From a virus: a stretch of DNA of 41,103 nt. The notes under the pieces are model-generated. The model had not been told where the DNA came from. It saw nothing but the letters and a program-made list of their open reading frames with translations, and made no database searches. This document shows, piece after piece, positions 1 to 41,103 of this stretch. How positions within the stretch are numbered: the first letter of the stretch is position 1; each line of letters begins with the position of its first letter. A program made the position numbers and the translations under genes. The DNA is taken from the IMG/VR virus record IMGVR_UViG_3300049440_000232, positions 1 through 41,103 of that record; one strand, given 5' to 3'.

Positions 1-126
1 CAGCTCGGGGACGCCGGCGGGACTCCTCGGCGGCGCGGGCGGTCTGCTCACGACGCTCTCGAGCCAGGCCGGCCTGGGGCTCGCGGGGCTGGGGCTGCCC
101 GGCGCGATCCTGGGCGTCCTGGCCGG
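1..126. repeat. Terminal overlap, left copy (same as 40964-41089)
   Basis: These 126 bases are identical to 40964-41089 near the other end. They lie inside the tape-measure gene, and the reading frame is the same in both copies (codon starts at 2 and at 40965). This is the overlap an assembler leaves when it opens a circular or circularly permuted genome. It is not a packaging repeat placed between genes. Confidence 0.93.
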
Positions 127-355
127 CCTCGCCGGCACGCTCGGCGGGAACGGCCCGCAGCGCGTGACCGTCTCGGCCTACGAGACCACGGCCCTGCAGC
201 AGATGAAGGCCCTGACGGATCAGCTCGGGACGCTGGTGTCGGTGATCGTCACGAACGCCGAGGGCCAACCGCTCGACAATGTCGCCTATGGGTTGAATCG
301 CCTGACGCGGCGGGACGGCGTCCCGCGGTTCCCGCGCGGCGTGGGAGGGACCTGA
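2..355 (+). CDS. Tape measure protein, C-terminal part (continues from 39402-41089)
   Basis: The frame is open from the first full codon and stops with TGA at 353-355. Joined to the segment starting at 39402 (removing the duplicated 126 bases) it gives one protein of about 638 residues. This part holds a Gly/Ala/Leu-rich hydrophobic stretch (LGLAGLGLPGAILGVLAGLA) and then the tail of the protein. The stop overlaps the ATG of the next tail gene by one base. Tape measure proteins set tail length and are threaded through the tail tube. The short hydrophobic segment fits the membrane-active segment many of them carry. Confidence 0.85.
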   Translation, partial: SSGTPAGLLGGAGGLLTTLSSQAGLGLAGLGLPGAILGVLAGLAGTLGGNGPQRVTVSAYETTALQQMKALTDQLGTLVSVIVTNAEGQPLDNVAYGLNRLTRRDGVPRFPRGVGGT

Positions 356-1218
356 TGGGCCAGCCCGCCTTCCTGGTCGAGAACTTCTTCTCGCGGCGGC
401 AGTTCCCGAATCACGTCGGCGCCGGCCCGAACGGCGTCTTCGGCGATGAGGAGGCCCCGGGGGCCGAGTCCTTCCGGATCGCCACCGGGCGCCGCTGGTC
501 CGGGGATCGGTGGCAGCCGCTCACGGTGAACGCCCAGCACACCCTCACCGTGATCTGCGACCGGCTGCGGGGGGCGACGATGTGCGCGCTCGATCGCGGC
601 CACAACCTCGCCGGCAAGGAGGTGGCGCTCGAGGTCTCGCAGGACGGCGGCGCGACCTGGGAGACGGTCTTTGACCTCGTGCTCCCGACCGTCGTGGGCC
701 CGGGCGCCCTCGACGACGTCCTGGGATGCCGGACGGAGGAGGGCGCGTGGCTGATCCGCTTCCCGCAGACGTCGGCCCCGCGGTGGCGGCTCCGGATCCC
801 CGCGATGGGCGCCGGGCTCCTGCCGCAAGTGGTCGGGTTGTGGCTCGGGCAGGGCTGGGCGCCGCAGGACGGCCTGCGGTTCCCGGTCGCGGTCGATCAG
901 ACTGACTTCCTCGTGGACGAGATCGTCAGCGAAGCCGGGTGGCGGGGCCGGAACGCCCCGGGCCTCGTCCGCGCCGACACGCTGAACTTCAAGGCCGGCG
1001 CGAATGGCTTCTACGACTACGAGCTCGGGCGCCATCACGTCCAGTTGCTCTTCGGGTCGGGGAAGCCGATGTGGATCGTGCATGATGACGAGCAGACCCA
1101 CAATGCGGTCTTGGCGCTCCGGCCGGGGAACGCGAGCCTCGGCTTCCAGCGGACGGCGGACTGGTCCTATCCCCAGGCGGCGGTCGCCTGGGTGGAACAC
1201 GAACCGGTGCGGCCCTGA
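355..1218 (+). CDS. Distal tail-like protein
   Basis: This 287-residue protein starts one base inside the tape-measure stop. Its place directly after the tape measure and before the hub protein is the usual place of the distal tail (Dit) protein of siphoviruses, which forms the ring joining tube and tip. The N-terminus (QPAFLVENFFSRRQFPNHV) and the DGGATWETVFDL segment look like the beta-sandwich style of tail-tip proteins. No catalytic motif is seen. The role is inferred mainly from position. It could also be one of two paired tail-tip proteins, with the next gene. Confidence 0.6.
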   Translation: MGQPAFLVENFFSRRQFPNHVGAGPNGVFGDEEAPGAESFRIATGRRWSGDRWQPLTVNAQHTLTVICDRLRGATMCALDRGHNLAGKEVALEVSQDGGATWETVFDLVLPTVVGPGALDDVLGCRTEEGAWLIRFPQTSAPRWRLRIPAMGAGLLPQVVGLWLGQGWAPQDGLRFPVAVDQTDFLVDEIVSEAGWRGRNAPGLVRADTLNFKAGANGFYDYELGRHHVQLLFGSGKPMWIVHDDEQTHNAVLALRPGNASLGFQRTADWSYPQAAVAWVEHEPVRP

Positions 1219-2540
1219 TGCCCACGCCCCAGCCGAAAGACATTCTATTCCGGGTCGGCGGCCTGACGCTCGAGCGCTATGGGGTGGCGACCTGGCGGCG
1301 CGCGCCGATCAGTCGCGGCGGCGAGGAAGGGATCGAGGGGTTCACGCGGGCCGATGGCGGGACGCCCGTGGCGACGGCGCTCGGCCGGGACGGCCTCTAT
1401 CACCTCGTCGCCCAGAACGTCCTGCGCCGGGAATACCTGCCGAACATCGACGTCGGCGATGGGCTCGGGCCGCGGACGCGGGCGACGCTCCTGCTCGAGG
1501 GCGCGCGGAAGAACCTGCTCCTCCAGAGCCAGAATTTCGGCGCGACCTGGGTGCCGGCCAACGGCGCGACGCGGGTCGCCGCAAACGCCAGCTGTGGGGT
1601 GCTGGTCCTCGACCTGGTCCAGGACACGTCCGCCGTCCAGAGTCAGTATTACCAGCAGGCGGTCGCCTTCACCGGCGACGGCACGAAGGGCATCCTCTTT
1701 CACGTCAAGCGAGACACCGCGGCGATCTCCACCTTCGACCTCTTTGACGCGACCGCCCTGCTGCGCCGGTTCAAGATCGACATCACCTGGAATGCGGACG
1801 GCACCATTCAGGCGACGGCGGTATCCGCCGGGGCTCTGTTTGACGTCACGGCGCTTGCCGGCGGGATCTATCGTGTGCGGGCGCAGGGGCTCGGCGTCGT
1901 GGCGGCAAATGTCAATGAGGCCCGGTGCTTCGGGGCGCAAGATGCCGGGGCGGCGATCGTCGGCAACACGAACTGGGGCGGCATCCAGGCCGAGGATGGG
2001 GCGTTCCCCTCGAGCTATATCCTCACCGGCGCCGCGACCGTGCCGCGCGCGCAGGACGCGCTGACGGTCCCCCTCGGGTTCGGCGTGCGGGCGCCCCTGA
2101 CCGTGCTCTTCCGGCTCGTGACGCCCCTCTACCTGAACACGGGCGGCCCGGGCGTGGGCATCCCCGGCCTCGTCACGATCGCGGGAGCGCCCCCGAACCT
2201 CCGGATCTGGCTTCCCACGGCGGGCGGCACGGTCCGGGCCGGCCTCCAGGACACCGTGGGCGGCGATGTGCAGCAGGGCACCCCCAGTGTCGTGGCGCCG
2301 CTCGTCCAGGGAATCGTGCAGCTCCTCCCGACCGCCGGCGGCCTCGCCGTGGCCGTCGATGCCGGCGCCGGCCTCTCGGCGCTCTCGGCGACGATTCCCA
2401 CGTTCCAGAAGTGGCATGACCAGGTGCTCCATGTGGGGGACCTGAGTGGGGGCGTTGGCTCGAGCGCTTATTGCGACCTCCTCGACGTCGTGGGCTTCGA
2501 CGGCGCGTTCTCGCGGGCTGACTGCTTGGCGGTCCCGTGA
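1218..2540 (+). CDS. Tail structural protein, likely tip or fibre component
   Basis: The 440-residue product starts at an ATG that overlaps the previous TGA. Residues around 95-115 (LLLEGARKNLLLQSQNF) and around 260-275 (AEDGAFPSSYILTGAAT) match a layout common in phage tail and fibre proteins, where an 'EGARTNLL..S..F..W' segment is followed by a beta-sandwich and a 'E.GAFATSYIPT' segment. The C-terminal third resembles a lectin-like beta-sandwich. It is probably part of the tail tip or a receptor-binding structure. The family assignment is by recalled motif only. Confidence 0.6.
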   Translation: MPTPQPKDILFRVGGLTLERYGVATWRRAPISRGGEEGIEGFTRADGGTPVATALGRDGLYHLVAQNVLRREYLPNIDVGDGLGPRTRATLLLEGARKNLLLQSQNFGATWVPANGATRVAANASCGVLVLDLVQDTSAVQSQYYQQAVAFTGDGTKGILFHVKRDTAAISTFDLFDATALLRRFKIDITWNADGTIQATAVSAGALFDVTALAGGIYRVRAQGLGVVAANVNEARCFGAQDAGAAIVGNTNWGGIQAEDGAFPSSYILTGAATVPRAQDALTVPLGFGVRAPLTVLFRLVTPLYLNTGGPGVGIPGLVTIAGAPPNLRIWLPTAGGTVRAGLQDTVGGDVQQGTPSVVAPLVQGIVQLLPTAGGLAVAVDAGAGLSALSATIPTFQKWHDQVLHVGDLSGGVGSSAYCDLLDVVGFDGAFSRADCLAVP

Positions 2541-5500
2541 GGCCCTACAGCCCCGCGCTCCTCGAGCGCCTCGCGGTCATCGACGCCACCGCGCGGCCGG
2601 TGATTGAGGCGGTGGCCCTGGTCGAGACGCCGGCGGGGTTGCCGCAGCAGGACAGTCGCTTCCGGCCCGACCAGTGGGCGCTCGCCGACTCGGTCGCGGG
2701 CCTCGCGATCGACGCCTTCGGCGGCGTGTCGCTCCTCGATACGACGATCACCCTGATCCAGAACCTCCTGTCGAACGTGGGGATCTCGGATCTGGACGGC
2801 CCTGTGACCGTCCAGGCGGCGTCGCCCTTCTTCGCGGCGCTCGTGTCGTGGGATGCGAACACCTACCGGAACCCCCAGATCGACCGGGTCACCCTGAACC
2901 TGCATCCCCAGTTCAACCCGGCGAACGCCAAGACCGTCGCCGTGTGGCACTGCCAGCTGTACGGCATCACCGATCTCTCGGCGCTCATCGCCGGCACGAA
3001 CCTCCAGCGGGTCAAGGACCTCGTGCCCCTCGCGCCGCCGATCGACGTCCCGGCGATCGGCAATGCCCAGGGCGACGTCGTCTTCTCCTGGGTCGGGCAG
3101 GCGGTGCGTCCGCGGCCCCGGACCGTGGCCAGTGCCTTCTTCGACATGCCGACCGTCTGCCTGGTCTGGGCGACGCAGGCGGATGGGACGCCGGCGACGA
3201 ACGTCGCCTGGATGGCCGACACCACGCACACGATCGTGAACGCCGGCCTGACGACGCTCCAGGGCATCCAGCTCTTCAACGGCGGCGACGGCCTCCTGCT
3301 CGATCAGCTCACCGTCGAGCCGGTGCCGCGGCTCACCTTCGACATGGGCAGCTTCGTCGCCGCGAAGGTCCAGTTCTCGGGCGGCGGGAATCAATTCACG
3401 CTCCCTCAGGTCCCGACCCAGACGGTCGAGTTCCAGTGCGAGGCCGACGTCCCCACGGGGGCGAGCTGCGTCTTCGAGGTCCTCAAGGACGGCGGGGTCG
3501 CCGCGAATGACCCGGACTGGCTCGCGATCACGGACGGGATGACGACGGACGATCCGAGTCTCGGGGGGCACGTCTCGAAGCGCGCGACCTACCAGCTACG
3601 GGCCCGGCTCCTCCCCTCGGCCGCCGGCGATGCGACCCCGATCGTCCGGGCCTTGGGCGTCCGCGAGGTCACGATCACCGACGCCTCGAGCGTGGCCCGG
3701 ATCACGAACGTCCGCTGGGCCGTGGATCCGCCGACCCTCAAGGCCGAGATCCCCCAGGCGACGCTCGTCGCCCTCCGGGACGGGGATCGCGACTTCCAGG
3801 ACCTCGTCACGACCATCCTCTCCCTCAACGACCTGGGGAACCTCCTGATCCGGACCTGGGTGGGCGACCAGGCGCTCCCGCGGTCCCAGTGGATCCACAT
3901 TGACGACTTCCTGATCGACGACACGGCGCCGGGGGGCGCCACGATCAGCCTGACCCTCCTCTCCGTGCTCACGCTCCTGCGCGGGGCCGTGCCCCAATAC
4001 GCGCCGGCGACGCTCGCGCCCCCGACGGCCGACCTGGCGAACCCCGGCGGCTTTACCAACGAGAGCGGGGGCGCGGCGCTCTTCAGCCATGTCAACGAGA
4101 CGATCCCCGACGACACGACCTACCTCCAGTCGGTCCTGCATCCGGCCGCCACCGAGTGCGAGCTGGCCGTCCAGGCGATCGCGGATCCGCACCTCTCGAC
4201 CTGCCATGAGATCGACATTCGCTACGGGAAGGACGTGGCCGGCGGCGACTTCATCGACATCACGGTCCAGCTCCGCCAGGGCCTGACGGTCATCGCGGCG
4301 AAGCTCTTTCAGAACGTGCCGGCGGGGTTCACGCTCGGGACGCTGGCCCTCTCGGCCGCCCAGGCGGACACGATCACCGACTACACGAACCTCCGGCTGC
4401 ATTTCATCATCAACGTCAACGGCGGGGGGGGCGGCGGCCGCCGGGGGCGCGTGTCCTATGCCCTCTTCCAGATCACGGCCCGGCGCACGCCCGTCGTCTA
4501 CAACAACCAGTCGCTCGCGGCCGTCGCCCAGGACCTGATCCAGAACGAGATCGAGCTCCCGGCGCGCTATCAGGGCGCGGGCGTCGCGGACACCACCACG
4601 CTGGTCTCGAAAGCGATCACCGATTCGGACGCCAAGGCCGAGCTCGACGCCATCGCGTTCGCCGCCGGCGTGGCCTACATCAGCTCCCAGGGCCGCGTGA
4701 AGGCCGTCGACTTCATGGGGGGCGCCTGGAGCTCGGATCCGACCCCGACCTGGACCTTGAACCCCAGCGCGGTCGTGGCGGTCATCCCGTCCGAGGAGAT
4801 CCAACCCCTGGATGTGACGCCCGGCTACCGCCAGCGGGTGCCGCAGTATTTCGCGAAGTGGGGCTGGGACCCCGTCGCCGGGAAATACGCGGCGGAGGTT
4901 CGCGGCTTCAACGCCGGCGCCCTGGCGGCCCTCGGCGCCGCGACCCTCGATCCGCCCGTCGAGCTGGACGACATCGTCGCGCAGTACCTGCAGACGGCGC
5001 CCCAGGCCCAGGCGATCGCCCAGCGCCAGGTGCAGACGCTGGGCGCTGGCATGATCCTCCTGCGGTTCCGGACGACGTATCCCCGCCCCTGGCTCGAGCT
5101 GGGCGACGTGATCGCGATCCAGACGGACCGCTTTGTCGCGAAGGATCCGAACACGGCGCGCAGCTTGAAGGGCCAGCTGTGGGTGATCGGGAAGGTGCAG
5201 GAGATCGGGGACTTCCTGCACCGGGAGTTCGCGATCTGGGTGCGGTCCTACGCCGACCTCTTGGCCGCCTCCGAGGCGGCGAACCGCCTGGGCTTCAGTG
5301 CCCCGCTCGTCGGCACGGTGACCGGGACGATCGACGGGTCGGGGAATGTGAACGTCGCGATCGGGACGACGGCCGCCGAGAGCGTCCGGGTCGCCGCGTC
5401 GACGGCCGGCGTCCCGGCCCGGGCGACGATCGAGGCGGCGGCGCCCGTGGCCGTCGCGGCCGATGGGACGGTCACGATCGCCGCGGTGTTCAGTCCCCTG

Positions 5501-7555
5501 CTCGCGGGCCAGACCTGTTACATCGGCGTGCTCGCGTTCGAGAACGCGGACGGCTCGGGCGCCGAATCGAGCGCGATCGGCCTCGCGACGGTGGCCTCCC
5601 CCGTCACGCCCGTCAACGGGCTCCTCGCGGTCCGCCCCTCCTGGAAGGCGAACCACCTGATCGTGAACGTCGAGGGCGGCCCGGGGACCGCGTCCTTCAA
5701 GATCGCGACCTCGACGGTGAGCTATCCCCTGGCGGGGACCGGCACCGTCACGAACGGGCAGAACGGGGACATCGACGTCGGCGCCTTCACTTACGGCCAG
5801 ACGGTCTTTGTCACCGTCACCCCCTATTCGGCCGCGGGCGGCGGCGGCTCGGCCGGGTCGGCCCTCGGCGCCCAGTCGACCTTGAGCTATGGCGATGGCG
5901 TGTTCGACCTGGGCGGCGGCCACGTGCTCCGGAGCTCGAGCTTCGATGATGGGAAGTTCGCCGTCCAGGCGGCGGATAGTGCCGGGGCGCAGGCGGCGCG
6001 CGCGGTCCAGATCCAGGGCCAGCTCCGGACCCTGGCGCAGATGCTCACGGAGCTCGTGCCGAACGCCGAGTTCGACATCTGGGAATCCACGAGCCAACCC
6101 CACGCGTGGACGGTCGATACGACGGCGGGGGCGGTCTGCGCCCGGGAGAGCGCGGCCCCCTTCTCCGGGGACTACGCCCTCAAGTACTCGAACCCCGACA
6201 ATGCCTCGAACGCCGGCTGGCATGGCGTCGCGACGAACGACCTGAACAAGGGGGCCTTCTGCGTGCCGCTCCGCGCCGGCCTCACCTACCGCATGAAGAT
6301 CGCGGCCAAGGCGAGCCGGGTCGTCGGCGGCCAGGAGTACCGCGTCGTCGTCAGCTTCAACGCCGCCGAGACGCTCCAGCAGGTCCAGACGTTCCCGCTG
6401 GCCGTCGCGAACGCCTGGCAGGTCGACTCCTTCATCCTCAACGTCCCCTCGGCCGCGGAGGCCAACAGCAAGGTCTACGTCCAGCTCAACCGGAACGGCG
6501 ATGCGACGGCCACGGACTTCTGGATCGACTCGCTCCGCCTGGTCGAGGACACCCCGAGCATCGCCGACCTGGTCGCCGCGGCCTCGGTCGCCGGCACCAA
6601 CATCGTCCAGAACCCGGGCTTCGAGGCGGGCGTCGCCTACTGGCGCCAGGTGGCCGGCGGCTCGCTCGATAGCACGGCCGCCACGCCGATCGCAGGGGCC
6701 CGGAGCGGCGTGATCGTCGCGGTCGCGAGCACGCTCGCGCGGATCCAGCAGTGCGATCGCGCCTCAGATCTCTCGGGGGGCCAGAACCCCTCCGGGGGCG
6801 CGCCGCTCTACGTCGCCGTGACCGGGGGCGATGAGGTCTTCGGCTCGCTCCAAGTGACTGCCGGGACCCTCGACGCCACCGCCGTGCTCAACTACAGCGT
6901 CGAGGAGTACGACGCGACGAAAGCCCTGATCCAGCGCACGGTGCTCGCGACGCGCGGCGGCATCGCCGCGCCCGTGACGATGGCCGGCGGGATGACCCTC
7001 CAAGCCACGACCGCCTACATCGTCGTGGTGTTCGAGGTCACGCCGAGCGCCGGCGGCGGCGGGATCACCTATCGGTGGGATGGCGTGACCCTCTATCGGG
7101 TCTCGCCGCCCAAGCGCCGGGTCAAGGCCCTCCTCAATGCGGCGCAGGCGCTCGTCAACAACACGCTGACGAAGCTGGCCTGGAACGGCGCCGATGAGTT
7201 CGACGTGGGGGCGATGCACGACCCGACGGGGGCGGCCCAGGCGAACACCGAGCTCATCGCGCCGGTCGCCGTCGTCGGCTATGGCGCCCTGCATCTCCAC
7301 GCCCAGGTCCAGTTCGCCGCCAACGCGGTCGGCATCCGGAAAGTCCAGATCAAGAAGAACAACGCGACCATCATCGCCGAGTCGGAATGCGCGGCCGTCA
7401 ACGGCGACGTCACGACGATCGACTGTTCCGTGGTCGTCCACCACCCGGCCGCGGGCGATTTCTACGAGGTGCTCGTGCTCCAGACGAGCGGCGGCAACCT
7501 CAACGCGACCAGCGGCCCCGGGACGTCCTTCTTCGAGGCACATCAGCTCGTCTAA
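2537..7555 (+). CDS. Tail hub/tip protein with carbohydrate-binding-like C-terminus
   Basis: This is the largest gene, 1,672 residues, starting with GTG in a GTGA overlap. By size and place it is the central tail hub or tip protein (equivalent to lambda J or Tal). Residues about 390-480 and 650-800 look like the structural hub domains that tail proteins share. Residues about 910-1110 look like two fibronectin type III modules. Residues about 1170-1480 contain two jelly-roll-like modules, beginning VPNAEFDIW and VQNPGFEAG, that resemble CBM4/9 carbohydrate-binding domains. These ends probably touch the host surface. No peptidase or lysozyme motif was found in it. Confidence 0.75.
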   Translation: MRPYSPALLERLAVIDATARPVIEAVALVETPAGLPQQDSRFRPDQWALADSVAGLAIDAFGGVSLLDTTITLIQNLLSNVGISDLDGPVTVQAASPFFAALVSWDANTYRNPQIDRVTLNLHPQFNPANAKTVAVWHCQLYGITDLSALIAGTNLQRVKDLVPLAPPIDVPAIGNAQGDVVFSWVGQAVRPRPRTVASAFFDMPTVCLVWATQADGTPATNVAWMADTTHTIVNAGLTTLQGIQLFNGGDGLLLDQLTVEPVPRLTFDMGSFVAAKVQFSGGGNQFTLPQVPTQTVEFQCEADVPTGASCVFEVLKDGGVAANDPDWLAITDGMTTDDPSLGGHVSKRATYQLRARLLPSAAGDATPIVRALGVREVTITDASSVARITNVRWAVDPPTLKAEIPQATLVALRDGDRDFQDLVTTILSLNDLGNLLIRTWVGDQALPRSQWIHIDDFLIDDTAPGGATISLTLLSVLTLLRGAVPQYAPATLAPPTADLANPGGFTNESGGAALFSHVNETIPDDTTYLQSVLHPAATECELAVQAIADPHLSTCHEIDIRYGKDVAGGDFIDITVQLRQGLTVIAAKLFQNVPAGFTLGTLALSAAQADTITDYTNLRLHFIINVNGGGGGGRRGRVSYALFQITARRTPVVYNNQSLAAVAQDLIQNEIELPARYQGAGVADTTTLVSKAITDSDAKAELDAIAFAAGVAYISSQGRVKAVDFMGGAWSSDPTPTWTLNPSAVVAVIPSEEIQPLDVTPGYRQRVPQYFAKWGWDPVAGKYAAEVRGFNAGALAALGAATLDPPVELDDIVAQYLQTAPQAQAIAQRQVQTLGAGMILLRFRTTYPRPWLELGDVIAIQTDRFVAKDPNTARSLKGQLWVIGKVQEIGDFLHREFAIWVRSYADLLAASEAANRLGFSAPLVGTVTGTIDGSGNVNVAIGTTAAESVRVAASTAGVPARATIEAAAPVAVAADGTVTIAAVFSPLLAGQTCYIGVLAFENADGSGAESSAIGLATVASPVTPVNGLLAVRPSWKANHLIVNVEGGPGTASFKIATSTVSYPLAGTGTVTNGQNGDIDVGAFTYGQTVFVTVTPYSAAGGGGSAGSALGAQSTLSYGDGVFDLGGGHVLRSSSFDDGKFAVQAADSAGAQAARAVQIQGQLRTLAQMLTELVPNAEFDIWESTSQPHAWTVDTTAGAVCARESAAPFSGDYALKYSNPDNASNAGWHGVATNDLNKGAFCVPLRAGLTYRMKIAAKASRVVGGQEYRVVVSFNAAETLQQVQTFPLAVANAWQVDSFILNVPSAAEANSKVYVQLNRNGDATATDFWIDSLRLVEDTPSIADLVAAASVAGTNIVQNPGFEAGVAYWRQVAGGSLDSTAATPIAGARSGVIVAVASTLARIQQCDRASDLSGGQNPSGGAPLYVAVTGGDEVFGSLQVTAGTLDATAVLNYSVEEYDATKALIQRTVLATRGGIAAPVTMAGGMTLQATTAYIVVVFEVTPSAGGGGITYRWDGVTLYRVSPPKRRVKALLNAAQALVNNTLTKLAWNGADEFDVGAMHDPTGAAQANTELIAPVAVVGYGALHLHAQVQFAANAVGIRKVQIKKNNATIIAESECAAVNGDVTTIDCSVVVHHPAAGDFYEVLVLQTSGGNLNATSGPGTSFFEAHQLV

Positions 7556-7578
7556 CCCGTGTCCCAGGAGACCCTTCG

Positions 7579-7902
7579 ATGACGTCCGTGACCCAGTATC
7601 TCGCGACCCGCGCCCAGGCGCCGGCGGTGGCGCCCATCCACGAGGCGGCGCTGGCGGCGCTCGCCCGGCTCCGGCAAGCCGCCCAGGACGCCGATGCGCT
7701 CGCCGCGCACGCCGATGCGCACCAGGCGGCCGCGGCGGATCGCGCCGCGTTCGGGGCCCTGGCCGAGGTGACGCAGCTGTCGAATCGGCTCTCCCAGGAG
7801 CTCTGGGGCGCGTACGAGCGGGTGCGGACGAGCTGCGAGGTGACGCTGCATCTGACGGAAGCCGAAGGGCGTCTCCAACCGCCGGCCGACGGCGGGTCGT
7901 GA
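7579..7902 (+). CDS. Small Ala-rich helical protein, unknown function
   Basis: The 107-residue product is almost entirely alpha-helical, with heptad-like Ala/Leu spacing (ALAALARLRQAAQDADALAA). The ATG at 7579 has a CAGGAG ribosome-binding site at 7565-7570. It opens the membrane/lysis cluster and overlaps the next gene by four bases. It has no signal peptide or cysteine. The short coiled coil could be a tail accessory or a partner of the membrane protein that follows. The function is not recognised. Confidence 0.6.
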   Translation: MTSVTQYLATRAQAPAVAPIHEAALAALARLRQAAQDADALAAHADAHQAAAADRAAFGALAEVTQLSNRLSQELWGAYERVRTSCEVTLHLTEAEGRLQPPADGGS

Positions 7903-8273
7903 CGGACCCGGGCTCGAGCTTCTGGGGCGCGCTCGGGATCGGCCCGGGCCTGACGGCGCTCTTGACGCTGATCGCCGTCACGGCGCTCGCGAGCGTGAAG
8001 CTCTGGCGGGAGCTCACCCACGACCGGCGTCACGAGCGCGACCCCCGTGAGCATCCTAGCCCGAAGGGCCTGGAGACGATCCCGACCGCGATCGCGATCG
8101 AAGTGCGGAACGCCCTGTCGACCCACCTCCTCCAGCTCGAGATCCTCCTCCGCGAATGGAGCGACCGCCAGCGCATCGAGGCCGAGCAGTGGCGCCGCGA
8201 GCTCCGGGGCGATCTCGACGAGTCCGTCGAACGGATCGAGAAGGCCGTGCGCCGGCTGCGGGAGCCCGTCTGA
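7899..8273 (+). CDS. Single-span membrane protein with cytoplasmic coiled coil
   Basis: GTG start in a GTGA overlap, 124 residues. Residues about 5-32 form one hydrophobic span (LGIGPGLTALLTLIAVTALA), followed by a charged helical region rich in Arg and Glu (LREWSDRQRIEAEQWRREL). The layout is like small phage membrane proteins found near lysis genes. A holin-accessory or inner-membrane spanin role is possible but not shown. It is directly coupled to the receiver-domain gene. Confidence 0.6.
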   Translation: MTDPGSSFWGALGIGPGLTALLTLIAVTALASVKLWRELTHDRRHERDPREHPSPKGLETIPTAIAIEVRNALSTHLLQLEILLREWSDRQRIEAEQWRRELRGDLDESVERIEKAVRRLREPV

Positions 8274-8611
8274 CCCGGATCCTCGTGGTCGAGGACGATG
8301 CCCTGCTCCGCCGGCTCCTCGCGACCGTGCTCGAGCGCGAAGGCTACCAGGTCACGGACGTCGGGACCGTCGCGCTGGCCGTGGCCCAACCGGGGCCCTG
8401 GGATCTCCTGCTCCTCGATCGGCGTCTCTCGAACGGCGATGGGCGCCGGGTCGCCGAAGAGTTCCAAGGGACGCCGACCCTCTACGTCTCGGCCTATCCG
8501 GATCCGGAGGCAGCCGCGGCCGGCAACTACCTCCAGAAGCCGTTCCTGCCGGAGCACTTCATCAAGAAGGTCCGCTCAATGCTGCCTCCCGCGCGCGAGG
8601 AGCTGCCATGA
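8270..8611 (+). CDS. Stand-alone response-regulator receiver domain
   Basis: The 113-residue product is a full CheY-like receiver with nothing after it. Counted from the CTG at 8270, the acidic pair is D9/D10 (VVEDD), the phospho-acceptor is D50 (LLLLDRRL), the switch Ser is S74 (LYVSAY) and the lysine is K90 (LQKPF). All four positions needed for phosphorylation are present. The only start that gives a normal receiver N-terminus is CTG in a CTGA overlap with the previous gene. An upstream ATG at 8156 would add 38 residues that are antisense-like in composition. There is no output domain, so it would act by protein contact or as a phosphate sink for a host kinase. Confidence 0.8.
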   Translation: MTRILVVEDDALLRRLLATVLEREGYQVTDVGTVALAVAQPGPWDLLLLDRRLSNGDGRRVAEEFQGTPTLYVSAYPDPEAAAAGNYLQKPFLPEHFIKKVRSMLPPAREELP

Positions 8612-8859
8612 AGTGGTCGTGGATCAGCGAGATGCCCACGACCCAGGTGCGGTTCGCGGCCTCGGTGGTCGCGACGCTCTGCGTGGTCGGCAAATACGTC
8701 CTCTCGTCCACCTGGGTCCCGGATCCCGGTGTGCTGCTTTTCCTGGGCGGCTGGCTCGGCATCGACACGACGCACTTCTATCTCAAGCGCCGGACGACGT
8801 TCGCCCCCGACGGGACGAAGACGACCGAGTCGGCCGCGGCGCCGGGGGCGACGCCGTGA
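8608..8859 (+). CDS. Small membrane protein, holin candidate
   Basis: This 83-residue protein has two likely transmembrane segments (about 17-34 and 40-56) and a charged C-terminal tail (YLKRRTT), placed immediately before the muramidase gene. Size, topology and place fit a class II holin, which would form the inner-membrane pore that triggers lysis. The ATG lies in an ATGA overlap with the receiver gene. Other small membrane proteins in the cluster are also holin candidates. Confidence 0.6.
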   Translation: MKWSWISEMPTTQVRFAASVVATLCVVGKYVLSSTWVPDPGVLLFLGGWLGIDTTHFYLKRRTTFAPDGTKTTESAAAPGATP

Positions 8860-9428
8860 CGGCGCGCCAGTTCCCCGATCCCCGCACGGCCGCCTTTCTC
8901 TTCACGGCGGCTCGCGAGGGCGGCGACAAGCCGGCCGGCACGCTCGGCGATCCGAACCACGCCTTCCGGGGCGTCAATCAGCGCACCTACGACGCCCACC
9001 GCCAGAAGCACGGACTGCCCACCCAGGACGTGACGCTGCTGTCGGCCGCCGAGCAGGCCGCGATCTATGACGACTACTGGGCCCGCGGGCGCTGCGCCGA
9101 GATCGCCGCGCACTCGGGGGCGCTGGCCCTCTGCCACTTCGATGCCGTCTTCAACGGCGGCGGCGTGGAGATCCTCGAGCGGGAGATCGGCGAGCTCACC
9201 CCCGACCAGGTCCTGACCGACGACGAGCTCGCGGCCGTCGTGTCGCTCCTCGCGCCCTATAACGTCTTCCCCGATGGCGAGACCGGCGAGGCCGGGGCCT
9301 GCGGGGCCTACTGCGAGGCCCGGCTCGCCCGCTTCCGCCGGCTGCACAACGCGGCCGCGGAGCCCGGCTGGGAAGTCCGCCTCAACCGGGTCGCGAGCTA
9401 TTGCGACCTCACCTGGAGGGTGACATGA
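8856..9428 (+). CDS. Endolysin, GH108-type N-acetylmuramidase
   Basis: GTG start in a GTGA overlap, 190 residues. The N-terminal AAREGGDKPA contains the Glu-Gly-Gly that marks the catalytic glutamate of the glycoside hydrolase 108 family. It is followed by the GD/N-x-x-x-A-F-R-G-V-N segment that in the family reads 'GG.T.YGI'. The middle (AIYDDYW, LALCHFDAVFNGG) matches the usual 'Y...YW' and 'D..VN.G' elements. It would cut the glycan strands of peptidoglycan at lysis. There is no signal peptide, so release would depend on a holin. The length fits the family. Confidence 0.75.
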   Translation: MTARQFPDPRTAAFLFTAAREGGDKPAGTLGDPNHAFRGVNQRTYDAHRQKHGLPTQDVTLLSAAEQAAIYDDYWARGRCAEIAAHSGALALCHFDAVFNGGGVEILEREIGELTPDQVLTDDELAAVVSLLAPYNVFPDGETGEAGACGAYCEARLARFRRLHNAAAEPGWEVRLNRVASYCDLTWRVT

Positions 9429-9700
9429 CGCTGCCCCGCTGGCTGAACCCGCCGTTCTGGTGGGCCTGGACGTTCCCGGGGGCGTCGCTCCTGATCGAGT
9501 TCGCGGGGGGGACGGTCCTGGCGACGCTCGTGCAGCCCGTCGGAGGCGCCCACGCGCTCGTCAATCGCTTTTTGCTCGCGACCATCCTCTCGGTCTTCTA
9601 TGAGGGCGAGCTCGACCGGAACGGCTGGAGCTGGGCCGATCTCGGGCAGCGGGCCCTCGGGGTCGCCCTGGGGCTCGCGCTCTGGCGTCTCGTGCGATGA
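9425..9700 (+). CDS. Small membrane protein of the lysis cluster
   Basis: This 91-residue product, starting at an ATG overlapping the muramidase stop, has a Trp-rich N-terminus (PPFWWAWTFPG) and two or three hydrophobic segments. It is in a string of coupled membrane genes after the endolysin. A holin or antiholin role is possible. No family is recognised. Confidence 0.55.
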   Translation: MTLPRWLNPPFWWAWTFPGASLLIEFAGGTVLATLVQPVGGAHALVNRFLLATILSVFYEGELDRNGWSWADLGQRALGVALGLALWRLVR

Positions 9701-9879
9701 GCCGGGCCTGGCGCCGGGAGCTCGGCTTCGTGGCGGGGCTCGCCGTCGGGTGCCTGCTCTTCGTGGCCGGCATGTGTTGGCAAGGGATCAGTGATCGGGC
9801 GGTCGTCCTCGAGGCGCGCGATGCGCTCGAGGCCGTGGCCGTGCAGCAGTGGGTGTTCAAGGTCCGACCTGGGAGGTAG
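9697..9879 (+). CDS. Short single-span membrane protein
   Basis: The 60-residue product has a basic N-terminus (SRAWRREL), one transmembrane segment (about 9-27, GFVAGLAVGCLLFVAGMCW) and a short helical tail. It overlaps the preceding stop by four bases. The topology is that of an inner-membrane spanin or a small anchor, but it is shorter than most spanins. Confidence 0.5.
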   Translation: MSRAWRRELGFVAGLAVGCLLFVAGMCWQGISDRAVVLEARDALEAVAVQQWVFKVRPGR

Positions 9880-9881
9880 CG

Positions 9882-10436
9882 ATGACGAAGATCGAAGGGG
9901 CGGCGGCGGCGCTCGTGGTGCTCGGGATCGGGGTCATGACCCGGACGCTCTTCCCGCGGACGGTGACGGTGGCGACGCCGCCGCGGATTGTGACGGTCTA
10001 CGATACCGTGGCGCAACTCGATACGGCCTGGGTGCCGCGCCTCGTCCACGATACGATCCGGACCCCGGCGCCCCCGCCGGAGAAGATCACGACGACGATC
10101 CGGGACACGATCTACCGCGTGCCGCCCCTCGCCGGGCTCACGTCGCTCGACGTCGCTGCGGCCGTGGGCGATAGCACGCTCGCGGCGGGGTTCTCGGTGA
10201 CGCCGGTGGATTCGGGGAGGGGTTACGATCTGCGCCGGTGGACGGCGCAGTATTACACGCTAGGGCCGGTGCGGTCGATCGTGCTGCAGCCCGGGATGGG
10301 GGCGCCCCGGCTCACCTGGGGCGACCCCCCGCCCCCGCCCTGCGCCCTCGGCTGTACGCTCCGGCACTACGCGACGGGCGCCGCGGTGGGGGGCGGCATC
10401 GTGGCCCTGCTCTTCTCCCTCTTCGCGCACCACTAG
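9882..10436 (+). CDS. Membrane-anchored periplasmic protein, spanin-like
   Basis: The ATG at 9882 has a GGGAGG site at 9871-9876. The 184-residue product has an N-terminal hydrophobic anchor, a Thr/Asp/Pro-rich middle with repeated T-x-D-T units (VYDTVAQLDTAW, VHDTIRTP, IRDTIYRVPP), and a second hydrophobic segment at the C-terminus (AVGGGIVALLFSLFA). It is the last gene of the lysis cluster. Its stop codon overlaps the stop of the convergent lipoprotein gene in a shared CTAG. A spanin-like envelope role is inferred from place and topology only. Confidence 0.55.
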   Translation: MTKIEGAAAALVVLGIGVMTRTLFPRTVTVATPPRIVTVYDTVAQLDTAWVPRLVHDTIRTPAPPPEKITTTIRDTIYRVPPLAGLTSLDVAAAVGDSTLAAGFSVTPVDSGRGYDLRRWTAQYYTLGPVRSIVLQPGMGAPRLTWGDPPPPPCALGCTLRHYATGAAVGGGIVALLFSLFAHH

Positions 10437-10912
10437 AACGAGCAGAACGAGCCCCAGCTCGCCGGCCGCGCGAAGCCCGTCATCGTCGAGTCCCCGATCC
10501 GCCAGTGCCAGACCCAGGGGGTCGAGGGCGTGAGCCCCGCGCCGCCGGTCGTGTCGACGCCCGCCGCCGGATCGAACGTCGGGATCTGATAGTGCAGCGT
10601 CGGGCCGCCCGTATCCGTGGCGGCCGACACCGTCAGGAGGCGCTGGCCCAGAGTGTCGCCCAAGGCAAAGCAGGCGACGCTGTGGCCGGCCAGCGTGTCG
10701 TTGAGGATGTACTCCTGGGTGAAGCCGAACACCCCCTCACTCGAGTCGGTCAGGCTGAAGGTGACGTGCATCGTGTCGATCGGCGGCAGGAAGTCGTCGA
10801 CGACGTAGATCAGCTCGTAGGGATCCGGCCGGGGCTTGGGCTTGGGCGCGGTCGCGCTATGGGAGCAGGCGCAGAGGACGAGCAGCGAGAGCAGCGGGAC
10901 CTTCTGGGACAT
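10433..10912 (-). CDS. Putative lipoprotein, likely lysogenic-conversion gene
   Basis: The start is the ATG at 10912, which has GGAGG seven bases upstream on the minus strand. A GTG 15 bases further upstream is less well placed. The 159-residue product begins with a short signal (QKVPLLSLLVLCAC) that ends in a lipobox-like L-C-A-C, then a Pro/Lys linker (APKPKPRPDP) and a soluble domain without a recognised family. It is transcribed with the repressor, opposite to the lysis genes. A prophage could therefore express it, and superinfection exclusion or change of host surface is a reasonable guess. Confidence 0.6.
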   Translation of the reverse strand: MSQKVPLLSLLVLCACSHSATAPKPKPRPDPYELIYVVDDFLPPIDTMHVTFSLTDSSEGVFGFTQEYILNDTLAGHSVACFALGDTLGQRLLTVSAATDTGGPTLHYQIPTFDPAAGVDTTGGAGLTPSTPWVWHWRIGDSTMTGFARPASWGSFCSF

Positions 10913-11051
10913 CCGGGACCTCCGCACGAGAACCAGCGATCACGGCCCACGTCACCCGACGGGGCGGCCGCGCCCAGCCCTGGGCCAGGAGGCGCGCGAG
11001 ATCAATGTGCAGAATGGTCCCTTCCGAATCAAGCGAGTCGGGCGGGGTCAG
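10857..11051 (-). CDS. Possible small ORF between lipoprotein and zinc-ribbon genes
   Basis: This frame fills the gap between the two minus-strand genes. It has no ATG or GTG at its beginning. The natural start would be a CTG in a CTGA overlap with the stop of the zinc-ribbon gene, the same arrangement as the receiver gene at 8270. The product would have 64 residues with an amphipathic stretch (ILHIDLARLLAQGWARPPRR). Its last 55 bases overlap the lipoprotein start. It may be only spacer DNA. Confidence 0.3.
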   Translation of the reverse strand: MTPPDSLDSEGTILHIDLARLLAQGWARPPRRVTWAVIAGSRAEVPDVPEGPAALAARPLRLLP

Positions 11052-11299
11052 TGGCCGGTCTCCGCGAGGATCAGCCCGACGACGAGCAGGAGGACGAGGA
11101 CGACGGCGAAGAGCATCCCGATGCGGCCGAGGTTGGGCCCGAGGGGGCGCCCGCACTGGGGGCACGCGATGGCGCCGGCGTCGATCGTGCGTCCGCAGCT
11201 CGGGCACGCGCGGGGACCGCGCTGGCGCGAGCGGAGGTAGAGTCCGACGCCCGCGGCCAGGAGCCCGAGGATCACGAGCTGGACCGCGATGATGCTCAC
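11048..11299 (-). CDS. Zinc-ribbon protein with two membrane segments
   Basis: The 83-residue product has an N-terminal transmembrane segment (about 4-22), a compact zinc ribbon with two C-P-x-C-G-R knuckles (CPSCGRTI and CPQCGRPL), and a C-terminal transmembrane segment (LFAVVLVLLLVVGLIL). Its ATG overlaps the repressor stop by four bases, so it is co-expressed with the repressor. The function is unknown. A membrane protein made in lysogens could take part in exclusion. Confidence 0.7.
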   Translation of the reverse strand: MSIIAVQLVILGLLAAGVGLYLRSRQRGPRACPSCGRTIDAGAIACPQCGRPLGPNLGRIGMLFAVVLVLLLVVGLILAETGH

Positions 11300-11874
11300 T
11301 TGATCTTCCCTTTCCGCAGGGCCTCGGCGGTCGCGATCAGGTCACTCACGTCGGCCCCGAACTTCGTGAAGTCCTTCGCAGTCTGCAACAGCCAGTCGGC
11401 GAGAAACTCCCGTCCTTTGGTCGTGCTCTGCATCTCATCGAGGGCGAGCGTGCGCTCTACGGCGCGCCCCACTGCGCGAGCGATCATCGGCGCCACGGTG
11501 GCAAGAGTTGCCGGGACGCCGCCCTTCGGCGCCCGAATGGGCCCCGAACGTAGGCTCTCGTCCCGCACACCGCCAGACGCGCCTTCCCCCCAGAGCCGGG
11601 CCGCCCCCGGGCCCAGGAGCTCGATCAGCCGCGCCGGATAGTGCCCGCTCGGCATCGCATCGCCCCGCAACCAGGAGGCGACCAGCGTCGGCCGGGCGCC
11701 GATCTCCCGGGCCACGGCCGAGGCGGATCCCCTGCCCCGGTAGCCCGCCCGATCCAGCGCTTCCCGGAACCGTTTTCCGAAGTCCAGTCGTAGCCCGCGG
11801 TTAGCGCGCCGGATGGGGCCCCCTTGACGGTGAGCGTATGTACGCTCATACTTGAGCGTCGTTACGCTAGTCAT
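11296..11874 (-). CDS. Repressor-like DNA-binding protein
   Basis: The 192-residue product has an N-terminal helix-turn-helix region at about residues 33-85 (RFREALDRAGYRG, ASAVAREIGARPTLVASWL). The rest is helical without a recognisable LexA/CI-type peptidase domain. It is divergent from the early operon, and two matching palindromes lie at its 5' end, which is the layout of a phage immunity repressor. The ATG at 11874 has a weak AGGA upstream. The longer frame up to 11940 would run into the promoter and the leftmost early gene. The operator at 11831-11848 falls inside its first 15 codons, which suggests direct autoregulation or a later, non-AUG start. Confidence 0.7.
   Translation of the reverse strand: MTSVTTLKYERTYAHRQGGPIRRANRGLRLDFGKRFREALDRAGYRGRGSASAVAREIGARPTLVASWLRGDAMPSGHYPARLIELLGPGAARLWGEGASGGVRDESLRSGPIRAPKGGVPATLATVAPMIARAVGRAVERTLALDEMQSTTKGREFLADWLLQTAKDFTKFGADVSDLIATAEALRKGKIK
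11824..11852 (+). promoter_or_regulatory. Early promoter, sigma70-like
   Basis: TTGACG (11824-11829), a 17-base spacer and CATACT (11847-11852) make a good match to a housekeeping promoter facing the early genes. The best palindrome of the region lies inside the spacer and overlaps the -10 by two bases, so repressor binding would block polymerase. The first gene downstream starts at 11918. Confidence 0.65.
11831..11848. promoter_or_regulatory. Operator 1
   Basis: TGAGCGTA-TG-TACGCTCA is a perfect 8-2-8 inverted repeat. Its core AGCGT-N4-ACGCT (11833-11846) is repeated 22 bp downstream. Confidence 0.75.
11853..11870. promoter_or_regulatory. Operator 2
   Basis: This site has the same core, AGCGT-N4-ACGCT, at 11855-11868. 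Its outer bases are less symmetrical. The centre-to-centre distance to operator 1 is 22 bp, about two helical turns, so two repressor dimers could bind on one face of the DNA. It covers the expected transcription start of the early promoter. Confidence 0.65.
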
Positions 11875-11917
11875 TGGCCGTCCTATGGACGACACAAACC
11901 GGGGGAAGGTAGGGGCC

Positions 11918-12106
11918 GTGAAGCGACTCATCAAGGACAAGGCGGTTCAGGTACTGCTCACCGGGGAGGATCTCCGGGTGCTCGATCGGGCCGTCGCCCG
12001 TGAGCGCGAGGAGCGCCGGGACGTGCGGGTCAGCCGCGGGATGCTGCTCCGCGAGGTCGCGATGCCCCAGATCCGCGCCCTCGTCGAGAAAGAGGTCGCG
12101 GCATGA
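11918..12106 (+). CDS. Small charged protein, first early gene
   Basis: GTG at 11918 is preceded by a GGGGGAAGG site with about eight bases of spacing. An in-frame ATG at 11885 is possible. The 62-residue product is rich in Arg, Glu and Val (VLLTGEDLRVLDRAVARERE, VSRGMLLREVAMPQIR). The beta-then-two-helix pattern is what one expects of a ribbon-helix-helix protein. As the first gene under operator control it could be a second regulator (Cro-like function). That role is inferred. Confidence 0.6.
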   Translation: MKRLIKDKAVQVLLTGEDLRVLDRAVAREREERRDVRVSRGMLLREVAMPQIRALVEKEVAA

Positions 12107-12459
12107 CCCCCGATCCCCTCGGGACGGAGGTCCCTACGCCGGATGAGCTCGTCGCCATGTGTGAGGGCGCCGGGTACCGGGTCACGGCGGCCGCCGCGCA
12201 GATCGTCACGGCCGAACGGCCAATCGCCGGGGAGCCCGAGCTCTTCCGCGCCGTCGTGTTCCACCGCGCCGCGGAGGATCCCCGCTGGAACGCCGGCTGC
12301 GTCCTGCGCCGGCGCACCGCGCCCCTGACGTTCGACCACAAGGCGCTGGGCCAGCGCGTCGTCGTCGCGACGCTGATCGACGCCGAGTTCTGGCTGGGCG
12401 GCGTCTCCTCGATCCCCGCGAGCGCGCGCGAAACCGCGGCGCTCAGCGCTCCCCGCTGA
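12103..12459 (+). CDS. Hypothetical early protein
   Basis: A 118-residue product starting at an ATG overlapping the previous stop (ATGA). It looks like a soluble alpha/beta protein (GYRVTAAAAQIVTA, LGQRVVVATLIDAEFWLGG). No motif or family is recognised. It sits between two putative DNA-binding proteins in the early operon. Confidence 0.65.
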   Translation: MTPDPLGTEVPTPDELVAMCEGAGYRVTAAAAQIVTAERPIAGEPELFRAVVFHRAAEDPRWNAGCVLRRRTAPLTFDHKALGQRVVVATLIDAEFWLGGVSSIPASARETAALSAPR

Positions 12460-12460
12460 C

Positions 12461-12964
12461 ATGACCATGGCGACGAGAGTGCGGGATACCCGCTGGGCGC
12501 GCGAGCCAGTCGCGCTCCCCTATTCGACGATCGGCGAGAAGCTCCCGACGGCGCTCGCCCAGGCCGCGGTGGGCCAGCTCCCGAAGGTCGCCGCGAAGAT
12601 GGGCCGCGGCGCCGGGACGCTCTTCAAGTGGGCGGAAGGGGAACGGGGGCCCGAGGCGGACTGCGCCGCGCTCTTCCCGGCGCTCCGCGCCGCCGGCATC
12701 CCGCGGGCCCGCGCGACGCTCCTTGTCGCCCGGATCCAGACGCTCTTCCTCGCCGCCTACGGCGACGAGCTCCCCGCGCTGGCCGCGCTCGACCAGGCCG
12801 AGACGCTCGCCGCCTCGGCCGAGAACCAGACCCAGATGGCGCGGATCCACACGCCCAGCCGGGACGCCAAGGTCCGGAACCTCCAAGCGATCGAGAACGA
12901 TGTCGCGATTCTCGAGACCGAGGCCGCGCGCCTCCGGCACGAACTCACCCAGGAGGGCCTATGA
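12461..12964 (+). CDS. HTH protein with C-terminal coiled coil
   Basis: The 167-residue protein has a helix-turn-helix-like segment at about residues 36-66 (LPKVAAKMGRGAGTLFKWAEG), in which the GAGTLFKW stretch resembles a recognition helix. The C-terminus is a clear coiled coil (NLQAIENDVAILETEAARL). The order matches CII-type phage regulators that bind DNA and oligomerise through the tail. It overlaps the next gene by four bases. Which promoters it acts on cannot be read from the sequence. Confidence 0.6.
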   Translation: MTMATRVRDTRWAREPVALPYSTIGEKLPTALAQAAVGQLPKVAAKMGRGAGTLFKWAEGERGPEADCAALFPALRAAGIPRARATLLVARIQTLFLAAYGDELPALAALDQAETLAASAENQTQMARIHTPSRDAKVRNLQAIENDVAILETEAARLRHELTQEGL

Positions 12965-13221
12965 GCCCCCAGCCCCTGTCGGCGGCGGACGTCGCCGGGC
13001 TCGTCGGCCTGGTGTGTTTCTGCGGGCTCCTCGTCGCGGCGCTGCCGTGGCCGCACTACCGGGATCCCGAGGACTTCGCCCATCCGGCGGACCGCCGCGC
13101 GGCGGTCGAGCAGCTACGCCAGCACGAGCGGCTCCGCCAGGGTGCACCCGCAGTAACCGCACGCGAAACGCGCCGTCCGGGATCTGACCCCCGAGCGGCG
13201 CGCCGACTGCACGGTGCGTGA
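12961..13221 (+). CDS. Small single-span membrane protein
   Basis: 86 residues from the ATG in an ATGA overlap. One transmembrane segment (about 9-28, DVAGLVGLVCFCGLLVAALP) is followed by an Arg-rich cytoplasmic tail. The function is unknown. Confidence 0.5.
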   Translation: MSPQPLSAADVAGLVGLVCFCGLLVAALPWPHYRDPEDFAHPADRRAAVEQLRQHERLRQGAPAVTARETRRPGSDPRAARRLHGA

Positions 13222-13269
13222 GCCGCACCGTCGACGGTCAAGATACCACGGCTCGCAAGGAGTGCAACG

Positions 13270-14193
13270 ATGACGGCCCCGAAGATGACGGTCTCGCGCC
13301 GACTGACCCAGGAGGAAGCCCACGATGCCGGGCTGATTCCGCGCGGGCAGGCCTGGGACGAGGAGCAGCAAACGGCGGTGCCGATCGGGATGCTGATCGA
13401 ACGCGAGCAGCTCGAGCGCCCGCTCGACATCACCGCGCAGCTCAGCACGTTCCAGAAGAACCGCACCGCGATCCTCAAGTTCGTGAAGGACTACCTGGTC
13501 GAGGCTGAGTATGACAGCCGGAACGCGCCGATCCCCGGCAAGGTCGGGGACTATTACAAGGTCCCGGGCTCCGAGCAGAAGGCGCTGACGAAGCGCGGGG
13601 CCTCGAAGATCAACCAGCTCTTCCGGTGGTCGCGCGGGGCCGCGCGTCAGGTCGCCGCGACCGAGACGAAGGAGTACTGCTCCGCCACGATCGAGGTCCC
13701 GCTCGTCGATCAGTACGGCCGGATCGTCGGCGCCGGCGTGGCCTCGTGCAATACGGCCGAGTCCGGCTTCCAGGGCGCCGCGGTGAAGAAGTACGGCGGC
13801 TGGGGCGAGTGGAAGGACAAGCGGTTCACGATCAGCCGGCCCCCCGACTATCGCGCCGCGCAGAACGACGTCGTCGCCCGGGCGGCCAAGCGGGCCTCCG
13901 TGCAGGCGACGATCGTCGCCTCAGCGATCGAGGAGATCTTCACCGCGGCGCCCGAGGAGGAGCGGGAGGGCGCGGCGACGGTGCAGACGAGCGCGGCGCG
14001 GCTGCCCGACTCGAAGCGGCTCGGGGATCACAGCGGGCGTCTCGTGACCGAGGTGGCGACCGAGGACCTCCGCGAGCTGGCCGTCCGCATGAAGGCCAAG
14101 ATGACGGATCCCGACACCTGGCAGCCGGTCCTCGAGACGATCGAGCTCGAGCTCGATCGCCGGCGCAGCCCGGATCCCGAGGCCGGCTTCTGA
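13270..14193 (+). CDS. Putative recombination / strand-annealing protein
   Basis: The 307-residue product starts at an ATG after an AAGGAG site. The central region (LTKRGASKINQLFRW, then EVPLVDQYGRIVGAGVASC) and the helix near residue 200 (NDVVARAAKRASVQATIV followed by EEIFT) resemble a conserved phage family. That family's signature is 'G..KL..LF', a beta-sheet with 'G..V..G.G.C.T.E', and 'N....KMAKKRA.VDA.L..T..S..FTQD'. It is usually found next to recombination nucleases. The gene for an Mre11/SbcD-like nuclease follows with a one-base overlap, so the two probably work as an annealase-nuclease pair. The family recall is not verified. Confidence 0.55.
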   Translation: MTAPKMTVSRRLTQEEAHDAGLIPRGQAWDEEQQTAVPIGMLIEREQLERPLDITAQLSTFQKNRTAILKFVKDYLVEAEYDSRNAPIPGKVGDYYKVPGSEQKALTKRGASKINQLFRWSRGAARQVAATETKEYCSATIEVPLVDQYGRIVGAGVASCNTAESGFQGAAVKKYGGWGEWKDKRFTISRPPDYRAAQNDVVARAAKRASVQATIVASAIEEIFTAAPEEEREGAATVQTSAARLPDSKRLGDHSGRLVTEVATEDLRELAVRMKAKMTDPDTWQPVLETIELELDRRRSPDPEAGF

Positions 14194-15350
14194 TGCGGAT
14201 CGCCCACTTGGCCGACGTGCACCTGGGGTGCCGGATCTACGAGCGGCTCACCGCCCAGGGCGCGAACATCCGGGAGCAGGACATCGCCCAGGCCTTCGGG
14301 CGCGCGATCGACGGCGTGATCGCGGCCCGGGTGGACCTGGTCCTCCTCGCGGGGGACTTCTTCCACGCCGTGCGGCCCACGAATAGCGCGATTCTCGTGG
14401 CCTACCGCGAGCTCGCGCGGCTGCGGCAGTCCCTGCCCAATACGCCGGTCATCGTCATCTCCGGCGATCACGACACGCCCCGCTCCTCGACGACGACGCC
14501 GATCCTGTCGCTCTATCAGGCGCTCGGCGTCGACGTCGTCCAGACGGGCGTCGTCCGGCTCGAGCGGGCCGGGGCGGTGGTGACCTGCGTGCCACAGGGC
14601 GCGCTCGCGCAGCTGGCGGACGTCGCCCCCGTCCCCGGCAAGCTGAACATCCTCCTGGCCCATGGGGAGGCGCGGGATCTGCCGCACCAGGCGCGGACGA
14701 TCGCCGCCGATGTCCTGGCGGCCGCCTGGGACTACGTCGCGCTCGGCCACTACCATGTCCACCAGCAGGTCGCGCCGCGGGCCTGGTACGCGGGCTCGCT
14801 CGACTACGTCTCGACCGATCCCTGGAAGGATCTGCGCGAGGAGGCCCGCGCCGGCCTCGGCGGGAAGGGCTGGCTGTGCTGCGAGCTCCCGGCCGGCGTC
14901 CCGACGCTCGAGCGGATCGCGCCCCCACGGGTGTTCCGGGATCTCCCGTCGCTCTCCGGGGAGCGGCTGAATCCGGCCGAGCTCTCGGCGGCGATCCTTG
15001 AGCGCGTCGCCGAGGTGCCAGACGGGGCCGTGGCCCGGCTCGTCGTCCATGACGTGCCGCGCGCGGTGGCGAAGGAGCTCGCCTGGGACCGGATCCGGGC
15101 GGAGAAGGGACGCCTGACCATCCTCCATCTCGATCTCCGGCGCCCGGAGGTCGAAGCCGGCGTCGAGCGGCGCCGGCAGCTCTTCCAGAACCTGGACGAG
15201 GTCGTGTTCGGCTTCCTCGGCGACCGGGCCGCGCAGCTGCAGACCCAGGGCTGGTCCGCCGACGAGGCCGCGGAGTTCCAGCGCCTCGGGAACGACTACT
15301 TCGCGGCCACGGCCCACCGCCCGTCGGTGGGGACGGGCGTTGCCGCATGA
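14193..15350 (+). CDS. Mre11/SbcD-like DNA nuclease without an SbcC partner
   Basis: The 385-residue protein carries the calcineurin-type phosphoesterase motifs in order: D8-x-H10 (LADVHLG), G54-D55-x-x-H58 (AGDFFHA), G91-D-H93-D (SGDHDTP; the family usually has GNHD), H157-G (LLAHGEA) and G185-H-x-H188 (LGHYHVH). The remaining 190 residues correspond to the capping region. Host SbcD works with the large coiled-coil ATPase SbcC. No such gene is present in this genome. It likely processes DNA ends for phage recombination together with the preceding protein, or borrows the host SbcC. Confidence 0.85.
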   Translation: MRIAHLADVHLGCRIYERLTAQGANIREQDIAQAFGRAIDGVIAARVDLVLLAGDFFHAVRPTNSAILVAYRELARLRQSLPNTPVIVISGDHDTPRSSTTTPILSLYQALGVDVVQTGVVRLERAGAVVTCVPQGALAQLADVAPVPGKLNILLAHGEARDLPHQARTIAADVLAAAWDYVALGHYHVHQQVAPRAWYAGSLDYVSTDPWKDLREEARAGLGGKGWLCCELPAGVPTLERIAPPRVFRDLPSLSGERLNPAELSAAILERVAEVPDGAVARLVVHDVPRAVAKELAWDRIRAEKGRLTILHLDLRRPEVEAGVERRRQLFQNLDEVVFGFLGDRAAQLQTQGWSADEAAEFQRLGNDYFAATAHRPSVGTGVAA

Positions 15351-15369
15351 CGCTGACCCAGGAGCTCCG

Positions 15370-15585
15370 ATGCCCGTGGCCGCCGAGAACGTCGACGACG
15401 TCTTCACCTATCACGCCCCGGACGGCCAGCAGCAGGTCGCCCTCGAGGAGATCCGGAACGGCGCCAAGGCGCTCGCCCGGACGATCCTCGATCACACCCC
15501 GAAGTGCGGCGACCAGCAGGCGGCGCTGCGCCTGCTCCGGGAAGCGGTGATGACCGCGAACGCCGCGGTCTTCGGCCTCGTCTAA
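15370..15585 (+). CDS. acb2: Acb2-like anti-CBASS protein (cyclic nucleotide sponge)
   Basis: The ATG at 15370 follows AGGAG with a five-base spacer. The product has 71 residues. Its layout matches the Acb2 / T4 Vs.4 family that phages use to bind and hide the cyclic di- and trinucleotides made by CBASS defence. A short F-T-Y14-H leader is followed by a helix with I28-R29-x-x-A-K33-x-L-A, a turn, and a final helix with LREAVMTAN64AA. The family is known to form a helical homohexamer that holds ligand between subunits. Y14, R29, K33 and N64 are my candidates for ligand contacts. It is surrounded by early recombination and regulatory genes, which suits a protein needed early. A binding test would settle it. 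Confidence 0.78.
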   Translation: MPVAAENVDDVFTYHAPDGQQQVALEEIRNGAKALARTILDHTPKCGDQQAALRLLREAVMTANAAVFGLV

Positions 15586-15692
15586 GTCGGACACGGGCGC
15601 GGCGGCGCGGGGTTGTCGGCGGGGCGCCTAGGGAGTCGTCCCCCGACGTCAAGGAATGTGGCCTTTCCCCGGCCGACCTCGACGCCCGGTAC
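15586..15692. other. Non-coding spacer before the tRNA-like gene
   Basis: Very G+C-rich gap with no gene that I can support. A reading frame crosses it but has no ribosome-binding site and odd composition. Confidence 0.4.
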
Positions 15693-15764
15693 GCGGAAGT
15701 CCTGCAGTCGGTGGAACGGCGCCCTACCAGGGCGACGTCCCGGGTTCGAGCCCCGGCTTCCGCT
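15693..15764 (+). tRNA. tRNA-Gly-like gene, anticodon ACC
   Basis: The 72-base segment has a perfect 7-bp acceptor stem (GCGGAAG / CTTCCGC, the pairing typical of tRNA-Gly). The T arm is perfect, CCGGG-TTCGAGC-CCCGG (15740-15756). The anticodon arm has four of five pairs and loop CTACCAG, giving anticodon ACC (Gly, GGU codon). The D arm (AGTCGGTGG loop) is recognisable but pairs poorly. CCA is not encoded. It could be a functional phage tRNA with an odd D arm or a decaying one. ACC is a very unusual bacterial glycine anticodon. Confidence 0.5.
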
Positions 15765-15813
15765 TCCCCTGTTGCACCAGCGTCGGACTCGAGCCATGGA
15801 GAGCGCGACCCGC

Positions 15814-16089
15814 ATGACGATCACCCTCGACGAGAACGAATGCCGCTCCATCTGCCGGGCCATCAAACTCCGGGCGGACGAACTGTCGAAAGAGGCGAAG
15901 AAGCTCCTGAAGCTCGACCGTCCCACCGAGGCCCGGAATCTCACGACCGAAGCCGAGGATCTGACCGGGCGCCTGGGGCCGAAGTTCGACGCCCAGGGCA
16001 CGTTCGACTTCAAGGCCGCAGCCCAGAAGGATGCGATCGCGGCGGCCAAGGCCCGGAACAAAGACAAGCCGACCGGGGGTGCCAAATGA
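15814..16089 (+). CDS. Small charged helical protein
   Basis: The start at 15814 has GGAGAG ten bases upstream; ATG 15796 is an alternative that adds six residues. Upstream extension would run through the tRNA-like gene. The product (about 91 residues) is a helical, highly charged protein (RADELSKEAKKLLKLDR) with a C-terminal Lys/Ala-rich tail. No family is recognised. Confidence 0.6.
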   Translation: MTITLDENECRSICRAIKLRADELSKEAKKLLKLDRPTEARNLTTEAEDLTGRLGPKFDAQGTFDFKAAAQKDAIAAAKARNKDKPTGGAK

Positions 16090-16544
16090 CTGGCGCCGAG
16101 CTGCGCGAGATCATCCTCCCCGGTCGAGAAACCGCCCGTGCCCGGGAAGAAGAAGGGCGGCCGCAAGTGAGCGACCTCTCCATGCTCGAGCAGCTCGAGG
16201 CACTGCGCAACCAGCACTTGAACGCGGCCCTCGAGCACCAGGCTGCGGCCAAGCAGACCGAGAAGGCGATCGACGCGGTCCAGGCCCTCCAGGACATCGC
16301 GCCGGCGCAGATCCGGGCGCACATGGCCCACACGCGTCGGGCGCCGAAGGCGCCCCCGAAAAAGCGGGGGGTGGGGCCGCGGAACGCCACGAACGGCGAC
16401 GGCGTCACCGAGCAGTGGGCGAAGGGCCGCAGGCTCTGGGACGACGGCAAGGACGTCAAGGAGATCGCGGCCGCCCTGGGCGTCAGCACGTTCTCGGTCT
16501 ACAACCATCGGAAGTCCGACGGTTGGCCCGCGCGGTCCGAGTAA
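16086..16544 (+). CDS. HTH protein with N-terminal coiled coil
   Basis: 152 residues from the ATG in an ATGA overlap. A GTG at 16168 is another possible start. Residues about 30-80 form a coiled coil (LEALRNQHLNAALEHQAA). The C-terminus has a clear helix-turn-helix (DVKEIAAALGVSTFSVYNHR) of the type found in transposase and small-terminase DNA-binding heads. It sits just upstream of the replication-type gene. Confidence 0.6.
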   Translation: MTGAELREIILPGRETARAREEEGRPQVSDLSMLEQLEALRNQHLNAALEHQAAAKQTEKAIDAVQALQDIAPAQIRAHMAHTRRAPKAPPKKRGVGPRNATNGDGVTEQWAKGRRLWDDGKDVKEIAAALGVSTFSVYNHRKSDGWPARSE

Positions 16545-16550
16545 GGCCTC

Positions 16551-17243
16551 GTGGATGAACGCCCCCCGCTGCCGACCTGTGTCCGCCGGGTCCTCAAGGC
16601 GTGCCGGAAGCTGCCCTGGGCGGCCCGCGCGCTCCTGCTCGAGATCTTCGAGCTGGACCTGGGCCCGGAGGGGTGCTGGCTCTCGGCCGGCGAGCTCGGG
16701 GAGCGCCTGGGCACCTCAACCTCCACGATCGAGAAGTACCTGGCGCGCTTCGAGGAGCTCCGGTTGCTCGAGCGGGTCAAGCGGCGCGGGGTGCGGACAC
16801 CGGGGTGGCACCTGGTCCTCCCACGGGACTGCGTCCCGCTCCTCGAGCGCCCCCGGATCGAACAGGTCCGGGCCTGCCGGAATGCCTTGGAGGCCTATCT
16901 GGCGGCCCATCAACCCGGAAGGGGTTCGGGTTTGAAACCGGACCCCACGGCGGTTTCACCGCCTCGCGGAACCGGAACCCCTTCCTTAATAAGACCGGAA
17001 TCCCTTCCGGTCTCGGCGGAGCGTGGGGGGGACGAAGGGGGGGCTCCCGCTGCTGGACCCCTTGGCAACGCCAAGATTCAGCTGCCTTTACCCGCAACAG
17101 CAGCGGGAGCTGGTGCTGACGCACAAGAACCGCAGCGGGAGAGTTCCGGACGACTGGACGTCGGCCGGATACGCCGGATGGCCGCCACCGAGCCGCGGGC
17201 GCGGCTGCCGTTCACCGACGCGCGCGCCCGGGGCGACGCATGA
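16551..17243 (+). CDS. Winged-helix replication-type protein
   Basis: GTG start, 230 residues. The first half is a winged helix (GCWLSAGELGERLGTSTSTI with the wing at LLERVKRRGVRTPGWHLVL) of the kind found in plasmid and phage replication initiators. The second half is low-complexity and its DNA holds several inverted repeats in a less G+C-rich patch (16917-17013). In lambda-like phages the origin lies within the initiator gene. Here the same arrangement is likely. No helicase-loader motif is seen. Confidence 0.6.
   Translation: MDERPPLPTCVRRVLKACRKLPWAARALLLEIFELDLGPEGCWLSAGELGERLGTSTSTIEKYLARFEELRLLERVKRRGVRTPGWHLVLPRDCVPLLERPRIEQVRACRNALEAYLAAHQPGRGSGLKPDPTAVSPPRGTGTPSLIRPESLPVSAERGGDEGGAPAAGPLGNAKIQLPLPATAAGAGADAQEPQRESSGRLDVGRIRRMAATEPRARLPFTDARARGDA
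16917..17013. other. Candidate replication origin
   Basis: Four inverted repeats are packed into 97 bases inside the initiator-like gene. GGAAGGGGTTCGGGTT (16917-16932) pairs with 16970-16985 at 15 of 16 positions. GGTTT-G-AAACC lies at 16929-16939. GGCGG-TTTCA-CCGCC lies at 16949-16963. AGACCGGAA-TCCC-TTCCGGTCT (16992-17013) forms a 9-bp hairpin. CCTTAATAAG between the last two is one of the most A+T-rich spots of the region. Confidence 0.45.
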
Positions 17244-17497
17244 CCGACCAACCCTCGCTCGAGCTCCTGCCCCAGGGCGTCCCGGCGACGCCCATCTGCC
17301 GCGAAGCCGATCGCTCGGGGCCCTGTCGCTACGCCGGCGTCTGCCCGGAATGGCGGCAGCACAGTCACCACCGCCTGGTCCTCCGCGGGGAGCACTGCTG
17401 GGTCTTCGTCCGGAACGAATCCCTCGAGGCGCGGCACCTCCCGCTCCCGGTCCCCGAGTCCCCGAAGGCGCCGACCGGCGACGGGCTCCCGTTCTGA
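17240..17497 (+). CDS. Small cysteine-containing protein
   Basis: 85 residues, starting at an ATG overlapping the previous stop. Cysteines at CREADRSGPCRYAGVC and EHC plus neighbouring histidines (RQHSHH) suggest a small metal site. The function is unknown. Confidence 0.55.
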   Translation: MTDQPSLELLPQGVPATPICREADRSGPCRYAGVCPEWRQHSHHRLVLRGEHCWVFVRNESLEARHLPLPVPESPKAPTGDGLPF

Positions 17498-17724
17498 TGC
17501 CGATCCGCGTCGTCCTCGCCCTCGGCTGGCTCTGCATCGCCCTGATCGGGCTCATCCTCACCGCGGTCTGGCTGGTCTTCGCGGTGGCGATGGGGCACGT
17601 CCCGCTCTTCCCACGGGCGCGCCGGCGCCGGATCGACCGCCGGATCCCGGGGCGCCTGGTGCGCCTCGAGGATTTGGCCCCGGCCGACCGCGAGATCTTC
17701 GCCACGTTCCGGCGGATCGCATGA
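17497..17724 (+). CDS. Small single-span membrane protein
   Basis: 75 residues with one long hydrophobic stretch (ALGWLCIALIGLILTAVWLV), then an Arg-rich tail (RARRRRIDRR). The ATG overlaps the previous TGA by one base and the end overlaps the HTH gene by four bases. The function is unknown. Confidence 0.55.
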   Translation: MPIRVVLALGWLCIALIGLILTAVWLVFAVAMGHVPLFPRARRRRIDRRIPGRLVRLEDLAPADREIFATFRRIA

Positions 17725-17948
17725 CGGCGATCGAGTTCTGGGCGGCCGTCGGGGGCTGGGTGCAGCAGCTACGGGAGGCGCGCGGGCTCTCCCGCACCCA
17801 GCTCGGCGTCGACGCCTTACAGCTCACCCCCCACCACGCCCGGAAGAAGATCCGGGAGATCGAGATTGCCCGAGTGCGGATCGATTGTTGGGAGCGCCAG
17901 CAGCTGGCGGCCGTGCTCCAGGTGCCCCCCGCGGAGATCTGCCCGTGA
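17721..17948 (+). CDS. XRE-type HTH regulator, short
   Basis: The 75-residue protein is an XRE-type helix-turn-helix (VQQLREARGLSRTQLGVDAL, then ARKKIREIE) with little else, similar in size to Cro-like regulators. It overlaps the next gene by four bases (GTGA). It could tune expression of the ATPase gene or serve as a second regulator of the lytic programme. Confidence 0.65.
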   Translation: MTAIEFWAAVGGWVQQLREARGLSRTQLGVDALQLTPHHARKKIREIEIARVRIDCWERQQLAAVLQVPPAEICP

Positions 17949-19588
17949 GCCGGACGATCCCCTTTGGGTTCGCGATTCCCTCGGGCGACCCGGTGAAGGT
18001 CCCGCTCCGGCACATGGTGATTACCGGACAAACGCAGGAGGCCGGCAAGACCACGGCGCTCGAAGCGATGGTGGCGCGGGCCGGGCTCCAGGCCGTCGTG
18101 TTCGTGACGAAGCGCGGCGAGGGCTCATTCGCCGGCGCTCGCACCATCCCGCCGTACTTCCGCGAGCAGACGGACTGGCGGTATGTCGCGGCCGTCCTCG
18201 AGGCCGCCGAGGGCCAGAAGCTCAAGTTCGAGCGCGCCTGGATCATGCGCGCCGTGAAGGGCGCGAAGACCCTCGCCGAGGTCCAGCGGAACGTCCAGAC
18301 CCTCGGCCGCGAGGCCAAGCGCGGGATGGATGCCGACGTCTATCTCGTGCTCGACGCCTACCTCCAGGATGTCGTGCCGCAGATCGCGAAGGTGCGCTGG
18401 GCGCAGACGGTCGCGCTCGGGGACGGCATCAACGCGATGGACCTGGGCGGCCTGTCCGAGGCGATGCAGCACCTGGTGATCCGCTCGACGCTCGAGTGGG
18501 TGCTTCACTCGGCCGAGCGGACCGTCGTCGTCGTCCCGGAGGCCTGGAAGTTCATCCCCCAGGGCCGGGGGACGCCGGTGAAGCTCGCGGCCGAGGCCTA
18601 TATCCGGCAGGCCGCGGCGCTCAAGAACTACCTCTGGCTCGACTCCCAGGACATCGCCGGCGTCGAGAAGATCATCCTCAAGAGCTGTCCCGTCTGGATC
18701 CTCGGTGTGCAGCGCGAGGCGAACGAGATCCAGCGCACCCTCGATCAGATCCCGGGCGCGAAGAAGCGGATCCACGCCGAGGACGTCGCCCGGTTGGGCC
18801 TCGGCCAGTTCTACGTCTGCCACGGCGATCAGATCACGAAGGCCTACGCGCAACCCCGCTGGCTCGAGGATCGGGACGCGCAGGCGATCGCCCGGGGCCA
18901 GCTCGACGTCCACAGCGCCCGGCTCACCGATCTCGCCTTTCAGCTCCAACCCCCCGTCGCCGTTACTCTCGCCGAGGAATCGACCGTGACCGAACAAGAA
19001 GCCGCGGAACTCCGCGAGGAGAACACGCGATTACAGGATGAGGCCCGCGACCTGCGGGCCCGCATCGAGGTCCTCGAGCTGCGGGGACGGCTCGAGCCCC
19101 GGCCGAACGACGGCGGAACCGTGACGCCGAAGATCCGCCTGCCGGCCGAGCGAGAGACGGTGGTCCACGACCTCCGCGCCGTCGCGCCCCTGGACCCGGC
19201 CCTCGGGGGCGAAGAGCTCTACGAGCAGATCAAGGCGCGGCTCTCGGCCGAGGCGCCCCAGATCCTGAAGGTGCTCGCGACGCGCCCCGAGCTCGACGTC
19301 ACCGTCCAGCGCGTGACCGTGGAGCTCGATGGCGCGACGCCCCAGGGCCGGATCGCCCGGCTGATCGCGGATGGGTTCTTCGCCGAGCCCCGCGCCCCCG
19401 GCCAGGTCCAAGCGGAGCTCGCCCGACGGGGGAAGGACCCGGGCCCGCGGATCGTCGATGGGATCCGCTCGCTCAGCGAGATGGGCTTCTTCTTGGTGGG
19501 CAGCGGCCGGGACTCGAAGTCGCGCGTCACCACGACCTATCAGGCGGCGCCGGGGATCAAGGTGCGGACGCGGGAGATCGCCGCGTGA
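17945..19588 (+). CDS. HerA/FtsK-like ATPase with C-terminal winged-helix-like region
   Basis: GTG start in a GTGA overlap, 547 residues. The P-loop is G28-QTQEAGKT-T37. A hydrophobic strand ending in an acidic residue (TVVVVPEAWKF) is the probable Walker B, and YLWLDSQDIAGV is the usual strand ending in Gln of the HerA/VirB4/FtsK group. After about residue 340 come a coiled coil (EQEAAELREENTRLQDEARD) and a C-terminal part that looks like a winged helix (GRIARLIADGFFAEPRAPGQ). Members pump or unwind DNA as hexamers. In bacteria and archaea HerA works with an Mre11-type nuclease, and this phage has one at 14193. The substrate is unknown. Confidence 0.75.
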   Translation: MSRTIPFGFAIPSGDPVKVPLRHMVITGQTQEAGKTTALEAMVARAGLQAVVFVTKRGEGSFAGARTIPPYFREQTDWRYVAAVLEAAEGQKLKFERAWIMRAVKGAKTLAEVQRNVQTLGREAKRGMDADVYLVLDAYLQDVVPQIAKVRWAQTVALGDGINAMDLGGLSEAMQHLVIRSTLEWVLHSAERTVVVVPEAWKFIPQGRGTPVKLAAEAYIRQAAALKNYLWLDSQDIAGVEKIILKSCPVWILGVQREANEIQRTLDQIPGAKKRIHAEDVARLGLGQFYVCHGDQITKAYAQPRWLEDRDAQAIARGQLDVHSARLTDLAFQLQPPVAVTLAEESTVTEQEAAELREENTRLQDEARDLRARIEVLELRGRLEPRPNDGGTVTPKIRLPAERETVVHDLRAVAPLDPALGGEELYEQIKARLSAEAPQILKVLATRPELDVTVQRVTVELDGATPQGRIARLIADGFFAEPRAPGQVQAELARRGKDPGPRIVDGIRSLSEMGFFLVGSGRDSKSRVTTTYQAAPGIKVRTREIAA

Positions 19589-20070
19589 GCGTCGCTATCC
19601 GGCTCGAGGGCCAGCCCGAGCTCCCGCTCCGGAGCTTCGTCTGCCCGGAGTGCGGCGCGCCGGTGACGACGCGGGTTCAGAACCAGCGGACGTGTCTCGG
19701 GCGTATGTGCATCGCCTCGCGGGAGCGCCGCATCGACGCCGAGGCCCGGGCCCGGCGCCTCACGGGGTCGTCCGCGCCACTCCTCCGGGCCGCGACCGAG
19801 GACACGAGCCGCACGATCGCGACGGTCTATGAGGTCTGGCGCAGCCATCATGCCCGGTGTGCGACCTGCGGGACCTACGACTGGTTTGATCCGGGGGCGC
19901 CCCGCCTGACCGACGCGACCGACATCGTCATCAGCCGGCGCCTGACCTTGGCCGACGGCCGCGTGGTGGGCGTCGTGGACGGGCCCGACGTCGCCGTCCT
20001 CTGCGCGGTCGGCCGGGACCGGTTCGGCGCCTGGCGCGCGGCCGCCATGACCAACCTGCGGATCCGCTGA
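19585..20070 (+). CDS. Zinc-finger protein, unknown function
   Basis: 161 residues, GTG start in a GTGA overlap. The N-terminus has a treble-clef-like zinc site (FVCPECGAPV ... RTCLGRMC), and the middle has another C-x-x-C (ARCATCGTYDW). The C-terminal 60 residues form a beta-rich region. It could bind nucleic acid. No family is recognised. Confidence 0.6.
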   Translation: MSVAIRLEGQPELPLRSFVCPECGAPVTTRVQNQRTCLGRMCIASRERRIDAEARARRLTGSSAPLLRAATEDTSRTIATVYEVWRSHHARCATCGTYDWFDPGAPRLTDATDIVISRRLTLADGRVVGVVDGPDVAVLCAVGRDRFGAWRAAAMTNLRIR

Positions 20071-20348
20071 TGCCCGACGTCATCCTCAAGGGCGACGTCG
20101 GCCATGCACTGGACGGCTATGAGATCGCGGTGGCCGCGACCTGCGAGACGCACGGCTTCTCCGTCCTCATCTGCGTCACGCCCGAGCAGGCCGCCTCGAT
20201 CGCTGCCGGGATCCATACGGCGGACGAGCGCAACAGTCGACTCAAGTGCGTGATCGATCATTTCGCAGGCGCCGTGCAGGCGATGTTCCACGTCCGGATC
20301 GGCGCGGTGCAGGTGCCGAAGCCGCCGATCGATCCGAGCCGCTCGTGA
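20070..20348 (+). CDS. Hypothetical small protein
   Basis: 92 residues, ATG overlapping the previous stop by one base. The composition is that of a soluble alpha/beta protein (YEIAVAATCETHGFSVLICV). No motif is recognised. Confidence 0.6.
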   Translation: MPDVILKGDVGHALDGYEIAVAATCETHGFSVLICVTPEQAASIAAGIHTADERNSRLKCVIDHFAGAVQAMFHVRIGAVQVPKPPIDPSRS

Positions 20349-20521
20349 CCGACGCCCAGCGCGCCGCCGGCGCCGAAGCGATCGCCCAGGCGCGGTACTA
20401 CCGCGCGACGCCGAGCGCCCGGGCCGGCGATTGGGACTGGCTGCCGGCCCGGGCGAAACGGCAGTGGCTCGAAGACGCACGCGAGGACCTGGCGGTCGCG
20501 CTCCTGGCGATGGGGCGGTGA
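20345..20521 (+). CDS. Hypothetical small protein
   Basis: 58 residues from GTG in a GTGA overlap. It is Ala/Arg/Trp-rich and probably helical (AKRQWLEDAREDLAVALLAM). The function is unknown. Confidence 0.5.
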   Translation: MTDAQRAAGAEAIAQARYYRATPSARAGDWDWLPARAKRQWLEDAREDLAVALLAMGR

Positions 20522-20727
20522 TGGTCGACCGCGCCCAAGTCCTAGCGCAGTTGCCCGCGGCGCCGGCGCCGGAAGCGATCCTCACCCCGCTCCAGCTCCG
20601 CACCTGGTTGCAGGTGAGCGAGGCGCAGCTCTACCGCCTCAACCTGCCGGCGATCAGATTGGGACGCCGGACGGTGCGCTATCATGTGGGGACGGTACTC
20701 GAGGAACTCAAGAGGCGGGCGAAGTGA
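20521..20727 (+). CDS. Excisionase-like HTH protein
   Basis: The 68-residue protein has the pattern of the excisionase/AlpA helix-turn-helix family: L-T-x-x-Q-L-R-T-W-L-Q-V-S (recognition helix) followed by LPAIRLGRRTVRY and a final helix (VLEELKRR). It lies two genes before the integrase. The protein would bend attachment-site DNA and turn the integrase toward excision. Confidence 0.7.
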   Translation: MVDRAQVLAQLPAAPAPEAILTPLQLRTWLQVSEAQLYRLNLPAIRLGRRTVRYHVGTVLEELKRRAK

Positions 20728-20939
20728 CGCGCGCGATGGCTGATCCAAATCCCATCGAGGAGTACGTCGACATTCGCTTCCGGCTGCCACGCGCCGCCGC
20801 CGAGAAGCTCGACGAGCTCTTGGCATCTGGGCTCTACGGGGCAGAGCGGAGCACGGTGGCGCGACGGCTTACCGAGCAGGGGTTGGAGAGGCGGTTCGGA
20901 TTGATCGTGAGGATGCGGACGAATGACACCCCATCGTAG
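20724..20939 (+). CDS. Ribbon-helix-helix-type regulator
   Basis: 71 residues from GTG, with AGAGG upstream; ATG 20736 is an alternative. A beta strand (YVDIRFRLP) followed by two helices (AAEKLDELLASGLYG, STVARRLTEQGLERRF) is the ribbon-helix-helix layout. It is next to the integrase and could control integration or excision. Confidence 0.6.
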   Translation: MTRAMADPNPIEEYVDIRFRLPRAAAEKLDELLASGLYGAERSTVARRLTEQGLERRFGLIVRMRTNDTPS

Positions 20940-21960
20940 CCACGACCGCGGGACCTTCATGGTCGATCGCCGGTTCGGCCCCGTGGGCCGGATCCTCCGT
21001 GCCTCGGGCACCTCGGATCCGGCGACGTTCAAGGCGATCAACGTCGCGCTCTCGGAACTGAACAACCTCGGGCGCCTCGAGCTGCTGCGTGCGGTCCGCG
21101 ATGGCGTCCTGACTCCGCTCGAGGTCTACGGGGCCTTCCGCCTGGGGCAGCTCGATCGACTCCCGACGGCGGAAGACGTGAAGCCGCTCGCCGGCGCCGT
21201 CACGACCTGGCTCCCCACGCTCGATGTCCGCCCGGGCACGCGCAAGGACTACCGGCAGTACTTCGACCGCCTCCTCGCCGGTCACGCCGCGGCCCGCGTC
21301 GCGGACCTCCCGCGGATCCTCAAGACCTATCGCGATCGGTGCCAGCGTGAAGGCACGCGGACGACCTTCAACCACACGCGCGCGGCGGTCCAGGCGTTCT
21401 TCCGCGACGTCCTGAGCCCCCGGCATCCGCTCTACGGCGACGCGACGGCGATCGCCAAGCTCCGCGAGGATCCCCGGAAGGGGAATCCGCGGTCGGTGGC
21501 GCAGATCCGCGCCCTCGCCGGCGCGCTGGGAGCGCACGGCCCGACGCTCTGGGCGCTCTGCCTCACGGGGATGCGCCGGGCCGAGTACTTCGGCGGCGCG
21601 TGGGACGTCGCGGGCGATCGGGTGCGGATCCACGGGACGAAGACCGCCGGCGCCGAGCGGTTCGTGCCGCTCGTCTTCCCGATCGCCGCGCCGACCGTCG
21701 GCTACTGGGGGTTCAACCAGGCGCTGCGGAAGGCGACCGGCGGTCATGTGCGCGTCCATGATCTGCGAAAGACGGCCGCGCACTGGTGGGAGTCGGCCAG
21801 CGTGCCGCGCACCCGGCGCCGACTCTATCTCGGCCACGGCCGGCGCGACATCTCGGACCTGTACGAAGAGCATGACGTCCGGGCGTTCCTGCAGGAGGAT
21901 GCCGAGCGGCTGCGGACCTTCGTGGGCGCGGCACCGCAACTGCTCCGGGCGGTGCAATGA
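20923..21960 (+). CDS. int: Tyrosine integrase
   Basis: The 345-residue product is a tyrosine recombinase. The catalytic arginine lies in LTGMRRAEYFGG, the H-x-x-R in VHDLRKTAAHWW, and the late His and nucleophile Tyr in YLGHGRRDISDLYEEHD. An N-terminal SAM-like core-binding domain (about 75-160) is also visible. The start at 20923 has GAGGA nine bases upstream; ATG 20959 would remove 12 residues. The gene ends 70 bases before a tRNA-Lys 3' half, so it integrates the phage into the host tRNA-Lys(CTT) gene. A few residues of the box II lysine region are hard to place by eye. Confidence 0.88.
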   Translation: MTPHRSHDRGTFMVDRRFGPVGRILRASGTSDPATFKAINVALSELNNLGRLELLRAVRDGVLTPLEVYGAFRLGQLDRLPTAEDVKPLAGAVTTWLPTLDVRPGTRKDYRQYFDRLLAGHAAARVADLPRILKTYRDRCQREGTRTTFNHTRAAVQAFFRDVLSPRHPLYGDATAIAKLREDPRKGNPRSVAQIRALAGALGAHGPTLWALCLTGMRRAEYFGGAWDVAGDRVRIHGTKTAGAERFVPLVFPIAAPTVGYWGFNQALRKATGGHVRVHDLRKTAAHWWESASVPRTRRRLYLGHGRRDISDLYEEHDVRAFLQEDAERLRTFVGAAPQLLRAVQ

Positions 21961-21979
21961 TTAAAACCCCATTAAAACC
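21961..21979. repeat. TTAAAACC direct repeats after the integrase
   Basis: TTAAAACC occurs at 21961-21968 and 21972-21979, 11 bp apart. This is unusually A-rich for this genome and next to attP. It may be a binding site for integrase arms, excisionase or host bending protein. Confidence 0.4.
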
Positions 21980-21982
21980 AAG

Positions 21983-22002
21983 TCCCGGGATTTCTCCCGG
22001 GA
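21983..22002. promoter_or_regulatory. attP arm site pair, left
   Basis: TCCCGGGA-N4-TCCCGGGA (N4 = TTTC). The outer bases extend it to a 9-bp hairpin at 21982-22003. The same 8-4-8 arrangement recurs at 22148-22167, so the two flank the attP core. Confidence 0.5.
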
Positions 22003-22029
22003 CAGATCGCCCACGATGGCGTAACTCCA

Positions 22030-22074
22030 TGCGCCGACTCGGAATCGAACCGAGAACCTAAGGATTAAGAGTCC
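22030..22074 (-). other. attP core: 3' half of a tRNA-Lys(CTT)
   Basis: Read on the minus strand this is GGA-CTCTTAA-TCC (anticodon loop with CTT), a five-base variable loop AGGTT, T arm CTCGG-TTCGATT-CCGAG, acceptor strand TCGGCGC and A. The 5' acceptor partner (GCGCCGA), the D arm and two pairs of the anticodon stem are absent, so it is not a tRNA gene. It is the identity segment that phages carry to rebuild the host tRNA 3' end after integration. Confidence 0.85.
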
Positions 22075-22077
22075 GGC

Positions 22078-22398
22078 ATGCACGCGCTTCCCGTAGCGCC
22101 GCAGCCCCCTGGTGGCGCTCCCAGACCCCCCGATGACACTCCGAACCTCCCGGGATATGTCCCGGGACAACCCGGCTATCAGATCACCTACACGCGCGCC
22201 CAGCTCGACGCGGCCGTCAGCGAAGCGAAGGGCACCGCGCGCCAGGAGGGCTACGACGCCGGCTGGTCAGAGGGGACGTACCTGATGGACGGCGAACTCC
22301 GCGCTGACATCAAAAGCGTCGTCGATCGGCTGCGCGCCGGGATCCTCGATGAGCCCGCAGCGATCCGGGAGCTCGAGCGCCTAGCGGGTGGGGCATGA
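22078..22398 (+). CDS. Hypothetical protein beside attP
   Basis: 106 residues if it starts at ATG 22078, which lies just past the attP core; the real start may be further down. The first 30 residues are Pro/Gly-rich and coincide with the right-hand TCCCGGGA pair. The rest is a soluble helical domain (ARQEGYDAGWSEGTYLMDGE). Integration would leave this gene next to the attachment site. No family is recognised. Confidence 0.5.
   Translation: MHALPVAPQPPGGAPRPPDDTPNLPGYVPGQPGYQITYTRAQLDAAVSEAKGTARQEGYDAGWSEGTYLMDGELRADIKSVVDRLRAGILDEPAAIRELERLAGGA
22148..22167. promoter_or_regulatory. attP arm site pair, right
   Basis: TCCCGGGA-N4-TCCCGGGA (N4 = TATG), matching the pair at 21983-22002 on the other side of the attP core. 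Confidence 0.5.
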
Positions 22399-22712
22399 AG
22401 GCCGAAACCCCCGGGCCGTCTCCCCTACCACACATGGACATCGCGGAATTTCGGCGGCTGGGATATCTCCAGGAAGCCAATCGCCTGTTCTTCCATCCAC
22501 TAGGCCTCGCGCTCGAGGTCGTGCGAGAGGAGGACGGTCGCGAGAGCCTGAGTGGTATCTGGGACTTTCGGGAGGATCCGGAAGGACTCGCCTTCGGCAT
22601 CGGAGTCGATGCTCCGGAGCCCCAGAAGGCCGTCTTCGTGGCGCTCCAACGCGAGCAGCGCCGGGTGGCACGGGAAGTCTTGTTCGGCGGAAGCGACGTG
22701 CAGCCAGCATGA
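22395..22712 (+). CDS. Conserved phage protein of unknown function
   Basis: 105 residues, ATG overlapping the previous stop by four bases. The EFRRLGYLQEANRLFFHPLG segment, then LALEV and GIWDFREDPEG, match a layout I recall from a widespread family of small phage proteins with no assigned role, usually near packaging genes. The start could also be the internal Met at residue 14 (MDIAEFRRL). Confidence 0.7.
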   Translation: MKAETPGPSPLPHMDIAEFRRLGYLQEANRLFFHPLGLALEVVREEDGRESLSGIWDFREDPEGLAFGIGVDAPEPQKAVFVALQREQRRVAREVLFGGSDVQPA

Positions 22713-23140
22713 GCGGTCCGAAGTCAGGCGGAAAGTCAGGGCGTTCTGATTCACGGAAGCAGAACGCCGGACACTTCGCGAAGGGGGGCGATGCCCGTCA
22801 GGGCCGCGGGCCCGCGAAGGGCGCGCCCAACGCCGGCCGACCGCCCGACAAGTTCAAGCTCGCGATGCAGGGCATCGCCGACCGCCCCGAGGTCCTCAAG
22901 CGCCTCACGCACCTGACCGGTCCCCGCCGCACAGGCAGTGCGGCCGTGCCCGACGACGTCTTCCTGAAGGCCTTCAAGGAGGTCGCAGATCGTGGCTACG
23001 GCAAGCCGGCCCAGCCCATCGAGCACACGGGCGCCGATGGTGGCGCCATCCAGTTCGAGGACGCGGCCAGCGCCCGCGCAGCGATCGCTCGCGAGCTTGC
23101 TGGCGTCCAAACCCGAGGGCGCGCGCCAGCGGATTCTTAG
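22709..23140 (+). CDS. Putative small terminase subunit
   Basis: 143 residues. The N-terminus is a Gly/Lys-rich segment (AGHFAKGGDARQGRG, GAPNAGRPPDKFK) as seen in small proteins encoded directly before terminases. The middle is helical (VPDDVFLKAFKEVADRGYGK) and ends in an acidic tail. The gene overlaps the large terminase. The role is inferred from order, since the N-terminal helix-turn-helix of typical small subunits is not obvious. Confidence 0.5.
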   Translation: MSGPKSGGKSGRSDSRKQNAGHFAKGGDARQGRGPAKGAPNAGRPPDKFKLAMQGIADRPEVLKRLTHLTGPRRTGSAAVPDDVFLKAFKEVADRGYGKPAQPIEHTGADGGAIQFEDAASARAAIARELAGVQTRGRAPADS

Positions 23141-24440
23141 CACCCTCTCGGACGACCAGGTCCAGGCCCTCCGCTACGACTGGCGCTTCTGGGGGCGGCC
23201 CTCGCAGTTCGCGCCCGACGATCCCGACTGGCTGATCTGGCTCCTGATGACGGGGCGCGGGTTCGGGAAGACGCGGTCCGGCGCCGAGTTCATCAACGAG
23301 CGCGCCTTCCAGGGCGGCAAGCAGCGGTGGATCGCCCTGATCGGCGCCACGCCGGCCGACGTCCGCGACTACCAGATCGAGCGTGGCCCCTCGGCGATCC
23401 TCCGGGTGTCGCCCCCCTGGTTCCGGCCGGCCTACTTCCCCTCGAAGCGCCTCCTGCTCTGGCCGAACGGCGCGCACGCCACCGTCTTCTCGGGGGAAAA
23501 GCCCGAGGGCCTCCGCGGCTTTTCGGGCGACACCGCCTGGGGCGACGAGTTCGCGAAGTGGCGCCACCCCGAGGAGGCCCTCGACAACCTGCTCTTCGGG
23601 ATGCGCGAGGCGAAGGTCTCGAGCCCGCAGATCTGTCTCACCACGACCCCGAAGCCGCTCGCGATCCTGAAGGAGCTCGTCAAAGACCCGGACGTCCGGA
23701 CGATCGGCGGCACGTCCTACGAGAACCGCGAGAACCTGGACCCCCGGTGGTTCGCGAAGGTGATCGCGAAGGTCGAGGGGACGTCGCTCGGCCTCCAGGA
23801 GGTCCAGGGCAAGCTGCTGGACGAGATGCCGGGCGCGAAATGGAAGCGCGCGTGGATCGACGACCATCGGCACCAGGGACGGCATCCGGATCTGCTCCGG
23901 ATCGTCGTCGCGGTCGATCCCCCCGGCAGCTCGCGCAAGGGCGGCGCCGAGTGCGGGATCCTGGTCGGCGGCATCGCCCGCCTCGCCGGTGTACTGCACG
24001 GCTTCGTCCTCGAGGACGGGACGCTCCGCGCGACGCCGGCGTATTGGGGCCGCGCGGCGGTCCGCGCGTTCTGGAAGTGGCGCGCCGATCGCCTGGTGGC
24101 CGAGAAGAACTACGGCGGCGAGATGGTCGAGCACACGATCCGGACCGTCCCGAAGGACGACGAGGCCCGCGCGGGACTGGACGTCGCCTACAAGCACGTC
24201 AGCGCCACGCGGGGGAAGGTCGTGCGCGCGGAGCCGATCGCGGCACTCTATGAGAAGGGCCGGATCCACCACTGCGGCGCCTTCCCCGCGCTCGAGGACG
24301 AGCTCTGCACCTGGGAGGATCTGCCGGGCGAGCCGTCGCCGAACCGCCTCGACGCTCTGGTCTGGTGCTTCACGGAGCTCCTGCTCGAGCCCGAACCCAA
24401 CCTCGACATCCGTCTGCCGGTGCTGCGCCGCCCCACCTAG
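23037..24440 (+). CDS. terL: Terminase large subunit
   Basis: 467 residues from ATG 23037; longer (22992) and shorter (TTG 23097) starts are possible, all overlapping the previous gene. The packaging ATPase P-loop is G73-RGFGK-T79 (MTGRGFGKTRSGAEF). The acidic strand TAWGDEFAKW is the probable Walker B, followed by the coupling segment ICLTTTPKP. The nuclease half has the Asp strand (VVAVDPPGS) and late acidic residues (NRLDALVW). It translocates DNA into the prohead and cuts it. The next downstream gene is the portal. Confidence 0.92.
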   Translation: MVAPSSSRTRPAPAQRSLASLLASKPEGARQRILSTLSDDQVQALRYDWRFWGRPSQFAPDDPDWLIWLLMTGRGFGKTRSGAEFINERAFQGGKQRWIALIGATPADVRDYQIERGPSAILRVSPPWFRPAYFPSKRLLLWPNGAHATVFSGEKPEGLRGFSGDTAWGDEFAKWRHPEEALDNLLFGMREAKVSSPQICLTTTPKPLAILKELVKDPDVRTIGGTSYENRENLDPRWFAKVIAKVEGTSLGLQEVQGKLLDEMPGAKWKRAWIDDHRHQGRHPDLLRIVVAVDPPGSSRKGGAECGILVGGIARLAGVLHGFVLEDGTLRATPAYWGRAAVRAFWKWRADRLVAEKNYGGEMVEHTIRTVPKDDEARAGLDVAYKHVSATRGKVVRAEPIAALYEKGRIHHCGAFPALEDELCTWEDLPGEPSPNRLDALVWCFTELLLEPEPNLDIRLPVLRRPT

Positions 24441-24447
24441 CGGGCCG

Positions 24448-24480
24448 TTGCGAGCGGCCGCGCGGAAGCTGCATCATGCG
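24448..24480 (+). promoter_or_regulatory. Intergenic element, copy A (before portal)
   Basis: TTGCG (24448-24452), ten bases, then CGGAAGCTGCATCATGCG (24463-24480). Copies B (32887-32919) and C (31656-31688) have the same spacing. TTGCGA and CATCAT 18 bases apart could be a weak promoter. The GGAAG and ATG eight bases later could instead be a translation start. See findings. Confidence 0.5.
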
Positions 24481-24512
24481 CGCTCCTGACTTCCCCGGCA
24501 CCGCGGAGCCGC

Positions 24513-25970
24513 ATGGCGAAGGCCAGCTCGATCAAGAAGGCCGCGGGACCGCCTCCTCCCGCCCCGAAAGCCGCTCCGTCCGGACCGCCGGCGCCGCGGC
24601 CGCAAGCGTCAGCTCCCGCTCCCGCCGTCCCCCCGAAGCCCGACGCGCCGGCCCGGCCCTACGACTGGAAGACGGACGCGCCGCCGATCGGCGGCGTCCC
24701 CCGCGCCAACCAGCAGCCGACCGCCGGCGATGCCGTCCAGACGCTCGGCCAGCCGCTCCTTCGGAACCGCTCGGCGTCGCTCTTCATCGACGACCCGCTG
24801 CTCTGGGAGTTTCGCGGGCCCCGGGCGATCCAGACGATCGACCGGATCCTCCTCGATCCCGTCGTCGCCGGCACGCTCGAGCGGACGTCCCTCATGTTGC
24901 GCGGCGCCGACTGGCACATGGTGCCGGGCGATGATCGCGACATCTCGAAGCAGTGGGCCGAGCGCATCCAGGCCGACATCAACAACCTCGAGACCGGCTG
25001 GGAGTCGACCGTCGCCCAGGGCGCCGACATGCTGGGCTGGGGCTTCGCGCTCTTCGAGGTGCTCTTCCGCCAAGAGGCCGACGGGATCCACTGGCAGGAC
25101 TTCAGCCCCCGGGATCAACGGACGGTCCGCAGCTGGGACGTCGAGCCCGAAACGGGCAAACTCCTGGGCGTCCTCCAGCGGATCGAGACGGCCGGCGAGC
25201 GGATGCGCACGATCCCCGGCTGGAAACTGCTCCACTTTCGGACGCACCCCGCGAGTGGACGCCCCGAAGGGCGGTCGCTGATCCGGAACGCCTTCATCCC
25301 GTGGACCGACAAGCAGGAGCTGCGGCGGATCATCAAGCTCGGGCTCCGCCGGGACTTCACGGGGATCCCGGTGATGCAGGTCCCGATCCAGAACCTGACG
25401 CCCGGCGCCACGCCCGAAGAGAAGGCCGCGCTCGCCGAGGCCGAATCGATGGTGCGCGACGTCGAGCGCGATCTCCGCGAAGGCCTGGTCGTGCCGTCCG
25501 AGACGGATCCGCGCACGAACCAGCCATCGGGCTGGAAGCTCGGCCTGATGCAGTCGCCCGGCCGCCGGCAGATCGATCTCGAGTCCGTCTTCACCGTCAC
25601 GAACCGCGAGATCCTGATCGGGCTGATGGCCGAGTTCATCCTCCTCGGGCATGACCAGTCCGGCAGCCGGAGCCTCGGCGGCTCGAAGATGACGTTCTTC
25701 AACAAGGCCGCGACGGCCTGGCTCGACAACATCGCCGAGGTGATGGAGCGGAAGGCGACGCCGGTGCTCCAGGCCCTCAACCCGCAGTTCCGGACGGCCG
25801 CCCGGCCGAAGTGGGAGCACGGCGACGTCGACGCCGTCGAGCTCCAACAGCTCGGCGAGTTCCTGCAGGCCGCGGTGGGCACCGGCGCGATCGTGCCGGA
25901 TCCCGCGCTCGACAAGTGGGCCCGCGACCAGGTCGGCGCGCCCGTGGCCGATCAGAACCTCGACCTGTGA
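24513..25970 (+). CDS. Portal protein
   Basis: 485 residues. After a Pro/Ala/Lys-rich N-terminus (about 60 residues) comes a portal-like body: WEFRGPRAIQTIDRILLDPV, GADWHMVPGDD, WQDFSPRDQRTVRSWDV and GWKLLHFRTHPASGRPEG. Portal proteins form the dodecamer through which DNA enters the head and to which the tail attaches. The gene follows the large terminase, as usual. The pattern of Gly/Asp strands resembles the Mu-type portal group. Confidence 0.8.
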   Translation: MAKASSIKKAAGPPPPAPKAAPSGPPAPRPQASAPAPAVPPKPDAPARPYDWKTDAPPIGGVPRANQQPTAGDAVQTLGQPLLRNRSASLFIDDPLLWEFRGPRAIQTIDRILLDPVVAGTLERTSLMLRGADWHMVPGDDRDISKQWAERIQADINNLETGWESTVAQGADMLGWGFALFEVLFRQEADGIHWQDFSPRDQRTVRSWDVEPETGKLLGVLQRIETAGERMRTIPGWKLLHFRTHPASGRPEGRSLIRNAFIPWTDKQELRRIIKLGLRRDFTGIPVMQVPIQNLTPGATPEEKAALAEAESMVRDVERDLREGLVVPSETDPRTNQPSGWKLGLMQSPGRRQIDLESVFTVTNREILIGLMAEFILLGHDQSGSRSLGGSKMTFFNKAATAWLDNIAEVMERKATPVLQALNPQFRTAARPKWEHGDVDAVELQQLGEFLQAAVGTGAIVPDPALDKWARDQVGAPVADQNLDL

Positions 25971-26140
25971 GCTGGCGCGACTGGTGGGCGCCCCTGCGGG
26001 GCTGGTGGACGTGGGCGCGGACCGGGCAGCCGGCACCGGGCTATGACTCGGGCGACATGCTGATGAGCTGCCTCGGGTGTGGCTGTTGTGTCGTCGTCGT
26101 GGTGGTCGTCGCCGGCGCGGTCGCGTGGGCGCTCTGGTGA
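25967..26140 (+). CDS. Small membrane protein with cysteine cluster
   Basis: 57 residues, GTG in a GTGA overlap with the portal. The N-terminus is Trp-rich (SWRDWWAPLRGWWTW), and a C-terminal span (CLGCGCCVVVVVVVAGAVAW) begins with four cysteines. It could be membrane-bound or a lipid-modified head component. No family is recognised. Confidence 0.5.
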   Translation: MSWRDWWAPLRGWWTWARTGQPAPGYDSGDMLMSCLGCGCCVVVVVVVAGAVAWALW

Positions 26141-26162
26141 ACCTCGAACCAAGGAGTCGGCC

Positions 26163-27128
26163 GTGAAGCTCGGGACCGTGATCCATTCGCTGCTCAATGG
26201 GCTGTTGCTGTCGGTGGTGGGCTCGCTGCTCGGGGCGCTCGCCGGCGGGATCTTCAGCCCCGCGCTCCTCGTCCACGTCGCCATCGGGGCGATCGGGACC
26301 AACGTCTCGGCCTACATCGTGCGGAACAGCCCCAGCTGGCTGACCTGGCTCGGGCAGAAGCTCGGGGGCGCACCGCCCCCGGCGTCGGCCGCTGGGATCC
26401 TCGTCCTCCTCCTCTGCGCGCTGCCCCTGGCGAGCTGCGCGCCGCCGGCGGCCGCCGGCGCCACGCTGACGGTCATGGCTGCGGGCGACACGGCGAAGGT
26501 CTTCGCCCACTGGCCCGTCGTGAATCGGGCCACCGGCTACACCTACACCCTCACGACGCTCGCGACCAACGGGACCTGGACGGGGCTCGCGACCGGGACG
26601 GCCACGGCGGCGACCAGCGTGTCCCTGGGGCCGATCTCGACGACGGCGGACACCGCGGTCTTCCAGCTCTGCGTCACGGCCACCGGCGCCTCGGGCGCCT
26701 CGCCGATCGGCTGTACGCCATCCGCGGCGAACGCCGCGAACACTTGGCGCCGGAAGCTGGGCACGCCGACGCCCGTGATGGACTCGGTCACGGCGCTCCT
26801 GCTCTTGCCGTCGCACCTGGCGCTGACGGTGGGCCAGACGGCGCCCGCGCCCTGCCCGTTCTATCAGCTCGGGAACGGCGCGGTGGGCATGCGCGCCGGC
26901 GACAGCGCCAGCTGTACGAGCGCCTACATCGCGACCTACTCGGAGACGCAGCGCGCGCTCACGCCCGATCAACAGGCCCTGGTGGACGGCCGCTGCATCA
27001 CCTGGCACAACTCGACCCCGATGGTGGCGACGCTCACGATCGGGTCGACCGCCTGCGATGGCCTGGGGCTCTGGCGCTGGCGCGCGACGCCGCGGGACGA
27101 CGTCGCCGTGGCGCTCGCCCGGATCTGA
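26163..27128 (+). CDS. Membrane/lipobox protein with beta-sandwich domain
   Basis: GTG at 26163 has AAGGAG upstream. The 321-residue product has one or two N-terminal membrane segments (about 10-60), a second hydrophobic segment ending in a lipobox-like L-A-S-C (LLLCALPLASCAPP, about residues 82-95), and a fibronectin-III-like domain (VFAHWPVVNRATGYTYTLTT). A lipobox in the middle of a protein is odd. It could be two genes fused or a membrane protein followed by an exported domain. The cysteines in the C-terminal half (CPFYQLG, CTSAY, GRCITW, TACDG) may form disulfides. It sits in the cassette between portal and head genes. Confidence 0.55.
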   Translation: MKLGTVIHSLLNGLLLSVVGSLLGALAGGIFSPALLVHVAIGAIGTNVSAYIVRNSPSWLTWLGQKLGGAPPPASAAGILVLLLCALPLASCAPPAAAGATLTVMAAGDTAKVFAHWPVVNRATGYTYTLTTLATNGTWTGLATGTATAATSVSLGPISTTADTAVFQLCVTATGASGASPIGCTPSAANAANTWRRKLGTPTPVMDSVTALLLLPSHLALTVGQTAPAPCPFYQLGNGAVGMRAGDSASCTSAYIATYSETQRALTPDQQALVDGRCITWHNSTPMVATLTIGSTACDGLGLWRWRATPRDDVAVALARI

Positions 27129-27331
27129 TGCCCGTGGGGCGGCAGTCCGTCCTGCTCTCCGTCGCGGAGGCCGCCGCGCTCCGGTGTCAGCTGCATCACG
27201 GCCGGCGCCCGCGCCTCGGCCCGATGGGCCCGCTCGGGGGCACGGCGGCGCTGGCGCTCACGCCGTGCCCCGAGTGTCTGCTCGCGACGCTGCGGCGTTT
27301 CCCGGCCGTTCTCCGCCCTCTCACCACTTAG
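27128..27331 (+). CDS. Small protein with Cys-Pro-x-Cys
   Basis: 67 residues from ATG overlapping the previous stop. The only motif is a late C-P-E-C and one further Cys. The function is unknown. Confidence 0.45.
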   Translation: MPVGRQSVLLSVAEAAALRCQLHHGRRPRLGPMGPLGGTAALALTPCPECLLATLRRFPAVLRPLTT

Positions 27332-27342
27332 GAGCGCCTGCC

Positions 27343-27792
27343 ATGCCCGAGGAAAGCCCCGAGCCGCCGGAAATCGACACGACCGTCGAAGGCCCGCACA
27401 TCACGGACGTGGCCGCGGCGAAGCGCCACCAGGCGGCGCTCGCGGAGCGCGAACGGGCGCTCACGATCGAGCACGCGCATCGGGCCCCCGACGCGGCCAT
27501 CCAGGCGATCCGGCTCGACCGCTCGAGCCGGTGGACGGCGCTCCTCAAGGGGCGCGAGGAGTCCGGGGGGATCCGGGAGTGGGCGCGCCTGATGACCGCG
27601 CGCTTCGAGAGCCCGGCCGTCGCGATTCGCGGGCACCGGCTCTCGTGGGTGATGGCGCTCTATGTCGTCCGCTACGGCGAGAGCGAGCACTACTGGCCGG
27701 CGCAGCTCGACGAGGCGGATCTCGCCCGCGCGACGCGCTGGTACACGGGCGCCACGCCCCGCGATGTCACCTACCTGCCGGGAGAGGAGTAA
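27343..27792 (+). CDS. Hypothetical protein
   Basis: 149 residues, ATG preceded by a GGAG site. It is rich in Arg and Glu with a helical N-terminus (KRHQAALAERERALTIEHAH). No motif is recognised. It lies between small unknown genes and a tail-fibre-like gene. Confidence 0.55.
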   Translation: MPEESPEPPEIDTTVEGPHITDVAAAKRHQAALAERERALTIEHAHRAPDAAIQAIRLDRSSRWTALLKGREESGGIREWARLMTARFESPAVAIRGHRLSWVMALYVVRYGESEHYWPAQLDEADLARATRWYTGATPRDVTYLPGEE

Positions 27793-27795
27793 TCC

Positions 27796-28209
27796 ATGTC
27801 CGGCGCGATGAGTGACTATCTCGAGGGCCAGGTCGGCGCGCATCTCTTCCGCACGGCCGCCTTCACGAAGCCCACGCACGTCTACTGGGCGCTCTATACC
27901 GCGGCGCCCGGGGAGACCGGGGGCGGCACGGAGGTCTCGGGCGGCTCCTACGCGCGGGCCCAGCTCGATCCGCTCGATGCGAACTACGATGCCCCGGTCG
28001 GCGGCAACGGGCAGTTCTCGAATCATGCGGGGCTCGCCTTCCCCGCGCCGACGGCGAACTGGGGCACGGTCGTGGCGACCGCCGCGCTCGACGCCTCGAC
28101 CGCCGGCAACTTCCTGATCTACGGGACGCTCACCACCGCGAAGACCGTGAACAACGGCGACCCCGCGCCCTCCTTCGGCGCGAACGCCCTCGTCGTCACG
28201 TTCGACTAA
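27796..28209 (+). CDS. Tail-fibre-like protein of a common phage family
   Basis: 137 residues. The pattern MSDYLEGQVGAHLFRTA-FTKPTHVYWALYTAAP followed by GGGTEVSGGSYARAQLDP matches a family of short phage structural proteins, with a 'N...I.F..A.ANWGTV' strand later (LAFPAPTANWGTVVA). Members are tail or fibre components, some receptor-associated. The place, between portal and head genes, is unusual. Confidence 0.75.
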   Translation: MSGAMSDYLEGQVGAHLFRTAAFTKPTHVYWALYTAAPGETGGGTEVSGGSYARAQLDPLDANYDAPVGGNGQFSNHAGLAFPAPTANWGTVVATAALDASTAGNFLIYGTLTTAKTVNNGDPAPSFGANALVVTFD

Positions 28210-28245
28210 GGAGCCGGGCGCCCCGTCGGCGCCCGCGCCACCGCG

Positions 28246-30213
28246 ATGGCTGTCACCGTCACCGGGTTCTCGGCGCAGACCACGAGCGCGGCGGTCTCGG
28301 GCGTCGCCGCCGGCGACCTCATGATCGTCACGGCCCATCGGGACGGCTCGACCACGCCGCCCACCCTGCCGAGCGGCTTCACCACGATCGATGGCCCCAC
28401 CGGGGCCAACACCAACTCGCACCGCACCGGCTGGAAGACGTGCGTCGGCGGCGAGACCACGTCCGGGACCTGGACGAACGCCACGTCCGTCGTCTGCCAC
28501 ATCATCCACGCCTCCGCCGGCGAGGTCCTCGCCATCGGCGCGCACGCCCTCAATGGCAACGCCTCGACCTCGATGGGCTGGAGCGCGCTCACCCTCACGG
28601 GGACTAACGGCCTCTCGATCGTCCTCCTCCAGGGCGCGCACCGCTCGGCGACCAATGTCGGCGCCACCGCCCTGTCGCCGTCGGGGCTGACCAACGACAC
28701 CAGTCATACCGACTGCGCGGGCTTCGCCAGCGGGAGCGTGAGCACCTGGGCGGCCCAGACCGAGAGCGTCAACGCCAACTCGGGCTGGCGCACCGAGACC
28801 GTCGAGATCACGGTCACGGTCCCGATCCCCCCGAATGCCGTCCAGTCCGCCTCGAGTACGAGCGGGAGCGTGACGCTCCCGAACCCCGTGACCGCCGGCA
28901 ACGTGCTCGTGCTGGTGAGCCGCCAGGAATCGAACAGTCGCCAGCTCGTGAGTGTCGCCGACGGCGCGAGCGACGCGTGGGTCGTCGCGCAGGCGGGCAA
29001 CAATCCCGATTTCGCCCACGGCCTGGGCGCCGCCTACGTCCTCTCGGCGGTCGGGGGCTCGATCACCGTGACGCCCACCTATGACGCCGCCCCGCCCTCC
29101 CAGACCCTGCTCCTCGCGGAGTACCCGGGGCCCGCGACCGCCGTCGACATCAACCTCTGGACCGACAATGCCGGCGTGGCGGCCACCTCGCTCGCGATCG
29201 GGCCGGCCACGCCCGCGCAGGCCAGCGAGCTCCAGGTCGGCTACGCGTGGGGGCAGATCAGTGGCCGGGTGGTCAGTCCGCCGAGCACGCCGGCGTTCGG
29301 GGTGGACAAGCAGCTCCAGGATACGGGCTCGACGGCCATCAACCTGGTGCTCGCGAGCTTCCTGCAAACCGCGTTGCCGGGATCGGAATCCCTGACGTGG
29401 AAGTCGGACGGCGGGACGACGAATCAGGACTGGGAGATCGGCTGGCTTTCGATCGAGACGGGGGGCGGCGGCGGTGCGGCCCTGGCGGCGACCTGCGCGG
29501 CGACCGCGAGCCTCTCGGCCGCCCTCACGACCGCGATCCCCCTGGCGGCCACGCCCCAAGCCGGGGCGAGTCTCACCGCGGCCCTGACCACGGCGATTCC
29601 CCTCGCCGCGGCGCCGAGCGCCGGCGCCACGTTCGCGGCGTCCCTGACGACGGCCATCGCGCTGGCCGCCAGCGCGAGCGCCGGGGCGAGCTGCACCGCG
29701 GGGCTCTCGACCCAGATCCCGCTCGCCGCGCAGGTCGGGGGCGGGGCGACGGCCACCGGGACCCTCACGACGGCGATCACCTTCTCGGCCACGGCGACCG
29801 CGACGGCGACCCTCGGGGCCGCGCTGACGACCGCCAGTGGGCTCGCGGCCGCGCTGACCAGTGGGGCGACGCTCGGCGCCGCGCTGACGACGGCGATTCC
29901 CCTGCAGGTCCAGGTCACGGGCGGCGCGACCCTCGTGGCCGCGCTCAGCACCGCGATCGCCCTCGGGGCGCAGCTGCCGGCGACCGTCACGCTGACGGCG
30001 GTCCTCGGCTCGGCCGTCCGGGCCGTCTACCGCGCGAGCCTCGCGCTCGAGGGCGCCTACGCCCCGACGCTCGAGGCGATGGCGCCGGCGGACGCCGATC
30101 TCGCCGCGCCCGCGGCCTACGATGCGACGCTGGAACTCTTCTGTCCCGACCATGCCGACGTCGACGTCGACGCGGCCTACGATCCCACGCTCGAGCTGGA
30201 GGTGCTCTCGTGA
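28246..30213 (+). CDS. Structural protein with two beta-sandwich domains and 20-residue repeats
   Basis: The 655-residue product has two related jelly-roll or lectin-like domains (about 1-195 and 196-410), then a Gly-rich linker and a run of 20-residue repeats (29506-30042) with the unit A-[ST]-L-x-A-A-L-T-T-A-I-P-L-A-A-x-x-x-x-G. It ends with three AYDxTLEL units. The likely function is a head decoration or surface fibre. Repeat length is exactly 60 bases, so copy number can change without a frameshift. The neighbours include a tail-fibre-like protein. Confidence 0.65.
   Translation: MAVTVTGFSAQTTSAAVSGVAAGDLMIVTAHRDGSTTPPTLPSGFTTIDGPTGANTNSHRTGWKTCVGGETTSGTWTNATSVVCHIIHASAGEVLAIGAHALNGNASTSMGWSALTLTGTNGLSIVLLQGAHRSATNVGATALSPSGLTNDTSHTDCAGFASGSVSTWAAQTESVNANSGWRTETVEITVTVPIPPNAVQSASSTSGSVTLPNPVTAGNVLVLVSRQESNSRQLVSVADGASDAWVVAQAGNNPDFAHGLGAAYVLSAVGGSITVTPTYDAAPPSQTLLLAEYPGPATAVDINLWTDNAGVAATSLAIGPATPAQASELQVGYAWGQISGRVVSPPSTPAFGVDKQLQDTGSTAINLVLASFLQTALPGSESLTWKSDGGTTNQDWEIGWLSIETGGGGGAALAATCAATASLSAALTTAIPLAATPQAGASLTAALTTAIPLAAAPSAGATFAASLTTAIALAASASAGASCTAGLSTQIPLAAQVGGGATATGTLTTAITFSATATATATLGAALTTASGLAAALTSGATLGAALTTAIPLQVQVTGGATLVAALSTAIALGAQLPATVTLTAVLGSAVRAVYRASLALEGAYAPTLEAMAPADADLAAPAAYDATLELFCPDHADVDVDAAYDPTLELEVLS
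29506..29985 (+). repeat. Eight 60-bp tandem repeats (plus one weak copy)
   Basis: Units start at 29506, 29566, 29626, 29686, 29746, 29806, 29866 and 29926, with a degenerate ninth at 29986. Each encodes 20 residues of the ALTTAIPLAA type. Similarity is higher in the protein than in the DNA, which suggests old duplications kept in frame. Confidence 0.8.
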
Positions 30214-30530
30214 ACGTTCTGCCCATCGGCACGCCCATCCTGTTCACGATCGGCGGCAAGCGGCCCCTCACGAACCTGGCCGCCGGCGGCGGTCCGGAAC
30301 CGGCCGCGGCCGTGGTGGTCCAGGTCCAGGACCTCGCCGGGAACCCGGTCGGGGCGCCGACCGACTGTGCGTACGTCGGGGGGACCGCGGCCGAGTACCA
30401 GGGGATCTCGCCGGCCCTCGCGCTCGCCAAGGGGATCGACTACGACGTCGTCGCGACCGCCACGAAGGCGGCGGCCGTGATCTGGACCGCGCGCCAGCGA
30501 CTCCGCGCAGACTACCTCACGGGGATCTGA
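30210..30530 (+). CDS. Small beta-rich structural protein
   Basis: 106 residues from GTG 30210 with GGAGG upstream. Sequence such as AAVVVQVQDLAGNPVGA and DYDVVATATKAAAVIW points to a beta-sandwich, like small head or tail accessory proteins. The function is unknown. Confidence 0.55.
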   Translation: MNVLPIGTPILFTIGGKRPLTNLAAGGGPEPAAAVVVQVQDLAGNPVGAPTDCAYVGGTAAEYQGISPALALAKGIDYDVVATATKAAAVIWTARQRLRADYLTGI

Positions 30531-30532
30531 CG

Positions 30533-30808
30533 ATGGCGAACAAGCAGAAGTACCGGCTGGGGCGGTTTCTCGCGGGACCGCCGCCCGTCAACGAAGAGCG
30601 CCGGGCGACGAAGGAGCTGAGCGGCCGCCAGCGGGTGAAGCTCCGGAAGGCGGCGCGCCGGAATGCCCAGCGCGCGAAGGGCCTCGCCCAGGTCCTCGAG
30701 GTCCAGCACCAGGTCGACACGTTCGTGGATCCCGCGGCGAAGCTGATCGTGCCGCCGGGCCCGCGCGTCGTGATCGGGCGTCGGCCGCCCAGTCCGCGGC
30801 CGGGCTGA
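30533..30808 (+). CDS. Small basic protein
   Basis: 91 residues, very rich in Arg and Lys (SGRQRVKLRKAARRNAQRAK). It ends where the head morphogenesis gene starts. Such small basic proteins near head genes may bind DNA, but nothing more can be read. Confidence 0.5.
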   Translation: MANKQKYRLGRFLAGPPPVNEERRATKELSGRQRVKLRKAARRNAQRAKGLAQVLEVQHQVDTFVDPAAKLIVPPGPRVVIGRRPPSPRPG

Positions 30809-31659
30809 TGCCGCGCCTCCTCGTCTCGCGCTCCCAGCTCCGGCCCCAGCTGAACGAGCGGGAGCGCCGGCTGCAGCTCGTCACCACGATGGTCCTCCGC
30901 GGGATCCGGCAACTGATGACCCCGCAGGAGCTCCGGATCGCGTCAGCGATCGGCTCCGTCCATCCGGACCAGCTGACGGCGCGCGTCGCCGGCGTCTGGG
31001 AGCGGCATCGGCCGGCGCTGATCGCGGCCCTCGCGGATCCGGTGCGCGTGCGCAAGGCCGCGGATCCCGAGCCCCAGCCGGATCCGACGCCCGTGTCGGA
31101 GAACCTGCTGCAGGCCTTGGCCGAGGCCCAGGTCGGCCGGATGATCCGGGAACTCTCGCCCCGGCAGCTCGCCGCGGTGCAGGCCCAGCTCCGGGCCCTG
31201 ATGCAGCTCGGGCCCAGCCCCGCGATCCTCGAGGGCATCGGCGCCGCGACGGGGCTGACCGGGATCCAGGTCGCGCGCGTCGCGCAGTATCTCAAGCGCC
31301 AGCGCGAGGCCGATGTCCCCGAGGCCGTCGCGGTCCGCACCGCGAAGACCTATGCGGATTCGCTCCTCGCCCAGCGCGCCGGCACGATCGCGCGCTACGA
31401 GGCCGTGACCTACACGAACACCCTCGTCCACCAGCGTGGGCTCCAGCTGAACGGCGGGAAGTCGATCACGAAGTCCTGGGTCTCGGCCCGCGACCTCCGG
31501 GTCGATCACGGGCGCCCCAACGGGATCTGCCGCGTCCTGGACGACGGGAAGCGGATTCCGCTCGAGCAGGCCTGGATCTTCGATGGCGAGCAGTACATGT
31601 CGCCGCCCGGGCACATCGGGTGCCGGTGCCTCGAGGAGATCTGGGACGAGACGGCTTGA
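30808..31659 (+). CDS. Head morphogenesis protein, SPP1 gp7 / Mu gpF type
   Basis: 283 residues. The C-terminal part has the family signature: an arm of TNTLVHQRG, then SWVSARDLRVDHGRPNG, then FDGEQYMSPPGHIGCRC. The last C-R-C is typical of the family. These minor head proteins bind the portal and help in DNA ejection or prohead assembly. The helical N-terminus (PRLLVSRSQLRPQL) is also usual. Confidence 0.85.
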   Translation: MPRLLVSRSQLRPQLNERERRLQLVTTMVLRGIRQLMTPQELRIASAIGSVHPDQLTARVAGVWERHRPALIAALADPVRVRKAADPEPQPDPTPVSENLLQALAEAQVGRMIRELSPRQLAAVQAQLRALMQLGPSPAILEGIGAATGLTGIQVARVAQYLKRQREADVPEAVAVRTAKTYADSLLAQRAGTIARYEAVTYTNTLVHQRGLQLNGGKSITKSWVSARDLRVDHGRPNGICRVLDDGKRIPLEQAWIFDGEQYMSPPGHIGCRCLEEIWDETA

Positions 31660-31688
31660 AAATCGGCTGACGGAAGGTGCAGGATGCG
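31656..31688 (+). promoter_or_regulatory. Intergenic element, copy C (before protease)
   Basis: TTGAA (31656-31660), ten bases, then CGGAAGGTGCAGGATGCG (31671-31688). It has the same layout as copies A and B but is less conserved. Its ATG (31684) opens a seven-codon ORF ending at 31707. Confidence 0.45.
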
Positions 31689-31890
31689 GGCCATGAACCA
31701 GGGCTGAGCTAACCCAGAAGGCGGCCAGTAGGAACGAGAGCTCTCCTAGCCCGCGACGGGAGACGTTCCGAAGGGTGTGCCGGAACCGCCATTAGTGGCC
31801 GCCGCCGATAGTCCGAACGCAGTGCGTGGCGTGATTCGCCTGGCCGTCTGCCAGGTACGCGGGGCGCCACGTTTCCCCCTGGAGATCCCC
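31660..31890 (+). other. Non-coding gap with structured RNA potential
   Basis: 231 bases without a supported gene. It begins with element C. GGAACG (31731-31736) can pair with CGTTCC (31764-31769), enclosing TCTCC/GGAGA (or CCCG-CGA-CGGG) inside. A GGAG site lies before the protease start. This is one of the longest gaps in the genome. Confidence 0.5.
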
Positions 31891-32649
31891 ATGGCTGAAT
31901 GGTCCAGCGCCGAGATCGACGCCCTCCCCGACTCCTCGTTCGCGCACATCGACGCCGGCGGCTCGAAGGACGCCTCGGGCAAGACGACCCCGCGCTCGCT
32001 CCGGCACCTGCCCTACAAGGACGCGAGCGGCGCGGTCGATCACGCCCATCTCGAGAACGCCCTGGCCCGGGTCGACCACACGGGGATCTCGGCCGGCGCG
32101 AAGGCCGCGGCGCGCGCGAAGCTCGAGGCGGCGGCGAAGACGGCCGGCATGGGGAGTTCGAAGAAGTCCATTATCCAGAAGCTCCTCACCCTCGCCGCCG
32201 AGCTGGTCGCCGATGGCGCGGAGGCGATCGACGTCCCCGTCGGCAAAGGCGAGCGCGTCGCCCTCGACCACTTCGTGGAGATCGTGAAGGCGGTGGACGA
32301 GCAGCGCCTGGTCTACGGCGTCGTCTACGAGCCGGGCGTCGAGGATGCCCACGGCGACACCATGACTGCGGCCGAAATCGAGAAGGCCGCGCATGGGTTC
32401 ATGACGCGCTACGCCCGCCTCGAGGGCGACTCGGGGACCGATCACCTCGCGAAGGTCGGGCGCGACGCCGTGACGATCGTCGAGAGCTTCATCGCCCCCG
32501 TCGACTTCCAACTCGGCGCCCAGACGATCCGGAAGGGGACCTGGGTCATGGGCGCGAAGGTCTGGGACGACAAGCTCTGGAAGGCCATCAAGAACAAGCG
32601 GTTCACCGGCTGGTCCTTCGAGGGCTGGGGCCGGCGCGCCGCCGCGTGA
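31891..32649 (+). CDS. Putative prohead protease, XkdF type
   Basis: 252 residues from ATG 31891, which has GGAG upstream. Residues 1-85 form a small N-terminal domain seen in many phage proteins (LPDSSFAHIDAGGSKDASG, TTPRSLRHLPYKDA, HLENALARV). The C-terminal part follows the XkdF-like putative serine protease family: RLVYGVVYEPGVEDAHGDTM, VESFIAPVDF, and GTWVMGAKVWDDKLWKAI with the end GWSFEGWGRR. It would process the head scaffold. The catalytic Ser/His/Asp cannot be assigned with confidence by eye. Confidence 0.75.
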   Translation: MAEWSSAEIDALPDSSFAHIDAGGSKDASGKTTPRSLRHLPYKDASGAVDHAHLENALARVDHTGISAGAKAAARAKLEAAAKTAGMGSSKKSIIQKLLTLAAELVADGAEAIDVPVGKGERVALDHFVEIVKAVDEQRLVYGVVYEPGVEDAHGDTMTAAEIEKAAHGFMTRYARLEGDSGTDHLAKVGRDAVTIVESFIAPVDFQLGAQTIRKGTWVMGAKVWDDKLWKAIKNKRFTGWSFEGWGRRAAA

Positions 32650-32882
32650 CGCCGACCGCCCAGGCCATCCCGACCGCCGGCGTCTCCCAGCCCTGTCAAT
32701 GCTTCCAGGGTAAGCGGCTCCCGCCCCTCCGCGTCCATCTCGAGGCCGCCCGGCGCGTTCGGGCCGCGCTCGCCCCCAGTGGGATCCCGCTCGGCGCCGT
32801 GCTCCTCGACTATCGCTGCCCGCAGTGCAAATCGGTCGTCCCGCTTACGATCGGGAAGCTCCTCGCGATCGATACGCCCTGA
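32646..32882 (+). CDS. Small zinc-finger protein, Com-like
   Basis: 78 residues from GTG in a GTGA overlap. C-Q-C-F near the N-terminus and C-P-Q-C-K near the C-terminus look like a zinc finger of the Mu Com type, which binds RNA or DNA. It lies between the protease and scaffold-type genes. Confidence 0.55.
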   Translation: MTPTAQAIPTAGVSQPCQCFQGKRLPPLRVHLEAARRVRAALAPSGIPLGAVLLDYRCPQCKSVVPLTIGKLLAIDTP

Positions 32883-32886
32883 GGGC

Positions 32887-32919
32887 TTGCGCCGGCGAAA
32901 ACGGAAGCTGCATCATGCG
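32887..32919 (+). promoter_or_regulatory. Intergenic element, copy B (before scaffold-type gene)
   Basis: TTGCG (32887-32891), ten bases, then CGGAAGCTGCATCATGCG (32902-32919), identical in the last 18 bases to copy A. It is followed at 32962 by a terminator. Confidence 0.55.
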
Positions 32920-33019
32920 CCCCGTCAGGCAGCGGGCCGAGGTCGGCAGGACGGCGGCAAGGGCTCCCGAGATCGCAGGTCGATCCCGGGAGCCTTTGTC
33001 TTTTCCGAGGGCGCGATGA
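32915..33019 (+). CDS. Possible leader peptide crossing a terminator
   Basis: A 34-codon ORF begins at the ATG inside element B with GGAAG upstream, runs straight through the terminator hairpin, and stops in a TGA that overlaps the next gene's ATG by three bases (ATGA at 33016-33019). The product is Arg-rich (PVRQRAEVGRTAARAPEI). Such a layout suits translation-dependent read-through of the terminator. It may be non-coding. Confidence 0.4.
   Translation: MRPVRQRAEVGRTAARAPEIAGRSREPLSFPRAR
32962..33004 (+). terminator. Rho-independent terminator / attenuator
   Basis: The 14-bp stem (32962-32975 with 32981-32994, one mismatch) has a CAGGT loop and is followed by TTTGTCTTTT. It lies between element B and the next gene at 33016. 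Confidence 0.8.
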
Positions 33020-33825
33020 ACCGACTGTGGGACGTCGAGGTGACCGGTGTCCATCTCGTCGACTCCCCGGCGAACCAGCGGCGGTTCGCGCTGGTGAAGG
33101 CGCAGGGCGGCCCGGCGACGGTCCACTGCCCGAACGGGAACTGCGACTACAGCGGCCCGATGACGGACGACGGCGACTGTCCCGACTGCGGGAAGTCCTT
33201 GAAATCCACCAAGAGCGCGGAGCCCCCGATGAAGCTGAAGCTCGCGGATCTCAAGAAGGCCCTCGAGGGACACACCGGCGACGAGATCGACGCCGCGCCC
33301 TTCCTGAAGGCCCTCGGCATCGAGCTCCCCGCCCCGAAGACGGACCCCGCGCCCACCCCCATCGACAAGTCGAAGCTGCCCCCCGAGGTCGCCGCGCACC
33401 TGACGGCGATGGAGCAGCTCGTCACGAAGACCGCGGGCCAGGTCGAGGCGCTCGTCACGGCCGCGGCGACTCGCGAGACCACGGACCTCCGGAAGCGCGC
33501 CCAGGCCCTGCAGGACGCCGGCGTCGAGATCGACGTCGAGAAGGCGACCGGGGTCGAGATCGCCGCCTTCGAGAACGTCTGGGGCCAGGTCTCGAAGAGC
33601 CTCGAGAAGGTCGGGATCTTCAAGGCGCTCGGCGATCCCAGCCGGCCGACCGAGCCCTCGGCCACGCCCCTCAAGGACATGGTGTCGAAGGCCGTCCGCG
33701 AGCAGCTGGGCCGCGAGCCGATCAGCAAAGAGGAAGAGATCCGGACGCGCATCGCGATCTACAAGGGCCGTCCGGGCCTCCAGCTGGCGGTCGTGCGCGA
33801 AGAGCGCACCGCCCGCGCGAGCTGA
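33016..33825 (+). CDS. Scaffold-type protein with XkdF-like N-terminus and zinc ribbon
   Basis: 269 residues. The first 30 residues (VEVTGVHLVDSPANQRRFA) match the 'SLVD.PAN...F...K' beginning of XkdF-family proteins. A zinc ribbon follows (CPNGNCDYSG, DCPDCGKSL). After residue 80 it is a long helical, charged protein (DLRKRAQALQDAGVEIDVEK), like capsid scaffolds. It precedes the decoration and capsid genes. The N-terminal match suggests that a protease-scaffold reading frame was rearranged here. Confidence 0.6.
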   Translation: MNRLWDVEVTGVHLVDSPANQRRFALVKAQGGPATVHCPNGNCDYSGPMTDDGDCPDCGKSLKSTKSAEPPMKLKLADLKKALEGHTGDEIDAAPFLKALGIELPAPKTDPAPTPIDKSKLPPEVAAHLTAMEQLVTKTAGQVEALVTAAATRETTDLRKRAQALQDAGVEIDVEKATGVEIAAFENVWGQVSKSLEKVGIFKALGDPSRPTEPSATPLKDMVSKAVREQLGREPISKEEEIRTRIAIYKGRPGLQLAVVREERTARAS

Positions 33826-33872
33826 GCGGCAGCCCCCGAGTCTCCGCCACCCTGTCCTGAGCGAGGATCGCC

Positions 33873-34280
33873 ATGTCGTATGAAAACGGCCCGGTCATCG
33901 ACATCACCCGCAAGGCGGGGGCCGATCTCTCCGGTAGCCAGTACCTGTTCGTGAAGGAAGACGCCAACGGCAACATCATCGTCTGCTCGGCGGCGGGCGA
34001 AGACGCGCTCGGCGTCCTCCAGAACAAGCCCAAGGCCGGCGCGCCGGCGGTGGTCCGCGTCGAGGGGGTCTCGAAAGTCGTCTGCAGCGCGGCCCTCGCC
34101 ACGAACATCTCGATCGCGACCGACGCGACGGGGAAGGCCAAGCTCGCCGCCCCCCTGGTCCAGGCGACCGGGGCCGGGTCGTTCGCCATGGGCCGGCTGC
34201 TCGACGCCGCCTCCGGCGCGGGCTCGATCCAGTCGGCGTTGATCCGCGCGATGGGCGTGCTGCCCACGGCCGCGGCGTAA
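33873..34280 (+). CDS. Head decoration-like protein
   Basis: 135 residues. The sequence pattern (GSQYLFVKEDANGNIIVCSA, GEDALGVLQNKPKAG, LATNISIATDATGKA) fits the small beta-rich decoration proteins encoded just before the major capsid gene. It would stabilise the mature head. Confidence 0.8.
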   Translation: MSYENGPVIDITRKAGADLSGSQYLFVKEDANGNIIVCSAAGEDALGVLQNKPKAGAPAVVRVEGVSKVVCSAALATNISIATDATGKAKLAAPLVQATGAGSFAMGRLLDAASGAGSIQSALIRAMGVLPTAAA

Positions 34281-34320
34281 CTCCGGTCCCGGCACTCTCA
34301 CTTCTCGGAGCGAGGCGCAC

Positions 34321-35496
34321 ATGTTTCGCACGGACGACCTGCTGCACGATTCGGCGCTCAAGCGGCTCAACAAGAGCGGCCGGGAGCTCGTCCTGGCGTT
34401 CGTCGATGCCCTCGAGAAGCAGGGGTCGAAGCCGACCGGCGGCGCGCTCGACGGCTGGGAGCGCCTCACGAAAGCGGATCCCGATCCCACCACGACCCAC
34501 GTCTCGACCGAGCTGACCGACGTCAGTCTGATGTATCTGCAGGACGCGAGCATGTTCGCCGCGTCCGGCCAGGGCTTCATCCCCGCGAACGTGCCGGCCG
34601 GCTTCATCAACCGGTATAACAAGGGCGACATCTTCCGCGTCAAGCCCGAGATGGCGGTCCGCGGGCCCGCGGCCGAGTCGGCGGGCGGCGGCTTCAAGAT
34701 CGACAACCTGCCGTTCGCGTGCATCCCCTACGCCATCCACAAGGACGTGGATGAGCAGCTCCAGGCGACCCAGATCGTGGGCGACCCGGTGGACGACGCG
34801 AACAGCTACGTCACCCAGCAGCTGCTCCTGATCCGCGAGGCCGTCTGGGTGGCGAAGCTCTTCGCCGCCGGGCTCTGGAGCATCGATCTGACGGGCGTCC
34901 CGGGCGCGCCGGCTGGCGGCCAGTTCAAGCAGTGGGACCAGGCCTCCTCGACCCCGCGGGAAGATCTGTCGCTCAACGCGATCAACATCTTCCAGAAGAC
35001 CGGGAAGTGGCCGAACCGGCTGACGGTGACGCCCTTCGTGCTCCGCGGGCTCCTGCTCAACGCCGAGATCGTCGCGGCCTTCCAGTACACGACCGCCGGC
35101 GCCACGCCCGACCTGGTGGCCCTGGCGAAGTGCCTCTTCATGCCCGCGATGGCGGCGGCGCAGGCGGCCGGCGTCGCGGCGGCGGAACCCCGCCTCGCGA
35201 TCTGCGGCGGGATCCAGACCACGTCCGACGAAGGCCAGGCGGATGTCCTGAGCTTCATCGGCGGCAAGGGCGCGCTCCTGGCGTACGTCGCCGATCGCCC
35301 GGGTCTCCGCGAGGTCTCGGCCTACTACACGGTGGGCTGGACGGGGCTCCTCGGCTCGAATGCCCTGGGGTTCCGGATCAAGGACTTCCCGCTCGAGCGG
35401 AACGGCGTCACGCACCGGATCGAGGGCGAGACGGCCTTCGACATCCCGCTCACCGGGACGGACCTCGCGGCCTTCTTCGCGACGGCCGTCAGCTAG
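34321..35496 (+). CDS. Major capsid protein
   Basis: 391 residues. The place after the decoration gene, the size and sequence such as VKPEMAVRGPAAESAGGG, KDVDEQLQATQIVGDPVDD and ADRPGLREVSAYYTVGWTGL fit a HK97-fold major capsid protein. A strong terminator follows. It is probably the most abundant protein of the particle. No N-terminal cleavage site can be assigned. Confidence 0.8.
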   Translation: MFRTDDLLHDSALKRLNKSGRELVLAFVDALEKQGSKPTGGALDGWERLTKADPDPTTTHVSTELTDVSLMYLQDASMFAASGQGFIPANVPAGFINRYNKGDIFRVKPEMAVRGPAAESAGGGFKIDNLPFACIPYAIHKDVDEQLQATQIVGDPVDDANSYVTQQLLLIREAVWVAKLFAAGLWSIDLTGVPGAPAGGQFKQWDQASSTPREDLSLNAINIFQKTGKWPNRLTVTPFVLRGLLLNAEIVAAFQYTTAGATPDLVALAKCLFMPAMAAAQAAGVAAAEPRLAICGGIQTTSDEGQADVLSFIGGKGALLAYVADRPGLREVSAYYTVGWTGLLGSNALGFRIKDFPLERNGVTHRIEGETAFDIPLTGTDLAAFFATAVS

Positions 35497-35520
35497 GCCG
35501 GCGGCCGGCACCACGATCAC

Positions 35521-35556
35521 CGGGCCCGGCCCTCGCGGGTCGGGCCCGTTCTCTTC
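35521..35556 (+). terminator. Terminator after the capsid gene
   Basis: CGGGCCCGGCCC (35521-35532) pairs with GGGTCGGGCCCG (35537-35548) over 12 bp with one G-T pair and a TCGC loop, followed by the pyrimidine-rich TTCTCTTC. It would limit expression of downstream connector genes relative to the capsid. Confidence 0.7.
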
Positions 35557-35572
35557 ACGGCACGAGGAGCTC

Positions 35573-35917
35573 ATGGCGAGGACGAAGACCTACATCGCGA
35601 CGCGCCCCCTGAAGGTCGGCCACGGCTACGTCCACGCCGGCGAGGACTTCCCCGAAGCGCCGACCGCGCCCCTGCTCTCCCTGGGCCATGTCGTCGAGGG
35701 CGTCGGCCCGCGGGCCGCGGATCCGCTCGCCGGCGTTTACGATCCGGACGAGGCCGCGGCGATCCAGGAGCGCCTCGCCGCGGACAGCGCGACGGACACC
35801 GACGCGGACACGGCGAAGCCCAAGAAGCGGAAGACCGCCAAGGGGAAGGCCGCCGCCGCGGACAGCGCGACGGACACCGACGCGGACACGGACGAGGATC
35901 CGCCGGCCGAGCGTTAG
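35573..35917 (+). CDS. Small head-associated protein with acidic repeats
   Basis: 114 residues, ATG after a GAGGAG site. The N-terminal half (TYIATRPLKVGHGYVHAGED) is a small beta domain. The C-terminal half is low-complexity and carries two A-A-D-S-A-T-D-T-D-A-D-T blocks separated by a Lys-rich stretch. Function unknown, but the gene lies where many phages encode a short head accessory protein. Confidence 0.6.
   Translation: MARTKTYIATRPLKVGHGYVHAGEDFPEAPTAPLLSLGHVVEGVGPRAADPLAGVYDPDEAAAIQERLAADSATDTDADTAKPKKRKTAKGKAAAADSATDTDADTDEDPPAER
35777..35891 (+). repeat. 37-bp direct repeat, two copies
   Basis: 35777-35813 and 35855-35891 are identical, 78 bp apart in frame (26 codons). They encode the acidic Asp/Thr blocks of the protein at 35573. 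Confidence 0.85.
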
Positions 35918-36373
35918 GTGGCATTCTCCTACGACGCGGCCCAGACCAGCACCGCGGCGCTCGCCTTCGTCCGGTTCCTGGTCCGGGACACGCGGAAGGA
36001 CCGGGCGCAGCTCGAGGACGAGGAGATCACGACGCTCCTCGGGCTCCGCGGGATCCTGGCGACGGATGCCCCGAGCACGAACCCGTCGGGCTGCTACCTG
36101 GCGGCGGCCGAAGCGGCCGAGAACCTGCAGGCGCGGTATGCGGCCGACAGCTCGATCGCGCTGACGGCCGAGGGGCCGGTGAAGAGTCTGGCGGCCTCGG
36201 CGTACGCGCAGCTCGCGAAGGCCCTGCGGGCCCGCGCCCAGGGGGCGCCGATGGTCAGCTTCGAGCCCCCGCGGCGCCACAGTCCGACGGCGGTCGCCGG
36301 CATCTGGCTGCCGGATCTGGACCCGTGTTTCTCGACGCTCGATGGCCTCTGGGCGGGAGGGTGGTTCGAGTGA
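35918..36373 (+). CDS. Head-tail connector protein
   Basis: GTG start directly after the previous stop, 151 residues. Sequence such as FVRFLVRDTRKDRAQLEDEE and CYLAAAEAAENLQARYAAD is the usual helical pattern of adaptor proteins that sit under the portal. The position before the two tail-completion genes fits. Confidence 0.7.
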   Translation: MAFSYDAAQTSTAALAFVRFLVRDTRKDRAQLEDEEITTLLGLRGILATDAPSTNPSGCYLAAAEAAENLQARYAADSSIALTAEGPVKSLAASAYAQLAKALRARAQGAPMVSFEPPRRHSPTAVAGIWLPDLDPCFSTLDGLWAGGWFE

Positions 36374-36924
36374 CGATGGTGGTGGCGAGCATGACCCTCG
36401 AAGGCACGGGCGCGATCCTCGCGAAGTTCGGCGGGATCGCGGAGCGGCTGCAACATCCCGAGCCGGCGCTCAACATCGTCGCCGATCTCCTCGAGGCACA
36501 TGTCGCCCTGAACTTCGCCACCGCCGGCGCCCGGGTCGGGCGTCCCTGGGCGCCCCTCGCGCCGTCGACCGTCCGCGCGCGCACCCGGCGCTGGGGCTAC
36601 TACCGCCGGGCCCCCGGGGCCGGCGCCCTCCCGGGCGGGCCGCCGCTCCGCTGGACCGGCGATCTCGCCGCGAGCTTCCGGCAGGGCTCCCCGCTCCACA
36701 TCCGGGCCGTCACGGCCACGAGCCTCACCTGGGGCTCGGACGACCCCCGCGCCAAGTACCACCAGTCGACGGCGCCGCGGCACCGGCTCCCGCGGCGGCC
36801 GCCGATCGCCTTCGCCTCGGACTTCCAGCAGCGCGAGATCGCCTTCACGCCGCTCCGGCTCTGGCTCCAGGGCGTGCCGGCCGGCGCCATCGCCTCAGTC
36901 ACCCGGGCCCGGCTCGGCCTGTGA
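36370..36924 (+). CDS. Virion morphogenesis / tail completion protein, Mu gpG type
   Basis: 184 residues from GTG in a GTGA overlap (ATG 36376 is an alternative). It has the family signature: NFATAGARVGRPWAPLAPST, then PLRWTGDLAASFRQGSP and LTWGSDDPRAKYHQS. The late R-L-P-R-R-P-P-I-A-F matches 'LP.R.fl'. Such proteins complete the connector or tail. Confidence 0.75.
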   Translation: MTMVVASMTLEGTGAILAKFGGIAERLQHPEPALNIVADLLEAHVALNFATAGARVGRPWAPLAPSTVRARTRRWGYYRRAPGAGALPGGPPLRWTGDLAASFRQGSPLHIRAVTATSLTWGSDDPRAKYHQSTAPRHRLPRRPPIAFASDFQQREIAFTPLRLWLQGVPAGAIASVTRARLGL

Positions 36925-37424
36925 TCTACGCCTCGATCGAGACCGCCGCCGCGACGCTCGACGCGCACTTCGAGACCGACCTCCAGGCGCTCCTCGACGC
37001 GCACGAGGTGGTCGGCGCCGACGCGGGGCTCACCGTCTACAAGCGCCGGATGGCCGAGATCTTCGTCCCCGATGCGAAGGACGGGCAGCTGCCCGGCTGC
37101 GGGGTCTACAGCCTCACCGGGCGCACCCGCGCCAAGGTCCAGGGCGAACGCTTTGCCCAGCTCGTGCTGGTCTTCGACTACTTCGCGCGGGGGGCGGATC
37201 CCGAAGTGCTCTCGGCGCAGTGCGAGCTCGCGGTCGAGGCGCTCCTGCAGACCGTCGACCGGCTCGCGGGCGCCGATCCTGCCGACCAGCTCGTCGGCGC
37301 CGGCGAGGAGGAGTTCGGCATCAGCGTCCATATCCAGGGCACCGCCCAGGCCGACGGCCAGCAGCTCTACGAGGATCGTGTGCTCGTCACCGTACCCGTC
37401 ACCTCCCGCGACCAGGGGCTCTAG
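36921..37424 (+). CDS. Tail terminator-like protein
   Basis: 167 residues from GTG in a GTGA overlap. An alpha/beta pattern (LTVYKRRMAEIFVPDAKDG, FAQLVLVFDYFARGADPEV, YEDRVLVTVPVTSRDQG) fits tail terminator or tail-completion proteins. Position before the tail tube supports this. Confidence 0.6.
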   Translation: MIYASIETAAATLDAHFETDLQALLDAHEVVGADAGLTVYKRRMAEIFVPDAKDGQLPGCGVYSLTGRTRAKVQGERFAQLVLVFDYFARGADPEVLSAQCELAVEALLQTVDRLAGADPADQLVGAGEEEFGISVHIQGTAQADGQQLYEDRVLVTVPVTSRDQGL

Positions 37425-37427
37425 GCC

Positions 37428-37670
37428 ATGACTGATCCGACCGGCACCGCACCGACCACGCCGCCTGCGGCGGCGTTCGAGACGACGACCGCCCCGGTCG
37501 TGGGGCATGTGCTCAAGGGGGACGGGACGATCCTCGAGCCGACGACGCTGCCGCCCCCGGAGACCGAGGCCGACCGGCAGGCCGCCCAGGCGGCGATCGC
37601 CGCGGCCGCGACGCCGCCGAAGCGCCCCACGAAGGCCCCTGTGGCGCCGGCCGCCCCGGCGAAGGAGTAG
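37428..37670 (+). CDS. Small Pro/Ala/Thr-rich protein
   Basis: 80 residues, low complexity at both ends, with a short ordered middle (APVVGHVLKGDGTILEPTTL). It lies just before the tail tube gene. The function is unknown. Confidence 0.5.
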   Translation: MTDPTGTAPTTPPAAAFETTTAPVVGHVLKGDGTILEPTTLPPPETEADRQAAQAAIAAAATPPKRPTKAPVAPAAPAKE

Positions 37671-37673
37671 CCG

Positions 37674-38618
37674 ATGCTCCCGGTCCGAATCGACGGCCTC
37701 CTCGTGAAGAAGGAAGTCAGCTACGGCACGGATCCCGTGCCCGTGGTCGGGACGAACGCCGTCCGGGTCTCCCAGCGCGTCTTCAGCTCGCTCAAGGTGA
37801 CCTGGGCGTTCCCGAACAAGCGGAACGACGCGGCGACCGGGACGTTGATTCCGCCCCGCGCGGGCCTCGCGCACGGGCGCGTGGTCGAGCTCGACATCGT
37901 CTGGGAGGCCAAGGGCGGGGGCACTACCTATCAGGCCGGCGCGCGGATCGAGGCGGATCCCCTCTTCCTGGCGTGCGGCTGCGGACTCACGGTGGTCCCG
38001 GCGCCCGACTCCCTCGTCTACGCCCAGGCGGACACGGGCCACGCGAGCTGCACGATCTACGCCTACGCCAACGGCTCGCTCTACAAGATCGTGGGCTGCC
38101 GCGGGGCCATCACCACCGACTGGAAGGCCGGGACGCTCGGGATGGTGCGATTCAAGATGTACGGCCTCCTGGTCGCGGATCCGCCTGACGTCGCGCTCCC
38201 GGGCGGCTTCGTCTACCAGGCGCAGGAGCCGCTCGCGGGCGTCGCCTTCGGCCTCGGCATCGGCGGCTGGACGCCCTCGCTCATCTCCTGCGGCTTCGAC
38301 CAGGGCGTCAAGCCCGAGCGCCTGGACTCGATGAACGCCACGGACGGCGTTGAGCAGTACGACTACGGCGACGCGCTCCCGACCTTCAAGGTCTCGGCGA
38401 AGACGCCGGCGACGCTCGCGGTCTACAACCCCTACACCGATCCCAAGGCCCGGACCGCGCGCGCGATCGCGACGGTCTACGGGAGCGTCCAGTTCAACCG
38501 GATGAAGTTCAACGTGACGAGCGCGATGCTCGACACCCACGGGCACGCGGACCAGCAGAAGTTCACGGCCTACGATCTCCAGTATGATCTCCAGGACTGG
38601 AACTTCACCTTCGATTGA
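37674..38618 (+). CDS. Major tail tube protein
   Basis: 314 residues. The position between tail terminator and tail chaperones, the size and the beta-rich sequence (VELDIVWEAKGGG, TTDWKAGTLGMVRFKMYGLL, LIPPRAGLAHGR) fit a siphovirus tail tube protein. No Ig-like addition is visible at the end. The 129-base gap after it has three inverted repeats. Confidence 0.75.
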   Translation: MLPVRIDGLLVKKEVSYGTDPVPVVGTNAVRVSQRVFSSLKVTWAFPNKRNDAATGTLIPPRAGLAHGRVVELDIVWEAKGGGTTYQAGARIEADPLFLACGCGLTVVPAPDSLVYAQADTGHASCTIYAYANGSLYKIVGCRGAITTDWKAGTLGMVRFKMYGLLVADPPDVALPGGFVYQAQEPLAGVAFGLGIGGWTPSLISCGFDQGVKPERLDSMNATDGVEQYDYGDALPTFKVSAKTPATLAVYNPYTDPKARTARAIATVYGSVQFNRMKFNVTSAMLDTHGHADQQKFTAYDLQYDLQDWNFTFD

Positions 38619-38747
38619 CCCCGCCGCCGGCGCCCCGCGCCGGTCAGTCGGTCCCCTGCCTCGCCGGGCCGGTCCCTCAGTGACCGGCCCACCCCTACCC
38701 TGAGCTGCACGCCCGCGGGAGCCCGCGGGCGGATGAGGAGCTGTCCG
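38619..38747 (+). other. Intergenic region with hairpins before tail chaperone gene
   Basis: Holds GGGCCGGTC-N7-GACCGGCCC (38666-38690) and GCCCGCGGG-AG-CCCGCGGGC (38711-38730), the second just upstream of the GAGGAG site and ATG at 38748. GCCCGCGGG is also present twice in direct orientation. There is no T-run, so they are not classical terminators. Confidence 0.55.
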
Positions 38748-39113
38748 ATGGCCGAGGTCACGCCGCTACAGGACGCTTTCGAGGGCGTCGCGTTCACGAT
38801 CAACACACAGGAACTGACGGGGCGCTGTCTGACGCTCCGGGAGGGTCTGCGGTTCTCGCGGCTCTATGAGCTCGCGATGGACGCCAAGGCGCCGAAGGAC
38901 GAGAGCCATCAGGCCGCGGAGCAGCTCATCGCCGAGTTCCCCGTCGCGATCGGGCACCCCGAGCTCCGGATGACCCTGACCGAGTTCTTCCTCGTCCTCC
39001 GGCGTTTCTTGTACCTCCATCGGGGCGCGCCGGCGCCGGTGGAGCGGACGGACCGCCCGACGCCGGCTCCCCCGACGACGGCCTCGACGGCGCCCGCCCT
39101 AACCCCGGGCTGA
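38748..39113 (+). CDS. Tail assembly chaperone (G-like)
   Basis: 121 residues from ATG 38748. It lies between tail tube and tape measure, the place of the lambda G gene. It is helical (GLRFSRLYELAMDAKAPKDE) and ends in a Pro/Thr-rich tail. The last codons before its TGA contain a slippery heptamer, and an open frame in -1 follows. The pair is likely made as G and a longer GT product, which coats the tape measure during tail assembly. Confidence 0.8.
   Translation: MAEVTPLQDAFEGVAFTINTQELTGRCLTLREGLRFSRLYELAMDAKAPKDESHQAAEQLIAEFPVAIGHPELRMTLTEFFLVLRRFLYLHRGAPAPVERTDRPTPAPPTTASTAPALTPG
39104..39110 (+). promoter_or_regulatory. Programmed -1 frameshift site
   Basis: C-CCG-GGC (39104-39110), the form X-XXY-YYZ, lies directly before the stop TGA at 39111. 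A -1 slip would join the chaperone to the frame at 39110-39409. Confidence 0.65.
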
Positions 39114-39409
39114 TCGATCTCTACTTCGAGTTCGCCGCGCGCTTCGGGATCCCGGATCCCGCGCTCCCCTGGCCGCTCTTCCGGGCCGGCGCGGACCGCA
39201 CCGGCCGCTTTGAGGCGCGCGAGCTCCTCCACCTGGTCGATGCGTCGACCCTGGGCGTCCGGGCGGGGTTCGGCGGCATGAGCGGGGAGATGATCCTCTC
39301 CCGCCAGACGCTCGTCGAGGCCGCCTTCGGCGATCTCCTGCCGCCGGCCGCGCGGAGCGTCCTCGTGCCGAATGCCTTCGGGGAAGGCGGCTCGCCCGCC
39401 GATGCCTGA
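39110..39409 (+). CDS. Frameshift extension of the tail chaperone (T-like)
   Basis: 99 codons in the -1 frame of the chaperone gene. It has no ATG, GTG or TTG near its 5' end, so it is read only as an extension. The sequence (LYFEFAARFGIPDPALPWPL, RFEARELLHLVDASTLG, SRQTLVEAAFGDLLPP) is helical. It overlaps the tape-measure ATG at 39402. Confidence 0.7.
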   Translation: MIDLYFEFAARFGIPDPALPWPLFRAGADRTGRFEARELLHLVDASTLGVRAGFGGMSGEMILSRQTLVEAAFGDLLPPAARSVLVPNAFGEGGSPADA

Positions 39410-41103
39410 CGAAACCTCGACCCTCGTCGTCCAGTTCCGGGATGCTGGGGCGGCGGCCGGCCTCCAGGGGCTCCAGGGCGAGCTCGGGCGCACGGCGGCC
39501 GCGACCGAGGGCGCGTCGGCGGCGCTCCCCTCCTTCTACGCGGGCGCCGAGCAGGCGGGGATCAAGGCCGCCGGCGCCGAACGCGGCATGCGCCGCCTCG
39601 AGTACGGGCTCACCGCGGTCGCCACCCAGTCCCTGGGCGCCGAGTCCGGGCTGCTCGGCGCCGCCGCGCGGGCGAGCGAGGCGGGCCTCCTCTTCGGGTA
39701 CGGCTCGGAAGGCGTCCTCACGATCGCGGCGGGGTTCGGCGCCTTCGGGATCACCCTCAAGGCGATCGAGGCACCCCTCCACGCGGTCATGAAGGACACC
39801 GCCGGGCTTAGCACCGAATATGAGAAGCTCACCGCCTCCCTCCATCCGGGCGTGAGCGCGATGGAGCAGGTCCTGACGGTCGCGCAACAGCTCGCGCAGG
39901 TCCAGGAAGACGCGCAGCCGAACTTCTGGGAGGAGCTCTTCGGGACGGGGATCTTCGGCGCCCTGGGCGGGGCCCCGCTCATCCAGGAGCTGACCGATGC
40001 CCAGAATACGTACGCGGAATCTGCGAAAGCGACGGGCGAAAGCCTGAAGCCGGTGCTCGAGGAGCTGGTCGCGATCGGGCACACGAAGGACCTGATCCGG
40101 AACGTCACGGCCGAGATGGCGAACCTGGACGACGTCGGGACGCGGATCGTGCGGCACATCGGGACGCACCCGGCGGCGGGGATCCTGGGCCTCGACCCGG
40201 CGAAAGATGTGCCCGCGCATACCGAGGTCTCGGGCACGGGGCTCGTCGGCGCCCAGCAGGCCGCCGTCGCGAAGGCCCGCGGCATGGGCTGGGCGACGTC
40301 GATTGCCGATGGCGCAGTCGAGCAGATCGACCGGGACTTCGTCTCGCGGGTCGGGAAGGCGTTCGATCACGCGGCGCAGAACCTGGTCGACCCCGGCGGC
40401 TTGTCGAAGATGCGGGACGCGGTCGTCGACGCCCTCAAGGCCTCGGGCCTCTCCGATGCCGTCATCAATCAGTTCGTCGAGACCGTGAATACGGACTACG
40501 TCCGGGCGATCGACACGCTCTCGAAGGCCGGCGCCTTGGATCCGCTCCAGCGCCAGTTGCGGGCGCCGGCGCTCGGCGTCACGAACCGCCTCAGCGATCT
40601 CTTCCACGCGCCCTCGGGCGACGTCTTCCCGACGACCCACGAGGGGGCGTTCGATCTCCAGACGTTCAACCTGGCCGACTTCCGGCAGAACCTCACCCGG
40701 GGGATCGGCCGGCCGGGCGAGCTGGGGCCGGGGCAGCTCCAGGAGGCGAACCGGCTCGCGGCGCAGGACGATCCCTTCGCGAAATACCAGACGGGGCTCA
40801 AGGCCCTCCAGGACGTCTTCGGACCCAACGGGATCCTGCCCGATCAGGAGAAGTTCACCCGCGGCCTCGAGACCCTGCAGAAGCAATACGACCTCGCGAC
40901 CAAGAAGTCGGACCAGCTGGGCATCACCCTCGTCGGTGCGATCGGGGCCGCGATCGGCGCGTTCAGCTCGGGGACGCCGGCGGGACTCCTCGGCGGCGCG
41001 GGCGGTCTGCTCACGACGCTCTCGAGCCAGGCCGGCCTGGGGCTCGCGGGGCTGGGGCTGCCCGGCGCGATCCTGGGCGTCCTGGCCGGGGGGGGGGGGG
41101 CGC
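39402..41103 (+). CDS. Tape measure protein, N-terminal and central part (continues at 2-355)
   Basis: The ATG at 39402 overlaps the end of the chaperone extension. Up to 41089 the frame encodes about 562 residues and continues at position 127 to a stop at 355, giving about 638 residues. It starts SLVVQF-like (MPDETSTLVVQFRD) and is mostly helical with Ala/Gly/Gln and a hydrophobic stretch near residue 540 and at the end. By the usual rule of about 1.5 angstrom per residue the tail would be near 95 nm. Bases 41090-41103 are an artefact and not part of the gene. Confidence 0.82.
   Translation, partial: MPDETSTLVVQFRDAGAAAGLQGLQGELGRTAAATEGASAALPSFYAGAEQAGIKAAGAERGMRRLEYGLTAVATQSLGAESGLLGAAARASEAGLLFGYGSEGVLTIAAGFGAFGITLKAIEAPLHAVMKDTAGLSTEYEKLTASLHPGVSAMEQVLTVAQQLAQVQEDAQPNFWEELFGTGIFGALGGAPLIQELTDAQNTYAESAKATGESLKPVLEELVAIGHTKDLIRNVTAEMANLDDVGTRIVRHIGTHPAAGILGLDPAKDVPAHTEVSGTGLVGAQQAAVAKARGMGWATSIADGAVEQIDRDFVSRVGKAFDHAAQNLVDPGGLSKMRDAVVDALKASGLSDAVINQFVETVNTDYVRAIDTLSKAGALDPLQRQLRAPALGVTNRLSDLFHAPSGDVFPTTHEGAFDLQTFNLADFRQNLTRGIGRPGELGPGQLQEANRLAAQDDPFAKYQTGLKALQDVFGPNGILPDQEKFTRGLETLQKQYDLATKKSDQLGITLVGAIGAAIGAFSSGTPAGLLGGAGGLLTTLSSQAGLGLAGLGLPGAILGVLAGGGGA
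40964..41089. repeat. Terminal overlap, right copy (same as 1-126)
   Basis: Identical to 1-126. Removing one copy and the tail after it closes the circle at about 40,963 bp. Confidence 0.93.
41088..41103. other. G-run and end artefact
   Basis: Thirteen consecutive G (41088-41100) followed by CGC. The true sequence at this point (127 onward in the left copy) begins with C. A G run of this kind is typical of two-colour sequencing reads past their end. Confidence 0.8.

Follow-up and report, generated by a model that had tools for sequence, protein, structure and literature searches.

Single-domain receivers that are preceded by the gene of a small membrane coiled-coil protein recur in or beside the lysis genes of phages of different types, and this recurrence is the main new result of our analysis. 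One such receiver lies in the IMG/VR virus record IMGVR_UViG_3300049440_000232, all 41,103 nucleotides of which are referred to here as the window. We found co-location and coupling with genes for endolysins and for holins or spanins in the window, in six other phage groups and in one cyanophage-like contig. Most of this recurrence is confined to phages of one host genus, Alteromonas.

A complete receiver domain in the window

Our analysis confirmed that the open reading frame at 8,270 to 8,611 (plus strand) encodes a complete CheY-like single-domain receiver with intact acceptor-site residues. From start to stop, its 113 residues make up one domain, which matches the Pfam profile PF00072 with 44.4 bits (cut-off 30.2) and is the only match to this profile in the 41.1-kb record. 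Counted in the translation, the acidic pair (D9 and D10), the acceptor aspartate (D50), the Ser/Thr position (S74) and the lysine (K90) are all present. An AlphaFold2 model made from an alignment of 36 sequences (pLDDT 91.7, pTM 0.84) has the (beta-alpha)5 fold with all five strands, and a Foldseek search with this model returned hundreds of solved receivers (best E 1e-7, TM-scores of about 0.8). According to the model and the alignment, helix alpha4 is shortened to 6 residues (79-84) and helix alpha3 is trimmed. There is no output domain, as the frame stops about 9 residues past the fifth and last helix. We ruled out that the protein is a transcription factor of the PhoB/OmpR class, since it has no C-terminal winged-helix DNA-binding domain.

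The codon score is positive in the receiver frame alone (+0.24, versus -0.81 and -1.4 in the other two forward frames). A first-pass annotation of this DNA had described a CheY-like receiver with these five residues intact and without an output domain; translation, profile search and predicted structure all bear this out.

The lysis cluster of the window

First in the gene order comes a helical protein without a transmembrane (TM) segment (gene starting at 7,579). It is followed on the plus strand by a membrane coiled-coil protein of 124 residues with a GTG start (7,899 to 8,273), the presumed partner of the receiver, and then by the receiver itself. Downstream, on the same strand, we find an 83-residue protein with two hydrophobic segments, a strong one and a weaker one (8,608 to 8,859), which has no family match and which its hydropathy makes a candidate holin or lysis regulator. 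Next come a GH108 endolysin of 190 residues (8,856 to 9,428; PF05838, 34.7 bits, E 2.6e-8), a hydrophobic 91-residue holin candidate (9,425 to 9,700), which has no family match above chance, and a 60-residue candidate for a small lysis-membrane protein (9,697 to 9,879) with a predicted N-terminal TM helix (9-27). Profile searches gave no holin or spanin family matches among the window's own membrane proteins.

Neighbouring genes overlap by 4 nucleotides at all six junctions among the genes from 7,579 to 9,700, and they therefore look translationally coupled. The start codons are ATG or GTG at five of the junctions. The receiver starts at 8,270 with a non-standard CTG (not ATG, GTG or TTG), which joins the TGA of the upstream gene as CTGA, and a likely ribosome-binding site, GGGAG (8,260 to 8,264, plus strand), lies 5 nucleotides before it. 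The other in-frame starts are an ATG at 8,156, inside the upstream gene, and a GTG at 8,285, which would cut strand 1. At its other end, the stop of the receiver overlaps the ATG of the next gene. The receiver thus shares 4 nucleotides with each neighbour, which leaves no room for a promoter of its own. Between 7,400 and 10,600 no promoter-like sites (in a scan for the sigma-70 type only) or terminator-like sites were found. The receiver had been placed between coupled membrane proteins ahead of the endolysin, and this order stands, with TM proteins on both sides and the GH108 gene next.

The upstream protein has one TM helix (residues 12-33) and a long helix that is predicted to be cytoplasmic. 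Its AlphaFold2 model, computed from the single sequence, consists of a helix at residues 16-45 and a continuous 62-residue helix at 60-121 (pLDDT 79). Given this predicted structure, we treat it as a membrane coiled-coil protein of the lysis region. It may resemble the XhlA-type and class III holin-like coiled-coil lysis proteins, small proteins with a single TM helix and a helical part in the cytoplasm. TM coiled-coil proteins are also frequent in lysis regions without receivers.

Elsewhere in the window there is a tRNA-Gly gene (anticodon ACC) at 15,693 to 15,764. The first 40 bases recur at 40,964, 140 bases before the end, so that the ends (1 to 140 and 40,964 to 41,103) are partly redundant but do not form an exact terminal repeat, and the record is perhaps close to complete.

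Receivers at the lysis genes of other phages

Single-domain receivers in or beside lysis genes were found in six other phage groups (R9Y1-type, PB15/XX1924, V22-type, the schitovirus A5, the Foturviruses R8W/H4-4, and V19/R22Y), and in each of them a membrane coiled-coil gene of 93-125 residues precedes the receiver. In the siphoviruses R9Y1-R9Y3 and the environmental contigs L136 and L137, the coiled-coil protein and the receiver are followed by a GH108 lysozyme (PF05838, 85 bits) and a small hydrophobic TM protein. PB15 has a coiled-coil-TM protein, the receiver, an M15 peptidase (PF08291) and a GTA_holin_3TM (PF11351). XX1924 has the same order and also keeps the holin, but carries DUF5675 where PB15 has the peptidase; the coiled-coil gene is 88% identical between the two phages and the receiver 62%. 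In the myovirus V22 we see a C92-type amidase (PF05708 at 19.8 bits, which is below its cut-off), a coiled-coil protein of 125 residues with a weak TM segment, a receiver of 149 residues, an Rz-like spanin (phrog_4297, E 7e-6) and a 2-TM protein, and its environmental relatives L030-L032 share this gene order. The schitovirus A5 and the contig L033 have the coiled-coil protein (122 residues in A5), the receiver (147 residues in A5), an Rz-like and a 2-TM protein, and an endolysin, which is annotated in A5. In the Foturviruses R8W and H4/4, a class II holin precedes a one-TM coiled-coil protein, the receiver, a membrane protein and the terminase.

Two further cases lie outside Alteromonas. L006, a contig of 101 kb, has a TM protein, a lysozyme (PF00959), a protein that joins a receiver and an FHA-like region, and a TM coiled-coil protein, where the labels "cyanophage" and "FHA" are readings of the sequence and not profile matches. 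Its lysozyme also weakly matches a Tlde1 domain (the stretch from lysozyme to fusion is 6,815 to 8,774). In L005, a coiled-coil-TM protein, a receiver and a 2-TM protein follow each other, and no endolysin was identified nearby.

The lysis enzymes differ between the groups (C92, GH108, M15, lysozyme, DUF5675-linked) and are non-homologous, as are the types of phages. Furthermore, no sequence kinship between the coiled-coil protein of the window and its counterparts in the other phages was detectable; the gene architecture, as read from the sequences, recurs, but the coiled-coil sequence of the window does not.

Some of these genes have been described before. R8W gp48 was named PhoB and tied to phosphate (PMC8228385), while V22 gp30 and A5 gp11 were named CheY-like auxiliary metabolic genes in a host-recognition module, with their Rz-type spanin and 2-TM neighbours given as unknown (PMC7289586, PMC10579305). 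These neighbours look like lysis genes (L028 6,168-7,039, L034 4,410-5,305, L030 5,419-6,281): we read one as an i-spanin of the Rz type (phrog_4297 for V22) and another as a holin-like protein with two TM segments, besides an embedded lipoprotein frame that resembles Rz1. A short Rz1-like lipoprotein frame is embedded in L030, L032 and L033, in the first two at the end of Rz. Like the receiver of the window, V22 gp30, A5 gp11 and R8W gp48 consist of a single receiver domain and are encoded at lysis genes, after the gene of a small membrane coiled-coil protein. They have no DNA-binding domain and are thus not PhoB, and the receiver of the window branches apart from them. In the literature that we searched, which covered few subscription journals, we found no description of an association of phage receivers with lysis.

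A separate observation concerns the PHROG family phrog_731, listed with "unknown function". It matches the receiver domain of all four intact phage receivers tested (window, V22, R9Y1 and R8W) and is probably a response-regulator family.

Receivers without the acceptor site

V19 and R22Y (L051 4,998-5,450 and L140 3,001-3,465) have a TM coiled-coil protein followed by a receiver-like protein in which the acceptor aspartate (D50) and the lysine (K90) are missing. The pair of genes converges with DUF5675 and a holin-like gene with several TM segments, and the two pseudo-receivers are 54% identical to each other. All other aligned phage receivers, across very divergent lineages, retain both residues. 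Since V19 and R22Y have kept the pair without D50 and K90, phosphorylation is not needed in every member, and the pseudo-receivers argue for binding, rather than phosphorylation, as the part that may be most conserved.

Chance, origin and selection

Judged roughly from the number of annotated features (50-156 per genome), a random gene has a chance of about 5-17% of lying no more than two genes away from a lysis gene. The same placement across four to six lineages is unlikely to arise by chance, where it has to be kept in mind that lineages that share modules (V22 with A5, and R9Y1 with R8W) are not independent. As a control, we looked at the 80 best bacterial relatives, of which only 4 have the size of a single domain. 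No homologues of eight lysis proteins were detected in the flanks (up to 5 kb) of the bacterial single-domain relatives, a control of limited sensitivity.

In a tree of 94 receivers, which is based on few columns and has several long branches, the receivers of Alteromonas phages group together (support 98/85). The receivers of the window, L005 and L006 fall outside this clade, among bacterial receivers, and the supported branches require three or more switches between phage and non-phage (Bhz63 counted in). As the receiver of the window lies outside the Alteromonas-phage clade, recruitment of receivers by phages looks repeated. The best bacterial receivers are 30-41% identical to that of the window, which is too distant to name a donor.

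Receivers and coiled-coil partners are under purifying selection in the pairs that were measured (for the receivers, dN 0.19 and dS 2.3 between R9Y1 and L136, and dN 0.014 and dS 0.23 between A5 and L033). We found no close relatives of the window's endolysin and upstream gene in IMG/VR. In the distant capsid relatives L008-L010, the portal, the capsid and one further gene align with the window and nothing else does, and a receiver was not seen, which makes the gene accessory. The first-pass annotation had held that its reading would fall if related phages lacked the gene or had D50 or K90 mutated. Each of these was found in part, the first in L008-L010 and the second in the one cousin lineage V19/R22Y, from which it follows that phosphorylation is not universal in this niche.

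Records excluded from the comparison

Several matches were not comparable. L002-L004 and MW462191 have regulators of the OmpR type next to GTA-like clusters, and in L004 the end of the contig truncates the regulator. In L002, L003, L004 and L027, a PhoP/OmpR-type regulator stands shortly after GTA-like tail clusters in contigs that were called viral, and it is probably a conserved chromosomal neighbour of such clusters. L021 has an OmpR-type gene at the contig edge, and the receivers of L007 are part of a hybrid-kinase-like protein at the contig end. In L022, the receiver stands at the contig start and the gene after it encodes an iron permease (PF04120, 113 bits); this contig is probably host DNA and was discarded. 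INPHARED records from the Listeria LM, Enterococcus Efs, Staphylococcus SA, Salmonella and human-faecal sets hold many host-type regulators, a likely contamination. The UNVERIFIED Pseudomonas records Y1 and Y11 were not used (the match in Y11 is inside a frame of 542 residues).

In the Stenotrophomonas phage Bhz63 (L025 3,989-5,535), a PhoP-like regulator lies near NinB and adjoins a gene whose annotation names a sensor-kinase-like domain, and the two are possibly a phage-borne two-component pair. This regulator is away from lysis genes and is a counter-example to the placement, though it is not a single-domain protein.

Discussion

From the sequence comparisons we tentatively prefer a reading in which the receiver and its membrane partner are a module for the timing of lysis, where the receiver acts on the coiled-coil protein, probably depending on phosphorylation. 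The receiver would be translated together with the upstream membrane protein in a late operon, and its phosphorylation state would be set by a host histidine kinase or by acetyl phosphate. Phosphorylation would alter the docking of the receiver to the cytoplasmic helix of the upstream protein, or to the downstream TM protein, and the altered docking would delay or permit the triggering of the holin. The first-pass annotation had tied the receiver to the timing of lysis or lysogeny. The recurrence of receivers in or beside the lysis genes of unrelated phages speaks for the former, while lysogeny has no direct support.

On the other hand, the receiver could be accessory cargo (a moron) that drains phosphate from a host two-component pathway or competes in it, with the region from tail fibre to lysis genes as a common landing site for such cargo. 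In principle, a receiver that stands alone and has an intact site can drain phosphate; furthermore, the gene was not found in L008-L010, and relatives have been published as auxiliary metabolic genes (PMC8228385, PMC7289586). We nevertheless consider this rather unlikely. Draining phosphate from a host kinase, which had also been proposed, does not explain the fixed place and the tight coupling, with overlaps of 4 nucleotides at either end of the gene and neither a promoter nor a terminator found for it; a small membrane coiled-coil partner is there every time although the sequence families differ; late co-expression would be poor timing for a decoy; and V19 and R22Y have retained the gene after the loss of the phosphorylation site. 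This last point, with the pseudo-receivers still paired with the same kind of gene, would fit a protein that binds or scaffolds the coiled-coil protein independently of phosphorylation, the intact site being ancestral or only modulating the binding. The shortened alpha4 of the window's receiver, part of the usual output face, points the same way. However, the conservation of aspartate and lysine outside V19/R22Y is hard to explain if they are not used, and we hold such a scaffold to be unlikely, a little more so than cargo.

The remaining two explanations seem much less probable. The upstream protein could be a degenerate DHp domain of a histidine kinase and form a phage-encoded two-component pair with the receiver, as its residues 64-121 match HisKA (PF00512) with 18.4 bits (E 0.0022). 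We rejected this identity and give the pair very little credence: the score is below the cut-off of 26.9, the position of the phospho-accepting histidine reads isoleucine (AIEVRNAL), the model has one continuous helix and not a hairpin, and none of the ten coiled-coil partners scanned from other loci matches HisKA. Among the ten window proteins scanned with Pfam profiles, no kinase scored above cut-off. Most improbable of all is a bacterial gene on a mis-assembled contig or at the edge of a prophage. It is true that in the IMG/VR matches L002-L004 the receiver is probably a chromosomal gene of the OmpR type by a GTA-like cluster, but that of the window is embedded by its overlaps between phage genes, in a record with terminase-, portal-, capsid- and tail-like frames and partly redundant ends.

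How does the proposed lysis-timing module compare with known systems? With single-domain response regulators such as CheY, DivK and Spo0F, the receiver of the window shares the full fold, the acidic pair, the aspartate, the Ser/Thr and the lysine, and the lack of an output domain. Unlike them, it is encoded by a phage, shares only 30-41% identity with the nearest receivers found, is short in alpha4, and is coupled to lysis genes instead of chemotaxis or a phosphorelay. In phage N4, the lysis regulator and pinholin gp62/gp63 involve a small one-TM protein with a cytoplasmic helical region that is proposed to regulate lysis timing, and this may be a useful parallel for a regulatory region on a membrane lysis protein. 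However, the "Receiver domain" of N4 belongs to the pinholin itself, as a short conserved segment, and is not CheY-like, and a receiver protein is not reported there (PMC12642591). RoeA of Yersinia entomophaga is alike in that a regulator with a PhoB-type link governs a holin/endolysin cassette, but it binds DNA and has no phosphorylation domain, the reverse of our receiver-only protein (PMC10101115).

When phages lyse, and whether they read the state of the host for it, is an old open question. Lysis inhibition in T4 and N4 provides known cases of adjustable lysis timing. The placement by lysis genes calls into question the published readings of these receiver genes as PhoB or as part of host recognition. 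With more reserve than for the window alone, we can imagine a widespread and repeatedly invented class of lysis regulators, in which a receiver and a membrane coiled-coil partner would link the triggering of the holin to the two-component signalling of the host (on envelope stress, nutrient state or superinfection). Several of the Alteromonas phages with such a pair are in culture, and the model is thus open to deletion and point mutants. A receiver embedded in the lysis cassettes of unrelated phages would, if true, wire bacterial signalling directly to lysis. Since unrelated viruses share this placement, bacterial signalling may help to set the moment of lysis.

Follow-up and report, generated by a model that had tools for sequence, protein, structure and literature searches.

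A small hairpin protein of the Acb2/Tad1 family encoded by a GC-rich tailed phage and the branch to which it belongs

The members of the Acb2/Tad1 family that have been tested soak up small-molecule alarm signals which bacteria use against viruses. Two solved Acb2 proteins and Tad1 are near counterparts of the protein described here. In Vs.4, the 88-residue Acb2 of phage T4 (7uq2), cGAMP is held by stacking with Tyr8 and Phe82 and by polar contacts of Tyr8, His11, Lys23 and Arg79, and the hexamer needs Leu29, Ala66, Ala73 and Ala77 (PMC10097602). A short helix followed by two long helices is the published Acb2 architecture (PMC12043709). The Acb2 of a Pseudomonas phage (p26; 8h2j, 8h2x, 8ixz) has been published as a hexamer of such hairpins. 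Tad1 (7uav, 8kbg) belongs to the same hairpin family but has chains of ∼123–138 residues with an N-terminal beta domain. The literature already contains annotated Acb2-like genes of soil and actinobacterial phages; those of Microbacterium phage Statler (gp57) and the Mycobacterium phages Xandras/BigBubba, phages with known hosts, carry the annotation Acb2 or cyclic-oligonucleotide sequestration (PMC13348362, PMC11953737).

Here we describe an acb2-like gene in the IMG/VR virus record IMGVR_UViG_3300049440_000232. The window, that is, the whole stretch of DNA which was analysed, is this complete record of 41,103 bases, which is classed as linear and has a GC content of 71%. As terminase, portal, head, tail, integrase and muramidase genes are present (Table 1), the record is a tailed, probably temperate phage. 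When its first 25 kb were compared with 50,697 phage records no near DNA relative was found. The nearest matches of the major capsid protein come from Pseudomonas and Roseobacter phages, at 35%, and this does not point to a host.

Table 1. Features of the window (positions in the 41,103-nucleotide record).
Feature	Position	Strand	Remark
Tail protein	1218-2540
Largest phage gene	2537-7555	+	1672-aa product
Receiver-domain gene	8285-8611	+	108 aa; PF00072, E 9e-10
GH108 muramidase	8856-9428
SbcD-like nuclease gene	14193-15350	+	directly 5′ of the acb2-like gene
Ribosome-binding site AGGAG	15360..15364	+	5 nt 5′ of ATG; read directly
acb2-like gene, 71 aa (P0001), Acb2/Tad1 hairpin family	15370..15585	+	PF24729
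Short N-terminal helix (predicted)	15391..15402	+	codons 8-11; AlphaFold, DSSP
F-T-Y-H; Tyr14 = Vs.4 Tyr8 (cGAMP stacking)	15403..15414	+	codons 12-15; Vs.4 alignment/profile
First long hairpin helix (predicted)	15424..15495	+	codons 19-42; AlphaFold, DSSP
Arg29 = Vs.4 Lys23 / Pseudomonas Acb2 Lys26	15454..15456	+	15 residues past Tyr14
Second long helix (predicted)	15508..15576	+	codons 47-69; Ala52/Ala59/Ala63, Asn64, Phe68
tRNA-Gly, anticodon acc	15693-15764	+	∼110 nt 3′ of the acb2-like gene
P-loop ATPase-like protein	17945-19588	+	547 aa; GQTQEAGKTT
Phage-type integrase	20959-21960		PHROG match
Terminase large subunit	23097-24440
Portal protein	24513-25970
Major head protein	34321-35496

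The gene and its surroundings

The gene is a frame of 71 codons from ATG to TAA, and its product P0001 reads MPVAAENVDDVFTYHAPDGQQQVALEEIRNGAKALARTILDHTPKCGDQQAALRLLREAVMTANAAVFGLV. It starts 20 nt past the stop codon of the SbcD-like gene; among the phage proteins scanned no SbcC-like gene was recognised. The original prediction, which was made from the sequence alone, had pointed out a good ribosome-binding site and three motifs, and indeed AGGAG stands 5 nt before the ATG and FTYH (residues 12–15), IRNGAK (28–33) and AVMTAN (59–64) are all present. It had also placed the gene among early genes. This setting is plausible by position alone, but no sigma-70-like promoter was found in the region 12900–16200.

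Long open reading frames run antisense across the gene, a common situation in DNA with 71% GC, and one could suppose that the gene is spurious and that the minus-strand frames 14028–15407 and 14455–15594 are the real genes. We give this supposition practically no credence. The plus frame is favoured by its match to PF24729, by homologues in at least 145 stretches, by its codon score and by a dN/dS of ∼0.16–0.40 against the relatives with unsaturated dS, and by the same evidence the supposition is refuted. The acb2-like gene is under purifying selection.

Some other genes of the phage deserve mention. The receiver-domain gene codes for a stand-alone response-regulator receiver domain, an unusual cargo for a phage, and lies in the tail and lysis region near the muramidase gene. 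The P-loop ATPase-like protein matches the PADLOC model mads_8 (E 1.5e-7) and weakly also a terminase-type model, and is possibly a HerA/FtsK-like ATPase. For the product of the largest gene neither Pfam nor PHROGs gave a match at the thresholds applied. A tRNA gene follows the acb2-like gene, and tRNA genes are likewise found near the acb2-like genes of the Mycobacterium phages Phabba (locus L002) and Myrna (L004).

Family membership and predicted fold

P0001 matches the Pfam profile of the Acb2/Tad1 hairpin domain (PF24729) over positions 1–57 of 58 with 38.7 bits and an E-value of 1.2e-9, above the curated gathering cut-off of 27 bits; T4 Vs.4 itself scores 70.3 bits. The same profile, and no other Pfam family, is matched by all 37 aligned relatives from viral contigs (38 of 38 with P0001) at E ≤ 0.001. 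The profile search which had been proposed as a check thus bears out the assignment, and together with the predicted fold and a register common with T4 Vs.4 it upholds the claim that the protein is of the Acb2/Vs.4 family. That P0001 belongs to the Acb2/Tad1 hairpin family is in our view next to certain. Other searches were less informative: P0001 matches phrog_31113 and phrog_1454, both without function, a search of NCBIfam returned nothing, PADLOC reported nothing for P0001, and direct phmmer comparison with the PDB yielded only chance matches, mostly designed helical bundles.

When its profile is aligned with that of the Vs.4 family, residues 8–68 are paired with Vs.4 2–82 over 61 columns (E 0.0023), with an hhalign probability of only 12% for the window branch against the Vs.4 profile, and the link between the two runs through Pfam and through intermediate members. 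In pairwise comparison the scores of P0001 with Vs.4 and with Pseudomonas Acb2 do not reach significance (fractions of shuffles 0.06 and 0.09), and the register with Vs.4 therefore relies on the family alignment and the profile comparison. The pairwise score with 'Acb2 homolog 43' (9ptq) is significant (0.0005). This protein is also the closest solved relative by sequence when the profile of the window branch is used (E 0.0012). It shares a start of the form F-x-x-H, a short hairpin and a lysine at the place of Arg29, but has threonine at the place of Tyr14 and is of low identity.

The monomer model which AlphaFold2 produced from 38 sequences (m595a5349bd24) has a mean pLDDT of 92.4 and helices at residues 8–11, 19–42 and 47–69 according to DSSP. 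It shows the Acb2 architecture, with a short N-terminal helix, two long antiparallel helices and no beta domain. The model has an Acb2-like hairpin fold, and in a Foldseek search of the PDB T4 Vs.4 comes first, with a probability of 0.96. The corresponding E-value of 0.32 is weak and taken alone would not be significant, as may be expected for a hairpin of 71 residues, because two-helix hairpins yield many chance matches. Among viral fold matches the best has an E-value of 1.4e-4 and a TM-score of 0.81. The nine best are all named Acb2/Tad1 hairpin proteins, as are most of the next ten; among the 18 best, the names of 16 were checked and are mostly Acb2/Tad1.

The putative nucleotide pocket

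The multiple alignment and the profile–profile comparison with Vs.4 give one register. In this register Tyr8, His11, Thr12, Lys23 and Leu29 of Vs.4 correspond to Tyr14, Pro17, Asp18, Arg29 and Leu35 of the window protein, Ala66, Ala73 and Ala77 to Ala52, Ala59 and Ala63, and Ser74, Arg79 and Phe82 to Val60, Ala65 and Phe68. Conservation was counted over 76 distinct sequences of the F-x-Y-H branch, which come from virus contigs of soil type, from actinophages, from phages of Bacillota and from an Acidobacteria phage. Phe12 and Arg29 are found in 76/76, Tyr14 in 74/76 and His15 in 73/76 of these sequences, Asn64 is invariant, and the three alanines which correspond to the hexamer interface of Vs.4 are conserved. 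Vs.4 and the window protein share, besides the Pfam family and the order of the helices, a tyrosine and a basic residue 15 positions apart, alanine contacts spaced +7/+4 and a C-terminal ...A-V-F, although the hairpin of Vs.4 is longer.

The distance between Tyr14 and Arg29 is the same as in both solved Acb2 proteins, Vs.4 (Tyr8 and Lys23) and Pseudomonas Acb2. In the latter, Tyr11 and the ligand-binding lysine at 26 are spaced 15 apart as read from the alignment. The exchange of lysine for arginine at position 29 is a conservative one. The original prediction had instead measured 19 residues between Tyr14 and Lys33 and had asked for a comparison with known members, since a change might point to another ligand range. 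This argument goes back to an error in the register. The residue homologous to Lys23/Lys26 is Arg29, which stands 15 residues past Tyr14 as is canonical; Lys33 is not homologous to them and is variable, being lysine in only 45/76 sequences.

Other positions have indeed changed. The place of Vs.4 His11 is taken by proline in 73/76 sequences, that of Arg79, where Pseudomonas Acb2 also has arginine, by alanine in 76/76 and that of Ser74 by valine in 73/76; at the position of Phe82 alanine is found in 66/76, with the window protein itself having phenylalanine. Two of the four polar cGAMP contacts of Vs.4 are therefore replaced throughout the branch. We do not file the protein as a T4-type Acb2, because the contacts made by His11, Arg79 and, in most of the branch, Phe82 are not kept, and we place it in the wider Acb2/Tad1 hairpin family only. 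For the same reason cGAMP, a trinucleotide and a cyclic ADP-ribose are all candidate ligands.

These exchanges could mean that the protein is a sponge aimed at a signal other than 3′3′-cGAMP, either a cyclic trinucleotide or a cyclic ADP-ribose of TIR origin, and that Phe12, His15, Arg29 and Asn64 are the core of a rebuilt dinucleotide pocket. In favour of this, the equivalents of His11 and Arg79 are lost branch-wide and invariant Phe12 and Asn64 and a near-invariant His15 are gained. In addition, hhalign unites the window branch with its sister group A4 of Paenibacillus and Gordonia phages (E 1e-20), and in the second helix of A4 a stretch of 20 residues, the last of them a conserved asparagine, matches solved Tad1 (E 0.023); the best solved relative of A4 is homolog 43 (E 1e-5). 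The helix-2 motif of Tad1, A-L-x-x-x-E-A-x-M-x-x-N, compares with AALRLLREAVMTAN in the window protein, with an E-value of only 1.2 for the profile of the window branch against Tad1. By sequence the branch looks partly Tad1-like in its second helix and is Acb2-sized. On the other hand, the branch retains Tyr14 together with its basic partner at +15, the contact residues can be judged only from a complex structure, and the gcADPR pocket of Tad1 also uses loops and the beta domain (PMC12043709), which are absent from a protein of 71 residues with no strands in its model. We therefore hold a different signal to be possible but not the leading expectation; it would be a narrower form of the general sponge mechanism described below and is compatible with it. 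The more specific proposal, that the F-x-Y-H branch has rebuilt the dinucleotide pocket, captures an immune signal unlike that of T4-type Acb2 and, with the size of an Acb2, is intermediate between this protein and Tad1, is rather unlikely and is put forward tentatively.

Distribution, hosts and function

In IMG/VR at least 145 stretches encode relatives, the best with 73% identity. A further 63 phage records contain relatives, among them Mycobacterium phages Phabba and Myrna, Tunturiibacter phage Tunturi_1 and phages of Gordonia, Paenibacillus and Brevibacillus, and they are also encoded by 17 contigs of bacteria, which include Planctomycetota and Acidobacteriota. Relatives of Vs.4 are found in over a thousand phage records. 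In Phabba (L002, 1501–1929), Myrna (L004, 1468–1965) and one further locus (L035, from 3001) the Acb2-like domain is N-terminal in a longer protein of about 140–190 residues. Several GenBank records of Paenibacillus and Brevibacillus phages (L006, 1492–1698, and others) label the gene 'phosphomannomutase', which is evidently a misannotation.

When the open reading frames flanking the relatives were clustered (3–8 kb of flanks), the acb2-like gene was the sole gene common to 98/98 loci and had no common neighbour; the remaining clusters were open reading frames antisense to the gene or were confined to small sets of contigs related to each other. Other genes of the window were recognised at only one of more than 100 loci (L105, capsid-region genes, 29–44%). 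Because there is no common neighbour and almost no other window gene at the loci of the relatives, the gene appears to be mobile cargo which is passed on by itself among unrelated phages.

The original prediction had implied that the host group uses CBASS. This is not shown by the 16 bacterial assemblies which carry relatives: a CD-NTase match, searched for as the SMODS type only, was found in one of them (an Acidobacteria assembly with three matches), and a SAVED domain in none, in a search without positive control. A ThsB-type TIR match was obtained in 3/16 assemblies vs 1/16 for CD-NTase, which fits a signal other than cGAMP, but the counts are small. As the assemblies are mostly metagenome-derived and incomplete, they are weak evidence on the use of CBASS either way.

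It might also be asked whether the hairpin has been reused outside immune signalling, for example, as a small coiled coil with a structural or regulatory role. The pocket residues are partly changed, some relatives in Gordonia phages lie beside portal genes, and for the majority of the Acb2/Tad1 hairpin family the function is putative. However, a simple hairpin would not need the near-invariant Tyr14, Arg29 and Asn64 and the hexamer alanines, and the erratic distribution as a single gene is typical of counter-defence cargo. We thus regard reuse as improbable.

It is considerably more likely, and in our opinion probable, that P0001 acts by the general mechanism of an Acb2-family sponge, that is, as a hexamer sequestering a nucleotide immune signal. 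By analogy with the family, the two long antiparallel helices and the short N-terminal helix are expected to form the hexamer, and pockets between the protomers, lined by Tyr14 and Arg29, would take up a nucleotide second messenger which an anti-phage system of the host produces, be it a cyclic di- or trinucleotide of CBASS or another cyclic nucleotide. The effector would then stay off and the cell would not abort the infection. The gene itself is accessory and travels singly among phages that are not related.

The results extend a known family of phage counter-defence proteins to another phage, whose protein belongs to a widespread branch, and they correct the register behind an earlier argument for changed specificity. 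Phe12, His15, Arg29 and Asn64 make up a short list of residues that may decide which bacterial alarm signal the branch captures. Since the host Panoptes system can sense sponges of the Acb2/Tad1 family (PMC12657218, PMC12657230), the identity of the ligand would matter to the phage and to the host alike.
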